Part shown: piece after piece, positions 1-64,000 of the stretch | Layout: each line of letters begins with the position of its first letter | How positions within the stretch are numbered: position 1 is the stretch's first letter | Source: Myroides odoratimimus | GTDB taxonomy: Bacteria > Bacteroidota > Bacteroidia > Flavobacteriales > Flavobacteriaceae | Direction: 5' to 3' | Assembly (NCBI RefSeq): GCF_001485415.1 | Contig: NZ_BCMQ01000007.1 | Span: 124,001-188,000 of the forward strand | Length of the DNA stretch: 64,000 bases | The notes under the pieces: model-generated | The model's input: the letters and a program-made list of their open reading frames with translations, nothing else | Databases searched by the model: none | What the model was told of the DNA's origin: nothing | Position numbers and translations under genes: made by a program

Positions 1-1
1 G

Positions 2-46
2 ACTTCAGACTTTTATGAACTAAAGACAGTAGGAAAAGAGATATAA
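2..46 (+). CDS. C-terminal end of an upstream gene (partial, tentative)
   Basis: An open frame enters from the left edge and reads TSDFYELKTVGKEI before a TAA at 44-46, two bases before the next start codon. Tight spacing and ordinary residue composition suggest the tail of a gene co-transcribed with the SPFH gene. Fourteen residues are too few to identify a family; the other frames stop earlier. Confidence 0.4.
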   Translation, partial: TSDFYELKTVGKEI

Positions 47-48
47 CT

Positions 49-1050
49 ATGGGATTATTCAATATTTTTAAGAAACAGCTAGCTTCTGTTATAGAATGGA
101 AGGATCAACCACAAGATGTCGTATGGTATCAATTTCCGTCGCCAACAGATGAGATCAAGAATGCATCTAAGTTAATCGTAGCACCGAGTCAAGGATGCGT
201 ATTAGTATACGATGGAAAAGTACAAGATATACTCCTAGAAGAAGGAACCTTTAGTCTGAGTACAGCTAATCATCCTTTTATTACGACATTGATTAATATT
301 CGTCAGAATTTTGAAAGTGAGCATAAGTTAAAAGTGTTCTTCTTTAGACAATCTCAGATTATTAATCAGTCTTGGGGTACTCCTAGTGCGATTAAGTATG
401 TAGATAAGCATTATGATATTCCGATAGAACTAGGAGTGAATGGGACATTCTCGTTTAAGATACAGGATATTAACTTTCTTTATAGAGAGGTTATTAGCAA
501 TGCGAATGTATATACAGCGATGGACTTAAAAGATATCCTTATTCAACGCATTCCTCAGGCTATCACTACTTATCTATCAGGAGCCTCATTTGGCTATACG
601 GAGATAGATGCGCAGCTAGAAGTAATCTCTACCGAAATCAAGAATAAACTAAATGAAGAGTTTGCTGCTTTAGGACTTGCATTGACAGACTTTAAAGTAC
701 TAGGAACAGTATTCGATACCAAGACCCAACAGCGTATTGCCACTGTGTCTAATATAACTTCTGATGTAAAAGCAGCAGAAGCAGCAGGAATGACGTATGC
801 AGAGTTAGAGAAGTTGAAAGCTCTGAGAGATGCTGCTCGTAATGAAGGTGGACTAGCAGGGGCAGGAGTGCAGATGGGAGCAGGACTAGAGTTAGGTAAG
901 CAGCTGGGTATCGCTTCTAATCAAGTGCTGGAGCAGTCTGGAGATGATGGGCTTCAAGTTTTAAAGAAATTAAATTTATTATTACAAGAAGGAATCATTA
1001 CACAAGAAGATTACGATCAAAAAAAGAAAGAAATATTATCAAAACTATAG
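49..1050 (+). CDS. SPFH-domain protein with C-terminal SHOCT domain
   Basis: A 333-residue protein of the SPFH (stomatin/prohibitin/flotillin) superfamily in the virion-core/YdjI-like subgroup. Residues about 35-230 carry the SPFH-like fold region, followed by a Gly/Ala-rich linker (about 262-290) and a C-terminal SHOCT module (about 301-333, LLLQEGIITQEDYDQKKKEI), a short helical domain commonly found at protein ends as an oligomerisation element. No signal peptide or clear membrane span is present, so it is probably cytoplasmic or membrane-peripheral. An AGGAAAAGAG stretch lies upstream of the ATG. The small membrane protein that follows starts 3 bases after this stop, so the two are surely co-expressed and the partner may anchor it (inference). 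The exact function of the family is unknown. Confidence 0.85.
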   Translation: MGLFNIFKKQLASVIEWKDQPQDVVWYQFPSPTDEIKNASKLIVAPSQGCVLVYDGKVQDILLEEGTFSLSTANHPFITTLINIRQNFESEHKLKVFFFRQSQIINQSWGTPSAIKYVDKHYDIPIELGVNGTFSFKIQDINFLYREVISNANVYTAMDLKDILIQRIPQAITTYLSGASFGYTEIDAQLEVISTEIKNKLNEEFAALGLALTDFKVLGTVFDTKTQQRIATVSNITSDVKAAEAAGMTYAELEKLKALRDAARNEGGLAGAGVQMGAGLELGKQLGIASNQVLEQSGDDGLQVLKKLNLLLQEGIITQEDYDQKKKEILSKL

Positions 1051-1053
1051 CGT

Positions 1054-1293
1054 ATGAAGTATATTATCGGTTTTATAGTTTGTATCTTAGTATTAATAAC
1101 AGCATTATATGTTATTTTAGGTTTTTGGGGAATAGCCATGTTTGATTCAGAACATCTAGTCAATACCTATAAGACCATCGGAATAGTAATAGTAGTAGCC
1201 TTATTTTTGATTATGGCAGTGAGCTTTTTCTTTAAGCGTGATCATAAAGGTTATGATACGACTAAGGGAAATATAGCACATCCTAAAAAATAG
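1054..1293 (+). CDS. Small two-helix membrane protein
   Basis: A 79-residue protein with two hydrophobic helices (about 3-29 and 41-60) and a basic hydrophilic tail rich in Lys, His and Asp. It starts 3 bases after the SPFH gene stop and ends 24 bases before the YihY-family gene, so it sits inside an apparent operon. I do not recognise a family. Its position suggests a membrane partner of the SPFH/SHOCT protein, which has no membrane span of its own; this is inference. Confidence 0.7.
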   Translation: MKYIIGFIVCILVLITALYVILGFWGIAMFDSEHLVNTYKTIGIVIVVALFLIMAVSFFFKRDHKGYDTTKGNIAHPKK

Positions 1294-1317
1294 CTTGATA
1301 AAAAGAAAAGAGATTAA

Positions 1318-2217
1318 ATGTCGCAGGAAATAGAAGAAAGATTAGACAGAATACCTGTCATACGTACGATAGTCCGGACTTTAAAATGTATTCGTTTTAA
1401 GGTGTTAGAAGGGTATTCTCTTTATGATTTAATAGAATTATATGTCTTAGGGATTATAAAAGGAGCATTCTCCTATAGGGCAGGATCTATCGCCTTCAGT
1501 TTCTTTATGGCGTTATTTCCGTTTGCACTTTTTATACTGAACTTGATTCCCTATATCCCGATAGACAATTTTCAGGTAGACTTTATGCAGTTTATCGAGA
1601 GTTCTGTCCCTCCGAATACCTTTGGTGCGATAGAGTCTATTCTGAGCGATATTATGAATAACAGTTATCGCTCGTTACTATCATCCGGATTCTTGCTATC
1701 TATATTCTTAATGACTAATGGAGTCTTTGCGATTATAGGAGGATTTGAGTCTTCGTATCACATTATTGTTTCTCGCAATCTGATTAGACAGTATCTTGTC
1801 GCATTAGTCTTATCTGTATGTCTAGCGATACTAGTCATTTTCTCTGTTGCATTCTTTGTGACACTAGAGGTGGTGATGTATAAGTTTAACCTAGATTCTA
1901 TGTTGATACAGTGGTCTAGAAGCATATTCTTATTGTTAGTAGTACTGATGACTACCTCTATCTTATACAAGTTCGGAGCCAAGCAGACCAAGCAAGTATC
2001 CTTCATCTCTATAGGGTCTGTATTTACGACTATTCTTTACATACTTACTTCTTATCTCTTTGGGGTATATGTATTGAGATTTGCTCGCTATAATGAGTTA
2101 TATGGCTCTATTGGGACGTTGTTAGTAGTGATGTTCTATTTGTGGATTAACTGTATGATTCTATTGTTAGGTTTTGAATTAAATTTAGCTATAAATAAAT
2201 TAAAGTCAAAAAAATAG
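1318..2217 (+). CDS. YihY/virulence factor BrkB family membrane protein
   Basis: A 299-residue polytopic membrane protein of the YihY/BrkB family (once misannotated as RNase BN). The family hallmark, an early conserved segment RAGSIAFSFFMALFP at residues 54-68, is present, followed by hydrophobic helices to the end, including the typical final pair with GTLLVVMFYLWINCMILLLGFELN. Length is normal for the family. The biochemical role is unresolved; related proteins have been linked to serum resistance and to transport. It lies 24 bases after the small membrane protein gene. Confidence 0.88.
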   Translation: MSQEIEERLDRIPVIRTIVRTLKCIRFKVLEGYSLYDLIELYVLGIIKGAFSYRAGSIAFSFFMALFPFALFILNLIPYIPIDNFQVDFMQFIESSVPPNTFGAIESILSDIMNNSYRSLLSSGFLLSIFLMTNGVFAIIGGFESSYHIIVSRNLIRQYLVALVLSVCLAILVIFSVAFFVTLEVVMYKFNLDSMLIQWSRSIFLLLVVLMTTSILYKFGAKQTKQVSFISIGSVFTTILYILTSYLFGVYVLRFARYNELYGSIGTLLVVMFYLWINCMILLLGFELNLAINKLKSKK

Positions 2218-2256
2218 CTATATTTGGGTTATAACCTTAAAATTAAACGCTGAACT

Positions 2257-2685
2257 ATGAGAAATTTTTTAACGACAATTGTGTTGGTGTTAGCTGTGTC
2301 TTTATCAGCACATGCACAGAGTATAGTAGGTAAGTGGAAAACGATAGACGATAGTACAGGAAAAGAGAAGTCTATTGTTGAAATTTACGAGAAAGACGGT
2401 AAATATTACGGACAGGTAAAGAAACTTTTAAACCCATCTAAACCTAACCCAAAATGTGATAACTGTGAAGGAGATGAGAAGGGAAAACCTATCGAAGGGC
2501 TTGTTATCATTAAAGACTTACAGAAAAAAGGAAATGAATATACAGGTGGTAAAATCACTGATCCTGAAAGTGGTAAACAGTATAAATGTACTGTGAAACT
2601 AAATGGGAAGGATAAGCTAGATGTGCGTGGATATATCGGATTATCTCTGATAGGAAGAACACAGACGTGGAAAAAAGCAGATTAA
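2257..2685 (+). CDS. DUF2147 domain-containing secreted protein
   Basis: A 142-residue protein with a signal peptide (residues 1-20, cleavage likely after AHA) followed by a single DUF2147 domain: a GKWKTIDDSTGKEKSIVEIYEKDGKYYGQV opening, a CDNCEGDEKGKPIEGLVI centre and a YIGLSLIGRTQTW ending that matches the usual family finish. The two Cys of the CxxC could form a disulfide in the periplasm. The domain is a small beta-barrel-like fold of unknown function. It is the last gene before a strong terminator. Confidence 0.85.
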   Translation: MRNFLTTIVLVLAVSLSAHAQSIVGKWKTIDDSTGKEKSIVEIYEKDGKYYGQVKKLLNPSKPNPKCDNCEGDEKGKPIEGLVIIKDLQKKGNEYTGGKITDPESGKQYKCTVKLNGKDKLDVRGYIGLSLIGRTQTWKKAD

Positions 2686-2758
2686 AGATAAGTGAAGTAT
2701 TTATAATAGTTATTTTATAATACAGAGATAGATTATCTAAAATAATTTTAAAAGATAT

Positions 2759-2790
2759 AAAGGTCATTAGCACGCGCTAATGACCTTTTC
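2759..2790 (+). terminator. Rho-independent terminator after the DUF2147 gene
   Basis: Perfect 13-bp stem AAAGGTCATTAGC (2759-2771) and its complement (2776-2788) with loop ACGC, followed by a T-rich run. It ends the operon that starts at 49. Confidence 0.85.
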
Positions 2791-3309
2791 TTTTGGGTAG
2801 AAGTCTTGTGTGGTATATAATCGGAGAGAGAAGAGGGAGTGAAGCCTGTAATTATGGCTACCTAATAGTTATCAAGCAAATCATTATTCATAGGTTCTAT
2901 TTCTTCAACACCCCTACAACACTTCTTCAACATTGCTTCAAGAAACAAGCCTTCTAGTAGAGCAATCTTGGGGTATTGTTGAAGAAGTGTTGAAGGAAAT
3001 GCTATAACTGCTTATATACACTGCTGTTAGGAGCTGTTGGGCAATTAGGATAGAAATGTTTGTTTTTGATTTATGTTATTGATTAGTAGTGTTTTGTGTC
3101 GTTTTTAGGGAGTGAAAAAAGTGATGCTTTTTTTATGTGGTATTTAGGTGTTATACATCACAGATTAGAAACCTTCAACAACGCGAGTAGAGGTGTATCG
3201 CGTGCATCTACTAGAAGTAATGAGATGTTATATATTACAGAATATATATAACCTTGCGATAAATAAGAGCGAATATAGTACTGATGGGATGAGATAAAAA
3301 TAAAGCGAT
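2791..3309. repeat. Gene-free gap with structured repeat element, copy A
   Basis: No convincing gene lies here. The gap holds a perfect 16-bp inverted repeat, CAACACTTCTTCAACA (2917-2932) with its complement (2977-2992), 44 bases apart. A CTAG (2954) and CAATCT (2963) lie between the arms, GAAATGCTATAAC follows the right arm, and a 24-base block at 3087-3110 (containing GTGTTTTGTGT) is followed by an A-run/T-run hairpin. The gap at 35.3-35.6 kb has the same order of motifs at nearly the same spacing. Confidence 0.65.
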
Positions 3310-3317
3310 TATCTTTG
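3310..3317 (+). promoter_or_regulatory. -7 element of the priA promoter
   Basis: TATCTTTG matches the Bacteroidota sigma-70 -7 consensus TAnnTTTG. It lies 34 bases before the priA ATG. No TTG is found at the ideal distance upstream, so the -33 element is weak. Confidence 0.5.
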
Positions 3318-3351
3318 TAATTATTGATTTCTAAAAAATAGTACTATTAGT

Positions 3352-5802
3352 ATGAATTACTTTGTTGAGGTTATTGTTCCATTAGCTTTAGACCCTACGT
3401 TTACTTATGCTGTAAGTGAGGCAGAATACGAGTTTATCCAAGTAGGGATGCGCGTAGCTGTTCCTTTTGGTCGTTCTAAAGTATATACGGCTGTGGTAAT
3501 CGAAAAACACAATAGAGTACCTCAGTACTATGAGGCAAAAGAAATCAATGAGATTATAGATCTGACTCCTGTTGTCACTGAGAAACAGATCAGCTTATGG
3601 AAGTGGATAGCAGACTACTATATGTGTACGATAGGGGATGTGTATAAGAGTGCTATGCCATCACAGTTACTTTTAGAAAGTGAGACACTTATACAGTATA
3701 ATCCGGATAGTACTATTAAAGCAGAAGAATTAGATGATGCAGAATATTTAATATATGAGGCACTTCAAGTACAGTCTATTCTTAAAGTAGAAGAGATTAT
3801 AGCAGTACTGAACCGAAAGAAGGTCTTCCCTGTGATTAACTCTCTTCTAGAAAAGAAGATGATATTCTTACAAGAAGAGATGGTGGAGAAGTATAAGCCG
3901 AAACAGATTAGATATGTCAAACTAGCGGAGCAATACTTGGCTGAGAATGGTTTGGCAGATTTGATGGAAGTAGTCTCTCGTGCTGAAAAGCAAAGAGAGA
4001 TGATCTTAAAATATTTTCAATTGCAGGCTGTGCACAAAAAGCCGATTACAGTCAAACAGTTAGTAGAAGAATCAGAATCTACATCTGCAGTAGTTAAGGC
4101 ACTTATTAATAAAGGCATATTTGAAGATTACTATTTAAACCAAGATCGTGTGATCTTCGGGGATGCAGTACAAGATATTATCGAGTTAAGTGATGAGCAG
4201 AGTAAAGCTCTTTGGGAGATCGGGCAGTCATTAGAAACGAAGGATGTCGTCTTACTACACGGTGTAACTGCGTCTGGTAAAACAGAAGTATATATCAAAC
4301 TTATAGAGAAATACTTGGCAAATGAAGGACAGGTATTATTTCTATTGCCAGAGATAGGGCTTACAACACAATTAGTGATGAGGTTGACTAGCTATTTTGG
4401 AAACGAAGTAGCAGTGTATAACTCAAAGTATTCTCACAATGAACGATTAGAAGTCTGGGATCAGGTATTGAATAAGTCTGAAAAAGCAAAAGTGGTTATC
4501 GGTACAAGGTTATCTGTCTTCTTGCCTTTTCAGGATTTACAGTTGATAGTAGTAGATGAAGAACAAGAAGGAAACTATAAGCAACACGATCCAGCTCCTC
4601 GATATCACGGAAGGGATGCAGCTATCGTATTGGCAAAACAGCACAATGCTAAAGTAGTCTTAGGATCTGCAACACCGAGCTTAGAAACGTATTACAATGC
4701 TACACAAGGCAAGTATGGTTTAGTGGAATTAAAGAAGCGCTATACCAATGTAGTCTTGCCAGAGATTGTTTTAGTAGATGTAAAAGATAAATATAAACGA
4801 AAACAGATGACAGGGCATTTCTCAGATCAGTTGATCGATGAGATAAATATGGCGTTGTCGTTAGAAGAACAGGTTATTCTGTTTCAGAACCGAAGAGGTT
4901 TCTCTCCTGTCGTAGAGTGTATGACTTGTGGAGCTGTACCAGAATGTCCTCATTGTGATGTGAGTTTGACATATCACAAGTATAAAAATGAGTTGAGGTG
5001 TCACTATTGTGGTTTTACGCTACCGATGCCCAAACAGTGTTTTAGATGTCACAGTGTGGATCTGAATACAAAAGGATTTGGTACAGAGCAAGTAGAGGAA
5101 GAATTAAAAGAGTTGTTTCCGAATAAGCGTATTGCGCGTATGGATCAAGATACAACTAGAGGAAAGTATGGCTTTGAGAAATTAGTAGAGTCCTTTCAAG
5201 CGAGACAAATCGATATTCTAGTAGGAACGCAGATGTTGGCGAAGGGATTTGATTTTGACAATGTGAATTTGGTCGGAATAATGAATGCGGACAACAGTTT
5301 GTATCATCCTGACTTTAGAGCGCATGAGCGGGCATATCAGATGATGACACAGGTAGCAGGTAGGGCAGGGAGAAAGGATAAAAAGGGTAAAGTGATTATT
5401 CAGACATTTAATCCGTATCACAATATCATACAGCAAGTGACTCATTATGATTATATGGGAATGTATAAAGAGCAGATGTATGAGCGATATAACTTTAAGT
5501 ATCCTCCTTTCTATAGATTAGTTAAGCTGACACTAAGACATAAAGAGTTCGAGAAGTTAAAAGAGGCTTCATTTTGGTTGTATAACAACCTGAAGGAGCA
5601 ACTAGGTGTACCTGTTTTAGGACCAGAAGAGCCTGCGATTAATAGGATACGCAATCAATATATACGAGTGATTTTAATTAAAATTCCTCAGAATGTACCT
5701 CTGATAAAGACAAAAGAGAATGTTCGAAAAATATTGAAAAGTTTTGAAGCGATAGGACAGTATCGCTCTGTGAAAGTAGTCGCTAATGTAGATTTCTATT
5801 AG
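3352..5802 (+). CDS. priA: Primosomal protein N' (replication restart helicase PriA)
   Basis: An 816-residue superfamily 2 helicase that reloads the replisome at collapsed forks. The order is the PriA 3'-DNA-binding domain (1-100), a winged-helix region, helicase motif I GVTASGKT (304-311), motif II at 402-405, zinc-binding Cys pairs from about residue 523 (CMTCG, CPHCD, CHYCG, CFRCH), motif V GTQMLAKGFDF and motif VI QVAGRAGR. Motif II reads DEEQ where E. coli PriA has DEEH. Length is normal. The ATG is preceded by a TATCTTTG promoter element, and a terminator overlaps the stop codon, so the gene looks monocistronic. Confidence 0.97.
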   Translation: MNYFVEVIVPLALDPTFTYAVSEAEYEFIQVGMRVAVPFGRSKVYTAVVIEKHNRVPQYYEAKEINEIIDLTPVVTEKQISLWKWIADYYMCTIGDVYKSAMPSQLLLESETLIQYNPDSTIKAEELDDAEYLIYEALQVQSILKVEEIIAVLNRKKVFPVINSLLEKKMIFLQEEMVEKYKPKQIRYVKLAEQYLAENGLADLMEVVSRAEKQREMILKYFQLQAVHKKPITVKQLVEESESTSAVVKALINKGIFEDYYLNQDRVIFGDAVQDIIELSDEQSKALWEIGQSLETKDVVLLHGVTASGKTEVYIKLIEKYLANEGQVLFLLPEIGLTTQLVMRLTSYFGNEVAVYNSKYSHNERLEVWDQVLNKSEKAKVVIGTRLSVFLPFQDLQLIVVDEEQEGNYKQHDPAPRYHGRDAAIVLAKQHNAKVVLGSATPSLETYYNATQGKYGLVELKKRYTNVVLPEIVLVDVKDKYKRKQMTGHFSDQLIDEINMALSLEEQVILFQNRRGFSPVVECMTCGAVPECPHCDVSLTYHKYKNELRCHYCGFTLPMPKQCFRCHSVDLNTKGFGTEQVEEELKELFPNKRIARMDQDTTRGKYGFEKLVESFQARQIDILVGTQMLAKGFDFDNVNLVGIMNADNSLYHPDFRAHERAYQMMTQVAGRAGRKDKKGKVIIQTFNPYHNIIQQVTHYDYMGMYKEQMYERYNFKYPPFYRLVKLTLRHKEFEKLKEASFWLYNNLKEQLGVPVLGPEEPAINRIRNQYIRVILIKIPQNVPLIKTKENVRKILKSFEAIGQYRSVKVVANVDFY

Positions 5803-5812
5803 CGATTTTTTT
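5780..5812 (+). terminator. Terminator overlapping the priA stop codon
   Basis: An 8-bp stem TCGCTAAT (5780-5787) pairs with ATTAGCGA (5798-5805) across a 10-base loop and is followed by seven T. The right arm contains the priA TAG stop, so the last priA codons double as the terminator. Confidence 0.75.
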
Positions 5813-5850
5813 AGAAGGTAAAAGAAGTGTTATAAAAAAGAAATAATAGT

Positions 5851-6387
5851 ATGGAATTAAAAATTGTAGTATCACAAGATTCATTTAATAGTCAAGAGGC
5901 TTATGATATCGTTTATTCAAATATCACGTTTATTAACTTGGTAAGAGAAGAAGGAGGATTAATGGAAGAGACAGTTCACCCAGATGCAATCCTAAGTTAT
6001 TATCTTGATTATTATTTAGCTCAATATAAGAATGGAAACTTCTCTCAGATTGTTTGGAATACTCAGGCTGATTATGAGTTTTTTGCTATTATAGCTGATG
6101 GGCTAGAGAAAATAGGAGCTACACAAAACTTAGCTCTTTTAAAGAAGCAACTTGAAGTTTTAAATAATATTGACGAAACTGTATTAGAGGCATTCTGTGA
6201 GTCGGATTACTTTGGTACGAATCCTACAAGAGATCTGTTGAAGAATGATGATTTCTATAATCTAGAAGAGGATATCGTAGAGTTAAATGCGAAGTGGTTG
6301 AGAAATCACCCTGATCTAGATGTATTATCTATAGAAGGAATGTATCAGAGAGCAGAGGCATTATTAGACAAGAAAATAGAAAGATAA
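5851..6387 (+). CDS. DUF4375/DMP19-like protein
   Basis: A 178-residue acidic, probably all-helical soluble protein. The centre HPDAILSYYLDYYLAQYKNGNFSQIVWN (about 45-72) resembles the DUF4375 signature shared with DMP19, a Neisseria DNA-mimic protein that sequesters a transcription factor. A DNA-mimic role is only suggested by the family; the surplus of Asp/Glu here is compatible with it. It stands alone between the priA terminator and a DNA-binding membrane protein gene. Family assignment is from memory of the motif. Confidence 0.55.
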   Translation: MELKIVVSQDSFNSQEAYDIVYSNITFINLVREEGGLMEETVHPDAILSYYLDYYLAQYKNGNFSQIVWNTQADYEFFAIIADGLEKIGATQNLALLKKQLEVLNNIDETVLEAFCESDYFGTNPTRDLLKNDDFYNLEEDIVELNAKWLRNHPDLDVLSIEGMYQRAEALLDKKIER

Positions 6388-6508
6388 ATAAGAGGGAGTG
6401 AAAAAGCTTAGATTTACTGAAGTGTCTTAGATATGTCATAGTTATGTCATAAGGAATATTATACATCTGATGTAGTTTTGAATTGTTTAAAATATAATAA
6501 AGAAAGCT

Positions 6509-7057
6509 ATGAATGTATTAAGTCAAAAATTGAAAGAACTAAGAGTGATAAAGGGGTTTTCTCAAGAAGAGTTAAGTGAAAGGTCAGGTATTAGTATTAG
6601 GACAATTCAACGAATCGAAAAAGGAGATAGTGAACCACGAGGAACGACTTTACAATTGTTATGTGGTGCTTTAGGGCAAGATATTAAAGATATTATTTCT
6701 GTTGAGAAGATAGAACTAATTGTAAGTAGAAAGTATTATTTGTCAATATTAGTAGGGCTTATTATTCCTTTGGGAAATGTTTTAGGTCCTTTTATAGTTT
6801 GTATTAGCAATAATAGAGAGGAGTTTAAGAAAGAAGGGAAGCATATTATTTATAATCAAATAGTTTATGCGTTGTTGTCGGCTTTTATCATTATTATCTG
6901 GACAATAGGGAAAATTAATCATGTAGCAGGAATCAACTATGTTTTAATGTTTTTTCTTTGTTTGTCATTTGCTAATTATGGGGTTAGTGTTTATGCTTTA
7001 TATAAAATGAATAAAGAAACAAAGAGAATGTTTTATTATCCGTTTTTTAAAAAATAA
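6509..7057 (+). CDS. XRE-family helix-turn-helix protein with membrane domain
   Basis: A 182-residue protein. Residues 7-61 form a Cro/CI-type HTH with the typical FSQEELSERSGISIRTIQRIEKG helices. The rest holds about three hydrophobic spans (about 75-97, 110-130 and 137-165), so the DNA-binding domain would be tethered to the inner face of the cytoplasmic membrane. The signal it senses is unknown. No partner gene is adjacent: the ribosomal protein operon follows under its own promoter. Confidence 0.75.
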   Translation: MNVLSQKLKELRVIKGFSQEELSERSGISIRTIQRIEKGDSEPRGTTLQLLCGALGQDIKDIISVEKIELIVSRKYYLSILVGLIIPLGNVLGPFIVCISNNREEFKKEGKHIIYNQIVYALLSAFIIIIWTIGKINHVAGINYVLMFFLCLSFANYGVSVYALYKMNKETKRMFYYPFFKK

Positions 7058-7067
7058 GAAATTAGTT

Positions 7068-7097
7068 TTGGATAGTATGTATAAAGTTGTATTTTTG
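7068..7097 (+). promoter_or_regulatory. Promoter of rpsF-rpsR-rplI
   Basis: TTG at 7068-7070, a 19-base spacer and TATTTTTG at 7090-7097 exactly match the Bacteroidota consensus TTG-N19-TAnnTTTG. It lies 34 bases before rpsF, leaving a short leader of roughly 30 bases with no room for the large S6:S18-binding leader structure known in some phyla. Confidence 0.85.
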
Positions 7098-7131
7098 CAC
7101 CCAATTTTGTAACAAATAAAATTTAGTATTT

Positions 7132-7473
7132 ATGAATCATTATGAAACTGTTTTCATCTTGAATCCCGTTTTATCTGAAACTCAGATAAAGGAAACAGTA
7201 GTGAAATTCGAAGAATTTCTTACTTCTAGAGGAGCTGAGATGGTAGCTAAAGAGGACTGGGGCTTAAAAAAATTAGCTTATGAAATCCAACACAAGAAAA
7301 GTGGTTTTTATCACTTATTCCAATTCACAGCACCTGCTGATATCATCATCAACTTAGAGACTGAATTCAGACGTGACGAAAGAGTTATGCGTTTCTTAAC
7401 TGTAGCTTTAGACAAACACGCTGTATCTTGGGCTGAGAGAAGAAGAGAGAAATTAAAATCTAAAAAAGCTTAA
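7132..7473 (+). CDS. rpsF: 30S ribosomal protein S6
   Basis: A 113-residue protein with the S6 opening [18 protein letters not shown] and the conserved [26 protein letters not shown] core. S6 binds S18 and the central domain of 16S rRNA in the small subunit platform. First gene of the compact rpsF-rpsR-rplI operon; five bases separate it from rpsR. Confidence 0.97.
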
Positions 7474-7478
7474 TTGTT

Positions 7479-7775
7479 ATGTCAAGTATAGAGCAATCTG
7501 CAAAAGGAAAAAAAGACGGAGATATCAGATATTTAACGCCTTTAAACATTGAAACAAACAAAACTAAAAAGTATTGTCGTTTCAAAAAATCAGGAATCAA
7601 ATACATCGACTATAAAGATGCTGATTTCTTATTAAAATTCGTTAACGAGCAAGGTAAAATTTTACCACGTCGTTTAACAGGAACTTCTTTAAAATACCAA
7701 AGAAAAGTATCTGTAGCGATCAAAAGAGCACGTCACTTAGCTTTAATGCCATACGTAGCTGATTTATTAAAATAA
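7479..7775 (+). CDS. rpsR: 30S ribosomal protein S18
   Basis: A 98-residue S18 with the conserved [22 protein letters not shown] segment and the basic C-terminal region [31 protein letters not shown]. It forms a heterodimer with S6. It carries an N-terminal extension of about 25 residues compared with the shortest bacterial forms. Confidence 0.97.
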
Positions 7776-7787
7776 TAACAAATCATA

Positions 7788-7820
7788 AAGTTGTTGGTTT
7801 TCATTCGTGAAACCTAACTT
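7788..7820 (+). other. Hairpin between rpsR and rplI
   Basis: AAGTT (7788-7792) and AACTT (7816-7820) close an imperfect stem whose upper part pairs GGTTTTCA with TGAAACC (one bulged T) around a TTCG loop. No T-run follows, so it is not a terminator. It may be a processing or attenuation structure; no function can be shown from sequence. Confidence 0.45.
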
Positions 7821-7841
7821 CTTATAAAAAGGACATCAACA

Positions 7842-8285
7842 ATGGAAATTATCTTAAAACAAGACGTTCAAAAGTTAGGATTTAAAGATGACGTAGTAAC
7901 TGTTAAACCAGGATACGGACGTAACTATTTAATCCCTCAAGGGATGGCTGTATTAGCTACTCCATCTGCTAAAAAAGTATTAGCTGAGAACTTAAAACAA
8001 AGAGCGCACAAAGAAGCTAAATTAGTAGCTGATGCTAAAGTTATCGCTGAGGCGTTAAAAGCTTTAGAAATCAAGATTGCTGTTAAAGCTGGTGGTGAAA
8101 AATTATTCGGATCTGTAACTAATGCAGATATCGCTGAGGTTTTCGCTAAAAATGGTCAAGAAGTTGACAGAAAATACATCACTTCAGGAGTTATCAAACG
8201 TTTAGGTAAATATACTGCTAACGTTCGTTTACACCGTGATGTAATCGTTGAAGTTGATTACGAAGTAATCGCTGAGCAAGAATAG
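7842..8285 (+). CDS. rplI: 50S ribosomal protein L9
   Basis: A 147-residue L9. The N-terminal globular domain starts MEIILKQDVQKLGFKDDVVTVKPGYGRNYLIPQGMA (the L9 signature), followed by the long central helix and a C-terminal rRNA-binding domain (KLFGSVTNADIAEVF). L9 bridges the base of the L1 stalk and affects reading-frame maintenance. Last gene of the operon, followed by a strong terminator. Confidence 0.97.
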   Translation: MEIILKQDVQKLGFKDDVVTVKPGYGRNYLIPQGMAVLATPSAKKVLAENLKQRAHKEAKLVADAKVIAEALKALEIKIAVKAGGEKLFGSVTNADIAEVFAKNGQEVDRKYITSGVIKRLGKYTANVRLHRDVIVEVDYEVIAEQE

Positions 8286-8305
8286 TCTTAAAAGATTATA
8301 TATAG

Positions 8306-8338
8306 AAAAGGCCTTCCATTTGGAAGGCCTTTTTTTTT
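8306..8338 (+). terminator. Terminator of the rpsF-rpsR-rplI operon
   Basis: Perfect 12-bp stem AAAAGGCCTTCC (8306-8317) and complement (8322-8333) with loop ATTT, merging into a run of T. Confidence 0.92.
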
Positions 8339-8498
8339 GCTATATAATTTAGCTAAATTATGTAAGGGAGGTTGGTTGATTACTAGTGTTTTTTTGTATC
8401 TTGGAAGTGTATAAAACTAAGCTGTGAAAAATAGCTTAATACTTCATTTATAGGAAGTAAGTAGTCGATTTAGTAGTGTTTAAAAACAAAAAGTAGTT

Positions 8499-9128
8499 AT
8501 GAATAGATTAGTGAGAGTTTTAGGTATAGTTGTTATTGGGGTGTCTTTATTTGCTTGTAAGGATGACAAAGATACTTCTGGTGCAGAAGGAGAGGTGATA
8601 GAAACAGTGGTGACAGATGAAAGTACTAATAAAAATAAGGTAGAAGAAGAAGATACAACTACACCATGGCAGAACTTATACGAGCAAGAACCTGCTATTC
8701 TAAAGAGTACTGAAAAGATATTTAAGATCGACAATAAGAAAGCTGTTACGCTAATGGATGAGTCGAATAAGATATCTGTGAGTAAAGATGGGCTTGAGAC
8801 AGTATTAGCTGCGTTAAAGACTACTGCGGCTAAAGACTATTTAGGTGAAGACTTCAATAAGGCTGTAATAGCTAATGGTGGTACGGGAGTAGTGGTGAGA
8901 GTAGATGTGTCTCCGAATGCAAAGAATGATGGTTCTAATAAAAGAGGAAATTACTATCAATTCACTATTTATGAAAATTATGAAGATAGAATAGTGACGG
9001 TGGGTACATTCATTTTTGATGTAAGAACGTTGTCATTTTATGAAATGGATATTGTGGAGGCAGATTATGTGCCATTAAAGTATGCAGTGTCTATGAAGAA
9101 GTCTTTAGCAGAGATAGTACAGAATTAA
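8499..9128 (+). CDS. Hypothetical lipoprotein
   Basis: A 209-residue protein with a lipoprotein signal: a hydrophobic stretch ending in the lipobox LFAC with Cys20 as acylation site, then an acidic, Lys/Glu/Thr-rich low-complexity linker (21-55) and a folded domain of about 150 residues. I recognise no family. The following DKDTSG-type acidic start after Cys resembles flavobacterial lipoproteins, which are often exported to the outer membrane. A weak promoter-like TTG-N18-TATCTTGG lies at 8376-8404. Confidence 0.7.
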   Translation: MNRLVRVLGIVVIGVSLFACKDDKDTSGAEGEVIETVVTDESTNKNKVEEEDTTTPWQNLYEQEPAILKSTEKIFKIDNKKAVTLMDESNKISVSKDGLETVLAALKTTAAKDYLGEDFNKAVIANGGTGVVVRVDVSPNAKNDGSNKRGNYYQFTIYENYEDRIVTVGTFIFDVRTLSFYEMDIVEADYVPLKYAVSMKKSLAEIVQN

Positions 9129-9161
9129 TTTATCACATTATACGAATTGAAATGAAGGTAT

Positions 9162-9169
9162 TATCTTTG
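9162..9169 (+). promoter_or_regulatory. -7 element upstream of the DUF6495-like gene and ligA
   Basis: TATCTTTG matches TAnnTTTG and lies 20 bases before the ATG at 9190. The nearest upstream TTG (9147-9149) is too close for a standard -33 element. Confidence 0.4.
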
Positions 9170-9189
9170 TTTCAAATGCAATTTATATT

Positions 9190-9663
9190 ATGAAATACAG
9201 TAGGCTTACGAAAGAGCAGTTTGAAGAATTACACCCAGAGTTTATTAACTTCTTAGCTGCACAGCAGATAGATAAGAATGAATGGGATAAGATAAAAGAA
9301 GAAAAGCCAGAAGTAGCAGAACAAGAGTTAGATATTTTCTCAGATTTAATTTGGGAAGGAGTACTGACGAATGCTAAATATTTAGAACATTATTCTAAGA
9401 GCCATATATTTTTGTTTGGTTTCGACGATAAAGAAATCAAGACTATCGTAATTAAGAGTAAACAATCAGATATAGATCTTTTAAGTAAAGAAGGACTGCA
9501 ATGGTTATCAGATGCAGTGTTTACAGAAGATGTGGAAGTGAGACATGGAGGAAAAAGCTTTGGAGAGAATCGCAATGAAGAAATCTTTAGTTTAATCCAA
9601 CAAGGAGCTATTCTGAGTGATGGTCATTTATATGGTCAATTTAAAGAAATGTTGAAACTGTAA
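9190..9663 (+). CDS. DUF6495-like conserved protein
   Basis: A 157-residue soluble protein beginning MKYSRLTKEQFEELHPEFINFLAAQQIDK. It looks like the flavobacterial DUF6495 family, which has no assigned function; this family name is from memory. It ends 12 bases before ligA, so it is probably co-transcribed with the ligase and reads from the promoter just upstream of it. No signal peptide, membrane span or catalytic motif is evident. Confidence 0.6.
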   Translation: MKYSRLTKEQFEELHPEFINFLAAQQIDKNEWDKIKEEKPEVAEQELDIFSDLIWEGVLTNAKYLEHYSKSHIFLFGFDDKEIKTIVIKSKQSDIDLLSKEGLQWLSDAVFTEDVEVRHGGKSFGENRNEEIFSLIQQGAILSDGHLYGQFKEMLKL

Positions 9664-9672
9664 TCGTTTTAA

Positions 9673-11673
<2,001 letters not shown>

Positions 11674-11738
11674 TTCGATGTTAAATGTAGTATTACCTAA
11701 TTAGCTATTTGTTTATCTTTACAAAAACAGTAACTTAT

Positions 11739-12248
11739 ATGTGGTTTAATACTTTAAAGAAAAGATCACTTCAAAAAGTAGTAGAAAAGTCAACATTAAA
11801 AGCAGTACCGGTCGATTTTAAATATGATTTTAAAGAAATCGGTATTGTAGTAGATAAAGCAGAAGCTAAGGTTATTCCAGATTTAATTAAAAGTTTAGAA
11901 AGAAAAGGAATACCTAGTACAAAAATACATTTCTTGGTTTATGCAAAAGATAGCAAGAAGAATAATGAGGAGCACCTGTTTGGGATGAGTGAGTTCACAT
12001 TAACAGGAGGTATAGAGAATAAAGAAGTCCTTGAGTTTATTGAAAAGAAATGTGATTTGTTGATTAGTTATTATACAAATCAGGCTTTGCCTTTATTATG
12101 GGTGACATCAAAGTCTAATGCTATTTTTAAAGTGGGAGTTTCCTCAGAAAATACACAATTGAATCATTTTAGTTTAGCTTTAGAGCGATTAGATGTAGAG
12201 AATTTTGTAGACAATTTATTTAAATATATTAACGTTTTTAAAAATTAA
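11739..12248 (+). CDS. DUF6913-like conserved protein
   Basis: A 169-residue protein if it starts at the ATG at 11739 ([18 protein letters not shown]). The frame is open from a TTG at 11709, but the ATG fits the protein better because a -7-like TATCTTTA lies at 11714-11721. The sequence ([23 protein letters not shown] ... CDLLISYYT) resembles the flavobacterial DUF6913 family, of unknown function. It is soluble, without a signal peptide. It lies 14 bases before dapA and may be co-transcribed with it. Confidence 0.6.
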
Positions 12249-12262
12249 TAATTAGAAGAACT

Positions 12263-13144
12263 ATGCAATCACTTATTGGTACGGGAGTGGCATTAGTAAC
12301 GCCATTTAACAGCGATTTTTCTGTAGATGTAGAAGCATTACAGAATTTGGTAGAATTTACAATAGCAGGAGGGGTAGAGTATCTAGTAGTATTAGGAACT
12401 ACTGGGGAGTCAGCAACTCTTAGTAAGGAAGAAAAACAGTTAGTCAAACGTACCGTAATAAAGGCTAATAAGAAAAGATTGCCATTAGTATTAGGAGTAG
12501 GAGGAAATAATACACATGCTGTATTAGATGAATTAACACAGGAGAACTTAGAAGGGTTTGATGCTATATTATCAGTATCACCTTATTATAATAAACCTAC
12601 ACAAGAAGGAATTTATCAGCACTTCAAAATGATTGCTGAGAATAGTCCATTACCTATTATTTTATACAATGTACCTGGTAGAACAGGAAGTAATATGGCA
12701 GTAGGGACTGTAGTTCGTTTAGCGAATGAGTTTAAGAATATCATTGGTATAAAAGAGGCAGCGGGAAGTATGGTACAAGGGATGGAGTTAATCCGTCAAA
12801 GTACTCGCAAAGACTTTTTAGTAATATCAGGAGATGATGCGATCGCATTGCCTTTGGTGTTAGCAGGAGGAGCTGGAGTTATTTCAGTAATAGGACAAGG
12901 TGTTCCTCAAAAGTTTACAGATATGATTCGCCTAGGATTAAAAGGAGATATCAAAGAGGCATTTAAATTACAATATGAATTAATGCCTATTATCGATATG
13001 ATCTTTGAACAAGGAAACCCTGCTGGAATCAAAGAGATATTAAAGTTAGAAGGAGTGATGCAAAATACGCTTCGTTTGCCATTGGTTAATGTAGATACAG
13101 ACTTAGCTTCAAGAATCGAAAAAGAAATTAAAATACTGAATTAA
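12263..13144 (+). CDS. dapA: 4-hydroxy-tetrahydrodipicolinate synthase
   Basis: A 293-residue TIM-barrel enzyme of the DapA family that condenses pyruvate with aspartate semialdehyde, the first committed step to diaminopimelate and lysine. Visible motifs are [10 protein letters not shown] (pyruvate binding), the YNVPGRTG loop with the catalytic Tyr, and the Schiff-base Lys164 in GIKEAAG. Length matches the family. It is followed after 12 bases by a ferritin gene, a pairing with no obvious metabolic logic. Confidence 0.96.
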
Positions 13145-13156
13145 AAAAAGAAAGTT

Positions 13157-13672
13157 ATGTTATCAGAAAAATTAGAAAAAGCACTTAATGAGCAGATTAA
13201 AATAGAGGGGGATTCTTCTCAGATTTATTTAGAGATGGCTTCTTGGGCAGAGATTCAAGGATTCGAAGGGATTGCTACTTTTATGTTCGCACAATCAGAT
13301 GAAGAACGTCAACATATGCTTAAATTAGTTAAATATGTAAACCAAAGAGGAGGACAAGCTGTTATCCCTGCTGTGACAAAGCCAGAGTTGGATCACACAT
13401 CATTTAAAGCGTTGTTTAAGCAATTGTTTGATCATGAGGTGTTTGTTTCAAAAAGCATTAATGAATTAGTACATATAGCTTTAGAAGAGAGAGATTATGC
13501 AACTCATAATTTCTTACAGTGGTATGTGTCAGAACAAATAGAAGAAGAAGCTACAGCACGTACAATTCTTGATAAGATAAACCTTATTGGAGATGATAAA
13601 GGAGGTTTATATTTATTCGATAATGATATTAAAAACTTTAACCAACAAGCGAATAATAACCCAGCAGTTTAA
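13157..13672 (+). CDS. Ferritin (non-haem iron storage)
   Basis: A 171-residue ferritin. The ferroxidase ligands of the four-helix bundle are visible: an early Glu in the first helix (EQIKIEGDSSQIYLEMASW), the EERQH pair of the second helix (QSDEERQHMLKLV) and the later EQIEEEATA motif. The protein would oxidise Fe(II) and store iron in a 24-subunit cage. It lacks a bacterioferritin haem-binding Met in an obvious position. The terminator follows directly; the next operon has its own promoter. Confidence 0.93.
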   Translation: MLSEKLEKALNEQIKIEGDSSQIYLEMASWAEIQGFEGIATFMFAQSDEERQHMLKLVKYVNQRGGQAVIPAVTKPELDHTSFKALFKQLFDHEVFVSKSINELVHIALEERDYATHNFLQWYVSEQIEEEATARTILDKINLIGDDKGGLYLFDNDIKNFNQQANNNPAV

Positions 13673-13697
13673 TCGTTTAAGGAATAATGATTTATAT

Positions 13698-13730
13698 GAA
13701 AAGATGTCATTTTAGACATCTTTTCTTTTT
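13698..13730 (+). terminator. Terminator after the ferritin gene
   Basis: Perfect 11-bp stem GAAAAGATGTC (13698-13708) and complement (13715-13725), 6-base loop, then five T. Confidence 0.85.
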
Positions 13731-13745
13731 AATATAAAAAGCTTT

Positions 13746-13775
13746 TTGTATAATGCAATTATTAATTTAAATTTG
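13746..13775 (+). promoter_or_regulatory. Promoter of the bamD-rpoZ-coaBC-porD-recN operon
   Basis: TTG at 13746-13748, a 19-base spacer and TAAATTTG at 13768-13775 match the Bacteroidota consensus. It lies just after the ferritin terminator and about 60 bases before bamD. Confidence 0.75.
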
Positions 13776-13834
13776 CATTTGCTTTTACAGGACTATCTTG
13801 GAAATGCTTTTGTCAAAAACAACGAAAAACATTT

Positions 13835-14641
13835 ATGAAAAAATATATCGGTTTATCTATTCTTATGCTTTCAATAGCGAGCTGTGGACCAATGCAAAAG
13901 GCTTTGAAATCAGAGGATTATGAATATAAAAAAGAAGTAGCAAATCAGTTTTTTGAGAAAGGGAAATATAGAAATGCTATTCGTCTTTATGAACAATTAG
14001 AGACTGTTTATAGAGCGAATCCTAAAGCAGAAGATATGTTTTTTAACTTCGCTGAGGCGACTTATTTGACAAAAGACTATGAATTATCAGGGTTTCGTTT
14101 TAAAAACTTTGCGGCTACATATCCAAGAAGTGATAAGCGTGAAGAAGCTCTTTTAAAAGAGATTAAGTCTGGTGTCGCATTATCACCTGTGTACTCTTTA
14201 GATCAAAGAGTGACTTATGATGTAATAGATAAATTACAAAAGTTTATTGATCAATATCCTGGTTCTAATTTTGTATTTGAAGCTAATTCAATTATGCAAG
14301 AGATGAATGAGAAGATCGAGAGAAAGACTTATGAGAATGCAAAGCAGTTAAATACGATTGGAGATTGGACTAGAAATTACAATGCTGCTATCGTAGCATT
14401 AGATAACTTTATCTATGATTATCCAGGTACGAAATATAAGGAAGATGCCTTGTTCTATAAGTTTGATTCAGCTTATAAATTAGCAATGAACAGTGTGCAT
14501 TATAAAATGGAAGAACGTCTGAATACAGCAAAGTCAATGTACGACGTATTAGTTCGTTTTAATGCAGAAACAAAATACAAAAAGCAAGCAGATGGTATGC
14601 TTGAAAATATACAAGAAGAATTAGCAAAATTTTCAAAATAA
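13835..14641 (+). CDS. bamD: Outer membrane protein assembly factor BamD
   Basis: A 268-residue lipoprotein: the lipobox SIASC places the acylated Cys at residue 17. The mature protein is built of TPR-like helical repeats (for example YEYKKEVANQFFEKGKYRNAIRLYEQLE at about 29-56), the BamD/YfiO hallmark. It is the essential lipoprotein of the BAM complex that inserts beta-barrels, including the TonB receptors encoded nearby, into the outer membrane. First gene of an operon with rpoZ, 14 bases downstream. Confidence 0.93.
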   Translation: MKKYIGLSILMLSIASCGPMQKALKSEDYEYKKEVANQFFEKGKYRNAIRLYEQLETVYRANPKAEDMFFNFAEATYLTKDYELSGFRFKNFAATYPRSDKREEALLKEIKSGVALSPVYSLDQRVTYDVIDKLQKFIDQYPGSNFVFEANSIMQEMNEKIERKTYENAKQLNTIGDWTRNYNAAIVALDNFIYDYPGTKYKEDALFYKFDSAYKLAMNSVHYKMEERLNTAKSMYDVLVRFNAETKYKKQADGMLENIQEELAKFSK

Positions 14642-14655
14642 CTTAAGCGAAAGAG

Positions 14656-14967
14656 ATGGATTTAAAGAAAACAAATGCTCCAGTAAACACAATTACTTAT
14701 AACAAAAGTAAGATTGAAGAGCCTACAGGAAATATTTATGAGGCTATTACTATAATTGCTAAGAGAGCAAACCAAATCAACACAGAAATCAAGAATGAGT
14801 TGGTTGACAAGTTGGAAGAGTTCGCTACTTACAATGATAGTTTAGATGAAGTATTTGAAAATAAAGAACAAATAGAAGTATCTAAATTTTATGAAAAATT
14901 GCCTAAAGCTCAAGCATTAGCTGTAGAAGAGTGGTTAGAAGGTAAAGTTTCATACAAAGAACAATAG
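14656..14967 (+). CDS. rpoZ: RNA polymerase omega subunit (Bacteroidota type)
   Basis: A 103-residue protein whose central TGNIYEAITIIAKRANQINTEIKNEL (about 24-49) is the form of the omega motif found in Bacteroidota, where the family has diverged from the E. coli sequence. Omega helps beta' folding and RNA polymerase assembly. It sits between bamD and coaBC, an order I recall as common in flavobacteria. Confidence 0.88.
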   Translation: MDLKKTNAPVNTITYNKSKIEEPTGNIYEAITIIAKRANQINTEIKNELVDKLEEFATYNDSLDEVFENKEQIEVSKFYEKLPKAQALAVEEWLEGKVSYKEQ

Positions 14968-14987
14968 AACATAAATAATACTTAGTG

Positions 14988-16196
14988 ATGTCAAGTTTAG
15001 GCGGTAAAAAAATAATACTAGGTGTAACTGGTGGAATTGCCGCGTATAAGACGGCACACTTAGTACGTTTACTTATAAAAGCAGGTGCCGAGGTCCAAGT
15101 GATCATGACACCTGCTTCTCATCAATTTGTAACTCCTTATACTTTATCTACTTTATCAAAGAATCCAGCATATACAAATTTCTTCAATGATGCTGGTGAA
15201 GGAGGGACATGGAATAATCATGTTGATTTAGCACTCTGGGCTGACCTAATGGTTATAGCTCCTGCGACTGCCAATACATTAGCGAAGATGGCTAATGGAT
15301 ATTGCGATAATCTCTTAATGGCAATCTATCTATCTGCTAAGTGCCCTGTTATGGTAGCACCTGCGATGGACTTAGATATGTATGTGCACCCTACTACAGA
15401 CCGTAATTTAGCCTTGTTAGAAGGTTATGGTAATCTTATCATTCCTGCTGAGGAAGGTGAATTAGCAAGTGGTTTAGTTGGGAAAGGTCGTATGGCTGAA
15501 CCTGAGACAATCTTGCAGGCTGTAAAAGATGTGTTGTTAAATAATTTGCCCCTAAAAGGAAGAAAATTATTAATAACTGCGGGGCCTACATACGAACCTA
15601 TAGATCCTGTGCGTTTTATAGGTAATCATTCTTCTGGAAAAATGGGGTATGATATCGCTCTAGAGGCTGCTAAGCAAGGTGCTGATGTAGTATTAGTATC
15701 AGGTCCTAGCAATCAGAAAATAGCGCATGAACGAGTAAAGGTTATCTCGGTTATGTCTGCTATGGAGATGTATGAGGCGTGTCATCAGTATTATGCTGAT
15801 GTGGATGCTGTGGTTGCCGCTGCTGCAGTAGCAGATTATCGACCTAAAGAAGTAGCTACTGAAAAGATTAAAAAGAACAGTGAAGAGTTTATAATAGAAA
15901 TGGATAAGAATCCTGATATATTAGCTTCACTAGGTGCTATAAAGAAAGAACAGTTTCTGATAGGTTTTGCACTAGAAACTCAAAATGAGATAGAACACGC
16001 AAAAGCTAAAATCAAGAAGAAGAATTTAGATTTAATTGTTTTAAATTCTTTAAAAGATGAAGGGGCAGGTTTTGGAAAACCAACGAATAAGGTTACCTTT
16101 ATAGATAAAGATTTTAATATAGAACCTAAGGAATTAAAATCTAAAGAAGAAGTAGCTCAGGATATTATATATAAGATAATTAAACATTATGAATAA
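14988..16196 (+). CDS. coaBC: Bifunctional phosphopantothenoylcysteine decarboxylase/phosphopantothenate-cysteine ligase
   Basis: A 402-residue bifunctional enzyme of coenzyme A biosynthesis. The N-terminal CoaC flavoprotein (about 1-180) shows GVTGGIAAYKTAHLVR, PATANTLAKMANGYCDNLL and the APAMDLDMY motif. The C-terminal CoaB ligase (about 185-402) shows ITAGPTYEPIDPVRFIGN and AAAVADYRPKE. The frame opens at a GTG (14985) directly before the ATG used here. Its 3' end overlaps the start of the DUF4835 gene by 8 bases, so the two are translationally coupled. Confidence 0.95.
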   Translation: MSSLGGKKIILGVTGGIAAYKTAHLVRLLIKAGAEVQVIMTPASHQFVTPYTLSTLSKNPAYTNFFNDAGEGGTWNNHVDLALWADLMVIAPATANTLAKMANGYCDNLLMAIYLSAKCPVMVAPAMDLDMYVHPTTDRNLALLEGYGNLIIPAEEGELASGLVGKGRMAEPETILQAVKDVLLNNLPLKGRKLLITAGPTYEPIDPVRFIGNHSSGKMGYDIALEAAKQGADVVLVSGPSNQKIAHERVKVISVMSAMEMYEACHQYYADVDAVVAAAAVADYRPKEVATEKIKKNSEEFIIEMDKNPDILASLGAIKKEQFLIGFALETQNEIEHAKAKIKKKNLDLIVLNSLKDEGAGFGKPTNKVTFIDKDFNIEPKELKSKEEVAQDIIYKIIKHYE

Positions 16197-17073
16197 ACTT
16201 ATTTGGCTTTTTGGTTCGCTTTTTATAGTTCTAAACAGTTATGCTCAGGAGCTTAATGCAATAGTAACGGTTAACCATAGCCAAGTAGGAAATAGTAATC
16301 AAGCTTATTTCAAATCACTAGAGAAATCACTTAAAGATTTTATAAACAATACCAGTTGGACATCTAAGAAGTTTTCTCCAGTGGAGAGGATAGATTGTAT
16401 GTTCTTTCTGAATGTAACTACTTACGGTAATAATACAGTATCTGGAACCCTTCAGGTCAAATCATCTAGACCTGTTTATGGATCTGGATATTCTACACAA
16501 GTATTATTGTTCAACGATAAGGATATTGTTTTTAATTATATTGAGTTTGAATCTCTTTATTACAATCCCAATTCATACGACTCTAATTTGACTTCTTTGA
16601 TAGGATTTTATGCGAATCTAATTATAGGATTGGACGCAGAAACGTTTAGTAAAGGTGGAGGGAGTACTTATTTGCAAACAGCAAATGGTATAGCTTCTAT
16701 TGCTCAGCAAGGAAATTATAGAGGATGGAAGCAAGGGGATGGTAGTAATACAAGATATTCTTTTATTAGTGATTTAGCTTCGGGAGTTGGAGAGGCTTAT
16801 AAAGATGCTTTATATAAATATCACCGTTTAGGATTAGATCGTATGAGTGATAATGTAGCGGATGGAAGAGATGGTATTCTGCAAGCTTTAACAGCTTTAG
16901 AAGGTTTTAATTCTACTCGACCAAATTCTTTTCTGACACGTGTTTTCTTTGATTCTAAAACAGATGAGTTGATAGGTGTTTATGGTGGAGTGACAGATAA
17001 AAATAAGAAACGTGTAGTGGAATTATTGAATAAATTAGCTCCATTAAATGGATTAAAATGGAATAGTCTTTAG
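16189..17073 (+). CDS. DUF4835 family protein (PorD-like, type IX secretion)
   Basis: A 294-residue exported protein with a signal peptide (1-19, ending SYAQ). The NSNQAYFKSLEKSLKDFINNTSWT and RVFFDSKTDELIGVYGG segments fit DUF4835, a Bacteroidota family annotated as PorD and linked to the type IX secretion system that exports proteins across the outer membrane. The family name and link are from memory. The start overlaps coaBC by 8 bases, and recN follows after 17 bases. Confidence 0.8.
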   Translation: MNKLIWLFGSLFIVLNSYAQELNAIVTVNHSQVGNSNQAYFKSLEKSLKDFINNTSWTSKKFSPVERIDCMFFLNVTTYGNNTVSGTLQVKSSRPVYGSGYSTQVLLFNDKDIVFNYIEFESLYYNPNSYDSNLTSLIGFYANLIIGLDAETFSKGGGSTYLQTANGIASIAQQGNYRGWKQGDGSNTRYSFISDLASGVGEAYKDALYKYHRLGLDRMSDNVADGRDGILQALTALEGFNSTRPNSFLTRVFFDSKTDELIGVYGGVTDKNKKRVVELLNKLAPLNGLKWNSL

Positions 17074-17090
17074 TTCTAAAATTAAGTTAT

Positions 17091-18746
17091 ATGCTTATAT
17101 CATTAACAATCAAAAACTTTGCACTTATTGATACATTAGAAATAGATTTTTCTGATGGCTTTTCTATTATTACAGGTGAAACAGGAGCTGGTAAGTCTAT
17201 TGTGTTAGGTGCATTAGGTTTGTTACAAGGAAAACGTGCTGATTTATCTTCTCTAAAGGATAAAGAAGTGAAGTGTGTTATAGAAGGTCATTTTAGTATT
17301 GGTAAATATGGATTGAAGGATTTATTCAATGAGTTAGAATTAGAATATGAAGATGTGACGATTATAAGAAGGGAGATTTCTCCTTCTGGTAAATCTAGAG
17401 CCTTTGTAAATGATAGCCCTGTTAATTTATCTGATTTGCAACAATTAACAGAACACTTAATAGATATACATTCCCAACATCAAACAATGGAATTGTCTGA
17501 TGAAAATTACCAAATGCAAATTGTTGATGCAGTTGCAAGTAATAGCAATATTTTAGAGGAGTATAAAGGACATTTAGTATTATACAAGAAAGCCCAAACA
17601 CAATTAAGAAGTTTACAACAACAACAGGCTGATTTAATCAAAGAACAAGATTATAATGCTTTTCTTTTAGAAGAGTTGATTCAAGGTAACCTTGATGGAT
17701 TAGATCAACAAGAATTAGAGCAAGAGTACGAAAAACTGAATAATGTTGAGTTTGTAAGAGAAAGCTTTGGACAATCAATTAATCTTTTGGCAGACGATGA
17801 AGTAGGGGCGGTTTATAGATTGAAGGAGGTAAAGCAATTATTACAGAAAACGAGTACCATTTCTAAAGATTATGAAGAGTTATATACTCGTATTAGTAGT
17901 GTAGAAATAGAGCTGAAAGATCTGTCTGATGAGATAGAACGCCAATTAGATAATGTGTCTGCAGATTCTGAACAATTAGATTTAATTAATGATCGCTTAC
18001 AATTACTATATAATCTACAGAGAAAACATCAAGTAGCTACTGTAGAAGAATTATTAGCTATTAGAAGTGAACTGGAAGAGAAAGTAGATCTAGCTAGTGG
18101 AATAGACGATAAAATAAGCTCATTAGAAAGAGAAATTGATAAGTTAAGTGTTGTTTTACACGAAGTAGGAGATAAGCTCTCAGAATCGAGAATAAAGGCT
18201 GTTCCTGTTTTAGTCAAACAACTATTAGAGATATTGTCATTAGTAGGAATACCTAATGCCAACTTCAAGTTTGACTTCACTGTATCCAAGAATTTTTTAG
18301 CTAATGGGAAAGATGAGTTACAACTGTTGTTTTCTGCTAATAAAGGAATGGATTTCGGTGTGCTAAAGAAAGTTGCTTCAGGAGGAGAATTGTCTAGAAT
18401 TATGTTAGCGATAAAAGCAATATTAGCTAGGTATTCTAATTTGCCTACTATTATCTTTGATGAGATAGATACTGGGGTTTCTGGAGAAGTAGCTGATAAG
18501 ATGGGAGTGATTATGAAAGATATGAGTACTCATATGCAGGTGTTTGCTATTACGCATTTACCTCAGATAGCAGCAAAAGGGAAGCAACATTATAAAGTGT
18601 ACAAAACATCTGATGACGAAACGACTACTTCACAATTGACATTATTAGATTATGAGAGTAGAGTGAAAGAGATAGCACAGATGTTATCAGGGAAAGATAT
18701 TAGTGATTCTGCTTTAGTTCATGCTAAAGAGTTATTATCAAAATAG
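17091..18746 (+). CDS. recN: DNA repair protein RecN
   Basis: A 551-residue SMC-like ATPase used in double-strand break repair. Walker A GETGAGKS is at 29-36, a long coiled-coil region rich in Gln/Glu/Lys follows (about 150-360), and the C-terminal half carries the ABC signature ASGGELSRIMLAIK and Walker B PTIIFDEIDTGVSGEVA. All key motifs are intact and length is normal. It is the last gene of the bamD operon and is followed by a bidirectional terminator. Confidence 0.97.
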   Translation: MLISLTIKNFALIDTLEIDFSDGFSIITGETGAGKSIVLGALGLLQGKRADLSSLKDKEVKCVIEGHFSIGKYGLKDLFNELELEYEDVTIIRREISPSGKSRAFVNDSPVNLSDLQQLTEHLIDIHSQHQTMELSDENYQMQIVDAVASNSNILEEYKGHLVLYKKAQTQLRSLQQQQADLIKEQDYNAFLLEELIQGNLDGLDQQELEQEYEKLNNVEFVRESFGQSINLLADDEVGAVYRLKEVKQLLQKTSTISKDYEELYTRISSVEIELKDLSDEIERQLDNVSADSEQLDLINDRLQLLYNLQRKHQVATVEELLAIRSELEEKVDLASGIDDKISSLEREIDKLSVVLHEVGDKLSESRIKAVPVLVKQLLEILSLVGIPNANFKFDFTVSKNFLANGKDELQLLFSANKGMDFGVLKKVASGGELSRIMLAIKAILARYSNLPTIIFDEIDTGVSGEVADKMGVIMKDMSTHMQVFAITHLPQIAAKGKQHYKVYKTSDDETTTSQLTLLDYESRVKEIAQMLSGKDISDSALVHAKELLSK

Positions 18747-18773
18747 AAAAAGCCATCACATGATGGCTTTTTT
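18747..18773. terminator. Bidirectional terminator between recN and the DUF4249 gene
   Basis: AAAAAGCCATC (18747-18757) pairs with its complement (18762-18772) across loop ACAT. A-rich and T-rich flanks let it work for both convergent transcripts. Confidence 0.8.
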
Positions 18774-18775
18774 AT

Positions 18776-19618
18776 TTACGGTTTAGGTTGTTCAAAAATA
18801 GTGTGATATATAGTTTGCTTCTCAGTTACTCTAAAGTATCCTAGTGCTTCTTTATCAGGTGTAGTAAGGTTTTTGACATTCCCCTTTATTTTAGAAATAG
18901 GTGTCTGAAAAGGACCTCCTCCATTGTTTAAAGCATCAGTTATAAGCCACATATAATCATAATAGTTTCTAGAGATTTGATGTAGATCTATTTGTATCTT
19001 GTCACCAGGTTCATAATCTTTGTCTGTTGATATGTCTTCTATTAGTTTACCTTTAGAGAACTCGTTAGAACGAACACTTAAGGCAGGTCTTTTATTTTCC
19101 CAAAGTAAATTAGTGTAATAATAATTTAATTTATTATCACCTTTATCTGTATCTTGAAAGTAAATTCTAATCGTATAATAGTAATCATTAAAGAACTTTT
19201 CTCTTCTTTGTTCTAACCTTTCTATTTTAGGAGTTTCAACTAACCTTTCGGTTGCTTCATAAATATCATTATCATACTCTATGTGTAATTTATATTTATT
19301 TTTCACAAAGTCTTTTTTAATAGAAGTAGAGATATATCTTCCAGTCTTATTGAGTTCTTTGAACTGATGTTTAGTTCCTTTTTCGTCTTCTACCCATACT
19401 GTTGCATTATGGACTTTAGGTGCTTGTGGATTATAAAAATCTGTAGTCAAAGATAGATTGATACTTAGGGTATCTTGTTTGTTCTCTGCATCAAAATCGA
19501 GATTACCTTCAACAACTAATCTTGGAGGTGCTGTTGGTAAGTCTATATCTATTACATGCTCACAAGAAGTAAGGTATAATAGAATAGAGAGTATACTTAT
19601 ATATTTGAGAATATTCAT
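18776..19618 (-). CDS. DUF4249 lipoprotein, partner of a TonB-dependent receptor
   Basis: A 280-residue lipoprotein: the lipobox YLTSC places the lipid on Cys19, followed by EHVIDIDLPTAPPRLVVEGNLD, the typical DUF4249 opening. In Bacteroidota this family is usually encoded next to a TonB-dependent receptor, as here, where the receptor gene ends 4 bases upstream. By analogy with SusD-type partners it may bind substrate on the cell surface (inference). The substrate is unknown. Confidence 0.85.
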   Translation of the reverse strand: MNILKYISILSILLYLTSCEHVIDIDLPTAPPRLVVEGNLDFDAENKQDTLSINLSLTTDFYNPQAPKVHNATVWVEDEKGTKHQFKELNKTGRYISTSIKKDFVKNKYKLHIEYDNDIYEATERLVETPKIERLEQRREKFFNDYYYTIRIYFQDTDKGDNKLNYYYTNLLWENKRPALSVRSNEFSKGKLIEDISTDKDYEPGDKIQIDLHQISRNYYDYMWLITDALNNGGGPFQTPISKIKGNVKNLTTPDKEALGYFRVTEKQTIYHTIFEQPKP

Positions 19619-19622
19619 TTGA

Positions 19623-22037
19623 TTAGAATTTAAAGTTATAGGTTACACTTGGAACCATTCCGAAAATAGACATTTTAACAGCTTCATTCTGTCCTCTGTG
19701 ATCTTTGTGTTCACGGAATGATATAGAAGCGGCATTGGCTCTTCCATAAAGATTATATATGCCGAATACCCATTCACTTTGCCACTTTCTACTTGTGTTT
19801 TTTGTAGGGGTATAAGTTGCTGATACGTCTAAGTGATGATAAGCAGGTAGGCTGTAAGCACCTCTTTTCCCAAAATTAGGAACACTCTGACCTAAATAGT
19901 CATATCTTCCTTCTGGGTAAGATGTTGGTCGTCCTGATTGTAAGGTAAAGCTAGCGCTAAGATCCCACTTCTTGTTTAATTGGTACATAGCCGTAACAGA
20001 AAAGTCATGTGTTTTATCATAAGCAGTTCTATACCATTGACCATTATTTATTCCTGGCTCATCTGGTGTTCTACCAGGTGTTCTCTGCTCTGATTTTGCT
20101 AAGGTGTAGGATACCCATCCTGTAAGTCTACCTAGATTCTTACGCACCAATAGCTCTAGTCCGTATGCTCTAGATTCACCACTAAGTATTACGCGTTCTA
20201 AAGCATCATTACCTATCAGTTGTGCACCATCTATATAATCTACTCTGTTATCTCCTTTTTTATAGTAAACCTCTGTTTCTAAACTATATTTTCCTTCTTT
20301 AAAGTTTCTGAAGTATCCTAATGCAACTTGATCAACGAGTTCTGGCTTGATATATTTACTACTTGGTGTCCAGATATCTAATGGAGTTGGTGCTGCCGTA
20401 TTAGACATTAAATGAAGATACTGAGCCATTCTATTATAACTAGCTTTAATAGATTGATCATCATTAATAATATAAGCAATGCCGAAGCGTGGTTCAAAAT
20501 TATTGTAGTTTTGAATACTCTTACCTCTATTATAAGATTCAGTCCCTATGATATCTGCCATCTTGTATAAACCTAGTTCAGAGTCATATCTTACAGGTTG
20601 ATTGTTTTGATATAGATTGATATTTTCTTTTCCTAGATTAGTAAATGTAGAAAACCTAGCCCCATAGTTTAAATTGAAATGTTGACCAATACTCTGTTCT
20701 GCTTCTAAATAAACACCTCCTTCAAAAGCGTATTTAGAATCTATCTTCTTATAGATAATAGATGAGTCTGGTTTTGTTGGCTTAATTACTCCTGGAGAAA
20801 AATCATAGTAAAGACCACTTACTCCATATTTTAATTGAAGATTACTATGGATGTCATGAGTTAGATCATATTTTAATGAGTAACTTTTAATATCAGAATC
20901 CCATTTAAAGCCAGTTATTTCCATATCTAGACCATATACATAGTCACTGTATGAAGTGGTAAGTTTACTACTTAGATTATCTGAGAATAAATGATGCCAT
21001 TGAAGATTTAAAATTGAGTTTCCAAAGGTGTTCTTTAATAACTGACTAAAACTAAATACATCTCGTCCGAAATAACCAGATAAGGTTAGTTTATTGTTTT
21101 CGTTTAAATCAAAGTTTAATTTAGTGTTTAAATCATAAAAATAAGCAGAGTTCTTATTGTCTGTTAACTTTAGGAATAAATGTGCATACGAGGCTCTTCC
21201 TGCTACTAAGAAGGAAGATTTTCCTTTCTGCATAGGGCCTTCTGCCATTAATCTACTAGAGATAACTCCTATACCTCCTGTGCCATGAAACTCCTCAGTA
21301 TTACCATTTTTTTGGAATACTTCTAATACAGAAGAAGCTCGTCCTCCAAATCTAGCTGGTATTCCTCCTTTGTATAGCTTGATGTCTTGAAGTGCGTCTG
21401 AATTAAACACTGAGAAGAAACCAAATAGGTGAGAAGAGCTAAAAACATTTGCATCATCTAAAAGTACTAAGTTCTGTCCTGCACTTCCGCCTCGCACATT
21501 AAATCCTGACGCTCCTTCACCCGCATTTGTTACACCAGGGAGTTGTAAGATAGACTTTAAAACATCTGTTTCGCCTAGTACAACAGGCATTTTTTTAACT
21601 TCCTCTATAGATAATTTATTGACACTCATCTCTGGTGTTCTAATGTCTGCTTTTGTAGAGTTCTTTACTATGACTACTTCGTCTAATTGTGCAGTGTCAG
21701 GTTTTAGGATGATTTTTACTGTATTATCTTTAGTTGTGTCTATATTAGCATGATGATTAGTGTAACCTAAGTATGATACTAGAATATTATACTGTCCTGA
21801 TGGAATAGAGATACTAAACTCTCCTAACTCATTAGTGGTAGTAGCTAGATCTAATTCTTTTATATAGACAGTAGCTCCTATAAGGGGAGAGTTTTTATCT
21901 AGTACCTTTCCTTTTAATATTGTTTGTACTTGTTCATTTATGACATTAGCCATCGTATGCTGTACATGAAAAGGAATTGTAGATACGTAGAAACTCAGTC
22001 CCAATAAATAATTGGTAAACTTTTTGTGATTAATCAT
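19623..22037 (-). CDS. TonB-dependent receptor with carboxypeptidase-regulatory N-terminal domain
   Basis: An 804-residue outer membrane receptor. After a signal sequence comes a CarboxypepD_reg-like beta-sandwich (about 38-115: GKVLDKNSPLIGATVYIKEL), then the plug domain (about 140-240, with GASGFNVRGGSAGQNLVLLDDANVF) and a 22-strand barrel ending in Phe (SVTYNFKF). It would import a ligand using energy from TonB-ExbBD. It forms a two-gene unit with the DUF4249 lipoprotein and is divergent from a LytS/LytTR pair that might control it. The ligand cannot be read from sequence. Confidence 0.92.
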   Translation of the reverse strand: MINHKKFTNYLLGLSFYVSTIPFHVQHTMANVINEQVQTILKGKVLDKNSPLIGATVYIKELDLATTTNELGEFSISIPSGQYNILVSYLGYTNHHANIDTTKDNTVKIILKPDTAQLDEVVIVKNSTKADIRTPEMSVNKLSIEEVKKMPVVLGETDVLKSILQLPGVTNAGEGASGFNVRGGSAGQNLVLLDDANVFSSSHLFGFFSVFNSDALQDIKLYKGGIPARFGGRASSVLEVFQKNGNTEEFHGTGGIGVISSRLMAEGPMQKGKSSFLVAGRASYAHLFLKLTDNKNSAYFYDLNTKLNFDLNENNKLTLSGYFGRDVFSFSQLLKNTFGNSILNLQWHHLFSDNLSSKLTTSYSDYVYGLDMEITGFKWDSDIKSYSLKYDLTHDIHSNLQLKYGVSGLYYDFSPGVIKPTKPDSSIIYKKIDSKYAFEGGVYLEAEQSIGQHFNLNYGARFSTFTNLGKENINLYQNNQPVRYDSELGLYKMADIIGTESYNRGKSIQNYNNFEPRFGIAYIINDDQSIKASYNRMAQYLHLMSNTAAPTPLDIWTPSSKYIKPELVDQVALGYFRNFKEGKYSLETEVYYKKGDNRVDYIDGAQLIGNDALERVILSGESRAYGLELLVRKNLGRLTGWVSYTLAKSEQRTPGRTPDEPGINNGQWYRTAYDKTHDFSVTAMYQLNKKWDLSASFTLQSGRPTSYPEGRYDYLGQSVPNFGKRGAYSLPAYHHLDVSATYTPTKNTSRKWQSEWVFGIYNLYGRANAASISFREHKDHRGQNEAVKMSIFGMVPSVTYNFKF

Positions 22038-22062
22038 TCGTTTATCTTATTATGTTTCAATG

Positions 22063-22070
22063 CAAAAATA
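22063..22070 (-). promoter_or_regulatory. -7 element of the TonB receptor promoter
   Basis: On the minus strand the bases read TATTTTTG, matching TAnnTTTG, 25 bases before the start codon. No good -33 TTG is visible. Confidence 0.4.
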
Positions 22071-22180
22071 GATAAGTAATTATTGCTATTTGTTTAATTA
22101 AACGCTGATGAAGTAGCTATTATTTTAATGGCTTTCAAATAAATAGTAATGAAAGGATAATGATATTATTAATGATTCTT

Positions 22181-22188
22181 TACATTTG
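22181..22188 (+). promoter_or_regulatory. -7 element just before the sensor kinase gene
   Basis: TACATTTG matches TAnnTTTG but ends only 5 bases before the ATG at 22194, so a transcript from it would begin at or near the start codon and be leaderless. The -33 position is weak. Confidence 0.35.
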
Positions 22189-22193
22189 TTTGT

Positions 22194-23195
22194 ATGAAGT
22201 CACTATGGAAATTTTATTCTAATTTTTGGTTGAGGAATGTGTCGGTTATCATTCTACTTCTTAGTGTATTTACATTCGTCGCTTCTGTAGATAAGAGTGA
22301 TCGCTCATTATCTGAGATTTGGGAAGAGTTAGTGCCTTCTTTCTTTATAGTATATGGTTGTATTTTAATTAGTAATATTTTGCTGATTAAGAGATATATG
22401 ATTACCAAACGATACAATATTTTTTTACCATTATTTACTATCTATTGGATTGTTGTTCTAATTGGTACTGGGTTGTTAAATATGCTTATAGATGGATTTG
22501 ATTCTTGGTTAAGTGAAATTCTCAATACTATATTTTTAATGTTTTTAGGCTCTGGAACTTATTTTATTCATTTATGGGTGTTTAATGATATTACAGTTCG
22601 TGAAAAGCGTTTGGTAAATACTGTAGCTGAGTTAGACTTCCTCAAGATGCAGTTAAACCCACATTTCCTTTTAAACGCAATGAATAATTTATATGGGGAG
22701 GCTTTAACGAATCCAAGGGAAACGCCTGAGCGGATTTTGCAATTATCACATTTATTGAGATATCAATTAGAAGCAACCAAAAGAGAATTTGTTTCTTTAG
22801 ATCAAGAAATAGAATTTTTAAAAGAATATTTTAATTACTATAAGTTTAGGACAAACGATTTAGTCGTAGATATAAAATATGAAGGGGATATTGAGAAGTT
22901 TCAAGTGCCTCCACTTTTGTATTTTAGTTTGGTTGAAAATGCGATAAAATTTGCTTTACAAACTGAATTTCCTTTTATAAAATTAAGAGGATATGCTAGA
23001 GATAATCATTTGCTGTTCGAATTAGAAAACAGTTGTTTGCCTGACGAAATGTTGCAAAAAGGAACAGGTGTTGGGCTTTTAAATCTAGAAAGAAGACTAG
23101 AAGTCTCCCAGTTGAGATATAAATTTACAAAGAACAAATCAAAGTATTATTATAAAACCACTTTAGAATTATGGGAATTACCTACCAGTGTTTAA
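22194..23195 (+). CDS. LytS-type sensor histidine kinase
   Basis: A 333-residue membrane kinase. Four hydrophobic spans (about 16-31, 47-66, 78-98 and 108-130) precede a HisKA_5-type domain: KMQLNPHFLLNAMNNLYGEAL carries the phospho-accepting His157. The ATPase part keeps the N box LVENAIKFAL and the G box GTGVGLLNLERRL. There is no large extracytoplasmic sensor, so it may sense membrane state or a partner. The response regulator gene overlaps its 3' end by 25 bases, showing tight coupling. Confidence 0.92.
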   Translation: MKSLWKFYSNFWLRNVSVIILLLSVFTFVASVDKSDRSLSEIWEELVPSFFIVYGCILISNILLIKRYMITKRYNIFLPLFTIYWIVVLIGTGLLNMLIDGFDSWLSEILNTIFLMFLGSGTYFIHLWVFNDITVREKRLVNTVAELDFLKMQLNPHFLLNAMNNLYGEALTNPRETPERILQLSHLLRYQLEATKREFVSLDQEIEFLKEYFNYYKFRTNDLVVDIKYEGDIEKFQVPPLLYFSLVENAIKFALQTEFPFIKLRGYARDNHLLFELENSCLPDEMLQKGTGVGLLNLERRLEVSQLRYKFTKNKSKYYYKTTLELWELPTSV

Positions 23196-23869
23196 TAGTA
23201 GATGATGAGAAACCTGCACATCAGGTGCTTTTAAGTCATATTAAGCAATGCGATGATTTAGAATGTATAGGGCATGCTTATAGTGGAAAAGAAGCTTTAA
23301 CTTTTTTACAAAGTAATGAAGTAGATATATTATTCTTAGATATTAATATGCCTTTAGTATCAGGATTAGAGTTGCTAGAAATGTTACCTATTAAGCCTAC
23401 TACGATTGTGACTACAGCGTATTCAGAATTTGCATTAGAATCTTATCAGAATGATGCAGTCGACTATTTATTAAAACCAATAGCTTTTAGTAAGTTCCTT
23501 AAAGCAGTTGTAAAAGCAAAGGTATTCTGTAAGGATAGAAAAGAAAATAATCGCAAGAGCGAACTTCAAAAAGTATTAATAAAAGAAGATGGCTTTGATT
23601 ATTTTATAGAAATGTCAGATATCATGTATGTTGAAAGTGCAGGTAATTATATCAAGATATTTACTAAAAGTAGGCGTAAGAGTTACTTTGTATATGGGTC
23701 GCTAGTAGGGTTTAAAACAGAATTAATAGGAGATAACTTTGTTCAGGTACATCGTTCTTTTATTATTAATAAAGAGTGTATAAAAGAGCGATTTATGAGT
23801 AAAGTCATTTTAATGAATGGCGATGAAGTGCCTATTGGGCGTAAGTATCAAATTTTATTAGATCAATAA
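23171..23869 (+). CDS. LytTR-type response regulator
   Basis: A 232-residue regulator: a receiver domain (4-120) with acidic pocket DDE at 11-13, phosphoacceptor Asp57 (LFLDINMP) and a conserved Lys in YLLKPI, then a LytTR DNA-binding domain (about 135-232: DIMYVESAGNYIKIFTKS, VQVHRSFIINKECI). LytTR regulators bind short direct repeats upstream of targets. The partner kinase is encoded just upstream. The adjacent divergent TonB/DUF4249 unit is a plausible target (inference). Confidence 0.94.
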   Translation: MGITYQCLIVDDEKPAHQVLLSHIKQCDDLECIGHAYSGKEALTFLQSNEVDILFLDINMPLVSGLELLEMLPIKPTTIVTTAYSEFALESYQNDAVDYLLKPIAFSKFLKAVVKAKVFCKDRKENNRKSELQKVLIKEDGFDYFIEMSDIMYVESAGNYIKIFTKSRRKSYFVYGSLVGFKTELIGDNFVQVHRSFIINKECIKERFMSKVILMNGDEVPIGRKYQILLDQ

Positions 23870-23880
23870 AAGAGAGTATA

Positions 23881-23914
23881 AAAAAAGGTCATCAGTTAAC
23901 TGATGACCTTTTTT
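23881..23914. terminator. Bidirectional terminator between the response regulator and icd
   Basis: Perfect 15-bp stem AAAAAAGGTCATCAG (23881-23895) and complement (23900-23914) with loop TTAA, serving both convergent transcripts. Confidence 0.9.
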
Positions 23915-23931
23915 AGTATATCGATGCTATA

Positions 23932-26154
<2,223 letters not shown>

Positions 26155-26222
26155 TTATTTACTTTAAATGAAAACAATATTATCGTTAAATATATTTTGT
26201 TTAAAACTTGAAATTTATATAG

Positions 26223-26230
26223 CAAATATA
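26223..26230 (-). promoter_or_regulatory. -7 element of the icd promoter
   Basis: The minus strand reads TATATTTG, matching TAnnTTTG, about 70 bases before the icd start. The -33 element is not obvious. The rest of the 238-base gap between icd and the Wzc-type gene holds only that gene's terminator. Confidence 0.4.
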
Positions 26231-26355
26231 CTAAATATGTATGTTATTGTTTAGGCTTAATACTCTTTTTAGAGTTGAATTACGAATTTGATAATTCAGA
26301 CTTTTTATATTTCTGTTTTAGTACATTTTGATATAATATTTTATCATATTAATGA

Positions 26356-26387
26356 AAAAGGTCACCCTATAAAAGAGTGACCTTTGT
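26356..26387 (-). terminator. Terminator of the Wza/Wzc-type operon
   Basis: On the minus strand AAAGGTCAC pairs with GTGACCTTT across a loop of about 13 bases, and a T-rich run follows. It begins a few bases after the Wzc-type stop codon. Confidence 0.75.
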
Positions 26388-26389
26388 TC

Positions 26390-28789
26390 TTATTTTAGAT
26401 TTATTAGTTTTTTCCACCAAGGGCGTTTGTCTACTTCTAGATCTTGGCCATATCCATAACCATATCCGTATCCATAACCATATCCTTTGTTTGTCTCAGT
26501 ATCATTTAAGATAATTGACATATTCGGAAGTTTACCTTCTTTGTGTAAGTCATTAGGTAATTTAAGCATACGTTTGTCTAGGTAGTTTGCTCTCGCTACG
26601 TAGATGAACGTATCAGCATATTTCGCGATTAACAAGGTATCTGTAACTAAACTAACTGGGGCTGTATCTACGATGATATAGTCATATTGTTTTTTAAGAG
26701 TCTCAAACATATCTCCTATTCTATCTCCCATTAATAGTTCTGCTGGGTTAGGTGGAATAGTACCTGCTGGTAAAGCATACATATTTTCATAACCATCTAT
26801 TTTTACAACATACTGGTTGATATCGTCCTCTTTTCTTAATAAGTAGTCAGATACGCCTTTAGTAGGAAGCATGATATAATCATCTAATCTAGGGTTACGA
26901 ATATCTAATCCGATAAGAAGAGTTCGTTTACCTGATAATGCAATTGTAGCTGCAATATTTACAGATGTAAATGTTTTACCTTCTTTAGGGAATGTAGAAG
27001 TTAAGAATATCATCTTAGCATTACCTTCCTGTACATCACTTAGCATAAACTCAAGGTTCGTTCTAACGATACGAAGAGCTTCAGCAGTACTCGTTCTACT
27101 CGCAATATTAACGATTTTGGAATTATCGTTAGAGTGTGGTATATCACCTAAGAATGGAACTTGAGTATTTTCTTCAATGTCTAATCTAGTCTTAACCTTA
27201 GTATCTAATAAGCTACGTAAGTAGATTAAAGCAAATGGTATTAATCCTCCCATGATAAGAGCGGCTAATAAGATAATTGCTTTTTTAGGAGCTACTGGTT
27301 TATCACTACTCTTAGCTACATCGATTATTTTAGCATTTTGTTCTGTTGCTGCTAAAGCGATTGCAGTTTCCTCTCTTTTTTGGAATAAGTATAAATAGAT
27401 AGCCTCTTTTACCTTTTGCTGTCTATCGATGATTCTGAACTCTCTTTCTTGTTTTGGTACAAGAGATAGTTTAGATTTTAATTCAGATTCTTTAGACGCT
27501 AACTCTCTACGTGTAATTTTTAGATTGCTCTCGGCTCTTAGAAGGCTTTCTAATACAGAAGCTTTCATAGAGTTGATTTGATCGTCTAATTTAACGATAG
27601 CCGGGTTAAGCTTAGTTGTACTAGTACTTAACTTATTTCTTTCTAATACTAATTTATTATATTGATCAATTAAGCTGTTAGAGCTAACATCTGTCGATAC
27701 TATATTACCAGGAAGTAATTCGTTTGGTTTGCTGCTTTTTAAGAACTCTATTAGAGAAGAGATAACTTTTAATTCGGTTTCATTACTAATGATTTGTTTT
27801 TCATAAACATTAGCATTCTCTAAGTGAATTTTTAATTCTGTAGGAATATCAGTAATGCTATTTCTAGCTTTATATCCCTCTACGTTCTTTTCTACATCAC
27901 CTAGTTCATCAGTAATCAGGACTAGACGAGAGTCGATGAACTCTGAAGTTTTCTCTGAGATAAAACGTTTATCAGCTATAGCACCATCATTGTACAAAGT
28001 AATCAATGTGTTTAAATAATCTTTTGCTTTCGCTGGCGTAGCGTTTAACAATGATAATTCAAGCACAGTAGAGAACTTATCAGTAGGAGCTATTTTTACC
28101 TCTTTTACGTAATAATCAACGACTTTTTGGATAGGTTTTACTTGTACTAGTATTTCATTTACAGTTTCTTCACCACCTTCTTTTTTAAGAGCATCTAGTG
28201 TTCCTGTTTTTTTAGGAACATTCTTAGTTACGATAAGTTTACCTAATATAGTAGAAATAGGTTCATCATATTTAAAAGTACCTAATTCTTCTTCCTCATC
28301 ATTTAATAACAAGAAAGACGATTCAGTTCTATCTTTAACAATAAATGAATACTCGATATCATCAAAGTCAAAAACACGCTCTACAAAGTTGATAGAAACA
28401 GGACTATTACCATATAAATCCTTTTTTACAAATCTATCGTTATTGATTAAAGCTATATTTAATTGTAATCTTCTAACTGTTCTTTCTGCAAGACTTCTTG
28501 ATTGTAGTACTTGTGTCTCGTTTTCTACATTACTTTTACCACCAGAGAACATCCCTAAGTCAGCGAATGCTGCCATTTCAGACGCTATTCCACCACCTCT
28601 TTTTTCATCTTTTACAATGATAGAAGTATTGATAGAATATATCTTCTGGCTATAACGTAAATAAACGAAAGCTAAAGCTACAGTAATAAAAACACTTAAT
28701 ACAAACCATCTCCAGTGAACTAAATATTTCTCTAGTTCTTCTCGTATGTTTATATTAGAGTTTTCTTGATTGTCAAATTTGTTTTCCAT
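26390..28789 (-). CDS. Wzc-type polysaccharide co-polymerase with tyrosine autokinase domain
   Basis: A 799-residue inner-membrane protein. A Wzz-type chain-length domain with first span (about 28-48) and last span (about 500-522) encloses a coiled-coil periplasmic region; the cytoplasmic BY-kinase domain follows with Walker A FPKEGKT, Walker A' LLIGLDIRNP and Walker B YIIVDTAP. The C-terminus carries a run of six Gly-Tyr pairs, the tyrosine cluster that is autophosphorylated in such kinases. The frame extends upstream to a TTG inside the Wza-type gene; the ATG at 28789, 4 bases after that gene's stop, is preferred. Confidence 0.9.
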   Translation of the reverse strand: MENKFDNQENSNINIREELEKYLVHWRWFVLSVFITVALAFVYLRYSQKIYSINTSIIVKDEKRGGGIASEMAAFADLGMFSGGKSNVENETQVLQSRSLAERTVRRLQLNIALINNDRFVKKDLYGNSPVSINFVERVFDFDDIEYSFIVKDRTESSFLLLNDEEEELGTFKYDEPISTILGKLIVTKNVPKKTGTLDALKKEGGEETVNEILVQVKPIQKVVDYYVKEVKIAPTDKFSTVLELSLLNATPAKAKDYLNTLITLYNDGAIADKRFISEKTSEFIDSRLVLITDELGDVEKNVEGYKARNSITDIPTELKIHLENANVYEKQIISNETELKVISSLIEFLKSSKPNELLPGNIVSTDVSSNSLIDQYNKLVLERNKLSTSTTKLNPAIVKLDDQINSMKASVLESLLRAESNLKITRRELASKESELKSKLSLVPKQEREFRIIDRQQKVKEAIYLYLFQKREETAIALAATEQNAKIIDVAKSSDKPVAPKKAIILLAALIMGGLIPFALIYLRSLLDTKVKTRLDIEENTQVPFLGDIPHSNDNSKIVNIASRTSTAEALRIVRTNLEFMLSDVQEGNAKMIFLTSTFPKEGKTFTSVNIAATIALSGKRTLLIGLDIRNPRLDDYIMLPTKGVSDYLLRKEDDINQYVVKIDGYENMYALPAGTIPPNPAELLMGDRIGDMFETLKKQYDYIIVDTAPVSLVTDTLLIAKYADTFIYVARANYLDKRMLKLPNDLHKEGKLPNMSIILNDTETNKGYGYGYGYGYGYGQDLEVDKRPWWKKLINLK

Positions 28790-28793
28790 TTTT

Positions 28794-29579
28794 CTATTTT
28801 GTAGCAAGTGCTATTACAGTTACTAAAAGTGATAATGCAGATAATCCTAAACTTAAGTTAGGTCCTACTACAGAAGAGTTTACTCTTGTTTTGTTAGGCT
28901 CTACATATACAATATCGTTTTGATTTAAATAATAGTATGGAGATACCATAAAGTCCGCTTTAGTCATGTCTACACGGATAGGAACTCTTCTTCCATCTAT
29001 TTCTCTTATCAGTAATATATTGTCTCTTTTTCCATATACTGTTAGGTCACCAGATAATGCTATTGCTTCAGCTAATGTAAGTCTCTCACTATTGATAGTG
29101 TGTACACCTGGCTTATTTACCTCCCCTTGTACTGTCACTTTGTAGTTCATGATTCTCATGTTGACAATAGGGTTATTGATATATTGGCTTATTTGTTTTG
29201 ACAGTATTTCTACAGCTTCTTTTTTGCTTTTACCACCTACTTTAATAGTTCCTAATACAGGGAATTCTATATTCCCATCACTATCTACTAAGTATAAGTG
29301 TTGAGTCATAGTACCACTACCAGCAGGATTGTTAGGGTTTGTAGTCATTGTATTAGCTAAGTTAAACGGAGCAGCTGCTTCAGGATCTTCAGCAGATACA
29401 ATGATCATTAGCAAATCATCTGCTCTTAAACGAGTCTCAAATTTATTATCATTAGACTCTTTTAGTAATACATCCTCAACGTTTTGGTAGTATACAACAC
29501 TCTCTCTAGATGCACACGAACCTAGCAATAGCATAGTGCAGAAGAAAAGTGATAGTTTTAGCGCAATTATATTTTTCAT
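28794..29579 (-). CDS. Polysaccharide export lipoprotein, Wza/SLBB family
   Basis: A 261-residue lipoprotein (lipobox LLGSC, Cys22). The polysaccharide biosynthesis/export domain (about 50-150: RADDLLMIIVSAEDPEAAAPFNLAN) is followed by an SLBB domain (about 155-215: VTVQGEVNKPGVHTI) and a hydrophobic C-terminal helix (about 240-258). It would form the outer-membrane exit channel for a capsular or exopolysaccharide made elsewhere, together with the Wzc-type protein encoded 4 bases downstream. No glycosyltransferases are in this window. Confidence 0.9.
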   Translation of the reverse strand: MKNIIALKLSLFFCTMLLLGSCASRESVVYYQNVEDVLLKESNDNKFETRLRADDLLMIIVSAEDPEAAAPFNLANTMTTNPNNPAGSGTMTQHLYLVDSDGNIEFPVLGTIKVGGKSKKEAVEILSKQISQYINNPIVNMRIMNYKVTVQGEVNKPGVHTINSERLTLAEAIALSGDLTVYGKRDNILLIREIDGRRVPIRVDMTKADFMVSPYYYLNQNDIVYVEPNKTRVNSSVVGPNLSLGLSALSLLVTVIALATK

Positions 29580-29592
29580 TGTTATTTTTTTG

Positions 29593-29600
29593 CAAATATA
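29593..29600 (-). promoter_or_regulatory. -7 element of the Wza/Wzc-type operon
   Basis: The minus strand reads TATATTTG about 13 bases before the start codon, matching TAnnTTTG. The rest of the gap up to the lptB gene is AT-rich and shows no other recognisable feature. Confidence 0.4.
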
Positions 29601-29813
29601 TAGTTTCTAAATAGTCAAAAAAAAGAGTTTTACTATTTAAAGTGTCAAATATAGTTTTTTCTGAGTAGAGACAAAATGTTACTTTCATAAAAAGTATAGT
29701 GTTTTTAGGATAATTCACGTTTTTTCTAATTATAAAAAACACAATAATCTCAGAAATTAAAAGAACTATAAATAATAACTGTTAAATATGTAAAAGTGGC
29801 TTTTGATTCTTAT

Positions 29814-30554
29814 TTAGAACGTTAGTTTCTTTTTACGTAGCTCGAAGTTCTGACCTAAGTAGACTTTTCGTACCATTTCGTCTTCTGCTAGCTCTTCTGG
29901 AACACCTGCTTTTAAGATACCTCCTTCGAACATAAGATACGTTTTGTCTGTAATAGCAAGAGTCTCTTGAACGTTGTGATCTGTAATAAGGATACCAATG
30001 TTTTTGTTTTTTAAGTTCGCAACGATTTTTTGGATATCTTCTACTGCCACAGGGTCAACTCCCGCGAAGGGTTCATCTAGAAGAATAAACTTAGGATCAG
30101 TAGCTAATGCTCTAGCGATTTCTGTACGTCTTCTTTCTCCTCCAGATAGTACATCTCCTCGGTTAGTACGTACATGGTTTAAGTTGAACTCTTCTATTAG
30201 AGATTCCATTTTCGCCTCTTGTTCTTTTTTAGAGAGTTTCGTTAGTTGTAGTACACTTAGGATGTTGTCCTCTATACTTAGTTTTCTAAAGATAGAAGCC
30301 TCTTGTGCTAAGTACCCGATACCATGTTGTGCACGTTTATACATCGGGAAGTCTGTTATATCCGTATTATCTAAATATATATTTCCACTGTTAGGTTTTA
30401 CTAATCCTACGATCATATAGAATGATGTAGTTTTACCAGCACCATTTGGCCCTAGTAGTCCTACGATCTCTCCTTGATTAACCTCTACTGATATACCTTT
30501 AACAACTTTGCGTTTTTTGTACATCTTAATTAAATTATCAGCTCTTAATTTCAT
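29814..30554 (-). CDS. lptB: LPS export ABC transporter ATP-binding protein
   Basis: A 246-residue ABC ATPase with Walker A GPNGAGKT (35-42), Q-loop, signature LSGGERRRTEIARAL and Walker B FILLDEPFAGVDP, plus the LptB-typical ITDHNVQETL. LptB powers LptFG to extract lipopolysaccharide from the inner membrane. It is the third gene of an apparent kpsF-tatC-lptB unit, 17 bases after tatC, so two envelope functions are grouped. LptFGC are not in the window. Confidence 0.93.
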   Translation of the reverse strand: MKLRADNLIKMYKKRKVVKGISVEVNQGEIVGLLGPNGAGKTTSFYMIVGLVKPNSGNIYLDNTDITDFPMYKRAQHGIGYLAQEASIFRKLSIEDNILSVLQLTKLSKKEQEAKMESLIEEFNLNHVRTNRGDVLSGGERRRTEIARALATDPKFILLDEPFAGVDPVAVEDIQKIVANLKNKNIGILITDHNVQETLAITDKTYLMFEGGILKAGVPEELAEDEMVRKVYLGQNFELRKKKLTF

Positions 30555-30571
30555 GATTTTAAAATATGAGA

Positions 30572-31414
30572 TTAGTCAATTTGTTTTGTTTTACTTGCTT
30601 CTATCTTCTTATTCTTTTTGTGTACGAAGAGAGAGATATAAATACTCACTTCGTATAGAATAAGTAATGGAATAGATACTATAATCTGGCTTACTACATC
30701 TGGTGGAGTTATTACAGCTGCGATGATTAATATTAATACGATAGCGTACTTTCTATAGTCTCTTAAGAACTGTGGTGTAACTAAGTCTAACACAGATAGG
30801 AAGTAAATAATAATCGGTAATTCGAATACTAAACCACATGCTATAGATGTCGTTTTTACAAGACCTATATAAGAGTTGATATCTATCTGGTTTTTAACGA
30901 TATCACTTACCTGTAAATTCGCAAGGAAATTAATAGATAGTGGAGTGATAACGTAGTATCCAAATACTACTCCCATAAAGAATAATAAAGAAGATACAAC
31001 GATAAATAGTTTAGCGTATTTCTTTTCTTTTGTATAAAGTGCTGGGCTGATGAATTTCCATATTTCCCAAAGAATGAAAGGAACTGCAATAATAAAACCT
31101 GCAGAAATACAAGTCCAAATTAATACAGAGAATTGTCCATCCATCGTTCTATTCTGAATCTCGAAGGGTAAGTCTTGTAAACAAAAACTTCTATCGAAAT
31201 CAAAACGTTGTGCTATTTTACAAAAGAATTGATAGGTAACGAAATCACTTCTTTTTGGTGCGAAGATGATTTTGTCAAAAATAAAATCACTAAAAATAAA
31301 AGCGACTGCCCCTCCTCCTAGTATAAATGCTGAAGATCTAACTAATAACCATCTTAGTTCTTCTAAGTGGTCTAGGAAAGACATTTCCTTTTTTGATTTA
31401 TCTGAGTTTGCCAT
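30572..31414 (-). CDS. tatC: Sec-independent protein translocase TatC
   Basis: A 280-residue membrane protein with the TatC opening KEMSFLDHLEELRWLLVRS and six predicted spans; the family residues in FILWEIWKFISPALYTKEKKY (about 112-132) are kept. TatC is the twin-arginine signal receptor for exporting folded proteins. TatA/B are not in the window. A charged Lys-rich cytoplasmic tail follows the last span. The gene starts 2 bases after the kpsF stop. Confidence 0.94.
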   Translation of the reverse strand: MANSDKSKKEMSFLDHLEELRWLLVRSSAFILGGGAVAFIFSDFIFDKIIFAPKRSDFVTYQFFCKIAQRFDFDRSFCLQDLPFEIQNRTMDGQFSVLIWTCISAGFIIAVPFILWEIWKFISPALYTKEKKYAKLFIVVSSLLFFMGVVFGYYVITPLSINFLANLQVSDIVKNQIDINSYIGLVKTTSIACGLVFELPIIIYFLSVLDLVTPQFLRDYRKYAIVLILIIAAVITPPDVVSQIIVSIPLLILYEVSIYISLFVHKKNKKIEASKTKQID

Positions 31415-31416
31415 AT

Positions 31417-32382
31417 TTATACGATCCCTTCTTTTAATATATCATGTAGGTGGATTACGCCTACGTATTTGTTGTTTTGTGTCACTAGTAATTGCGTGAT
31501 AGAGTTGTCCTCTAATATAGACAGTGCCTTAGATACGTGCTCAGAACTCTCTATTGATTTAGGGTTGATAGACATAATGTCTTTTGCCTTATAATCGTTT
31601 AGATTACTACTTTTTTGTAGCATACGGCGCAAGTCTCCATCTGTTATGATTCCTATGATTTGCTCATTATCTACTACTGCAGTTACTCCTAAGCGTTTCT
31701 CTGATATCTCTACGATTACTTCTTGGATAGAAGAGTCTGGAGATACCGCAGGTTTGTTTTCGCTTTTTAGTATGTTTTGCACCAAAAGTAACAATTTTTT
31801 ACCTAATGCTCCACCTGGATGGTACATTGCGAAGTCTTCTGCAGTGAAGTTTCTCAATTCTATAAGACAAGCTGCTAAGGCATCTCCTAAAACTAGCTGA
31901 GCAGTGGTACTGTTCATAGGCGCTAGATTATTCTGTTCTGCCTCATGGTCTATTTTAGATAATAGGATATAGTCAGCACTTTTTGCTAAAAACGAGTTCT
32001 CATTAGCTGTGATAGCAATAAGCGTATTGTTGTGTCTTTTAAGGATAGGTGCTAATACTTTTATTTCTGGGCTATTACCACTATTAGAGATACAGATGAT
32101 ACAGTCTCCTGGTTGGATTAGACCTAGATCTCCATGCATTGCCTCTGCAGCATGCATATGGATAGATGGCGTTCCAGTAGAATTGAATGTTGCTACTATT
32201 TTTGCTCCAATTAGTGAACTTTTGCCTATTCCTGTCACAATTATTCGCCCCTTGCAGTTGAAAATCGCTTTAACAGTTTTTTCAAAATCGTCCGTTAGAT
32301 AATCGATTAGTTTTTTAATGCTTTCACTCTCAGAAAGTAAAGTATTCTTGGCGGTGTTTAATATGTTAATTGATGTATTCAA
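31417..32382 (-). CDS. D-arabinose 5-phosphate isomerase, KpsF/GutQ family
   Basis: A 321-residue enzyme: an SIS sugar-isomerase domain (about 35-180, with GKSSLIGAKIVATFNSTGTPS and the SNSGNSPEIK phosphosugar loop) followed by two CBS domains (about 205-320). It makes arabinose 5-phosphate for KDO, the inner sugar of lipopolysaccharide. The start codon appears to be TTG: a stop lies five codons upstream and the next Met is about 77 residues in. It leads the kpsF-tatC-lptB unit and is divergent from recQ. Confidence 0.92.
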   Translation of the reverse strand: MNTSINILNTAKNTLLSESESIKKLIDYLTDDFEKTVKAIFNCKGRIIVTGIGKSSLIGAKIVATFNSTGTPSIHMHAAEAMHGDLGLIQPGDCIICISNSGNSPEIKVLAPILKRHNNTLIAITANENSFLAKSADYILLSKIDHEAEQNNLAPMNSTTAQLVLGDALAACLIELRNFTAEDFAMYHPGGALGKKLLLLVQNILKSENKPAVSPDSSIQEVIVEISEKRLGVTAVVDNEQIIGIITDGDLRRMLQKSSNLNDYKAKDIMSINPKSIESSEHVSKALSILEDNSITQLLVTQNNKYVGVIHLHDILKEGIV

Positions 32383-32441
32383 AATGAGCGAATGTTAAAT
32401 ATTATGATTGAACTAAAGAAATTTTGTACCTTTAGGTACTG

Positions 32442-32449
32442 CAAATTTA
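32442..32449 (-). promoter_or_regulatory. -7 element of the kpsF-tatC-lptB promoter
   Basis: The minus strand reads TAAATTTG about 60 bases before the TTG start, matching TAnnTTTG. The short intergenic region is shared with the divergent recQ promoter. Confidence 0.4.
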
Positions 32450-32471
32450 TGTAAAATACCATACAAAAATA

Positions 32472-34667
32472 ATGAAATCAACTGAAATTGACTTGCACAA
32501 AGAGTTAAAGAGATTTTTTGGATTTTCTCAATTCAAAGGTCTTCAGGAAGATGTGGTCAAAAGTATTATTTCTGGACACAATACTTTTGTGATTATGCCG
32601 ACTGGAGGAGGGAAGTCTCTTTGTTATCAATTACCTGCATTGGTGTTAGAGGGAACTGCTATTGTTGTTTCACCGTTAATTGCTTTGATGAAGAATCAAG
32701 TAGATGCTATTAGAAGTTTATCTTCAGAGCATGGTGTGGCTCATGTGCTTAATTCATCTCTTACGAAGACTGAGATAGCTCAGGTAAAGGAAGACATTAA
32801 AAGTGGGATTACAAAGTTGCTATACGTAGCACCTGAATCTTTAACTAAGGAAGAGTATGTTAGCTTTTTACAAGGGGAAAAATTATCTTTTGTAGCTATT
32901 GACGAGGCCCATTGTATTTCTGAATGGGGACATGACTTTAGACCAGAGTATAGAAATCTGCGCAACATTATTAGAAGTCTTGGTGATATACCTATTATAG
33001 GACTGACTGCAACAGCCACTCCTAAAGTACAAGAGGATATCTTAAAAAACTTAGAAATTCCAAACGCGAATACCTTCAAAGCATCGTTTAATAGACCTAA
33101 CTTATTCTATGAGATACGTCCTAAAACGAAAAATGTAGAGACGGATATTATTCGCTTTATTAAACAACACCAAGGAAAGTCAGGAGTGATCTACTGTCTA
33201 AGTAGAAAGAAAGTAGAAGAAATCGCAAATGTACTTCAGGTAAATGGGATCAGTGCTGTGCCTTATCACGCAGGACTAGATGCCAAGACCCGTGCTAAAC
33301 ATCAAGATATGTTCTTAATGGAGGATGTAGATGTAGTAGTAGCTACTATCGCATTCGGTATGGGGATAGATAAGCCAGATGTACGCTATGTAATACACCA
33401 TGATATTCCTAAATCATTAGAAAGTTATTATCAAGAGACGGGTAGAGCTGGACGTGATGGAGGTGAAGGACACTGTCTAGCCTATTACTCATATAAAGAT
33501 ATAGAGAAGCTTGAGAAGTTTATGGCTGGTAAGCCTGTCGCTGAGCAAGAGATAGGGTATGCATTATTACAAGAAGTAGTAGCGTATGCTGAAACATCGA
33601 TGTCTAGAAGAAAATTTATCCTGCATTATTTCGGAGAAGAATTTGACGAAGTCAATGGCGAAGGGGCTGATATGGATGATAATATCCGTAATCCTAAGAC
33701 TAAAGTAGAAGCTAAAGATAGTGTAGTTCAATTATTGAAAGTAATTAGAGACACGAAACAATCTTATAAGACGAAAGAAATAGTATTCACTCTACTTGGG
33801 AAAATCAATGCATTGTTAAAAGTAAATAAGACAGATACATTAGACTTTTTCGGTTGTGGTAAGGATCACGATGAGAAGTACTGGATAGCTCTTATTAGAC
33901 AAGTATTAGTAGCAGACTTATTGCGCAAAGATATTGAAGCTTATGGAGTGTTAAAACTGACAGAAGCTGGGCTACAGTTTATAGATAATCCTAAGTCATT
34001 TATGATGACTGAAGATCACGAATATTCTGATGCTGAAAATGATTTGGATGTGATCGCTAGTAAAGCTAGTCTAGTGATAGACGAGGCTCTGATCGGTATC
34101 CTAAAAGATCTGCGTAAGAAAGTAGCGAAGAAATATGGTGTACCTCCATTCGTAGTATTCCAAGACCCTTCATTAGAGGAGATGGGGCTTAAGTATCCAG
34201 TTACTCTAGAGGAGATGTCTAATATTATAGGAGTAAGTGAAGGTAAGGCTAAGAAATATGGTAAGGAGTTCGTAGATGTGATTAGTAAGTATGTAGAAGA
34301 TAATGATATCATCAGACCTGATGATTTAGTTGTTAAATCTACAGGTGCTAATTCCGCATTAAAACTTTATATTATTCAGAATGTAGATAGAAAGTTATCT
34401 TTATCGGATATAGCGAGTGCTAAAGGATTAGATATGGATGGTCTGCTAAAAGAGATGGAGCAGATCGTATATTCTGGTACGAAGTTGAATATATCATATT
34501 GGATAGATGATGTCTTAGACGAAGATCAGCAAGAAGAAATCTATGATTACTTTATGGAATCAGAGACAGATAATATTAAGGCTGCGATGACTGAGTTTGA
34601 CGGAGATTATGATACTGAAGAGTTGCGATTAATGCGTATTCAGTTTATTAGTAAAGAAGCGAACTAG
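32472..34667 (+). CDS. recQ: ATP-dependent DNA helicase RecQ
   Basis: A 731-residue RecQ helicase. Motif I TGGGKS (44-49), motif II DEAHCISEWGHDFRPEY starting at Asp144 (with the RecQ-specific aromatic-rich loop), motif VI QETGRAGRDG, an RQC/zinc-binding zone lacking the usual four-Cys finger, and a C-terminal HRDC-like domain (about 555-625). The C-terminus extends about 100 residues beyond E. coli RecQ with an acidic tail, as I recall for flavobacterial RecQ. It unwinds recombination intermediates. A terminator follows. Confidence 0.96.
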   Translation: MKSTEIDLHKELKRFFGFSQFKGLQEDVVKSIISGHNTFVIMPTGGGKSLCYQLPALVLEGTAIVVSPLIALMKNQVDAIRSLSSEHGVAHVLNSSLTKTEIAQVKEDIKSGITKLLYVAPESLTKEEYVSFLQGEKLSFVAIDEAHCISEWGHDFRPEYRNLRNIIRSLGDIPIIGLTATATPKVQEDILKNLEIPNANTFKASFNRPNLFYEIRPKTKNVETDIIRFIKQHQGKSGVIYCLSRKKVEEIANVLQVNGISAVPYHAGLDAKTRAKHQDMFLMEDVDVVVATIAFGMGIDKPDVRYVIHHDIPKSLESYYQETGRAGRDGGEGHCLAYYSYKDIEKLEKFMAGKPVAEQEIGYALLQEVVAYAETSMSRRKFILHYFGEEFDEVNGEGADMDDNIRNPKTKVEAKDSVVQLLKVIRDTKQSYKTKEIVFTLLGKINALLKVNKTDTLDFFGCGKDHDEKYWIALIRQVLVADLLRKDIEAYGVLKLTEAGLQFIDNPKSFMMTEDHEYSDAENDLDVIASKASLVIDEALIGILKDLRKKVAKKYGVPPFVVFQDPSLEEMGLKYPVTLEEMSNIIGVSEGKAKKYGKEFVDVISKYVEDNDIIRPDDLVVKSTGANSALKLYIIQNVDRKLSLSDIASAKGLDMDGLLKEMEQIVYSGTKLNISYWIDDVLDEDQQEEIYDYFMESETDNIKAAMTEFDGDYDTEELRLMRIQFISKEAN

Positions 34668-34695
34668 TTCATAGTAGAAATAGAACAATTAAAAT

Positions 34696-34726
34696 CTTCA
34701 GTAGGTGACTACTGAGGGTTTTTTTA
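34696..34726 (+). terminator. Terminator after recQ
   Basis: Stem TCAGTAG (34698-34704) with CTACTGA (34709-34715), loop GTGA, extended by two more pairs, followed by eight T. Confidence 0.82.
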
Positions 34727-34744
34727 TATACTCTTTTTAAAAAT

Positions 34745-35197
34745 ATGGAAAAAATATTTAAATCGTGTTTTAGACGATCTTCGTTAGTCAAGATTAGTAT
34801 CGTTACTATGGTGCTTTTAATGATAAATATTTTATTTGTAATCTTAATATTAAAAGCAAAGAAAGGCGATATCGGGGTGAGTAATATCGAGAGTGCTATA
34901 GCAAGTGGAGTAGTGACGGCTTCTATATTAGTCTACTATGTAGTTAAAATATATCCTTATCTCAACAAAATAACGATTGATGGAGAAAAGATATATTATA
35001 AGAAAGTATTGGGACAGGAGAGAGTTATAGATATAGCTGCAGAAGATGTGCAGATACATATAGATACATTATATATGCGGTGGACTAACCAAGATGGCTA
35101 TATAGAAGTGAATAGTGGAAAGAAAAAAATCAAGATTATAGAAAGTTATTATAAAAACTATGTAGTGCTAAAAGAAACTTTGGTCGCTTTAGCTTAA
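34745..35197 (+). CDS. Hypothetical membrane protein
   Basis: A 150-residue protein with two hydrophobic spans (about 15-37 and 50-71) followed by a soluble beta-rich domain (about 75-150) that resembles a pleckstrin-like or bPH-type fold (ITIDGEKIYYKKVLGQERVIDIAAEDVQIHIDTLYMRW), though I cannot confirm this by search. It begins just after the recQ terminator and has a terminator of its own. Function unknown. Confidence 0.6.
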   Translation: MEKIFKSCFRRSSLVKISIVTMVLLMINILFVILILKAKKGDIGVSNIESAIASGVVTASILVYYVVKIYPYLNKITIDGEKIYYKKVLGQERVIDIAAEDVQIHIDTLYMRWTNQDGYIEVNSGKKKIKIIESYYKNYVVLKETLVALA

Positions 35198-35213
35198 CAA
35201 AAGATATATAGAT

Positions 35214-35243
35214 AAAAGGTGTTCTTATAGAGCACCTTTTTTT
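35214..35243 (+). terminator. Terminator after the small membrane protein gene
   Basis: AAAAGGTG (35214-35221) pairs with CACCTTTT (35233-35240) across an 11-base loop and leads into seven T. Confidence 0.75.
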
Positions 35244-35690
35244 GTGGATATTAGACACTTTGTTTAGGTAGGTATTTAGTAATCATACAGTTTAGATAGA
35301 AGGAGAATAGGTGATGAGTAAATGGAGGATTGTTCGACAAAGTCACCTCTAGCTCCACCAATCTCGAGTAATTGTCCATGAATTGTCGAGCGAATTGCTT
35401 ATAACACCTGTATTATAAGGGGATATGCTATAGAGGGTGTTTGTGTTTATAAAGGATATTTTTTGTTTAACTTGTTGTTTGTTAGTGTTTTGTGTTGTTT
35501 TAAGGGCTAAAAAAAAGTACATCTTTTTTTTTTATAAGACAGATCTTTGCTCTTATTGAGGAGATAGAATAGAAAAAAAGACCTTTCAGAACATGAAAAA
35601 GTACTTATAAAAGTGAAATATAGATTCGAATATTAAAAAAAATAGTGTCCTTTTTCTTAATAGTTAAAAGATGTACTGAGTTGTAAAAAA
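35244..35690. repeat. Gene-free gap with structured repeat element, copy B
   Basis: No convincing gene here. The arms TCGACAA (35334-35340) and TTGTCGA (35383-35389) lie 42 bases apart, with CTAG (35349) and CAATCT (35359) between them. GAATTGCTTATAAC follows the right arm, and a 24-base block at 35483-35506 matches the one at 3087-3110 at 22 positions. The same A-run/T-run hairpin follows. The order and spacing match copy A. Confidence 0.65.
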
Positions 35691-35692
35691 GA

Positions 35693-35723
35693 AAGAGGTA
35701 ACCTATGTAATAAGTTACCTCTT
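35693..35723 (-). terminator. Terminator of the 78-residue protein gene
   Basis: AAGAGGTAAC (35693-35702) and its complement (35714-35723) form a 10-bp stem with an 11-base loop. On the minus strand a T-rich run follows, so it terminates the gene ending at 35748. Confidence 0.75.
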
Positions 35724-35747
35724 GATATATGTATTCACAGATGCGGT

Positions 35748-35984
35748 CTATTCGTATAGCTCTCCTCGATGTGGTTTTAGGATATCTCTTAGTTGTCTCA
35801 TTTGCTCATCATTGACTACCATATACGCGATAGTATGCTCTGGTGCTAGTACTGTATAGTCTATGATAAAGATAGGTAGTTGTTCTATAGCGACATACTC
35901 TTTAAGATGTATTACGTGATGTTCGGCTGTTTTTTCTCCAGCAGGCCCTTTAAAATCCCAAATAAGTTTGATTTGTCTTTCCAT
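35748..35984 (-). CDS. Small conserved hypothetical protein
   Basis: A 78-residue soluble protein starting MERQIKLIWDFKGPAGEKTAEHHVIHLKEY. No family is recognised, but it is read as a real gene because it has an own terminator on its 3' side, a plausible start and ordinary codon use, and it is not overlapped by any other gene. The His-rich HHVIH stretch (residues 22-26) is notable. Function unknown. Confidence 0.65.
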   Translation of the reverse strand: MERQIKLIWDFKGPAGEKTAEHHVIHLKEYVAIEQLPIFIIDYTVLAPEHTIAYMVVNDEQMRQLRDILKPHRGELYE

Positions 35985-36216
35985 TTTCTAATTGTCATTT
36001 GTACAAAAGTAGTCAAAAAATAAGTAGAAATAGTTGAAGAATCAGTAGAAGTAGCTAGAAGGAAAAGCACTGCATATGAATAGTATTGAAAGGTAAAACG
36101 AGGGAGTAGATAACAAAAGAGGCAGTGTAGTCGTTTATAAATGAATATTATAGTATAAAGACAGGTTTATAACGATGCTATCTGATAAAGAGATTAGTTT
36201 AACCGTATCTTTTTTG

Positions 36217-36224
36217 TATTTTTG
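36217..36224 (+). promoter_or_regulatory. -7 element of the idi promoter
   Basis: TATTTTTG matches TAnnTTTG and lies 22 bases before the idi ATG. The -33 element is poor. The stretch from 35985 to 36216 holds nothing else I can identify. Confidence 0.45.
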
Positions 36225-36246
36225 AGGTTGATATAAATTATTAGGT

Positions 36247-36774
36247 ATGAAAGAAGAGTTAGTGGTATTAGTAAATGAACAAGATGAACAAGTAGGAGTA
36301 ATGGAAAAGATAGAAGCTCATGAAAAAGCTTTGTTACATCGTGCATTTTCTGTTTTTATTTTGAATAAAAATAATGAAGTAATGTTACAACAACGTGCTT
36401 TAGAAAAGTATCACTCGCCTTTATTGTGGACTAATACTTGTTGTAGTCATCAACGTGTAGGCGAAACAAATATAGAGGCTGGTAGACGTAGATTAATGGA
36501 AGAAATGGGGTTCGAAGTGCCCCTAAAAGATGTTTTTAGTTTTATCTATAAAGCCCCATTTGACAATGGTCTGACAGAGCATGAGTTTGATCATGTGATG
36601 ATTGGATATTACGATGATGAACCAAATATCAACCTAGAAGAAGTAGAGGCATGGAAATGGATGTCTATAGAAGGGATAAAGGAAGATATGGAGGCTAATC
36701 CTAATATATATACAGCTTGGTTTAAAATCATTTTTTCTAAGTTTTATCATTTTATAGAAGCTCAAAAAAAATAA
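36247..36774 (+). CDS. idi: Isopentenyl-diphosphate delta-isomerase, type I
   Basis: A 175-residue Nudix-fold isomerase that interconverts isopentenyl and dimethylallyl diphosphate. Visible are the active-site Cys in WTNTCCSHQ (Cys66 by alignment with E. coli Cys67), a Nudix-like box GETNIEAGRRRLMEEMGFE, and the Glu of LTEHEFDHVM. It supplies precursors for quinones and, in many flavobacteria, carotenoid pigments. A pterin synthase gene starts 4 bases after its stop. Confidence 0.95.
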   Translation: MKEELVVLVNEQDEQVGVMEKIEAHEKALLHRAFSVFILNKNNEVMLQQRALEKYHSPLLWTNTCCSHQRVGETNIEAGRRRLMEEMGFEVPLKDVFSFIYKAPFDNGLTEHEFDHVMIGYYDDEPNINLEEVEAWKWMSIEGIKEDMEANPNIYTAWFKIIFSKFYHFIEAQKK

Positions 36775-36778
36775 TAGT

Positions 36779-37192
36779 ATGAGGTTAACTGTTAGTAGAA
36801 AAGCTCACTTTAATGCAGCACATCGCTTGCATAGAAAAGAATGGTCAGAAGAGAAGAACCAACTTGTTTTTGGTAAATGTAATAATCCTAACTACCATGG
36901 ACACAATTATGAATTAATTGTTCAGGTAACAGGAGAGCTAGATCCAGAGACAGGATTTGTGATGGATTTAAAAGAACTATCAGATTTAATAAAATCGGAG
37001 ATAGAAGAGAACTTTGATCATAAAAACTTGAATTTAGATGTACCAGAGTTTTTAGAGTTGATCCCTACGGCAGAAAATATCGCAGTAGTGATATGGCAAA
37101 AATTAAGACCTTTTATTAATAATGATAAAGAGTTAGAAGTGATATTGTATGAAACTGCTAGAAACTTTGTTTCTTTTAAAGGAGATTATTAA
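36779..37192 (+). CDS. 6-pyruvoyl-tetrahydropterin synthase / QueD family protein
   Basis: A 137-residue member of the 6-pyruvoyltetrahydropterin synthase fold. Zinc ligands are His15, His40 and His42 (motif HGHNY), with candidate catalytic Cys34 in GKCNNPNYHGHNYE. The NxNYHGHNY form is like true pterin synthases, whereas E. coli QueD makes carboxy-tetrahydropterin for queuosine; the sequence alone does not settle which. It is coupled to idi but no other pterin or queuosine gene is adjacent. Confidence 0.88.
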   Translation: MRLTVSRKAHFNAAHRLHRKEWSEEKNQLVFGKCNNPNYHGHNYELIVQVTGELDPETGFVMDLKELSDLIKSEIEENFDHKNLNLDVPEFLELIPTAENIAVVIWQKLRPFINNDKELEVILYETARNFVSFKGDY

Positions 37193-37299
37193 TTATAGGG
37201 TATGCTAATGGGAAAAGTTGTAACTTGCACCCTCGTTTTTTATAGCGATTGGGAAAGATAGATAAGCAATAGCTTATTTTTAATAGAAGTGATTAATAT

Positions 37300-38268
37300 A
37301 TGGGTTTTAAACAATATCCGATACTATTTCAACCGATTCTGAAAGACAGAATTTGGGGAGGAACGAAGTTAAAATCAATACTTGGTAAAGATATTGATTC
37401 AAATGAGGTAGGAGAGAGCTGGGAGATTTCTGGTGTATCTTCTGATGTAAGCGTTGTCGCAAATGGGGTATATGAAGGATTAAGTTTAAATGATTTAATT
37501 CAGAAGTTTCCTGAAGAAATCTTAGGTGATTATATTATAAACCGTTTTGATAAGAAGTTTCCTCTTTTGTTTAAGTTTCTAGACGCAAAAGAAGATTTAT
37601 CTATACAGTTACATCCGAATGATGATTTAGCTCAGAAGCGCCATGGGTCTTTTGGAAAGACTGAGATGTGGTATGTGATGCAAACGGATGAAAATGCAAG
37701 AATAGTAGTAGACTTTAAAGATGGAGTGACTCAAGAGGACTATCTACATCATTTAGAGGCTAAGACATTGCCTTCTATATTAAAAGAGATACCTGTAAAG
37801 AAAGGAGATGTATTCTTCATCGAGACAGGTACTATCCATGCTATTGGGGCTGGTGTATTATTAGCTGAGATTCAGCAGACTTCAGATATTACTTATAGAG
37901 TATATGACTGGGATAGACTAGATGCTTCGGGTAATTCTAGAGAACTCCATATCGATATGGCACTAGATGCTATCAACTATGATAAGAAAGAAGTAGAGTT
38001 GACTTATACTAAAGATGCGAATGTATCTAACGAAATAGTAGCGTGTCCATTCTTCTCAGTGAATTATATACCTCTAAAAGGAAGTTATCACAAAGAGAAG
38101 GATGCTTCTAGATTCTATCTATATGTGTGTACAGAAGGAGAAGGAGAGATCACATTAGGTGACGAAGTGTATTCTATACGATGTGGACAAACTGTGCTAA
38201 TACCAGCAGCAGTAACACAAATAAGTTTAAGTGGTGAGGCTACAATCTTAGAGATATTTGTTTCTTAA
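37300..38268 (+). CDS. manA: Mannose-6-phosphate isomerase, class I
   Basis: A 322-residue cupin enzyme that interconverts mannose 6-phosphate and fructose 6-phosphate, feeding GDP-mannose for polysaccharide. The opening PILFQPILKDRIWGGTKLKSIL and metal-binding SIQLHPNDDLAQKRHG are family motifs, as are the EIQQTSDITYRVYDWDR segment and a C-terminal barrel. Length is that of the short Bacteroidota form. A TAACTTGCACC promoter-like string lies about 80 bases upstream. Confidence 0.92.
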   Translation: MGFKQYPILFQPILKDRIWGGTKLKSILGKDIDSNEVGESWEISGVSSDVSVVANGVYEGLSLNDLIQKFPEEILGDYIINRFDKKFPLLFKFLDAKEDLSIQLHPNDDLAQKRHGSFGKTEMWYVMQTDENARIVVDFKDGVTQEDYLHHLEAKTLPSILKEIPVKKGDVFFIETGTIHAIGAGVLLAEIQQTSDITYRVYDWDRLDASGNSRELHIDMALDAINYDKKEVELTYTKDANVSNEIVACPFFSVNYIPLKGSYHKEKDASRFYLYVCTEGEGEITLGDEVYSIRCGQTVLIPAAVTQISLSGEATILEIFVS

Positions 38269-38333
38269 AAGAGTAGTATACCCCATTTTTATATTGTAGA
38301 TTTGCGTAAAATTAATACTAAATAAAGGAAATT

Positions 38334-38597
38334 ATGGCAAGCGTAAGAAACCTAAAAAAAGATATTCACTATGTATTAGGTGATATCATCCAAGCAATTT
38401 ATATTCAAGAAATGACAACTGGAGGACCAACTGCAGAGACTAACGCATTACTTGAAGAAGCGTTTGTTTCTTTCGATGAATTAATCGGAGCAGTGAATGC
38501 AAAAAACGTTGAGAATAAAAAAGCACATTTTAAAGGAGTTTATAAAAAACTAGAAGATGTTGCAGGTCAATTAGTTGAAAAAATCAACGCAATGTAA
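38334..38597 (+). CDS. Small conserved helical protein
   Basis: An 87-residue soluble, mostly helical protein beginning MASVRNLKKDIHYVLGDIIQAIYIQE. I recall similar short proteins as widespread hypothetical proteins in flavobacteria, but have no family name. A TAGATTTG string at 38297-38304 resembles a -7 element 29 bases before the ATG. It precedes the tRNA-Thr array, which has an independent promoter. Function unknown. Confidence 0.7.
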   Translation: MASVRNLKKDIHYVLGDIIQAIYIQEMTTGGPTAETNALLEEAFVSFDELIGAVNAKNVENKKAHFKGVYKKLEDVAGQLVEKINAM

Positions 38598-38631
38598 TCG
38601 AAAAAAAGATTTAAAAAAGATACATTTTGTG

Positions 38632-38661
38632 TTGCAAGATTGAAAAACCATGCTATCTTTG
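38632..38661 (+). promoter_or_regulatory. Promoter of the tRNA-Thr array
   Basis: TTG at 38632-38634, a 19-base spacer and TATCTTTG at 38654-38661 match the Bacteroidota consensus exactly, 17 bases before the first tRNA. Confidence 0.88.
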
Positions 38662-38678
38662 CACTCGCAAAATGAGTC

Positions 38679-38752
38679 GCCGGTGTAGCTCAGCTGGCTA
38701 GAGCAGCTGATTTGTAATCAGCAGGTCGTGGGTTCGAGTCCCTCCATCGGCT
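38679..38752 (+). tRNA. tRNA-Thr (TGT), copy 1
   Basis: A 74-base cloverleaf: acceptor GCCGGTG with CATCGGC, D-stem GCTC/GAGC, anticodon stem GCTGA/TCAGC with loop TTTGTAA (anticodon TGT), T-loop TTCGAGT. The 3' CCA is not encoded. The T-stem has a T-T mismatch (second pair of GTGGG/CCCTC), shared by all five copies. Confidence 0.97.
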
Positions 38753-38793
38753 CAGATGTTTTTTGAAAAATTGATATTGTAATACTTTGAGTC

Positions 38794-38867
38794 GCCGGTG
38801 TAGCTCAGCTGGCTAGAGCAGCTGATTTGTAATCAGCAGGTCGTGGGTTCGAGTCCCTCCATCGGCT
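38794..38867 (+). tRNA. tRNA-Thr (TGT), copy 2
   Basis: Identical 74-base tRNA to copy 1, 41 bases further on. The spacer ends in TTGAGTC, a tag also found before copies 3 and 4. Confidence 0.97.
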
Positions 38868-38909
38868 CAAAAGTTTTAAAAGAGATTAGTATTACAATAA
38901 TATTGAGTC

Positions 38910-38983
38910 GCCGGTGTAGCTCAGCTGGCTAGAGCAGCTGATTTGTAATCAGCAGGTCGTGGGTTCGAGTCCCTCCATCGGCT
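38910..38983 (+). tRNA. tRNA-Thr (TGT), copy 3
   Basis: Identical 74-base tRNA; repeat unit length from copy 2 is 116 bases. The AT-rich spacer is diverged from the others except for the TTGAGTC tag. Confidence 0.97.
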
Positions 38984-39024
38984 CAATAATTTTTTGAAGA
39001 TTAAATATTGCAATACATTGAGTC

Positions 39025-39098
39025 GCCGGTGTAGCTCAGCTGGCTAGAGCAGCTGATTTGTAATCAGCAGGTCGTGGGTTCGAGTCCCTCCATCGGCT
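39025..39098 (+). tRNA. tRNA-Thr (TGT), copy 4
   Basis: Identical 74-base tRNA; repeat unit length from copy 3 is 115 bases, with the TTGAGTC tag directly upstream. Confidence 0.97.
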
Positions 39099-39134
39099 CA
39101 AATGTTTTAATATTGTATTGCAGGCATTCATTTT

Positions 39135-39208
39135 GCCGGTGTAGCTCAGCTGGCTAGAGCAGCTGATTTGTAATCAGCAGGTCGTGGGTTCGAGTCCCTC
39201 CATCGGCT
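39135..39208 (+). tRNA. tRNA-Thr (TGT), copy 5
   Basis: Identical 74-base tRNA; last copy, preceded by a shorter spacer (36 bases) that lacks the GAGTC tag. A terminator follows two bases later. Confidence 0.97.
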
Positions 39209-39210
39209 CA

Positions 39211-39239
39211 AAAGTCTCCCCTTAAAGGGAGACTTTTTT
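39211..39239 (+). terminator. Terminator of the tRNA-Thr array
   Basis: Stem AAAGTCTCCC (39211-39220) with complement (39227-39236), loop CTTAAA, followed by T's. Confidence 0.88.
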
Positions 39240-39352
39240 GTTTTCAAATACTTTGTGTACTAAATGCTCTTCTAACTGCTTTTTATTTTTTACTTTTAGA
39301 TAACCTAAATCTAACTTATATAGAAAGGTTATTATTAAAAATACGCTGAAGT

Positions 39353-40828
39353 ATGTTTTTGAGAGTTCAAGCAGATTGGTTTATCTATTTGGAGATAGTA
39401 TATTTTATTATAGCTATTGCTGTGGCTGTACGCATTATCTATGATACAGACTCTATCTCGAAGACATTAGCTTATCTGTTGTTAGTTTTCTTTGTGCCTA
39501 TCTTTGGTATTTTATTTTATTTTTCTTTTGGGATCAATTATCGACGAAGAAAGATGTATTCTAAGAAGCTTAAGGTAAATGATGAGTATAGCACTAAATT
39601 AACAAAACGTCTAAATGACATTCACCTAGATCAGAGACAACAAGGAAACCCTATTGTACAAAGGAATCGTTCTTTCATTAAGATGTTGTCTAGTGCGACT
39701 ATGGGAGAAGGTCCATTATTAGTGGATAATAAAGCCGAAATATTAGAGAATGGAGAAGAGTTCTTTCCAAGACTAATAGAAGACTTAAAAGCAGCTAAAA
39801 GTACGATTCATATCGAGTATTATATTTATGAGAATAATGATATCGGTAAGGAGATAGAAAGTATCCTGATCAATAAAGTAAAGGAGGGGGTTAAGGTACG
39901 TTTTATCTATGATGACTTTGGGTGTAAAAGCATTCGAAAGAATATTGTCCGCAATCTTCGTGCGAATGGAGTCGAAGCCTATCCCTTTAATAAGATTATT
40001 CTATTAGCTTTTGCTAACCGTATGAATTATCGAAATCACCGCAAAATAGTGGTGATAGATGGAACGATAGCTTATACAGGGGGGATAAATATCTCTGATC
40101 GCTACGATAACCGTAAGAAAGATTCTAATCAGTATTTTTGGAGGGATACGCATATTAGAATAAAAGGTTCGGGAGCTTATGGGTTACAATATATCTTTTT
40201 GGCAGATTGGAATTTCTGTAGTAAGCAAGACTTAGCCTTTGATGAGAAGTATTTTCCTATTCATGATAATGATGAGATAGGAGTGCCGTTACAGGTTATT
40301 TCGTCTGGACCTGACTCAGATGTACCTTCTATTCTATATAGTGTCTTAAAAGCGATACAAACTGCTGAAAAAGAGATCTGCATCACTACGCCATATTATA
40401 TACCTGACGAATCATTACAACTAGCTATCAAAATGGCTGCATTAAGTGGTAAGCGCGTTAGAATGATACTGCCTGGAATTACAGATTCTAATATCGTGAA
40501 ATGGGCTTCGGAGTCCTATTTTCAAGAGTTATTAGAGTTTGGTGTAGAGATTTATTTATATAAGAAAGGATTTATCCACGCGAAGACCTTTGTTACAGAT
40601 GCAGGAGTGAGTTCTATAGGTACATGTAATTTAGATCATCGTAGCTTTGACTTGAATTTCGAGGTGAATGTTGTGGTTTATGATGAAGCGTTTGCACGTA
40701 AAATGAAAAAAATGTTTGATAGAGATTGTAGAGATTCTATTAAACTAGAGTTACACAGGTGGAATAAGAGATCTTGGAAACAACGTCTTAAAAACAGTTT
40801 TATTCGTTTGTTCTCTCCTTTATTATAG
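39353..40828 (+). CDS. cls: Cardiolipin synthase (phospholipase D family)
   Basis: A 491-residue inner-membrane enzyme that joins two phosphatidylglycerols into cardiolipin. Two N-terminal spans (about 10-29 and 38-58) precede two PLD domains with HKD motifs: HRKIVVIDGTIAYTGGIN (about 231-248) and HAKTFVTDAGVSSIGTCNLDHRSFD (about 405-430). A basic C-terminal tail follows. Domain order and length match bacterial ClsA-type enzymes. Confidence 0.93.
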   Translation: MFLRVQADWFIYLEIVYFIIAIAVAVRIIYDTDSISKTLAYLLLVFFVPIFGILFYFSFGINYRRRKMYSKKLKVNDEYSTKLTKRLNDIHLDQRQQGNPIVQRNRSFIKMLSSATMGEGPLLVDNKAEILENGEEFFPRLIEDLKAAKSTIHIEYYIYENNDIGKEIESILINKVKEGVKVRFIYDDFGCKSIRKNIVRNLRANGVEAYPFNKIILLAFANRMNYRNHRKIVVIDGTIAYTGGINISDRYDNRKKDSNQYFWRDTHIRIKGSGAYGLQYIFLADWNFCSKQDLAFDEKYFPIHDNDEIGVPLQVISSGPDSDVPSILYSVLKAIQTAEKEICITTPYYIPDESLQLAIKMAALSGKRVRMILPGITDSNIVKWASESYFQELLEFGVEIYLYKKGFIHAKTFVTDAGVSSIGTCNLDHRSFDLNFEVNVVVYDEAFARKMKKMFDRDCRDSIKLELHRWNKRSWKQRLKNSFIRLFSPLL

Positions 40829-40889
40829 CATGTGTAGACATCAAATAAAGTGAGTAATGAAGGATAAGTAAACTTTAAATAAGGATACT

Positions 40890-41834
40890 ATGAATTTACA
40901 TTTGACATTTGATAAATATATAACACATCAACATCCCTTTGAGAATGATTATGAAGGGAAAGTAATCACCACATTAATAGAATCAAGAGGAAATAAGAAA
41001 GAGCATAAGCAGACTATTCTGTATATACACGGATTTTGTGATTACTTCTTTCAGATACACTTGATGGATTATTTTAATGAGCATGGAGTAAACTTCTATG
41101 CAATAGATTTGCGTAAGTATGGTCGTTCGTTATTGCCTCATCAGCATCCGAATTATTGTAAGTCGATGCGAGAGTACTTTCCTGATATTGATTATGGAAT
41201 AGAGTATATTCTAAAGGAAAATAGAGATACCCAACTATTTTTATTAGGGCATAGTACTGGGGGACTATTAGCAACGTATTATGCTATGTTTGGGTTGTTA
41301 AAAGAAAGGTTATCAGGACTAATATTAAATTCTCCTTTCTTTGATTTTAATGTACCTTTCTATGTAAAGCCTTTTATGGGGAGTGTTGCTAGGAGTAAAG
41401 TGAGTAAGGATATCTTTGCTAATGCAGAGCAGATGCCTGAGTTATATGGTAAGACATTGCATAAAGATCATGAAGGAGAATGGGAGTACAAGAAAGAGTG
41501 GAAACCAATAAATCCTTTTGCTGTATACTATAGTTGGATATTAGCAGTGCAACATACACAGGAGTTAATTCAGGAGGTAGTATTGCATGAAGACTTTCCT
41601 ATTCTACTAATGTATAGCGATAAGTCTGGAAGTACTTCAAAATGGACTGCTATTTCTATGACATCAGATATCGTCTTGAATGTAAAAGATATTGAGAAGA
41701 TAGGTAGTAAGATAGGACATCGTGTAGAGAAAGCTGTAATAGAGGATGGAATGCATGACTTATTTCTCTCGAAAAAAGAAGTTAGAAATAAAGCAATGTT
41801 TAGTGTATTACAGTTCTTAGAGAAGCACAGATAG
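40890..41834 (+). CDS. Alpha/beta hydrolase (monoacylglycerol lipase-like)
   Basis: A 314-residue soluble hydrolase. The nucleophile elbow GHSTGG gives Ser122 as the catalytic residue, the oxyanion-hole HGF is at 47-49 and a His in EDGMHDLFLS (about 293) completes the triad. The serine-hydrolase (Hydrolase_4) type lid region YSWILAVQHTQELIQ is present. There is no signal peptide. The natural ester or amide substrate is not evident. The gene stands alone after cls, with its own terminator. Confidence 0.85.
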   Translation: MNLHLTFDKYITHQHPFENDYEGKVITTLIESRGNKKEHKQTILYIHGFCDYFFQIHLMDYFNEHGVNFYAIDLRKYGRSLLPHQHPNYCKSMREYFPDIDYGIEYILKENRDTQLFLLGHSTGGLLATYYAMFGLLKERLSGLILNSPFFDFNVPFYVKPFMGSVARSKVSKDIFANAEQMPELYGKTLHKDHEGEWEYKKEWKPINPFAVYYSWILAVQHTQELIQEVVLHEDFPILLMYSDKSGSTSKWTAISMTSDIVLNVKDIEKIGSKIGHRVEKAVIEDGMHDLFLSKKEVRNKAMFSVLQFLEKHR

Positions 41835-41845
41835 ATATTAAAAGT

Positions 41846-41880
41846 AAAAAGCTGTTACCATTTAAGGTAACAGCTTTTTT
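41846..41880. terminator. Bidirectional terminator between the hydrolase and outer-membrane barrel genes
   Basis: Perfect 14-bp stem AAAAAGCTGTTACC (41846-41859) with complement (41866-41879), loop ATTTAA, with A and T flanks serving convergent genes. Confidence 0.88.
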
Positions 41881-41928
41881 AGCAATAATTGAAAAAAGTT
41901 GTTGTTGATTGGTTGGTAGGGGAGCTTT

Positions 41929-44328
41929 TTAGAATAATCCTCCAGCACCTCCACTTTCTTTTGTATTCGAATCTCTGTTCTTTCTTTGTAATGCACGTCC
42001 TTTTCCTCCTCCGAACATATAGTTTACTCCGATGTAAACTGATCTACTTTCCCATGTAAATTGTCCATTAGAAGCATAAGGGTACTGAGAACTGTATTTG
42101 AACTTCATAGTATTGAAGATATCATTGAATCTTGCACTGATACTTAATTTGTTTTCAAGTAAAGAGTATCTAGCTCCAGCATCTATTTTATACATCTCTT
42201 TAGAGTCCATTGTGATACCATCTACGGGACCTCTATAGAATCCGAATAAGTTAAATCTTAAGTTTTTAGTCGCTTTGAAGTTACTGTTTAAACGAGCATT
42301 GAATGCACTAGCAGTAATATCGCGTTCGATAAAATCCATTTGATTTGTCGTACTGTTTAACTGAGATACAAAACCAGTCTGTTTAATACTAGAGAAATCA
42401 ATACCAGGTTGCATATCCCACCATGGAGTTAATTTGATATTAGCAGAAAGTTCAAATCCATAAGCATCATTAGACTTATAGTTATCAAAAGTCATTAATA
42501 AAGCATTTGGGTTATCATTGTCTGGGTCATCGTAGATAACGTGGTTGATTTCTTTATTGATCTTTCTATAGTACACTCCAGCAGTCACACTACTTTTGTT
42601 ATTAAACATTCTTGTGTAATTTAATTCTACAGAGTTCGTAAACTGTGGTTTTAATTCAGGATTACCTACCATTGTCATTAATGGAGTAGAGAATTGTCTA
42701 ACAGGGTTAGTCTGAGAAATACTAGGTCTATCTACACGTCTACTATAACTTAAGTTGAACATATCATTATCTGTCATAGAATACCCTAAGTATACAGACG
42801 GATATAAGGTAACGTAATCATCTTTAAAAGTAGTTGTTCCTCCTAATTTAGATTCTACTTTATAGCTTTCTAATCTTGTTCCTACTTGGTAGTTAAACTT
42901 ACCATAAGTTTGACCAAAAGTTACATAAGCAGAGAAGATATCTTGGTTGTATTCATTGTTAATCTTTTTATTCTTCTCAGGAATCAAAGGATTATTAGAA
43001 TCAAAGTTGTTATCCGCTCTAGAGATTCTAGCTTCAGCTCCTACTTCTAGTTTAGTATGATCGTTTAAAGGATTCACATAATCAATGTTGATTGTTGTTA
43101 AATCACTTTTATCATTGTTTCTATCTTGATAAACTTGGTTAGGATTTTTACCTATAATCGTATTGTAATCTCCGTCATTCGTAGATTTGTTACGACTAAA
43201 GTTTCCTTCGATATCTAAAGTATGACCTTTTTTCTCAAATAGATGTTTATAAGCTAAGTTATACGCACTATATCTATTATCTCCATCATAAACAGTTTTT
43301 TGGAAGATATCTTCGAATAAGTTCTTAGGATATGTAGTCGCGTTATCCATATCTGTTGTTCTATCATTTGTACTTTGGTTAGTATAGAATGACAATGTAT
43401 TGTTATCGTTGATATAATAATCCATACCTACTTTATAGAAGTAGTTCTTGTTCTTATTATTCATACGAATCTCTGTAGGAGACATAATATCCGTACGTAG
43501 CATATCTCCGTCATTTTTATATTTTCCATACGAGTAGCTACCATTAGCGAAGAAGTTTAACTTACCTTGTCTATAGTTAGCATTGATAGAGTTAGTATTC
43601 TTAACAGTATGAGCAAATGTAACTCCTGTGTCTACAGAACCATTAAAGCCGTCCATTGTATTTTTGTGTAACACGATATTGATAATACCTGACATTCCTT
43701 CAGGATTATACTTAGCACTTGGGTTAGTGATTAACTCAATGCTCTTAATAGAAGTAGAAGGAATTTGTTTTAATACCTGTTCAGAAGACATATTAGTAGG
43801 ACGCCCATCGATAAGGATACGTACATTCTCATTTCCTCTTAGAGATATCTTACCATCTTTATCTACATTTACAGAAGGAATATTATTCATAATCTCACCA
43901 GCAGTAGCACCAGCAGTAGTTAAGTCTTTACCTACATTGATTACTTTTCTATCTATCTTTTGTTCTATTGTAGATGATTCAGCGATAATATTAACTCCTT
44001 CTAAAGTTGTCGCCTCAGGAGATAAGTTAATCGTACCGAAGTTATAAGTAGCCTCAGTTAACTCAAATTCTTTAGTATATGTTTGGTAACCGATAAACTG
44101 TACTTCTAAAGTATATTTTTTTTGAGGAACAGTTAATTCGAATTTTCCATTGTCATCAGACATAGCACCTGTTACAATAGTCTCTCCATCTTTAATAGAG
44201 ACAGTTGCATAAGGAACGGATTGATTAATTGATTTGTCAAAAATCGCTCCTGTGATTTTTCCTTTTTGTTGCGCATAAATAGAGCAAACCATGGTAAGGA
44301 AAAGGATAACACTTAATTTGAATTTCAT
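41929..44328 (-). CDS. Outer membrane beta-barrel family protein (TonB receptor-like)
   Basis: A 799-residue outer membrane protein with signal peptide (1-19), a CarboxypepD_reg-like domain (about 25-110), a plug domain (about 130-225, with GEIMNNIPSVNVDKDGKISLRGNENVRILIDG) and an OMP_b-brl_3 type barrel. The barrel's last strand (YIGVNYMFGG) is followed by a 25-residue basic/Gly-rich tail (KGRALQRKNRDSNTKES) that would lie in the periplasm. No TonB box is evident. Likely import or adhesion role; substrate unknown. Confidence 0.88.
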   Translation of the reverse strand: MKFKLSVILFLTMVCSIYAQQKGKITGAIFDKSINQSVPYATVSIKDGETIVTGAMSDDNGKFELTVPQKKYTLEVQFIGYQTYTKEFELTEATYNFGTINLSPEATTLEGVNIIAESSTIEQKIDRKVINVGKDLTTAGATAGEIMNNIPSVNVDKDGKISLRGNENVRILIDGRPTNMSSEQVLKQIPSTSIKSIELITNPSAKYNPEGMSGIINIVLHKNTMDGFNGSVDTGVTFAHTVKNTNSINANYRQGKLNFFANGSYSYGKYKNDGDMLRTDIMSPTEIRMNNKNKNYFYKVGMDYYINDNNTLSFYTNQSTNDRTTDMDNATTYPKNLFEDIFQKTVYDGDNRYSAYNLAYKHLFEKKGHTLDIEGNFSRNKSTNDGDYNTIIGKNPNQVYQDRNNDKSDLTTINIDYVNPLNDHTKLEVGAEARISRADNNFDSNNPLIPEKNKKINNEYNQDIFSAYVTFGQTYGKFNYQVGTRLESYKVESKLGGTTTFKDDYVTLYPSVYLGYSMTDNDMFNLSYSRRVDRPSISQTNPVRQFSTPLMTMVGNPELKPQFTNSVELNYTRMFNNKSSVTAGVYYRKINKEINHVIYDDPDNDNPNALLMTFDNYKSNDAYGFELSANIKLTPWWDMQPGIDFSSIKQTGFVSQLNSTTNQMDFIERDITASAFNARLNSNFKATKNLRFNLFGFYRGPVDGITMDSKEMYKIDAGARYSLLENKLSISARFNDIFNTMKFKYSSQYPYASNGQFTWESRSVYIGVNYMFGGGKGRALQRKNRDSNTKESGGAGGLF

Positions 44329-44499
44329 AATAGTTCTTTCGTTAAGTTTATTTCTAATAATTGATTAAGGTTTATATAATAGTCATACTTTTGAGTAAAT
44401 TGTTACAACAAAAAATGTTTGATTTTATATAAAATTTTTATTTTTATTTGTAATTTATTGATATTCAGTTTTTTATTTTGCTATTTAAAATTATTATAA

Positions 44500-45069
44500 A
44501 TGAGATATACAGTGTTTTGTGGTTCTAGTTCAGGTACTAAGGATATTTATTATGAACAAGCTTTTACATTAGGAGAACAATTAGCTAAACATCATATCGG
44601 GCTTGTATACGGAGGCGCTAAAGTGGGATTAATGGGAGCAGTAGCTGATGGTGTTCTTAAAGGAAATGGTGAAGTTATCGGTGTATTACCTAGTTTTTTG
44701 GCAGATGTAGAGTTAGGCCATAAGGGATTAACAGAGTTAATTATGGTTGAAACTATGCATGAACGCAAAGCTAAAATGGACGAATTATCTGATGGTGTAA
44801 TCACAATGCCTGGTGGATATGGTACCTTAGAAGAATTCTTTGAAATGCTAACATGGGCTCAATTAGGATTACACAAAAAGCCTGTAGCCTTATTAAACAT
44901 AGATGGATTCTATAATCCTCTATTAGAAATGATAGATACGATGGTAGTTATGGGGTTCTTAAAAGAGATTAATAAAGATATGATTGTGGTAGCTGATGAG
45001 GTAGAAGAGCTTTTAGAAAAGATGAAAGCTTATGAAGCGCCTAAAGAAGGTAAATGGATTCAAAAATAA
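44500..45069 (+). CDS. LOG family protein (nucleotide 5'-monophosphate phosphoribohydrolase)
   Basis: A 189-residue Rossmann-fold enzyme of the TIGR00730/LOG family. The signature PGGYGTLEE is at 104-112 and the MHERKAKM segment supplies the catalytic Arg/Lys (89-90), with GGAKVGLMG near residue 38. It cleaves the N-glycosidic bond of AMP-like nucleotides; plant homologues activate cytokinins. A Crp/Fnr regulator gene starts 5 bases downstream, so the two are co-transcribed. Confidence 0.93.
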   Translation: MRYTVFCGSSSGTKDIYYEQAFTLGEQLAKHHIGLVYGGAKVGLMGAVADGVLKGNGEVIGVLPSFLADVELGHKGLTELIMVETMHERKAKMDELSDGVITMPGGYGTLEEFFEMLTWAQLGLHKKPVALLNIDGFYNPLLEMIDTMVVMGFLKEINKDMIVVADEVEELLEKMKAYEAPKEGKWIQK

Positions 45070-45074
45070 ATAAT

Positions 45075-45653
45075 ATGAATAAAGCCTCATTAATAGATAA
45101 TTTTGAACGCAAAGGCGTTACATTAACACAACAAGAGAAGGAATTAATACTTTCTTCTTTTCAGACTGTTTATGTAAAGAAGAAAGACTATCTATTAACA
45201 GCAGGTGCTGTATGTGACTTCGAAGCCTTTGTAGTACAAGGATGTTTTAAAGAATACTGTTTGGACGAAAAAGGAGAAGAACACATCATACATTTTTCTA
45301 TAGAAGATTGGTGGTTAGCAGATTTAGAAAGTTATAATTATGAACGACCATCTAAGATATTTATACAAGCATTAGAAGATAGTGAAGTATTACTCATAAA
45401 GAAAGAACGCAAAGAAGCGCTCTATGATGAAATACCTGTCTTAGAAAAGATCTATAGAAGAATGACTCAACAAGAGTGTATCGCTCTTCAGCGACGTATT
45501 GTAAATAAGTTGTCAATGGATGCTACTGCAGAGTATGAAGACTTTTGTAAGCGTTATCCGTCCTTGGTACAGCGTCTAACTAATATTCAGATAGCTTCTT
45601 ATCTAGGTATTTCCCAAGAGTTTTTGAGTAAAATACGCAGTAAGAAAAAATAA
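45075..45653 (+). CDS. Crp/Fnr-family transcription regulator
   Basis: A 192-residue regulator: a cyclic nucleotide-binding-like jelly roll (about 20-120) and a winged-helix DNA-binding domain at the C-terminus (LTNIQIASYLGISQEFLSKIRSKKK). The ATG at 45075, 5 bases after the LOG stop, is preferred to the ATG at 45054, which would overlap the LOG gene. No Cys cluster for an Fe-S cofactor is visible, so it is not FNR-like. Ligand and regulon unknown. Confidence 0.88.
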   Translation: MNKASLIDNFERKGVTLTQQEKELILSSFQTVYVKKKDYLLTAGAVCDFEAFVVQGCFKEYCLDEKGEEHIIHFSIEDWWLADLESYNYERPSKIFIQALEDSEVLLIKKERKEALYDEIPVLEKIYRRMTQQECIALQRRIVNKLSMDATAEYEDFCKRYPSLVQRLTNIQIASYLGISQEFLSKIRSKKK

Positions 45654-45658
45654 TAATT

Positions 45659-45674
45659 ATTGAACTAGTTCAAT
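45659..45674. promoter_or_regulatory. Perfect 16-bp palindrome, candidate operator
   Basis: ATTGAACTAGTTCAAT is a perfect palindrome with no loop. It lies just after the Crp/Fnr gene and overlaps the -33 region of a promoter-like TAATTTTG (45696-45703) in front of the lipoprotein gene. The position suggests an operator for that gene. Confidence 0.45.
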
Positions 45675-45721
45675 GTTTTTGATCTTAGAGCAATTTAATT
45701 TTGCTTTAAAATTATAGAATA

Positions 45722-46159
45722 ATGAACAACAAAATAATAATAGCTTCATTGGCAATAGCCTTGTCAGCAGGAGCATGTCAGTCAAAAACAGAGAAAGAAT
45801 CTACTCCATCAGAAATAGCAGAAAGTACTAGTGCTAGCCACACTAGTACCTTAATTGGGCATAAAGCAGAAATACAGTTCCCAGAGATGAAAGCTACTAT
45901 TGAGTATACGAGTACAGATACCTTACACTGGAGTACAGTAGGGGAGAATGGAGCAGTAAATGAAGGCGATGAGAAAATGAACTACAAAGCACTTGGCGAG
46001 GACTTACACTTTCTGAACTGGATAGAACAAGATGGCTTTACAGTTAGTCAAATCATCAATACGAAGACAGGAGAAGTAACTGCTTTTTGGTCTTATAACG
46101 GAGCTGATCACAAACGTGAAAGTCAGTTTGTAACAGGAACTTTTAGAGTAATTGATTAA
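45722..46159 (+). CDS. MoaF-like lipoprotein
   Basis: A 145-residue lipoprotein: lipobox SAGAC with Cys19, a Ser/Thr-rich linker, then a single small beta-barrel domain with the core AEIQFPEMKATIEYTSTDTLHW and DGFTVSQIINTKTGEVTAFW, resembling the lipocalin-like MoaF-related domain. I give this family from memory. It may bind a small hydrophobic ligand in the periplasm or outer membrane (inference). It follows the Crp/Fnr gene across a palindrome that may control it. Confidence 0.68.
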   Translation: MNNKIIIASLAIALSAGACQSKTEKESTPSEIAESTSASHTSTLIGHKAEIQFPEMKATIEYTSTDTLHWSTVGENGAVNEGDEKMNYKALGEDLHFLNWIEQDGFTVSQIINTKTGEVTAFWSYNGADHKRESQFVTGTFRVID

Positions 46160-46247
46160 AGAAATCAATTATTAACAGATGTTTTGGACATCAATGCCCT
46201 TTACGTAGTTCTATTTTTTGTATTTTAGAGCTTTCGAAAAGGAAAAT

Positions 46248-47000
46248 ATGATGGAAAAACAAAATAACAACATTGCAATCTTAGTGGATGGGGACAATGC
46301 TCAAGCTAAGTTGTTGGATAAGATTTTAGAAGAAGTTTCTAAATATGGGAAGGTGACTGTCCGTCGTATTTATGGAGATTGGACAACACCGCAAATGAAT
46401 AGCTGGAAGGAATTACTAAATGACTTGTCATTTTCGCCTATACAGAAGTTTAATTATACTAGTGGAAAGAACTCTACAGATAGTTCTCTAATCATAGATG
46501 CTATGGATATTCTGCATGCTAAGATGGTAGATGGATTCTGTATCGTATCTAGTGATAGTGACTATACTGGTTTAGCTAAGCGTATCAGAGAAGAAGGTAT
46601 CTTTGTGATGGGAGTAGGAGAGAAGAAGACTCCGAATGCTTTCGTTCAGTCATGTGAGATATTTACTTATTGTGAGACCTTAATGCCTAAAGCAACTACA
46701 GCAGTTAAAGAAGCGAATGGTAATGCTAAAAAGGTAGAGACCACAGATGATGACGATACTAAATCATTGACTAAAAAAGAGTATAGACTGATAGATAAAG
46801 CGTTCGATATGTCTGTAGATGAAGAGGTAGAAGCTTATATCGCTACAGTAGGAGGTAACCTTCGTAAGCTTAATCCAAGTTTTGATGCGAGAGACTATGG
46901 TTTTAGAAACTTGACAGAGCTTTTCAAACATCTAAAGACATACGATGTAATTAACAATAATGTTAAGGGGTTAAATCATCCCTTAGTAAAGAAAAAATAA
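46248..47000 (+). CDS. NYN-domain nuclease with C-terminal OST-HTH/LOTUS domain
   Basis: A 250-residue protein. The NYN (PIN-like) domain (about 8-160) keeps the acidic residues of a metal-dependent RNase: Asp14 and Asp16 (ILVDGDNAQ), Asp78/Asp84 and the SDSDY cluster (102-106). A Thr/Asp-rich linker is followed by an OST-HTH/LOTUS winged helix (about 178-245), a putative RNA-binding module. Use of the ATG at 46248 rather than the upstream TTG avoids a promoter-like stretch. It is predicted to bind and cut structured RNA. Confidence 0.88.
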   Translation: MMEKQNNNIAILVDGDNAQAKLLDKILEEVSKYGKVTVRRIYGDWTTPQMNSWKELLNDLSFSPIQKFNYTSGKNSTDSSLIIDAMDILHAKMVDGFCIVSSDSDYTGLAKRIREEGIFVMGVGEKKTPNAFVQSCEIFTYCETLMPKATTAVKEANGNAKKVETTDDDDTKSLTKKEYRLIDKAFDMSVDEEVEAYIATVGGNLRKLNPSFDARDYGFRNLTELFKHLKTYDVINNNVKGLNHPLVKKK

Positions 47001-47021
47001 CCTTCGGGTTATTTTTTTTGC
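46996..47021 (+). terminator. Terminator overlapping the NYN-LOTUS stop codon
   Basis: A 7-bp stem AATAACC (46996-47002) with GGTTATT (47007-47013) around a TTCG tetraloop, followed by T's. The stop TAA lies inside the left arm. Confidence 0.8.
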
Positions 47022-47064
47022 TCATAAACGAATGGTATGGTCTATAAACTTTAAATTGCAAATG

Positions 47065-47077
47065 GTCAAATATTGAC
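47065..47077. promoter_or_regulatory. Short inverted repeat upstream of the DUF1572 gene
   Basis: GTCAA-ATA-TTGAC (arms of five bases) lies about 37 bases before the ATG at 47114, in a place where an operator would fit. No factor is assigned. Confidence 0.35.
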
Positions 47078-47113
47078 TATAACAAAAAATACTAACTCAA
47101 TACAATTTATATT

Positions 47114-47677
47114 ATGACTATACAAGAATTAGAGGGTATTCGCAAGCAATTCGAGTACTATAGAATGATCGTAGATAAAACGGTTTTAGTTCTATCCCAA
47201 GATGAATTAAATCAAAAGGTCAATGTAGAGAGTAACTCTATAGCGATGTTAATGCGTCATATTACGGGTAATCTGCTTTCTCGTTTTACTAACTTTTTTA
47301 CTGAAGATGGAGAGAAGCCATGGAGAAACAGAGATGATGAGTTCACAGATGGGATTTATGACAGACATGAACTTATAACGAATTGGGACAAGGCATGGAA
47401 TGTTCTCTTCAGTACCATAGATAGTATTAATGAAGAGAACATTAATACAGTAGTAAAAATCAGAAACCAAGACCATACGGTAGCAGAAGCTTTATATCGA
47501 CAGTTAGCACATTACCCTTACCATATAGGGCAGATCGTATTTATCGGAAAGATGATACGCAATGAAGAGTGGAAGTCTTTAACCATTCCTAAAAATAAAT
47601 CAAAAGAATACAATCAAGATAAATTTGAAAATCCTAATTCAGAGACTCATTTTGTAGATGATTATCTAAAGAAGTAA
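47114..47677 (+). CDS. DUF1572/DinB-superfamily protein
   Basis: A 187-residue four-helix-bundle protein of the DinB-like superfamily, family DUF1572. The SIAMLMRHITGN segment (His49 zone) and the HYPYHIGQIVFIGKM segment supply the three His that usually bind one metal ion. Members include thiol S-transferases for bacillithiol or mycothiol and uncharacterised hydrolases. The specific reaction is not known. Confidence 0.75.
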   Translation: MTIQELEGIRKQFEYYRMIVDKTVLVLSQDELNQKVNVESNSIAMLMRHITGNLLSRFTNFFTEDGEKPWRNRDDEFTDGIYDRHELITNWDKAWNVLFSTIDSINEENINTVVKIRNQDHTVAEALYRQLAHYPYHIGQIVFIGKMIRNEEWKSLTIPKNKSKEYNQDKFENPNSETHFVDDYLKK

Positions 47678-47742
47678 GAGATAATTTTTTAGATTCCTAA
47701 TTTTGAATGAGAATTAGTAGAGTCGTTCAGTGCAATATTTTA

Positions 47743-47750
47743 TATATTTG
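47743..47750 (+). promoter_or_regulatory. -7 element of the dipeptidyl peptidase III promoter
   Basis: TATATTTG matches TAnnTTTG and lies 25 bases before the ATG chosen at 47776. It falls inside the longer open frame from 47707, which supports the later start. Confidence 0.5.
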
Positions 47751-47775
47751 TCAAAAGACGGTAAAAAACTACAAT

Positions 47776-49812
47776 ATGAAATTAAATACAATGGCCTGTA
47801 TCGTATTGGCTTCCGCTATGTTATTATCATGTGGAGACAAGAAAGAGACAGAAAAAGGAGCAAGCGAAGTGACTACAACAGAAAAGTTTGATTACAGTGT
47901 GGATCAGTTTGGAGATATCGAAGTATTGAGATATCAAGTACCTGGATGGGACGATCTAACATTAAAAGAAAAAGAATTAGTGTATTATCTAAGTCAGGCA
48001 GGGTATGCTGGACGTGATATTATCTGGGATCAGAATTATAAACACAATTTGACTATTCGTAAAGCATTAGAGAATATTTACGAAAACTATAAAGGAGACA
48101 AAGAGTCAGAGGATTGGAAAGAATTCGTGACGTATGTGAAGAGAGTATGGTTCTCTAATGGTATTCACCACCATTATTCTAACGAAAAGATAAAACCTGG
48201 ATTCTCTCAAGCTTATTTCTCTATTTTATTAAAAGAGACTAACACTACATTAGATCAGAATGTAGCGAATGTACTATTTAATAATGTAGATAGTAAAAAA
48301 GTAAATCTTGATTTAGCGAAAGGTCTTGTAAAAGGATCTGCAGTCAACTTCTATGGAGAAGGGATTACAGAAGATGAGATAGAGGCATTCTATAATGCGA
48401 TGAAGAGTCCAGACCCACACCGTCCATTATCTACAGGACTAAACTCTAAAGTAGTAAAAGAGAATGGTAAGTTAGTAGAGAAAGTATGGAAGAGTGGTGG
48501 AATGTATGGAGCAGCTATTGATCAAATCATCTTTTGGTTAGAAAAAGCTGTTACAGTTGCAGAGAACCAAGAGCAAGCAGATGCGCTTAAGTTATTAATC
48601 AAATATTACCAAACTGGAGATCTTCAACTTTGGGATGATTATAACGTTGCATGGGTGAAAGCTACTAAAGGAAACATTGATTACAACAGTGGATTTATCG
48701 AAGTATATGCAGACCCATTAGGACATAAAGGATCTTACGAAAGCGTTGTTCAAATCAACGACTTTGATATGTCTAAGAAGATGGCTGTTCTTTCTAAAGA
48801 AGCTCAGTGGTTCGAGGATAACTCTCCATTAATGGCAGAGCATAAAAAGAAAAATGTAACAGGAGTATCGTATAAGACAGTGATCGTAGCGTCTGAGTCT
48901 GGTGATGCATCGCCAAGTACACCTATCGGAGTGAATTTACCGAATGCGGACTGGATTAGAGCAGAGCACGGTTCTAAGTCTATCTCTTTAGGTAATATTA
49001 TCGATGCATATAATCATGCAGGTGGTTCGGATAAATTAAAAGAGTTCGTTCACGATGAGGAAGAATTACAATTAGAGGAGAAATATGGTGAGTTAGCAGA
49101 TAAGCTACACACAGCTCTTCACGAGGTAATCGGACATGCATCTGGACAAATCAACAAAGGAGTAGGACAACCAAAAGAAACATTGAAGAGTTATGCTTCT
49201 ACATTAGAAGAAGGACGTGCTGACTTAGTGGGTCTATTCTATTTATACAATCCTAAGTTACAAGAGTTAGGATTAGTTGACGATTGGAAGTCAGTAGGTA
49301 AAGCAGCTTATGATGGATATATTCGTAACGGATTAATGACGCAGTTAGTGCGCTTAGAGCCAGGTGCTGATATCGAAGAAGCTCATATGCGTAACCGTCA
49401 ATGGGTGAGTGCTTGGGTATTCGAAAAAGGGAAAAAAGATAATGTAATTGAGAAAGTAGTTCGCGATGGTAAGACATATTATAATATTACGGATTATGAT
49501 AAATTACACGATCTATTCGGACAACTTTTAAAAGAGACTCAACGTATCAAATCTGAAGGTGATTATAAAGCAGGACAAGCGTTAGTAGAGACTTATGGTG
49601 TGAAAGTAGATCAAGCTATCCACAAAGAAGTTTTAGAGCGTAATGCTAAGTTTAACTCTGCTCCATATAGAGGATTTGTAAACCCATACATTGTACCAGT
49701 GAAGAATGATAAAGGAGAGGTGACTGATTATGCAATCGAACAACCTAAATCATTTGAAGAACAAATGTTGCGTTATGCTAAAGAATATGGTTTCTTACCA
49801 CTTGTAAACTAA
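47776..49812 (+). CDS. Dipeptidyl peptidase III family metallopeptidase (M49), lipoprotein
   Basis: A 678-residue zinc peptidase. The zinc-binding HExxGH motif (HEVIGH, about 449-454) and the third ligand Glu in EEGRAD (about 479) are both present, and both are diagnostic of family M49, which removes dipeptides from peptide N-termini. The N-terminus is a lipoprotein signal with lipobox MLLSC (Cys19), so the enzyme is exported. The open frame begins at 47707, but that would precede the lipobox with a hydrophilic stretch and include the promoter element; the ATG at 47776 is preferred. Confidence 0.92.
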   Translation: MKLNTMACIVLASAMLLSCGDKKETEKGASEVTTTEKFDYSVDQFGDIEVLRYQVPGWDDLTLKEKELVYYLSQAGYAGRDIIWDQNYKHNLTIRKALENIYENYKGDKESEDWKEFVTYVKRVWFSNGIHHHYSNEKIKPGFSQAYFSILLKETNTTLDQNVANVLFNNVDSKKVNLDLAKGLVKGSAVNFYGEGITEDEIEAFYNAMKSPDPHRPLSTGLNSKVVKENGKLVEKVWKSGGMYGAAIDQIIFWLEKAVTVAENQEQADALKLLIKYYQTGDLQLWDDYNVAWVKATKGNIDYNSGFIEVYADPLGHKGSYESVVQINDFDMSKKMAVLSKEAQWFEDNSPLMAEHKKKNVTGVSYKTVIVASESGDASPSTPIGVNLPNADWIRAEHGSKSISLGNIIDAYNHAGGSDKLKEFVHDEEELQLEEKYGELADKLHTALHEVIGHASGQINKGVGQPKETLKSYASTLEEGRADLVGLFYLYNPKLQELGLVDDWKSVGKAAYDGYIRNGLMTQLVRLEPGADIEEAHMRNRQWVSAWVFEKGKKDNVIEKVVRDGKTYYNITDYDKLHDLFGQLLKETQRIKSEGDYKAGQALVETYGVKVDQAIHKEVLERNAKFNSAPYRGFVNPYIVPVKNDKGEVTDYAIEQPKSFEEQMLRYAKEYGFLPLVN

Positions 49813-49832
49813 TTACAAGAAGATTATACAAG

Positions 49833-49863
49833 AAAGTCGGTTTGTTATAAACCGACTTTTTTT
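49833..49863. terminator. Bidirectional terminator after the M49 peptidase gene
   Basis: Perfect 11-bp stem AAAGTCGGTTT (49833-49843) with complement (49849-49859), loop GTTAT, T's on one side and A's on the other. Confidence 0.88.
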
Positions 49864-50179
49864 ATTTTTTGACTATAATGATATCTCCCATACACATCTC
49901 TATAGGACGATTATGAGGAGTATATTCTACCCAATCCACAGGATCACTACTTTCACAGTCTATCATCAGGTGATAATAAGACATACCATGAGTGGTATCA
50001 GGTAGAGCGTGTATATCATAGTGATTAACCGTGTCTAACTGATGATCTTCTACCATCGTTAGCCAAGAGATAGACTTGTCTAATTGGGCTATTAGGTATT
50101 GATTAGTAGTATCACCTTGTTTTAGCTCTACGATTATGTCTTGTTTCTGTTTTTGTAGTAGAGAGATAATATCTTTCAT
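49862..50179 (-). CDS. Hypothetical protein downstream of the AraC regulator
   Basis: A 105-residue soluble protein starting MKDIISLLQKQKQDIIVELKQGDTTN. Its C-terminal half YYHLMIDCESSDPVDWVEYTPHNRPIEMCMGDIIIVKK looks like a beta-rich segment. I recognise no family. It follows the AraC-family gene by 17 bases on the same strand and is likely co-transcribed. The bidirectional terminator at 49833 serves it. Confidence 0.65.
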   Translation of the reverse strand: MKDIISLLQKQKQDIIVELKQGDTTNQYLIAQLDKSISWLTMVEDHQLDTVNHYDIHALPDTTHGMSYYHLMIDCESSDPVDWVEYTPHNRPIEMCMGDIIIVKK

Positions 50180-50196
50180 AGACGATAGGATATAGG

Positions 50197-50979
50197 TTAT
50201 AGCGTGAATGTATGTTGTATAAATTCAGTCGGGCGTTGTCCCATCAGTTTAGTGAATACATTACTGTAAGACTGGGCACTGTTATATCCTACGAGTAACG
50301 CTATCTCATTGATAGTATATTGTCCTTCACTTAGCAGTTCTATAGACTTGATGATACGTGCCATCTGTATATATTTAGCGATACTGATACCTGTTTCTTT
50401 CTTGAACTGACGTTCTAAAGTACGAATACTCATAAAAGACAGTTGAGCTAACTCATCTATAGTGATAGTAGATCGATAATGTTTATGTATATAAGCAGTT
50501 ACTTCTAGCAGTGCATTGGTACGTGGTACGGGAGTGATAAGAGGTACAGCATTTTGTACAAAAGAAGGTAATTCTAATAAGATAGCTCTTAAGAACGTCT
50601 GTTCACTCTCCTCATATTCCATATTCATAGACCATTTCTCAGTGTACATAATCATTTCTCTTAATACACTAGGTATAGAGAATAGGTATAACTCATCATA
50701 AAACGGAGGTAAGTCATCCACATCGAAGTATAGTGTATGTAGAGAGATATGCTCAGACGCATGCGTAGTCTTATGTGGCATATTGGATGGGATATAGGCC
50801 ACGTGATTCTGAGGTAATAAGAATTGGCAAGACTCTACGTGTAGATGTTGATATCCTGATTCTACATAGACGAGTTGAGCTTTCTTATGATGGTGAAACT
50901 CATTGTTGTGCTTCCAAAGCTCAGCATGCCAAGAAAAACCTTTCTTTCCAACTTGATCGACTAATTGTGATGTATCCAT
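50197..50979 (-). CDS. AraC-family transcription regulator
   Basis: A 260-residue regulator with an N-terminal cupin-type sensing domain (about 15-120: HAELWKHNNEFHHHKKAQLVYVESGYQHLHVE) and a C-terminal pair of HTH motifs (about 165-255: ITIDELAQLSFMSIRTLERQFKKETGISIAKYIQ and INEIALLVGYNSAQSYSNVFTKLMGQRPTEF). It is divergent from an MFS exporter gene, with about 100 bases of shared upstream DNA, a common regulator-target arrangement (inference). Confidence 0.93.
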   Translation of the reverse strand: MDTSQLVDQVGKKGFSWHAELWKHNNEFHHHKKAQLVYVESGYQHLHVESCQFLLPQNHVAYIPSNMPHKTTHASEHISLHTLYFDVDDLPPFYDELYLFSIPSVLREMIMYTEKWSMNMEYEESEQTFLRAILLELPSFVQNAVPLITPVPRTNALLEVTAYIHKHYRSTITIDELAQLSFMSIRTLERQFKKETGISIAKYIQMARIIKSIELLSEGQYTINEIALLVGYNSAQSYSNVFTKLMGQRPTEFIQHTFTL

Positions 50980-51006
50980 TCTTGTCGTTTTAGTTATGAT
51001 TTATGG

Positions 51007-51014
51007 CGAATATA
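51007..51014 (-). promoter_or_regulatory. -7 element of the AraC-regulator promoter
   Basis: On the minus strand the bases read TATATTCG, near TAnnTTTG, about 28 bases before the AraC start. Confidence 0.35.
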
Positions 51015-51030
51015 AACATTTATAATCATT

Positions 51031-51038
51031 TAATTTTG
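51031..51038 (+). promoter_or_regulatory. -7 element of the MFS transporter promoter
   Basis: TAATTTTG, close to TAnnTTTG, followed by the frequent GCACC sequence, 41 bases before the MFS ATG. It shares the divergent gap with the AraC gene. Confidence 0.5.
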
Positions 51039-51079
51039 CACCTAGAAATAACAATGTGTAAATAATAAATTAAATAACA

Positions 51080-52276
51080 ATGGAAAATAAGATAGAAGAG
51101 ATATCTAAAATGAAGAAATTACTGATGTTGTTAGGTATCATATTTATTGCTTCTAATCTAAGAGCTCCACTTACATCTGTAGGTCCTGTTATATCAGAGA
51201 TAAGTAAATCACTAGCTCTGTCTAACACTACAGCAGGATTAGTAACGACGATACCCTTAATGGCATTCGGATTCTTATCTAGTATGGTGCCAAAGATCTC
51301 ACGTAGATACGGTATGGAGCTTGTATTATTAGGATCATTAATTCTATTGAGTATAGGATTAGTCATTAGACCTTATGGTAGTTTAGTTACTTTGTTTTTA
51401 GGAGCTGCCTTAGTAGGGATAGCGATTACAGTAGGTAATGTATTGATGCCAGCTTATATCAAAAGTAATTATCAGAAGAATGTAGGGACCATGATGGGAA
51501 TATATTCAGTAGCTATGAACCTAACAGCAGCGTTAGCAGCAGGGTTTAGTATTAGCTTGGGTAAATTCACAGAGATGGGATGGAAAGGTTCGATAGGAGT
51601 ATGGTTAGTACTGAGTATCGCGACTATATTGATTTGGCTTCCTCAAGTAAAAAAGAAACAAGCAATCGAAGGAAGTAATAGAGGCTTCACAGAAGATAAA
51701 AAAGTAAATATGTACTCATCTAAGCTAGCATGGGCAGTTACAGTATTTATGGGAGTACAGTCTCTACTGTTCTACTGTTTAGCAGCATGGTTACCTAAAG
51801 TGGCTATCACATGGGGTATACCTAAAGAAGATGCAGGATGGTTATTGTCTTATATGCAGTTCGCACAGTTGCCTATGACATTCATCGGAGCTATTATAGC
51901 GAGTAAGTTATCTAATCAGAAACTGCTAGCTATCGGTACAGGAGTATTGTTTGCTATTGGTATAGCAGGTTTATTGATCTTTAAGGTAAATATGATCGCA
52001 CTATGGTGTGTATTAATTGGTACAGCGAGTGGATTAGCCTTTAGTTTATCGATGCTATTCTTCGTATTGCGTACAAGTAGCACTACCCAAGCAGCAGAAT
52101 TATCAGGTATGGCACAGTCTATCGGATACCTAATCGCAGCATGTGGTCCACCAGTATTTGGAGCATTATTCGATGTGACACAGTCTTGGTCTATGTCCTT
52201 GATATTTTTATTAGTTATGTCTATTACTTTGATTGTATCAGGAGGTATCGCAGGTAAGAACGACTGGGTGAAATAA
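51080..52276 (+). CDS. MFS transporter, CynX/NimT family
   Basis: A 398-residue permease with 12 predicted spans. The opening FIASNLRAPLTSVGPVISEISKSL is typical of the CynX/NimT branch (cyanate/2-nitroimidazole type). A longer cytoplasmic loop separates the two halves (KKKQAIEGSNRGFTEDKKVN, about 194-213). It is divergent from the AraC-family gene that may control it. Substrate unknown; cyanate cannot be inferred without a cynS gene, which is absent here. Confidence 0.88.
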   Translation: MENKIEEISKMKKLLMLLGIIFIASNLRAPLTSVGPVISEISKSLALSNTTAGLVTTIPLMAFGFLSSMVPKISRRYGMELVLLGSLILLSIGLVIRPYGSLVTLFLGAALVGIAITVGNVLMPAYIKSNYQKNVGTMMGIYSVAMNLTAALAAGFSISLGKFTEMGWKGSIGVWLVLSIATILIWLPQVKKKQAIEGSNRGFTEDKKVNMYSSKLAWAVTVFMGVQSLLFYCLAAWLPKVAITWGIPKEDAGWLLSYMQFAQLPMTFIGAIIASKLSNQKLLAIGTGVLFAIGIAGLLIFKVNMIALWCVLIGTASGLAFSLSMLFFVLRTSSTTQAAELSGMAQSIGYLIAACGPPVFGALFDVTQSWSMSLIFLLVMSITLIVSGGIAGKNDWVK

Positions 52277-52283
52277 ACCTTTA

Positions 52284-52499
52284 TCAGCTAAAGAACTTTC
52301 TGTATAACCATAGTAATCCTGTGCCTACTACAGATACAATAATCATAGAGGTAATCGGCATAAAGAATGAAAAACCTGGGCGCTGGATACGGATATCACC
52401 AGGCAATTTGCCAAACCAATCCAGATTAAACGAAGTGAACTGTATCAAGATACCTATGATGACGATGATACAACCGATAAAGATGACTGTTTTTCCCAT
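52284..52499 (-). CDS. DUF2905 family membrane protein
   Basis: A 71-residue protein with two membrane spans and between them the family motif LGKLPGDIRIQRPGFSFFMPITS-type sequence (LPGDIRIQRPGFSFF). Starting at the ATG at 52499 gives the normal DUF2905 opening MGKTVIFIGCIIVIIGILIQF; an ATG eight codons upstream exists. Function unknown. It is convergent with the MFS gene, 7 bases away. Confidence 0.82.
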   Translation of the reverse strand: MGKTVIFIGCIIVIIGILIQFTSFNLDWFGKLPGDIRIQRPGFSFFMPITSMIIVSVVGTGLLWLYRKFFS

Positions 52500-52587
52500 A
52501 AGAGTAAAGGTATAAAAATACATGCACTTCCCTTTAGGAAACTATTTAATTATTGTTAAGGAGACAGGTATTAGGGTGTTTTAATAG

Positions 52588-52595
52588 TATCTTTG
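52588..52595 (+). promoter_or_regulatory. -7 element of the FrnE-like gene promoter
   Basis: TATCTTTG matches TAnnTTTG and lies 44 bases before the ATG at 52640. The -33 position is weak. Confidence 0.45.
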
Positions 52596-52639
52596 AGTAT
52601 AGAGTTATTGAGGTAACTCCTCATTTAAAAAGATAAGAT

Positions 52640-53344
52640 ATGAAAGTAGAGATATGGTCGGACATTATGTGTCCGTTTTGTTACGTCGGAAAGAAGAATT
52701 TTGAGAATGCATTGGTACAGTTGCCTTTCGCAGATAAGATAGAAGTAGAGTGGAAGAGTTTTCAGCTAGATCCAGACTTACCAGTAGAAGGGTTAGATAT
52801 GTCTACTAAAGAATACCTAGCTAAACGCAAAGGTATGCCAGAGCAACAGATACAAGGAATGCTAGAGAACTTAAAACAAGCAGGACAGGCAGTTGGAATT
52901 GATTTTAAACAAGACCAGTCTATTCCTGTAAATACAATCAGAGCTCATCGTTTTATACACTTTGCACAACTACAAGGGAAAGGGAATGAGGCTAAAGAAG
53001 TAGTGTTTAAAGCTTATTTTACAGATGGAAAAAATGTAGGTGATATTGAGGTGTTAGCTGCTTTAGGTACTGAAATAGGACTGAGTGCTGAGGAAATCAA
53101 AACATTCTTAGCTACTGATGGACAACTAGAAGAAGTGAATGCAGATATTACAGAAGCACGTGCTCTAGGAATATCAGGAGTGCCATTCTTCGTATTAGAT
53201 AGAAAATACGGTGTATCAGGAGCTCAACCTACAGAGTCTTTTGTAGAAGCACTGACACAAGCATTCCAAGAAAGCCAACCTAAATTCGAAATGAAAGGTG
53301 GTAGTGATGCAGCAGCATGTGGCCCAGAAGGATGCGAGATATAA
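52640..53344 (+). CDS. DsbA-family oxidoreductase, FrnE-like
   Basis: A 234-residue thioredoxin-fold protein. The redox site CPFC is at Cys11-Cys14 (VEIWSDIMCPFCYVGKKNFE), and the cis-Pro loop GISGVPFFVLDRKYGVSGAQP is present. The helical insertion and the C-terminal CGPEGCE, a second Cys pair, match the FrnE branch of DsbA proteins, several of which are cytoplasmic. There is no signal peptide, so it acts in the cytoplasm, possibly in oxidative stress. Confidence 0.92.
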   Translation: MKVEIWSDIMCPFCYVGKKNFENALVQLPFADKIEVEWKSFQLDPDLPVEGLDMSTKEYLAKRKGMPEQQIQGMLENLKQAGQAVGIDFKQDQSIPVNTIRAHRFIHFAQLQGKGNEAKEVVFKAYFTDGKNVGDIEVLAALGTEIGLSAEEIKTFLATDGQLEEVNADITEARALGISGVPFFVLDRKYGVSGAQPTESFVEALTQAFQESQPKFEMKGGSDAAACGPEGCEI

Positions 53345-53370
53345 GTACCTATAGTTGATTTATAAATATG

Positions 53371-53406
53371 AACAGCCCATTTATACAGTGTATGAATGGG
53401 CTGTTT
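53371..53406 (+). terminator. Long-stem terminator after the FrnE-like gene
   Basis: AACAGCCCATT (53371-53381) pairs with its complement (53395-53405), and the loop itself can continue pairing (TATAC with GTATG). T's follow. Confidence 0.75.
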
Positions 53407-53694
53407 TGTATTATATGGGTAGAGAATTACGCTAGTTGGCATGGAACACAAAACTGAGTATGAATGTCTTTTTACTGCCATTTTAGATAGGGTGGTCGGC
53501 ATGTGGTCGGCTAGTGATGGGCATTTGGTCGGCTTAAAAGTGCCAAAAATAGCCCATCACTATCCTATCACAAGGTTAGCAATATGGAATCACGTGGAAG
53601 AAAGTCGCTATAATTCTTTTGTATCATCGGTTTTGAGACAAAAAAAATGAGGAAGCTAATCCTAAAATAGACTGAGAAACCTCTATATAGTTAG
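53407..53694. repeat. Gene-free gap with 11-bp tandem repeat and inverted repeats
   Basis: From 53494 to 53537 lie four tandem 11-base units: GGTCGGCATGT, GGTCGGCTAGT, GATGGGCATTT and GGTCGGCTTAA. Nested around the later units is the inverted repeat TAGTGATGGGC (53512-53522) with GCCCATCACTA (53552-53562), and GATAGG near 53487 pairs with CCTATC near 53564. A 69-codon open frame crosses the region but shows no sign of being a real gene. It is otherwise unexplained. Confidence 0.6.
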
Positions 53695-53702
53695 TATCTT
53701 TG
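53695..53702 (+). promoter_or_regulatory. -7 element of the sbcD-sbcC promoter
   Basis: TATCTTTG matches TAnnTTTG, 26 bases before the sbcD ATG; the -33 element is weak. Confidence 0.5.
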
Positions 53703-53728
53703 AGGCACTAGAAAACAAAGAAAGATAC

Positions 53729-54946
53729 ATGGGATTGAAGATTCTACATACAGCCGACTGGCACTTAGGGAAGAGATTAGATAACTTTAACCGCCTAGAC
53801 GAACAGCGTATAGTGCTAGACGAAATCTGCGAGATAGCAGAACGCGAAGCAGTGGATGTAGTCTTAGTAGCAGGAGATTTATTTGATACGTTTAACCCTC
53901 CAGTAGAAGCTGTAGAATTATTTTATAAAACACTTAAACGCTTAGCGAAGAACGGAGAGAGACCTGTCATCGCTATAGCTGGTAACCACGATAGCCCTGA
54001 GCGTATAGACGCACCAGATCCGTTAGCACGAGAGTGCGGGATTATCTTAGTCGGACTGCCTCATGCTGAGGTTACTCCTTTTGAGATCGAAAATCAGTTT
54101 AAAATATCGAAGTCAACAAATGGTTTTTTTGAATTGAGATTAGATCGATTTAAACAACCGATACGCATATTACACACTCCTTATGCGAATGAGGTAAGGC
54201 TAAAGAAAGCATTAGACACAGAAGATAAAGGAGCAGCTCTTAATGAGGTGTTAGGAGAGAGTTGGCAAGCTTTAGCAGATAAGTATTGTAAGACTAAAGG
54301 GGTGAATCTATTGATCTCGCATCTGTATATGATGAACCGAAATGGAGAGTTATTAGAAGAACCTGATGGAGAGAAGCCTCTGAAGGTAGGTAATGCAGAT
54401 ATTATATACAGTGACATTATTCCAGAGCAAGTGCAGTACACGGCACTTGGGCATTTACATAGAGCACATCAGGTGGGGGTAGAAGATAGACCTGTGGTTT
54501 ATTCGGGGAGCCCATTGAGTTATAGTTTTAGTGAAGCAGGTCAGCAGAAGTATGTGATGATCTTAGAGGCAGAAGCGGGCAAACCTATTACCTATACGAA
54601 GGTGGCACTAGAGAGTGGAAGACAACTGTCACGAGTGAAGTTTAATAGTGTAGATGATGCTGTGGAGTGGTTAGTAGCAAATCCGTATCATCTAGTGGAG
54701 TTAACCATAGTAAGTGATACCTTCTTAAATGGAGATGATATCAAGAGGTTATACACTGCGCATGATGGTATTATTACGATTATCCCACAAGTAACATTGG
54801 GGGATAAAGGAGAACAAGCGAATGTAAAACAGGTGAACTTAGAGCAAGATATGCAAGGACTGTTTAGAGATTACTTTAAACAGCGCAATAAGGGGCAAGA
54901 GCCTAATGAGGAGTTGATGGATTTGTTTAACGAGATTTTAGATTAG
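53729..54946 (+). CDS. sbcD: Exonuclease subunit SbcD
   Basis: A 405-residue metallophosphoesterase nuclease, the Mre11 homologue. The metal motifs are all visible: TADWHLGK (Asp10 and His12), AGDLFD, GNHDSPER, and later LISHLYM and TALGHLHRAH. With SbcC it opens hairpins and cleaves protein-blocked DNA ends. It is 405 residues long, the usual size, and lies 6 bases upstream of sbcC. Confidence 0.97.
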   Translation: MGLKILHTADWHLGKRLDNFNRLDEQRIVLDEICEIAEREAVDVVLVAGDLFDTFNPPVEAVELFYKTLKRLAKNGERPVIAIAGNHDSPERIDAPDPLARECGIILVGLPHAEVTPFEIENQFKISKSTNGFFELRLDRFKQPIRILHTPYANEVRLKKALDTEDKGAALNEVLGESWQALADKYCKTKGVNLLISHLYMMNRNGELLEEPDGEKPLKVGNADIIYSDIIPEQVQYTALGHLHRAHQVGVEDRPVVYSGSPLSYSFSEAGQQKYVMILEAEAGKPITYTKVALESGRQLSRVKFNSVDDAVEWLVANPYHLVELTIVSDTFLNGDDIKRLYTAHDGIITIIPQVTLGDKGEQANVKQVNLEQDMQGLFRDYFKQRNKGQEPNEELMDLFNEILD

Positions 54947-54952
54947 AGCAGT

Positions 54953-57900
54953 ATGATACCAATTAAGTTAACGATAGAAGGACTGTATTCTTATCAAGAA
55001 AAACAAGTTATTGACTTCACCAGTCTGATAGAAGCAGGGTTATTCGGTATATTCGGTAAGGTCGGATCGGGAAAGTCTTCTATTTTGGAAGCTATTTCTT
55101 TTGGGCTTTATGGAGAGACAGAGCGTATGAACTCTCGCGATAACCGTGCATATAATATGATGAACCTAAAGTCTGACCGTTCGGTAATAGACTTTGAGTT
55201 TTATAATTTTAAGGATGAGAAATACCGCATCTATAGAGAGTTTAGAAGAAACTCTAAGCGCTTCGATGATGTAAAGAGAGGTGAGGCAACACTGTATAAA
55301 GATGAAGATGGTATCTGGGTACCTCAGAAAGAGTTGAATATACAGGAAGTAGTGGGGCTGAGCTATGAGAACTTTAAGCGCACTATCATTATTCCTCAAG
55401 GGAAATTCAGAGAGTTTATAGAATTAGGAGGGAAGGACAGAACGAAGATGATGCAAGAGATATTCGGCTTAGACCGTTTTGATCTCGCTGATAAGACTAA
55501 ACGATTATATAGCTCGACTAAGGAGAGTCTGAATTTAGTAGAAGGAGAGCTAAAGAGCTTTAGCCAAGTCACAACGGAGCAGATAGCAGAGCAGAAGGCT
55601 CTACACCTACAGGAGACGGAGAAGTTTAATGTGCTAAGTAAGACTTTTAAGGAAGAGAACGACAGTTATCAAAAGGTCAAAGCAGTGAAGGATGACTTCG
55701 AAGCCTTGGCAATAAAGAAAGTAGAGTTAGGTTCATTAGAAGTGAAGTTACCTGAAATAACTGCTCAAAAGAATGAATTGTCTCAGTATGAGCAACTAGA
55801 TAAAGCATTCTCTACTGTACTGTTAGAACAACAAAAGACAGCAGATAAGGCAGTGAATCGAGAGGCTCGATTAGCTATATTAACAAAAGAAACTACAGAG
55901 CTACAAAGCCAGTTTAAGAAAGTGACAGATGAGCTCAAAGTAGCAGAACAACAGTATGCAGGTTTAGAACACCTCAAAGCAGAGTTGTATGAGTTGAATT
56001 TGATCAAAGAAATCAAGAAAGCTAATCTCGCTAAGGAGGCCTTATTAGAGCGTTATCACAAAGGAAAGTCTTTTGTAGTAGATGCTGAGAAGGCATTAGA
56101 AGGGAGCAAACTTGCTTTAGCACAAAAGGAGATAGAACTAAATACTGCCAAAACAGCTAGAGTAGATACAACGATGCTGATGGCTATAGAGGCATGGTTC
56201 GGTCAGCAATCTTTTATTCACAAAGGGATTCAAGATGTGCAACAGCATATGAATGCACTACAGACAGAGTTACAAATAGTAGAAAAGGATATCTTAGGTC
56301 TAAAGTTAAAGGATATCAATCATTGGGAACAAGAGATAGAGAAGTATAGAAATCACTTTGAACAAGAGATTAATACGATAGAAGTAGAGTTGCGCAATCA
56401 TAGAGTAGCACAACAGTTAGTACAGTACGCTAATGAGCTTCACGAGGGGCAACCTTGTCCTTTATGTGGTTCTGCACATCACCCTCATATTCTTCAGGGA
56501 GACGATGTGTCTTCTGCTATACAGCAGTGTGAACTTCGTCTAAGTGATATAAAGGATAAACAAGAGCGCTTAAAGAAGTATGAAAGAAAAGCTACTGGTC
56601 TTTTTGATAAGAAGAAACTCTTAACAACACAATGGCAAGAAAGCCAGCAGAGAGAACAACACTTCCAACAGGAGTTAGTCTCTCATCAGCAGAACTTTGT
56701 TTGGACTGTGATAGAAAAGGGGAATGAAGCACAGTTTATTGAGTTAAAACAAAGAGCTGAGTTAGCGAATAAGCAAGTAGAATCTCTGGAAGCACAGTTT
56801 GCTACAGTAGGAAAAGAAGTAGAACAGCACAGAGGACATGTAGATAAGTTTACCAAAGAACTAAATGCGATAGAAGTAGAAGGTGCAAGTCTAGAGAGTG
56901 AGATCAAGTCTAAGAGTACACAGATTATAAGATTGCAGATAGAGACCTATCTAAGTTTAGAGGAGACTTTATTAGTACAACAAGTACAACAACGAGAAGC
57001 TAATGTAACCTTAGTAGAACAACGCTATAAAGATCTAACGAACCAATATCAGATGATGTCTCCTAAGTTGGCAAGCTTACAGACAGAGAGCAATAGTGTA
57101 CAGGTAGAATTAAATGAACTGAAAGTAGCTGTTGATCAGTTTAACGAGCAGATTAAAGCTTTATTAGTCAATCATCAAGTACAATCTGTAGAGGAAGTGC
57201 GTAGTGTGTTGGATAAGCAGATTAATGTTGTAGAACGTAGAGAACAAATACAAGCATTCGAAGTACAACTAGAGGTAGTCCGTAATGCAGTGAGTACTTT
57301 AGAAGTGAAGTTAGAAGGTGTTTCTTTTGATCAAGAGAAGTTTGCTAAACAGCAAGAAGTAATAACGAAGTTAGAACTACAGGTCAAAGAAGCGACAGAG
57401 GCTGTGGCTAAATTGGCAGGAGAAATAGACCGTTTAGAAAAAGACTATGCGAAGAAGCAGAACTTACAGAAGCAGTATGATGCAATAGAAAAACGAGTGA
57501 AGAATCTGAATACACTATTGACGATGTTTAGTGGAGCTGGTTTTGTAAACTATGTGTCAGCTATCTATTTAAAGAACTTATGCGATATGGCGAATGCTCG
57601 TTTCCATCGATTGACGAATAACCAATTGAGCTTACAGTTAAATGAAGCGAATGAGTTTGAGATCATAGATTATTTGAACAATGGGAAAGCGAGAAGTGTG
57701 AAGACCTTATCAGGAGGACAGAGTTTTCAGGTGTCTTTATCTCTAGCGTTAGCATTAGCAGAGAGTGTACAGAGTCTGTCTAAGTCAGATAGAAACTTCT
57801 TCTTTATAGATGAGGGGTTCGGTACGCAGGATAGTGAGTCAGTTAATATTGTATTCGAGACGTTGAGCAATCTGCATAAAGAGAATAGGATAGTAGGTAT

Positions 57901-57997
57901 TATCTCTCACGTAGACGAACTACAAGAGCGTATCCCTATGTCTCTATCCGTTGTAAAAGATGAAGAACGAGGTAGTGAAGTAGTGATAAATTATTAG
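54953..57997 (+). CDS. sbcC: Exonuclease subunit SbcC
   Basis: A 1014-residue SMC-type ATPase, the Rad50 homologue. Walker A GKVGSGKSS is at 35-43; two long coiled coils flank the zinc hook CPLCG (Cys502 and Cys505, at the centre as expected); the signature LSGGQSFQVSLSLALALAE and Walker B NFFFIDEGFGTQD are near the C-terminus. SbcCD processes hairpins and double-strand ends. The gene is intact. Confidence 0.97.
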   Translation: MIPIKLTIEGLYSYQEKQVIDFTSLIEAGLFGIFGKVGSGKSSILEAISFGLYGETERMNSRDNRAYNMMNLKSDRSVIDFEFYNFKDEKYRIYREFRRNSKRFDDVKRGEATLYKDEDGIWVPQKELNIQEVVGLSYENFKRTIIIPQGKFREFIELGGKDRTKMMQEIFGLDRFDLADKTKRLYSSTKESLNLVEGELKSFSQVTTEQIAEQKALHLQETEKFNVLSKTFKEENDSYQKVKAVKDDFEALAIKKVELGSLEVKLPEITAQKNELSQYEQLDKAFSTVLLEQQKTADKAVNREARLAILTKETTELQSQFKKVTDELKVAEQQYAGLEHLKAELYELNLIKEIKKANLAKEALLERYHKGKSFVVDAEKALEGSKLALAQKEIELNTAKTARVDTTMLMAIEAWFGQQSFIHKGIQDVQQHMNALQTELQIVEKDILGLKLKDINHWEQEIEKYRNHFEQEINTIEVELRNHRVAQQLVQYANELHEGQPCPLCGSAHHPHILQGDDVSSAIQQCELRLSDIKDKQERLKKYERKATGLFDKKKLLTTQWQESQQREQHFQQELVSHQQNFVWTVIEKGNEAQFIELKQRAELANKQVESLEAQFATVGKEVEQHRGHVDKFTKELNAIEVEGASLESEIKSKSTQIIRLQIETYLSLEETLLVQQVQQREANVTLVEQRYKDLTNQYQMMSPKLASLQTESNSVQVELNELKVAVDQFNEQIKALLVNHQVQSVEEVRSVLDKQINVVERREQIQAFEVQLEVVRNAVSTLEVKLEGVSFDQEKFAKQQEVITKLELQVKEATEAVAKLAGEIDRLEKDYAKKQNLQKQYDAIEKRVKNLNTLLTMFSGAGFVNYVSAIYLKNLCDMANARFHRLTNNQLSLQLNEANEFEIIDYLNNGKARSVKTLSGGQSFQVSLSLALALAESVQSLSKSDRNFFFIDEGFGTQDSESVNIVFETLSNLHKENRIVGIISHVDELQERIPMSLSVVKDEERGSEVVINY

Positions 57998-58014
57998 TAA
58001 ATCTTATTAGATAC

Positions 58015-58047
58015 TACAGCCCAGTCAGCGATGATTGGGCTTTTTTA
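58015..58047 (+). terminator. Terminator after sbcC, first of two identical copies
   Basis: Stem AGCCCAGTCA (58018-58027) pairs with TGATTGGGCT (58032-58041) including one G-T pair, around a GCGA tetraloop, then six T's. A 31-base stretch (58015-58045) recurs unchanged at 58454-58484. Confidence 0.88.
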
Positions 58048-58090
58048 TGGTATAGTTTTAGTGGCTTAATACATTGATTTATAGTTTGTA

Positions 58091-58121
58091 TTGTTTTTAA
58101 GTAACTTTTAAATTACCTTTG
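58091..58121 (+). promoter_or_regulatory. Promoter of the orphan HTH antitoxin-like gene
   Basis: TTG at 58091-58093, a 20-base spacer and TACCTTTG at 58114-58121, close to consensus, 26 bases before the ATG. Confidence 0.65.
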
Positions 58122-58147
58122 AAGTGTTAAAATAAATTAATAGCACC

Positions 58148-58450
58148 ATGAAAGAAAATAGAGATGTGAAGACTTGGTCACAAGTAAAAGATGAGGTGTT
58201 TGGTGTAGTTGGCGAACCGAAAAGAGATGAGATAGAGAGAGAAGTAGAGACTTTTAAAGTAGGATTATTGCTTAGAAAGGCAAGAGAAGAGAAAAAACTA
58301 ACTCAAGCAGAACTAGCTAGTTTAGTGAATAAGAAGAGAGAATATATCTCTCGAGTAGAAAATAATGGAAGTAATATGACATTAAAGACGTTATATGATA
58401 TTGTAGAAAAAGGATTAGGCGGAAAGGTGACAATATCCATTGAACTATAA
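58148..58450 (+). CDS. HigA-like XRE antitoxin, orphan
   Basis: A 100-residue protein with an N-terminal flexible region (about 1-38) and a C-terminal XRE HTH (about 40-95: VGLLLRKAREEKKLTQAELASLVNKKREYISRVENN), closely resembling HigA-type antitoxins of HigBA modules in which toxin usually precedes antitoxin. Here no toxin gene is adjacent: the 150 bases upstream hold only a terminator and this gene's promoter. It is bracketed by two identical 31-base terminators, as if it were a small acquired unit. It may act as a lone regulator. Confidence 0.82.
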   Translation: MKENRDVKTWSQVKDEVFGVVGEPKRDEIEREVETFKVGLLLRKAREEKKLTQAELASLVNKKREYISRVENNGSNMTLKTLYDIVEKGLGGKVTISIEL

Positions 58451-58453
58451 ATA

Positions 58454-58485
58454 TACAGCCCAGTCAGCGATGATTGGGCTTTTTG
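58454..58485 (+). terminator. Terminator after the antitoxin gene, second identical copy
   Basis: The same stem (58457-58466 with 58471-58480) and GCGA loop as the terminator after sbcC, with 31 consecutive identical bases. It closes the antitoxin gene. Confidence 0.88.
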
Positions 58486-58486
58486 T

Positions 58487-59650
58487 TTATTTTGATGAGG
58501 TAGATTCGATAACTATAAATCTACTCAGTAGAGAGATAGCTAACCCAAAAAAGGCTACTATAGCAAAGGCGGTCTTAAGAGAAGAGTGCTGTGCAATAAA
58601 CCCTATAACTGGTGGCCCTAAAAAGAAACCGATAAAACCGATACTAGTAATTAACGTTAAGGCCTGCTGAGGTGGCATTGTTTTAGTATGTCCTGCTAAG
58701 TTATAACACATGGGTACTACTGCGGATACACCTAAACCTACAATCATAAAAGAGATAATAGTAGTATATACTCCAGGAAATAATACTGAGGCTCCTAATC
58801 CTATAAAAAGGAGGATACCACAGAAGAGTAAAGTTCTCTGCTCTCCAAATCGCCTTACTGTGAAGTCTGATATAAAACGACCACTAGCCATCGCAAACAT
58901 ATAAGCGGTCAGCCCATACCCGATAAGCTGTATAGGAGCATGCGTAACATGCTTCATATATTCACTTGACCAATCTGTCATCATTCCTTCTGCTACCATA
59001 GCGAAGAAAGCTAATAGCCCTAAAAGGACTAAGTTCTTATCAGGTAATTGAAAGCCTTTCTTTTCTGTTAGTATAGGATTATCACTAGTAGTGTCGTTCG
59101 TCTCAGGAATAAGGTATTTAAAAAGTAGAAGAGAAATAATAATCCCTACGGTAGAGTAATAGATAAAATGTTCTAAAGGTGGGACATAGCTACTGATCAT
59201 TTCTGCGCCTAACCATGAAGCAACAAAGCCTCCTATACTCCAAGTGCCATGTAAAGAGCCTATGATTTGCCCTTTATATAGTTTAGAGACCTTAATAGCC
59301 TGTGTATTGATAGAAATATTAGTGATATTACTAATCGCTCCAAATAAGACTAAGTTTACTTTTAATTGCCATAATACCTCCCAATATCCAATACCTACTA
59401 ACAGTACTAAATAAGTTAATAGAAAGAGTAGAGTTGCTTTTTTACTGCCTAATTTCTCTATTATTCTACCAGCTATAGGAAGAGTTATTAAAGTTCCTAT
59501 AGAGATGTATAATAAGACAAATCCCCAAGCAGAGTCATTTACTCCGAAAGCTTCTTTAATAGTAGGAATACGCGATGCCCATGAGGCAGATATCCCTCCA
59601 AAGATGAAGAATAGTGCAGTAACGGCTATGCGGGCTAAGTGTTTTGACAT
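58487..59650 (-). CDS. MFS transporter (YbjJ-like)
   Basis: A 387-residue permease with 12 predicted spans. The opening FGGISASWASRIPTIKEAFGVNDSAWGFVLLY resembles the YbjJ-type branch of the major facilitator superfamily, often annotated as sugar or drug efflux-like. The first cytoplasmic loop IAGRIIEKLGSKKA is the family motif A region. It is convergent with the antitoxin gene. The substrate is unknown. Confidence 0.85.
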   Translation of the reverse strand: MSKHLARIAVTALFFIFGGISASWASRIPTIKEAFGVNDSAWGFVLLYISIGTLITLPIAGRIIEKLGSKKATLLFLLTYLVLLVGIGYWEVLWQLKVNLVLFGAISNITNISINTQAIKVSKLYKGQIIGSLHGTWSIGGFVASWLGAEMISSYVPPLEHFIYYSTVGIIISLLLFKYLIPETNDTTSDNPILTEKKGFQLPDKNLVLLGLLAFFAMVAEGMMTDWSSEYMKHVTHAPIQLIGYGLTAYMFAMASGRFISDFTVRRFGEQRTLLFCGILLFIGLGASVLFPGVYTTIISFMIVGLGVSAVVPMCYNLAGHTKTMPPQQALTLITSIGFIGFFLGPPVIGFIAQHSSLKTAFAIVAFFGLAISLLSRFIVIESTSSK

Positions 59651-59684
59651 AAGGTTTTAGATTGAAGGCAGTAAATGTATAAAT

Positions 59685-59717
59685 AAAAAAACGGTCTGTT
59701 GTTTAGACAGACCGTTT
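59685..59717 (-). terminator. Terminator of the giant AAA+ ATPase gene
   Basis: AAACGGTCTGT (59689-59699) pairs with its complement (59707-59717), loop of 7; on the minus strand seven T's follow. Confidence 0.85.
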
Positions 59718-59726
59718 AGGTGATTA

Positions 59727-62700
59727 TTATTTTTTGATTGCTTTAGCAATGCTTTCTAAGTTTTGGTTGAAGTCCATCAGCTGACCTAATACTTGAGCCA
59801 CTTGATTGTCTTTACCTGCCATACCTAATTTGTTTTGTTTAACAAAGATATCTTTAATATCCTCCCAACGTTTGCGCTCTACATCTGTCAGTCGGTTAGC
59901 TAGTTCTTTTAGTTTAAGTAAGTTTGCTTCTGTATCAGATGTCAAGGTCTGTGATTCGTTCTCATAGTGTGTTAAGATTAACTCATCTATTTCACTATCG
60001 TTCATCAGTGGAACTATCCTACTCATCATCTTATTCATATCACGGTAAGAACCTTGTAGCTTAAAGGCAGGCTCTGTTCTATAAGCATTGTCCATACTTG
60101 CACTTAAGATATATTGCTGATTTACCTTTAGTACAATATCTCTTACTGTGATTGATTTCTTTAATACAGCAGTAAACTCTTCTATCTCCTGCCCACTAAA
60201 GTTCCCTTCTAATGATAAAGATTCTTCTGATTTTGTTTCGATGTGGTTAATCAGTTTATAGAAATCATCTAAAGAGTTACTACTTAACTTTTGTAAATAG
60301 GTATTCTCAGCAATAGCGTTTTCTAATAAACTTAGCTTAAACAAATGCTCTGTACTACCAATCACATCTCCTAAGTTATAGGTGTCAGCACGGTTAGCTA
60401 ACATATCAGGTATCTGAAACTTCTCTCCTGATTCTGTGTATGGGTTACCTGCCATAATGATACAGAATCGCTTACCTCTTAAGTCATAAGTCTTACTCTC
60501 TCCTTCGAAGATACCATCCATCTTACGCTGTCCATCGGCTAGAGATATAAACTTCTGTAGAAATTCAGAACTACAGTGCTGTATATCGTCTAAGTACAGC
60601 ATTACGTTGTCCGCCATCTCAAAAGATAAGTTTATTTTCTTTAGTTCTTCTCTTGCACCAGAAGTCTTAGCTTCTGTAGGGTCAATAGAGGTAATAGAGT
60701 GTCCAATAGTAGGTCCGTTAATCTTAACGAAGTGAAGACCTAAAGCATTGGCTAAGTATTCCATTAGAGTAGTCTTACCATATCCAGGAGGCGATACTAA
60801 TAATAACATTCCCATACGTGCTGTACGTTTGTTATCACCATAAACTCCTATCTGTTTGGCTAAGTTGTTTCCAATTAAAGGAAAGTAAACTTCATTAATC
60901 AGTTTATTACGAACAAAAGAAGTCAGTACACGAGGTTTCAGTTCGTTTACTTTTAATGATTTCTTGTATTCGCTTAGTAACATATCTTTAGTAGCAATAA
61001 AGTCTGTAAACATAGGGACACGCTCAGTCTCGAATACTTCAAGCTTGTGCATATATTCGTGATAGTCTAATGTATAAGTATCTTGTACTATTAAAGTGTG
61101 GTTTCCTTTTAAGTTGTTTAAGACTATAGTGTCAGTACTCTCTTTTAAAGTATAGTTATATTGCTTTTCAAATAACAATAAACAACATGCTTCATCAATA
61201 TACTTTTTATATATAGCAGCTTTAGGTTCATTATCTATATAAGAATACAACCAGTTCTGTATTAAATAAAAAGCATCTAATGTAGATAAGGTAGTATCGT
61301 TAATATCATTCTCAAAGGTTACACTAGCATTCTTTTGTTGTAAGAAAGTAACAAACTGTTTCTTTAATAGAGAAGCTTGTTCTGCTTTTGTAAAGAATAC
61401 TCCTGATGAGAACTCTTCAAAAATATAATGTGCTATGTCTTTCTTGTATGTTAATTCACGCAATGGAGATTGCCATTGTGTATATAACTCCTCTAATTGA
61501 CTAATTATATATTGATAGTTAGTACTGTTAGGGAATACCTTTTGTACAGCGGCAGCACTATTGATATTCTTCAATAAAGATTCTCTTACTTCCGCTTCTA
61601 ATTTATACCAGAATACTTGTGCCGAAACACGAACAGCAGGAGCATACGTCAATATTCCTAATTCTGCTTTTAGTTTCAGTAAGGCTTGTGTAATCTCTAA
61701 TCCGTCAAAGTCGTGTACTCCTTTTAGATATCCTTCAGAGTAGTTCTGTTCTGTTCTAAACTTAACTGCTTCATTAATATCTAATGAAGGATTAGTACGT
61801 AGTTCTTGTATTATTTGATAAGCTAAGTACTCTGCTCTATATACTTCGTTGTTTTCAGAGATGATGTCTTGATTCCATATCTCCTTATAGGCATAGATCT
61901 TATCATTATGAATAGGATAAGTAAAGCTAGTACCTGTTAAGTGATAATACAGAATATCATTACGTCTAACGATAGTAAGGTCTAATGGCTGTTTGTTGAC
62001 TAAGAATTTATGAGTACCTAAACTGATTACATTTTCTCCATCAGCGAATAGGTCTTGTTTATCTCTCAGTGTACGCAGTGCATCTTCTTGACTCGTCTTA
62101 ACGCTGTTCTCTAAATTCTCAGCTTTAGATACATCTCCTAAGTCATTTAATTCAATAACTAATTGACGTACCTTATCGACCATAAGGTCAGTAGAGAAAA
62201 AAGCAAGTATCTCCTCTTTCGTTTTGAAAGAAGAAGACTTATTCTCTATATTTTTTAATATACGTAGACCTATCTGTTCTAACGAACTTGTACGTCTATT
62301 GATCTGTTCAACTAATTGAGTCTTGCGCGTATCAAAAGCTTTAGAAACTTCTTCTCGCTTATCGGCTATCTTTAAGATGAAATCATCGAAGTCAGCAAAC
62401 TTACTCTCCAGTTCTTCTACTTGAACACTTACTTTAGAATGGTATTCGTCACATTTCTCAGGAGAATTAGATAATTCTAAGAAGTTGATAATACTTTGGT
62501 CAAGTAAGGTTAATTGAGCATGAAACTCAGCTATAGACTCATTCGTACGTAGAGAGTCTATCTTTCTCTTCAGTTGAGAGCGCACCTCATTAAGCGAAGC
62601 AAATATTACAGATATCTTCTCTATAATCTTTGTCGCTTGAGTAGTGTCTTCTATTTTTAAACTGTTCAGAATGTCTATCAGCAGTTCTAATTCAGCTGAT

Positions 62701-64000
62701 ATTGCTTTACAGTTTTCATCTATTGCATTAGCATCGATTACCTTGACTACCTCATTTACTTTAGCCTTTTGATCTACTACTTTTTGCTCATAAGGAACGA
62801 GTGCTTGTTCTTTTAGTAAGAAAGCGATTGTTTTATCAGATAGTGATTCATTGGTCTTACCCAATTGCTCTTGATAATTCTCTAAGATAGATAAGTCAAC
62901 ATATTTAGTCTGACGAGTACTGATGACTTCACCTAATAGCTTTCTGTTTTCAGCTAATAGATGTACTAATCCTTCCAGCGTATCACCTTTAGCATTCTTA
63001 ACATTAAAGAGCTGTTTATCTACTTTTGCTTTTAAGTCAGTTAATAGACCAGCGGCTCTCTTGCGTTGCTCTTGTACTTTTTCAAACTCATCTATAGCAG
63101 TATTAGCAATACTTCTAATCTGTTCTAAAGGTTCGTCTAAGCTTTTAGTTTCTTTGGTTCTTATCCAGAAGTAGGAATCTATAATGTCATTTGCTTTCTT
63201 AGCTATATCACCATACAGTCCTTCATACGAATCTTCTTTATCGATGAGGTGGATGATCTCTTGACATTCAGCCATCGCTTTTACGATGTCCTTATTCCCT
63301 ATTTTGTATAAGTGATTCTCTTTTTGTTCCTTATTCTCTATTAATGTAGCAGCATAAGGAGTTTCCCATATCTGTACTACGTGATGTCTTACTGCTTCAT
63401 TCTCTGAGCGAAAGTAGATTAACTTACCATCGTTAAACAAAGTGAAACCACTACATACGATAGGAGTTTCTACTTGTTGTTTGATGATGTTATAAGACAT
63501 CAAGGTATAGATATTGTTCTCTGCTTGATAGAATAGATATAAGTAGTCCTCCCCATTATGAGAAGGAATAGTTCTTACAAACTCTAAATTGTGAACACTG
63601 TTATCAAATATTTTATAATCTCCATTCTGTAAGTAGTATCCATTAGAGAATAAGATACCTTGTCCATCAGGAAGTAGAATACCTGTCTCGTTTAAAGCAG
63701 GTACATTGATAACTTGTTTTGTTCTATTATTAAAGATAAAAGCACGGAAATCCTCTTGGTAAGGTTTAATGCGTATAGCGATAAAGTTACCTAAGTCAGC
63801 GTAGAAGTAATCAGCATCATCTAACTGCTGATCGGCATTCTTTACAGGTTCAGAGTATATTCCTTGTCCATTATCTGTGTTGTCTTCTATTTTAAAAGTA
63901 ATATCACCACCTACTGCTTCTATAAATACCTTGTCTTGTATAGATACGTGAGGGTGTACTCCTAAGCGTCTGTTCTCAAGATTAGTCTTAATCCAATTGA
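59727..64000 (-). CDS. Giant AAA+ ATPase annotated in the family as 'DNA repair ATPase', 5' end outside the window
   Basis: A very large protein. The frame stays open to the right window edge without a stop (codons 63506-63998 translate to ordinary protein), so at least 1423 residues are visible and the start lies beyond 64000. The order is a beta-rich N-terminal region, coiled-coil segments rich in Lys/Glu (roughly 62.0-63.3 kb), a central region, then an AAA+ domain near 60.3-60.9 kb with Walker A SPPGYGKTT and Walker B VMLYLDDIQH, and helical C-terminal domains. No DNA-binding motif or nuclease is visible. The family is large in Bacteroidota; the DNA repair label is from annotation, not shown by sequence. 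Confidence 0.85.
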   Translation of the reverse strand, partial: NWIKTNLENRRLGVHPHVSIQDKVFIEAVGGDITFKIEDNTDNGQGIYSEPVKNADQQLDDADYFYADLGNFIAIRIKPYQEDFRAFIFNNRTKQVINVPALNETGILLPDGQGILFSNGYYLQNGDYKIFDNSVHNLEFVRTIPSHNGEDYLYLFYQAENNIYTLMSYNIIKQQVETPIVCSGFTLFNDGKLIYFRSENEAVRHHVVQIWETPYAATLIENKEQKENHLYKIGNKDIVKAMAECQEIIHLIDKEDSYEGLYGDIAKKANDIIDSYFWIRTKETKSLDEPLEQIRSIANTAIDEFEKVQEQRKRAAGLLTDLKAKVDKQLFNVKNAKGDTLEGLVHLLAENRKLLGEVISTRQTKYVDLSILENYQEQLGKTNESLSDKTIAFLLKEQALVPYEQKVVDQKAKVNEVVKVIDANAIDENCKAISAELELLIDILNSLKIEDTTQATKIIEKISVIFASLNEVRSQLKRKIDSLRTNESIAEFHAQLTLLDQSIINFLELSNSPEKCDEYHSKVSVQVEELESKFADFDDFILKIADKREEVSKAFDTRKTQLVEQINRRTSSLEQIGLRILKNIENKSSSFKTKEEILAFFSTDLMVDKVRQLVIELNDLGDVSKAENLENSVKTSQEDALRTLRDKQDLFADGENVISLGTHKFLVNKQPLDLTIVRRNDILYYHLTGTSFTYPIHNDKIYAYKEIWNQDIISENNEVYRAEYLAYQIIQELRTNPSLDINEAVKFRTEQNYSEGYLKGVHDFDGLEITQALLKLKAELGILTYAPAVRVSAQVFWYKLEAEVRESLLKNINSAAAVQKVFPNSTNYQYIISQLEELYTQWQSPLRELTYKKDIAHYIFEEFSSGVFFTKAEQASLLKKQFVTFLQQKNASVTFENDINDTTLSTLDAFYLIQNWLYSYIDNEPKAAIYKKYIDEACCLLLFEKQYNYTLKESTDTIVLNNLKGNHTLIVQDTYTLDYHEYMHKLEVFETERVPMFTDFIATKDMLLSEYKKSLKVNELKPRVLTSFVRNKLINEVYFPLIGNNLAKQIGVYGDNKRTARMGMLLLVSPPGYGKTTLMEYLANALGLHFVKINGPTIGHSITSIDPTEAKTSGAREELKKINLSFEMADNVMLYLDDIQHCSSEFLQKFISLADGQRKMDGIFEGESKTYDLRGKRFCIIMAGNPYTESGEKFQIPDMLANRADTYNLGDVIGSTEHLFKLSLLENAIAENTYLQKLSSNSLDDFYKLINHIETKSEESLSLEGNFSGQEIEEFTAVLKKSITVRDIVLKVNQQYILSASMDNAYRTEPAFKLQGSYRDMNKMMSRIVPLMNDSEIDELILTHYENESQTLTSDTEANLLKLKELANRLTDVERKRWEDIKDIFVKQNKLGMAGKDNQVAQVLGQLMDFNQNLESIAKAIKK

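Follow-up and report, generated by a model that had tools for sequence, protein, structure and literature searches.

The intergenic sites bound by Noc and SlmA, together with the matS and maoS sites, are dispersed over the chromosome with a bias relative to the replication terminus, and each consists of a short single motif. Published accounts of these systems describe Noc sites as scattered round the chromosome and assign matS, with its protein MatP, to the Ter region. Repeated 11-bp units are found in the ParR/parC system, where they are arranged head to tail under an oligomer. REP and REPIN sequences, associated with RAYT, are intergenic, palindromic and present in many copies. Strong DNA gyrase sites, including the gyrase motif and BIME-2, are made up of two roughly 45-bp helically phased arms round a centre; for E. 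coli, PMC6379681 gives this motif as 130 bp long with two 47-bp flanks and a 10.75-bp GC period, under-represented in Ter.

In the window, which is the whole stretch of 64,000 nucleotides of Myroides odoratimimus DNA that was analysed, an intergenic element occurs twice, as copies A and B, each with a core array of 11-bp units that face one another across a centre. These arrays are dispersed, intergenic, chromosomal and biased relative to the terminus in the manner of Noc, SlmA, matS and maoS sites, however they differ from them in extending over about 93-104 bp of facing units, in having a sequence specific to each family and in possessing a companion motif. The 11-bp unit is held in common with ParR/parC, although the arrays described here are chromosomal, exist in many copies and consist of two runs facing each other. 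The intergenic position, palindromic nature and high copy number recall REP and REPIN sequences, yet the arrays avoid one another instead of clustering, and the repeat neighbouring a RAYT-like gene is a different one as judged by eye. Likeness to gyrase sites lies in the two phased arms and in the under-representation near Ter, and is offset by strand-specific letters, a shorter centre, the lack of a GC period in one family (A) and the presence of another (D) near the terminus. The element is real, multi-copy and conserved, with a putative function and binding partner, and no description of it was found among the open-licence papers searched.

Unit architecture of the window copies

Copy A was originally predicted from its letters as a perfect 16-bp inverted pair (2917-2932 and 2977-2992) enclosing CTAG (2954) and CAATCT (2963), with GAAATGCTATAAC after the right arm, a conserved block (inside 3072-3110) and an A-run/T-run pair (3115-3134) following, and all of these parts are present. 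The left arm consists of four 11-bp units on the plus strand (2903-2946), beginning at 2903, 2914, 2925 and 2936 and delimited by the letters, the unit consensus and self-identity at lags 11 and 22. A 16-bp centre on the plus strand (2947-2962), with CTAG inside, separates the inner units, and the right arm consists of three 11-bp units opposed to the left ones on the minus strand (2963-2995). Further along lie a 30-bp plus-strand motif, here termed motif 2 (3072-3101, PWM score of 25.8 bits), which includes much of the predicted 24-base block, and the A-run/T-run palindrome (3115-3134), which is assigned to neither strand and recurs in other A/B copies. A plus-strand ORF of 142 aa neighbours copy A on one side and priA, also on the plus strand, on the other.

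The predicted second copy also exists, with its extent re-measured as about 35299-35533 in place of 35334-35545. Copy B has a left arm of four 11-bp units (35299-35342, plus strand; letters and lag self-identity), a right arm of three (35359-35391, minus strand), a motif 2 on the plus strand (35468-35497, PWM score of 31.2 bits) and an A-run/T-run palindrome recognised from the letters (35509-35533, no strand assigned), and is flanked by one plus-strand and one minus-strand ORF. The plus strand of the window is the leading strand, based on GC skew and orthology to the complete relative genome G131, and the PWM scan gave no motif 2 match of 13 bits or more on the minus strand. Two plus-strand (leading) motif 2 matches located upstream of plus-strand genes are unaccompanied by an array, at 44451-44480 (32.0 bits) and 58067-58096 (17.5 bits).

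Pooling 293 units of families A, B and D gave the consensus CTTSRASAWTN, in which positions 4 and 7 are C or G in 99% and 91% of units, respectively, and position 1 is C in 81%. Left arms contain four units and right arms three (A and B) or four (D) in the opposite orientation, on either side of a nearly fixed centre; some arms in genome G084 contain five or more units when counted by eye. In all three families, the self-identity of left and right arms alike is highest at lags of 11 and 22 (0.44-0.67), as compared to 0.25-0.29 (sd about 0.02) for shuffled arms at lag 11. For left arms, the values at lags 11 and 22 are 0.62 and 0.64 in A (0.27 shuffled) and 0.44 and 0.49 in B (0.29 shuffled), and the nearest competing lags are 19 in B left arms (0.43) and 21 in D right arms (0.50). 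An alignment of thirty A/B copies runs through the centre and needs just one gap, of one base, in the array.

The two arms can pair in inverted orientation in three registers 11 bp apart, with complementarity of 0.59, 0.54 and 0.48 in A and of 0.44, 0.43 and 0.40 in B, and it is the facing of the units that gives rise to the perfect inverted repeat. The original prediction further held that the arms of the two copies differ in sequence while each pair stays complementary, however this does not demonstrate compensatory change. Non-homologous registers had been compared, which makes the comparison invalid because the arms taken from copy A are left units 2-3, whereas the TCGACAA/TTGTCGA pair of copy B involves left unit 4.

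A family-blind array detector places the predicted element above chance, scoring the window copies at 71.1 and 42.8 and the rest of the window below 20; its maximum on shuffled DNA was -5.3 in ten 12-kb stretches and 11.3 in forty 20-kb stretches. In five further genomes, all 21 loci examined were given scores of 32.8-82.4 by the unit detector, although they had been located with model R1 beforehand. Another inverted array with an 11-bp period, built of GTGGTCGGCAT-type units, lies beside one RAYT copy at about 640-790 of locus L069; it was rejected as a candidate third family, being unrecognised by the unit detector.

Families, conservation and chromosomal placement

The genome of the window (G000) holds more than the two copies, with 77 model rows at E ≤ 0.05, a figure that counts both strands of a near-palindrome; for copy counts, the reverse-strand rows of one near-palindrome were merged by hand. 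A BLAST search of this genome with copy A detected ten more A copies (E ≤ 1.3e-5) and, at C5:36066, a weaker one. The same search with copy B found nine others, one more is located at C5:94468, and four further copies lie inside loci retrieved for their tails. Weak matches in G131 and in the Myroides albus genome (G028) revealed a third family, D, that was aligned separately (12 sequences) and searched for in G131, G166 and M. albus. G131 contains at least 35 A/B places (model R1, E ≤ 1.2e-10) and at least 29 D places (model R2), both being minima from 150 first-look candidates scored. Three near-identical A copies in this genome (L144, L153 and L158) each precede a 16S gene by about 0.9 kb and have the same direction.

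Across the genus, model R1 found A/B arrays in 11 of 398 genomes under strict filters and with eight candidates per genome, including that of the window and that of M. albus; the ten array-bearing genomes other than that of M. albus presumably belong to members of Myroides. Named genomes scanned for exact family A patterns gave no match.

Comparison of 18 array pairs between G000 and G131 (1,800 positions, with gaps counted as differences and loci L003, L009, L010 and L012 left out) gave 96.3% identity, against 90.2% for other intergenic DNA. Taken pair by pair to two decimals, array identity is higher in 15, equal in one and lower in two. The tail containing motif 2 is 88.3% identical and thus not above other intergenic DNA. 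Long flanks are shared with G131 stretches at 22 of the 27 G000 array loci, which include the 18 pairs above, mostly at 93-98% identity and at 83-95% where rrn-linked, while the other five gave no match or matched in the array only, and the corresponding G131 regions may lie outside the stretches compared. The prediction of a repeated, gene-free and conserved intergenic element is supported. The array of the A locus is found in G000, G131, G166 and G305 but could not be matched in M. albus or G339, a comparison across species that involves diverged flanks and no precise boundary. Arrays are gained or lost at loci over time.

The 64 copies of G131 exclude one another at short range. Their minimum spacing of 11.8 kb was reached by none of 20,000 random placements, and intervals shorter than 12 kb number one, against an expected 10.9. 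Considered alone, A/B copies have a minimum spacing of 23.0 kb (P 0.0004) and D copies one of 11.8 kb (P 0.084, not significant). The family-blind detector, which recovers 38 of 39 arrays in 12-kb stretches, found no second arrays in them against 7.4 expected, and found no array in 397 kb of the two largest G131 gaps (317 + 80 kb). Over the whole genome the spacing is not significantly even (CV 0.87, P 0.15), therefore the pattern is one of short-range exclusion and not a lattice; one arc of 18 copies, picked after looking, is regular (CV 0.46, P 1.5e-4), and a gap of 318 kb exists. Families are grouped along the G131 map, in 24 runs versus 32.7 expected (P 0.018). The 64 places of G166, among which some A/B places are weak matches, have a minimum spacing of 6.5 kb (P 0.001). 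An exception to exclusion is seen in M. albus (L100), where an A-like and a D-like array at 1546 and 1904 are 0.36 kb apart.

A/B arrays are rare near the replication terminus and D arrays are not. The sign of the GC skew of the G131 stretches, from which the replichores were assigned, switches between 1.92 and 2.17 Mb, and the 400 kb on either side of 2.05 Mb contain 1 of the 35 A/B and 10 of the 29 D copies (p 0.0016). Family D is not confined to the terminus in the way of matS, as its other 19 copies in G131 are more than 400 kb from 2.05 Mb. The skew of G166 is positive at 3.40 Mb and negative at 4.01 Mb; here a 1.1-Mb A/B gap at 2.85-3.97 Mb, terminus included, contains 0 of 57 A/B and 5 of 7 D places (p 2.8e-6).

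Motif 2 lies between the array and the A-run/T-run palindrome in A/B copies. Among 31 G131 A/B copies, set in 19 tandem, 6 convergent and 6 divergent gene contexts, the array follows the leading strand in 17 and opposes it in 14, while the better-scoring strand of motif 2 is the leading one in all 31, including weak scores of 7.0 to 13.3 bits in L136, L135 and L142. This holds for the convergent and divergent gaps and for three copies with both neighbours lagging, and a role as promoter or terminator was rejected because motif 2 keeps to the leading strand whatever the orientation of the neighbouring genes. At a threshold of 14 bits, the G131 stretches picked to surround arrays (480 kb in all) contain 41 leading and no lagging matches, 31 of them no more than 350 bp from an array, whatever its family, and 10 elsewhere. 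In a search of the whole G131 genome, 56 of 59 matches are leading (26/26 at A/B copies and 30/33 elsewhere). Column-permuted control motifs are already 78-83% leading, against which 31/31 has a P of about 0.003, therefore the strand bias of motif 2 carries less weight.

Motif 2 is leading in 17 of 19 G166 copies, several of them weak, and the stretches of this genome have 20 leading to 2 lagging matches at 14 bits. Genome G292, which has no A/B match, contains 29 motif 2 matches in two strand arcs with exceptions, its GC skew being too noisy for replichores. A motif-2-like score of at least 12 bits was found near two of eight D copies (L148 and L150, both leading), the remaining six being without one. 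Model R3 left out five of the 27 motif 2 rows of the first list.

A putative protein platform

The reading towards which we lean, as a tentative one, is that the arrays are binding arrays for a putative oligomeric chromosome-organising protein, with each copy being the platform on which a dedicated DNA-binding protein lands and oligomerises. Its subunits would sit one helical turn apart on the 11-bp units, next to each other on a single face of the DNA, as suggested by the single turn per unit, the nearly fixed centre and the partly strand-specific letters, and would assemble from both sides towards that centre. Arms of five or more units in G084 suit an oligomer. Dispersed and separated platforms, with A/B on the chromosome arms and D also round the terminus, could let the protein mark or fold the arms, with possible roles in segregation, nucleoid condensation or the coupling of division to the chromosome. 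The mixed gene context, the exclusion and the difference between families at the terminus argue for a chromosome-scale role over control of neighbouring genes.

Several observations count against a platform, including the uneven overall spacing with its 318-kb gap, the close pairs in M. albus and G166, the gain and loss of arrays, and a motif 2 tail no better conserved than other intergenic DNA. Since A/B arrays are absent from 387 of the 398 genus genomes at the threshold used, the putative protein would not be a general organiser. It is doubtful that the Myroides group has an undescribed chromosome-address system, in which A/B and D arrays held at a distance by selection, the former with a replication-polar motif, would be read by an oligomerising protein family that sets arm and terminus domains. 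To our knowledge, no such chromosome organiser has been described for the phylum. Should the arrays be protein platforms, their DNA would be a direct bait for the chromosome-organising machinery of a Bacteroidota lineage, and one geometry would be used with different unit sequences on the arms and at the terminus.

Mobile repeats, gyrase sites and RNA as less likely readings

Descent from an ancient mobile repeat, non-autonomous and MITE- or REP-like, is unlikely, although this reading ranks next. Exclusion would then represent target immunity, which fits the short-range pattern, and the families would be successive invasions, in keeping with their grouping along the G131 map; the copies are also homologous and dispersed, vary in presence at one locus between species, and include the D-like and A-like neighbours of M. 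albus. The second rank is given because the arrays are better conserved than their surroundings and no recent insertion is seen among the pairs compared, flanks being common to G131 at 22 of the 27 G000 arrays. No target duplication, defined end or linked transposase was found, and the A/B models gave nothing below E 1.1 in ten Y1 transposase loci. Carriage by a plasmid or phage was considered, however one query of each collection with copy A gave no match, and records of very near genomes may be absent from these collections. Should the element nonetheless be mobile in origin, target immunity would have left an unusual imprint on stable, orthologous sites, namely the avoidance of close neighbours. 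The element may also be a recombination site.

A REP element with its RAYT was rejected on the same ten Y1 transposase matches and on the adjoining repeat, which is a different one. RAYT-like Y1 transposase genes with their own palindromic repeat are located at two G000 contig ends (L068 on C1 and L069 on C2), and at the A locus of G305 a repeat similar to the RAYT-associated one is found on the far side of the array. Four Y1 transposase matches of equal score near the ends of G000 contigs C4, C32, C35 and C52 (L061-L064) are probably an IS200-like element.

It is improbable that the arrays are strong DNA gyrase sites, whose phased arms would wrap the enzyme and set supercoiling along the chromosome arms. 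The B and D arms do have a GC period of 10.75-11.0 bp, but the A arms lack it (12.5 and 7.75), the centre of copy A is 16 bp as compared to 36 bp for gyrase, and in 81% of units position 1 has a strand-specific C. The three rrn-linked copies are placed upstream of 16S, whereas PMC6379681 reports gyrase downstream of rRNA operons. The arms of five or more units in G084 and the undepleted D copies near the terminus also argue against gyrase.

It is very improbable that the element acts as a bidirectional terminator or as an RNA, whether regulatory or structured, as an array direction that varies beside a constant motif 2 direction fits no common transcript and the gene context is mixed, although an A/T palindrome closes the A/B copies and the folding energies of individual A copies are -34.6 to -46.6 kcal/mol, values without a shuffle control. 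The originally suggested selection on structure is unsupported at the RNA level, and an RNA hairpin was rejected on consensus structure and on the alternative pairing registers 11 bp apart: RNAalifold gave 22 pairs, three with double changes, for 13 A copies and none for 11 B copies. No Rfam family covers the element; at E ≤ 1, a search of 18 loci gave seven weak matches, none overlapping an array, and the whole window at gathering score gave five tRNAs only. These are five tandem tRNA genes with identical scores, located at 38679-39208.
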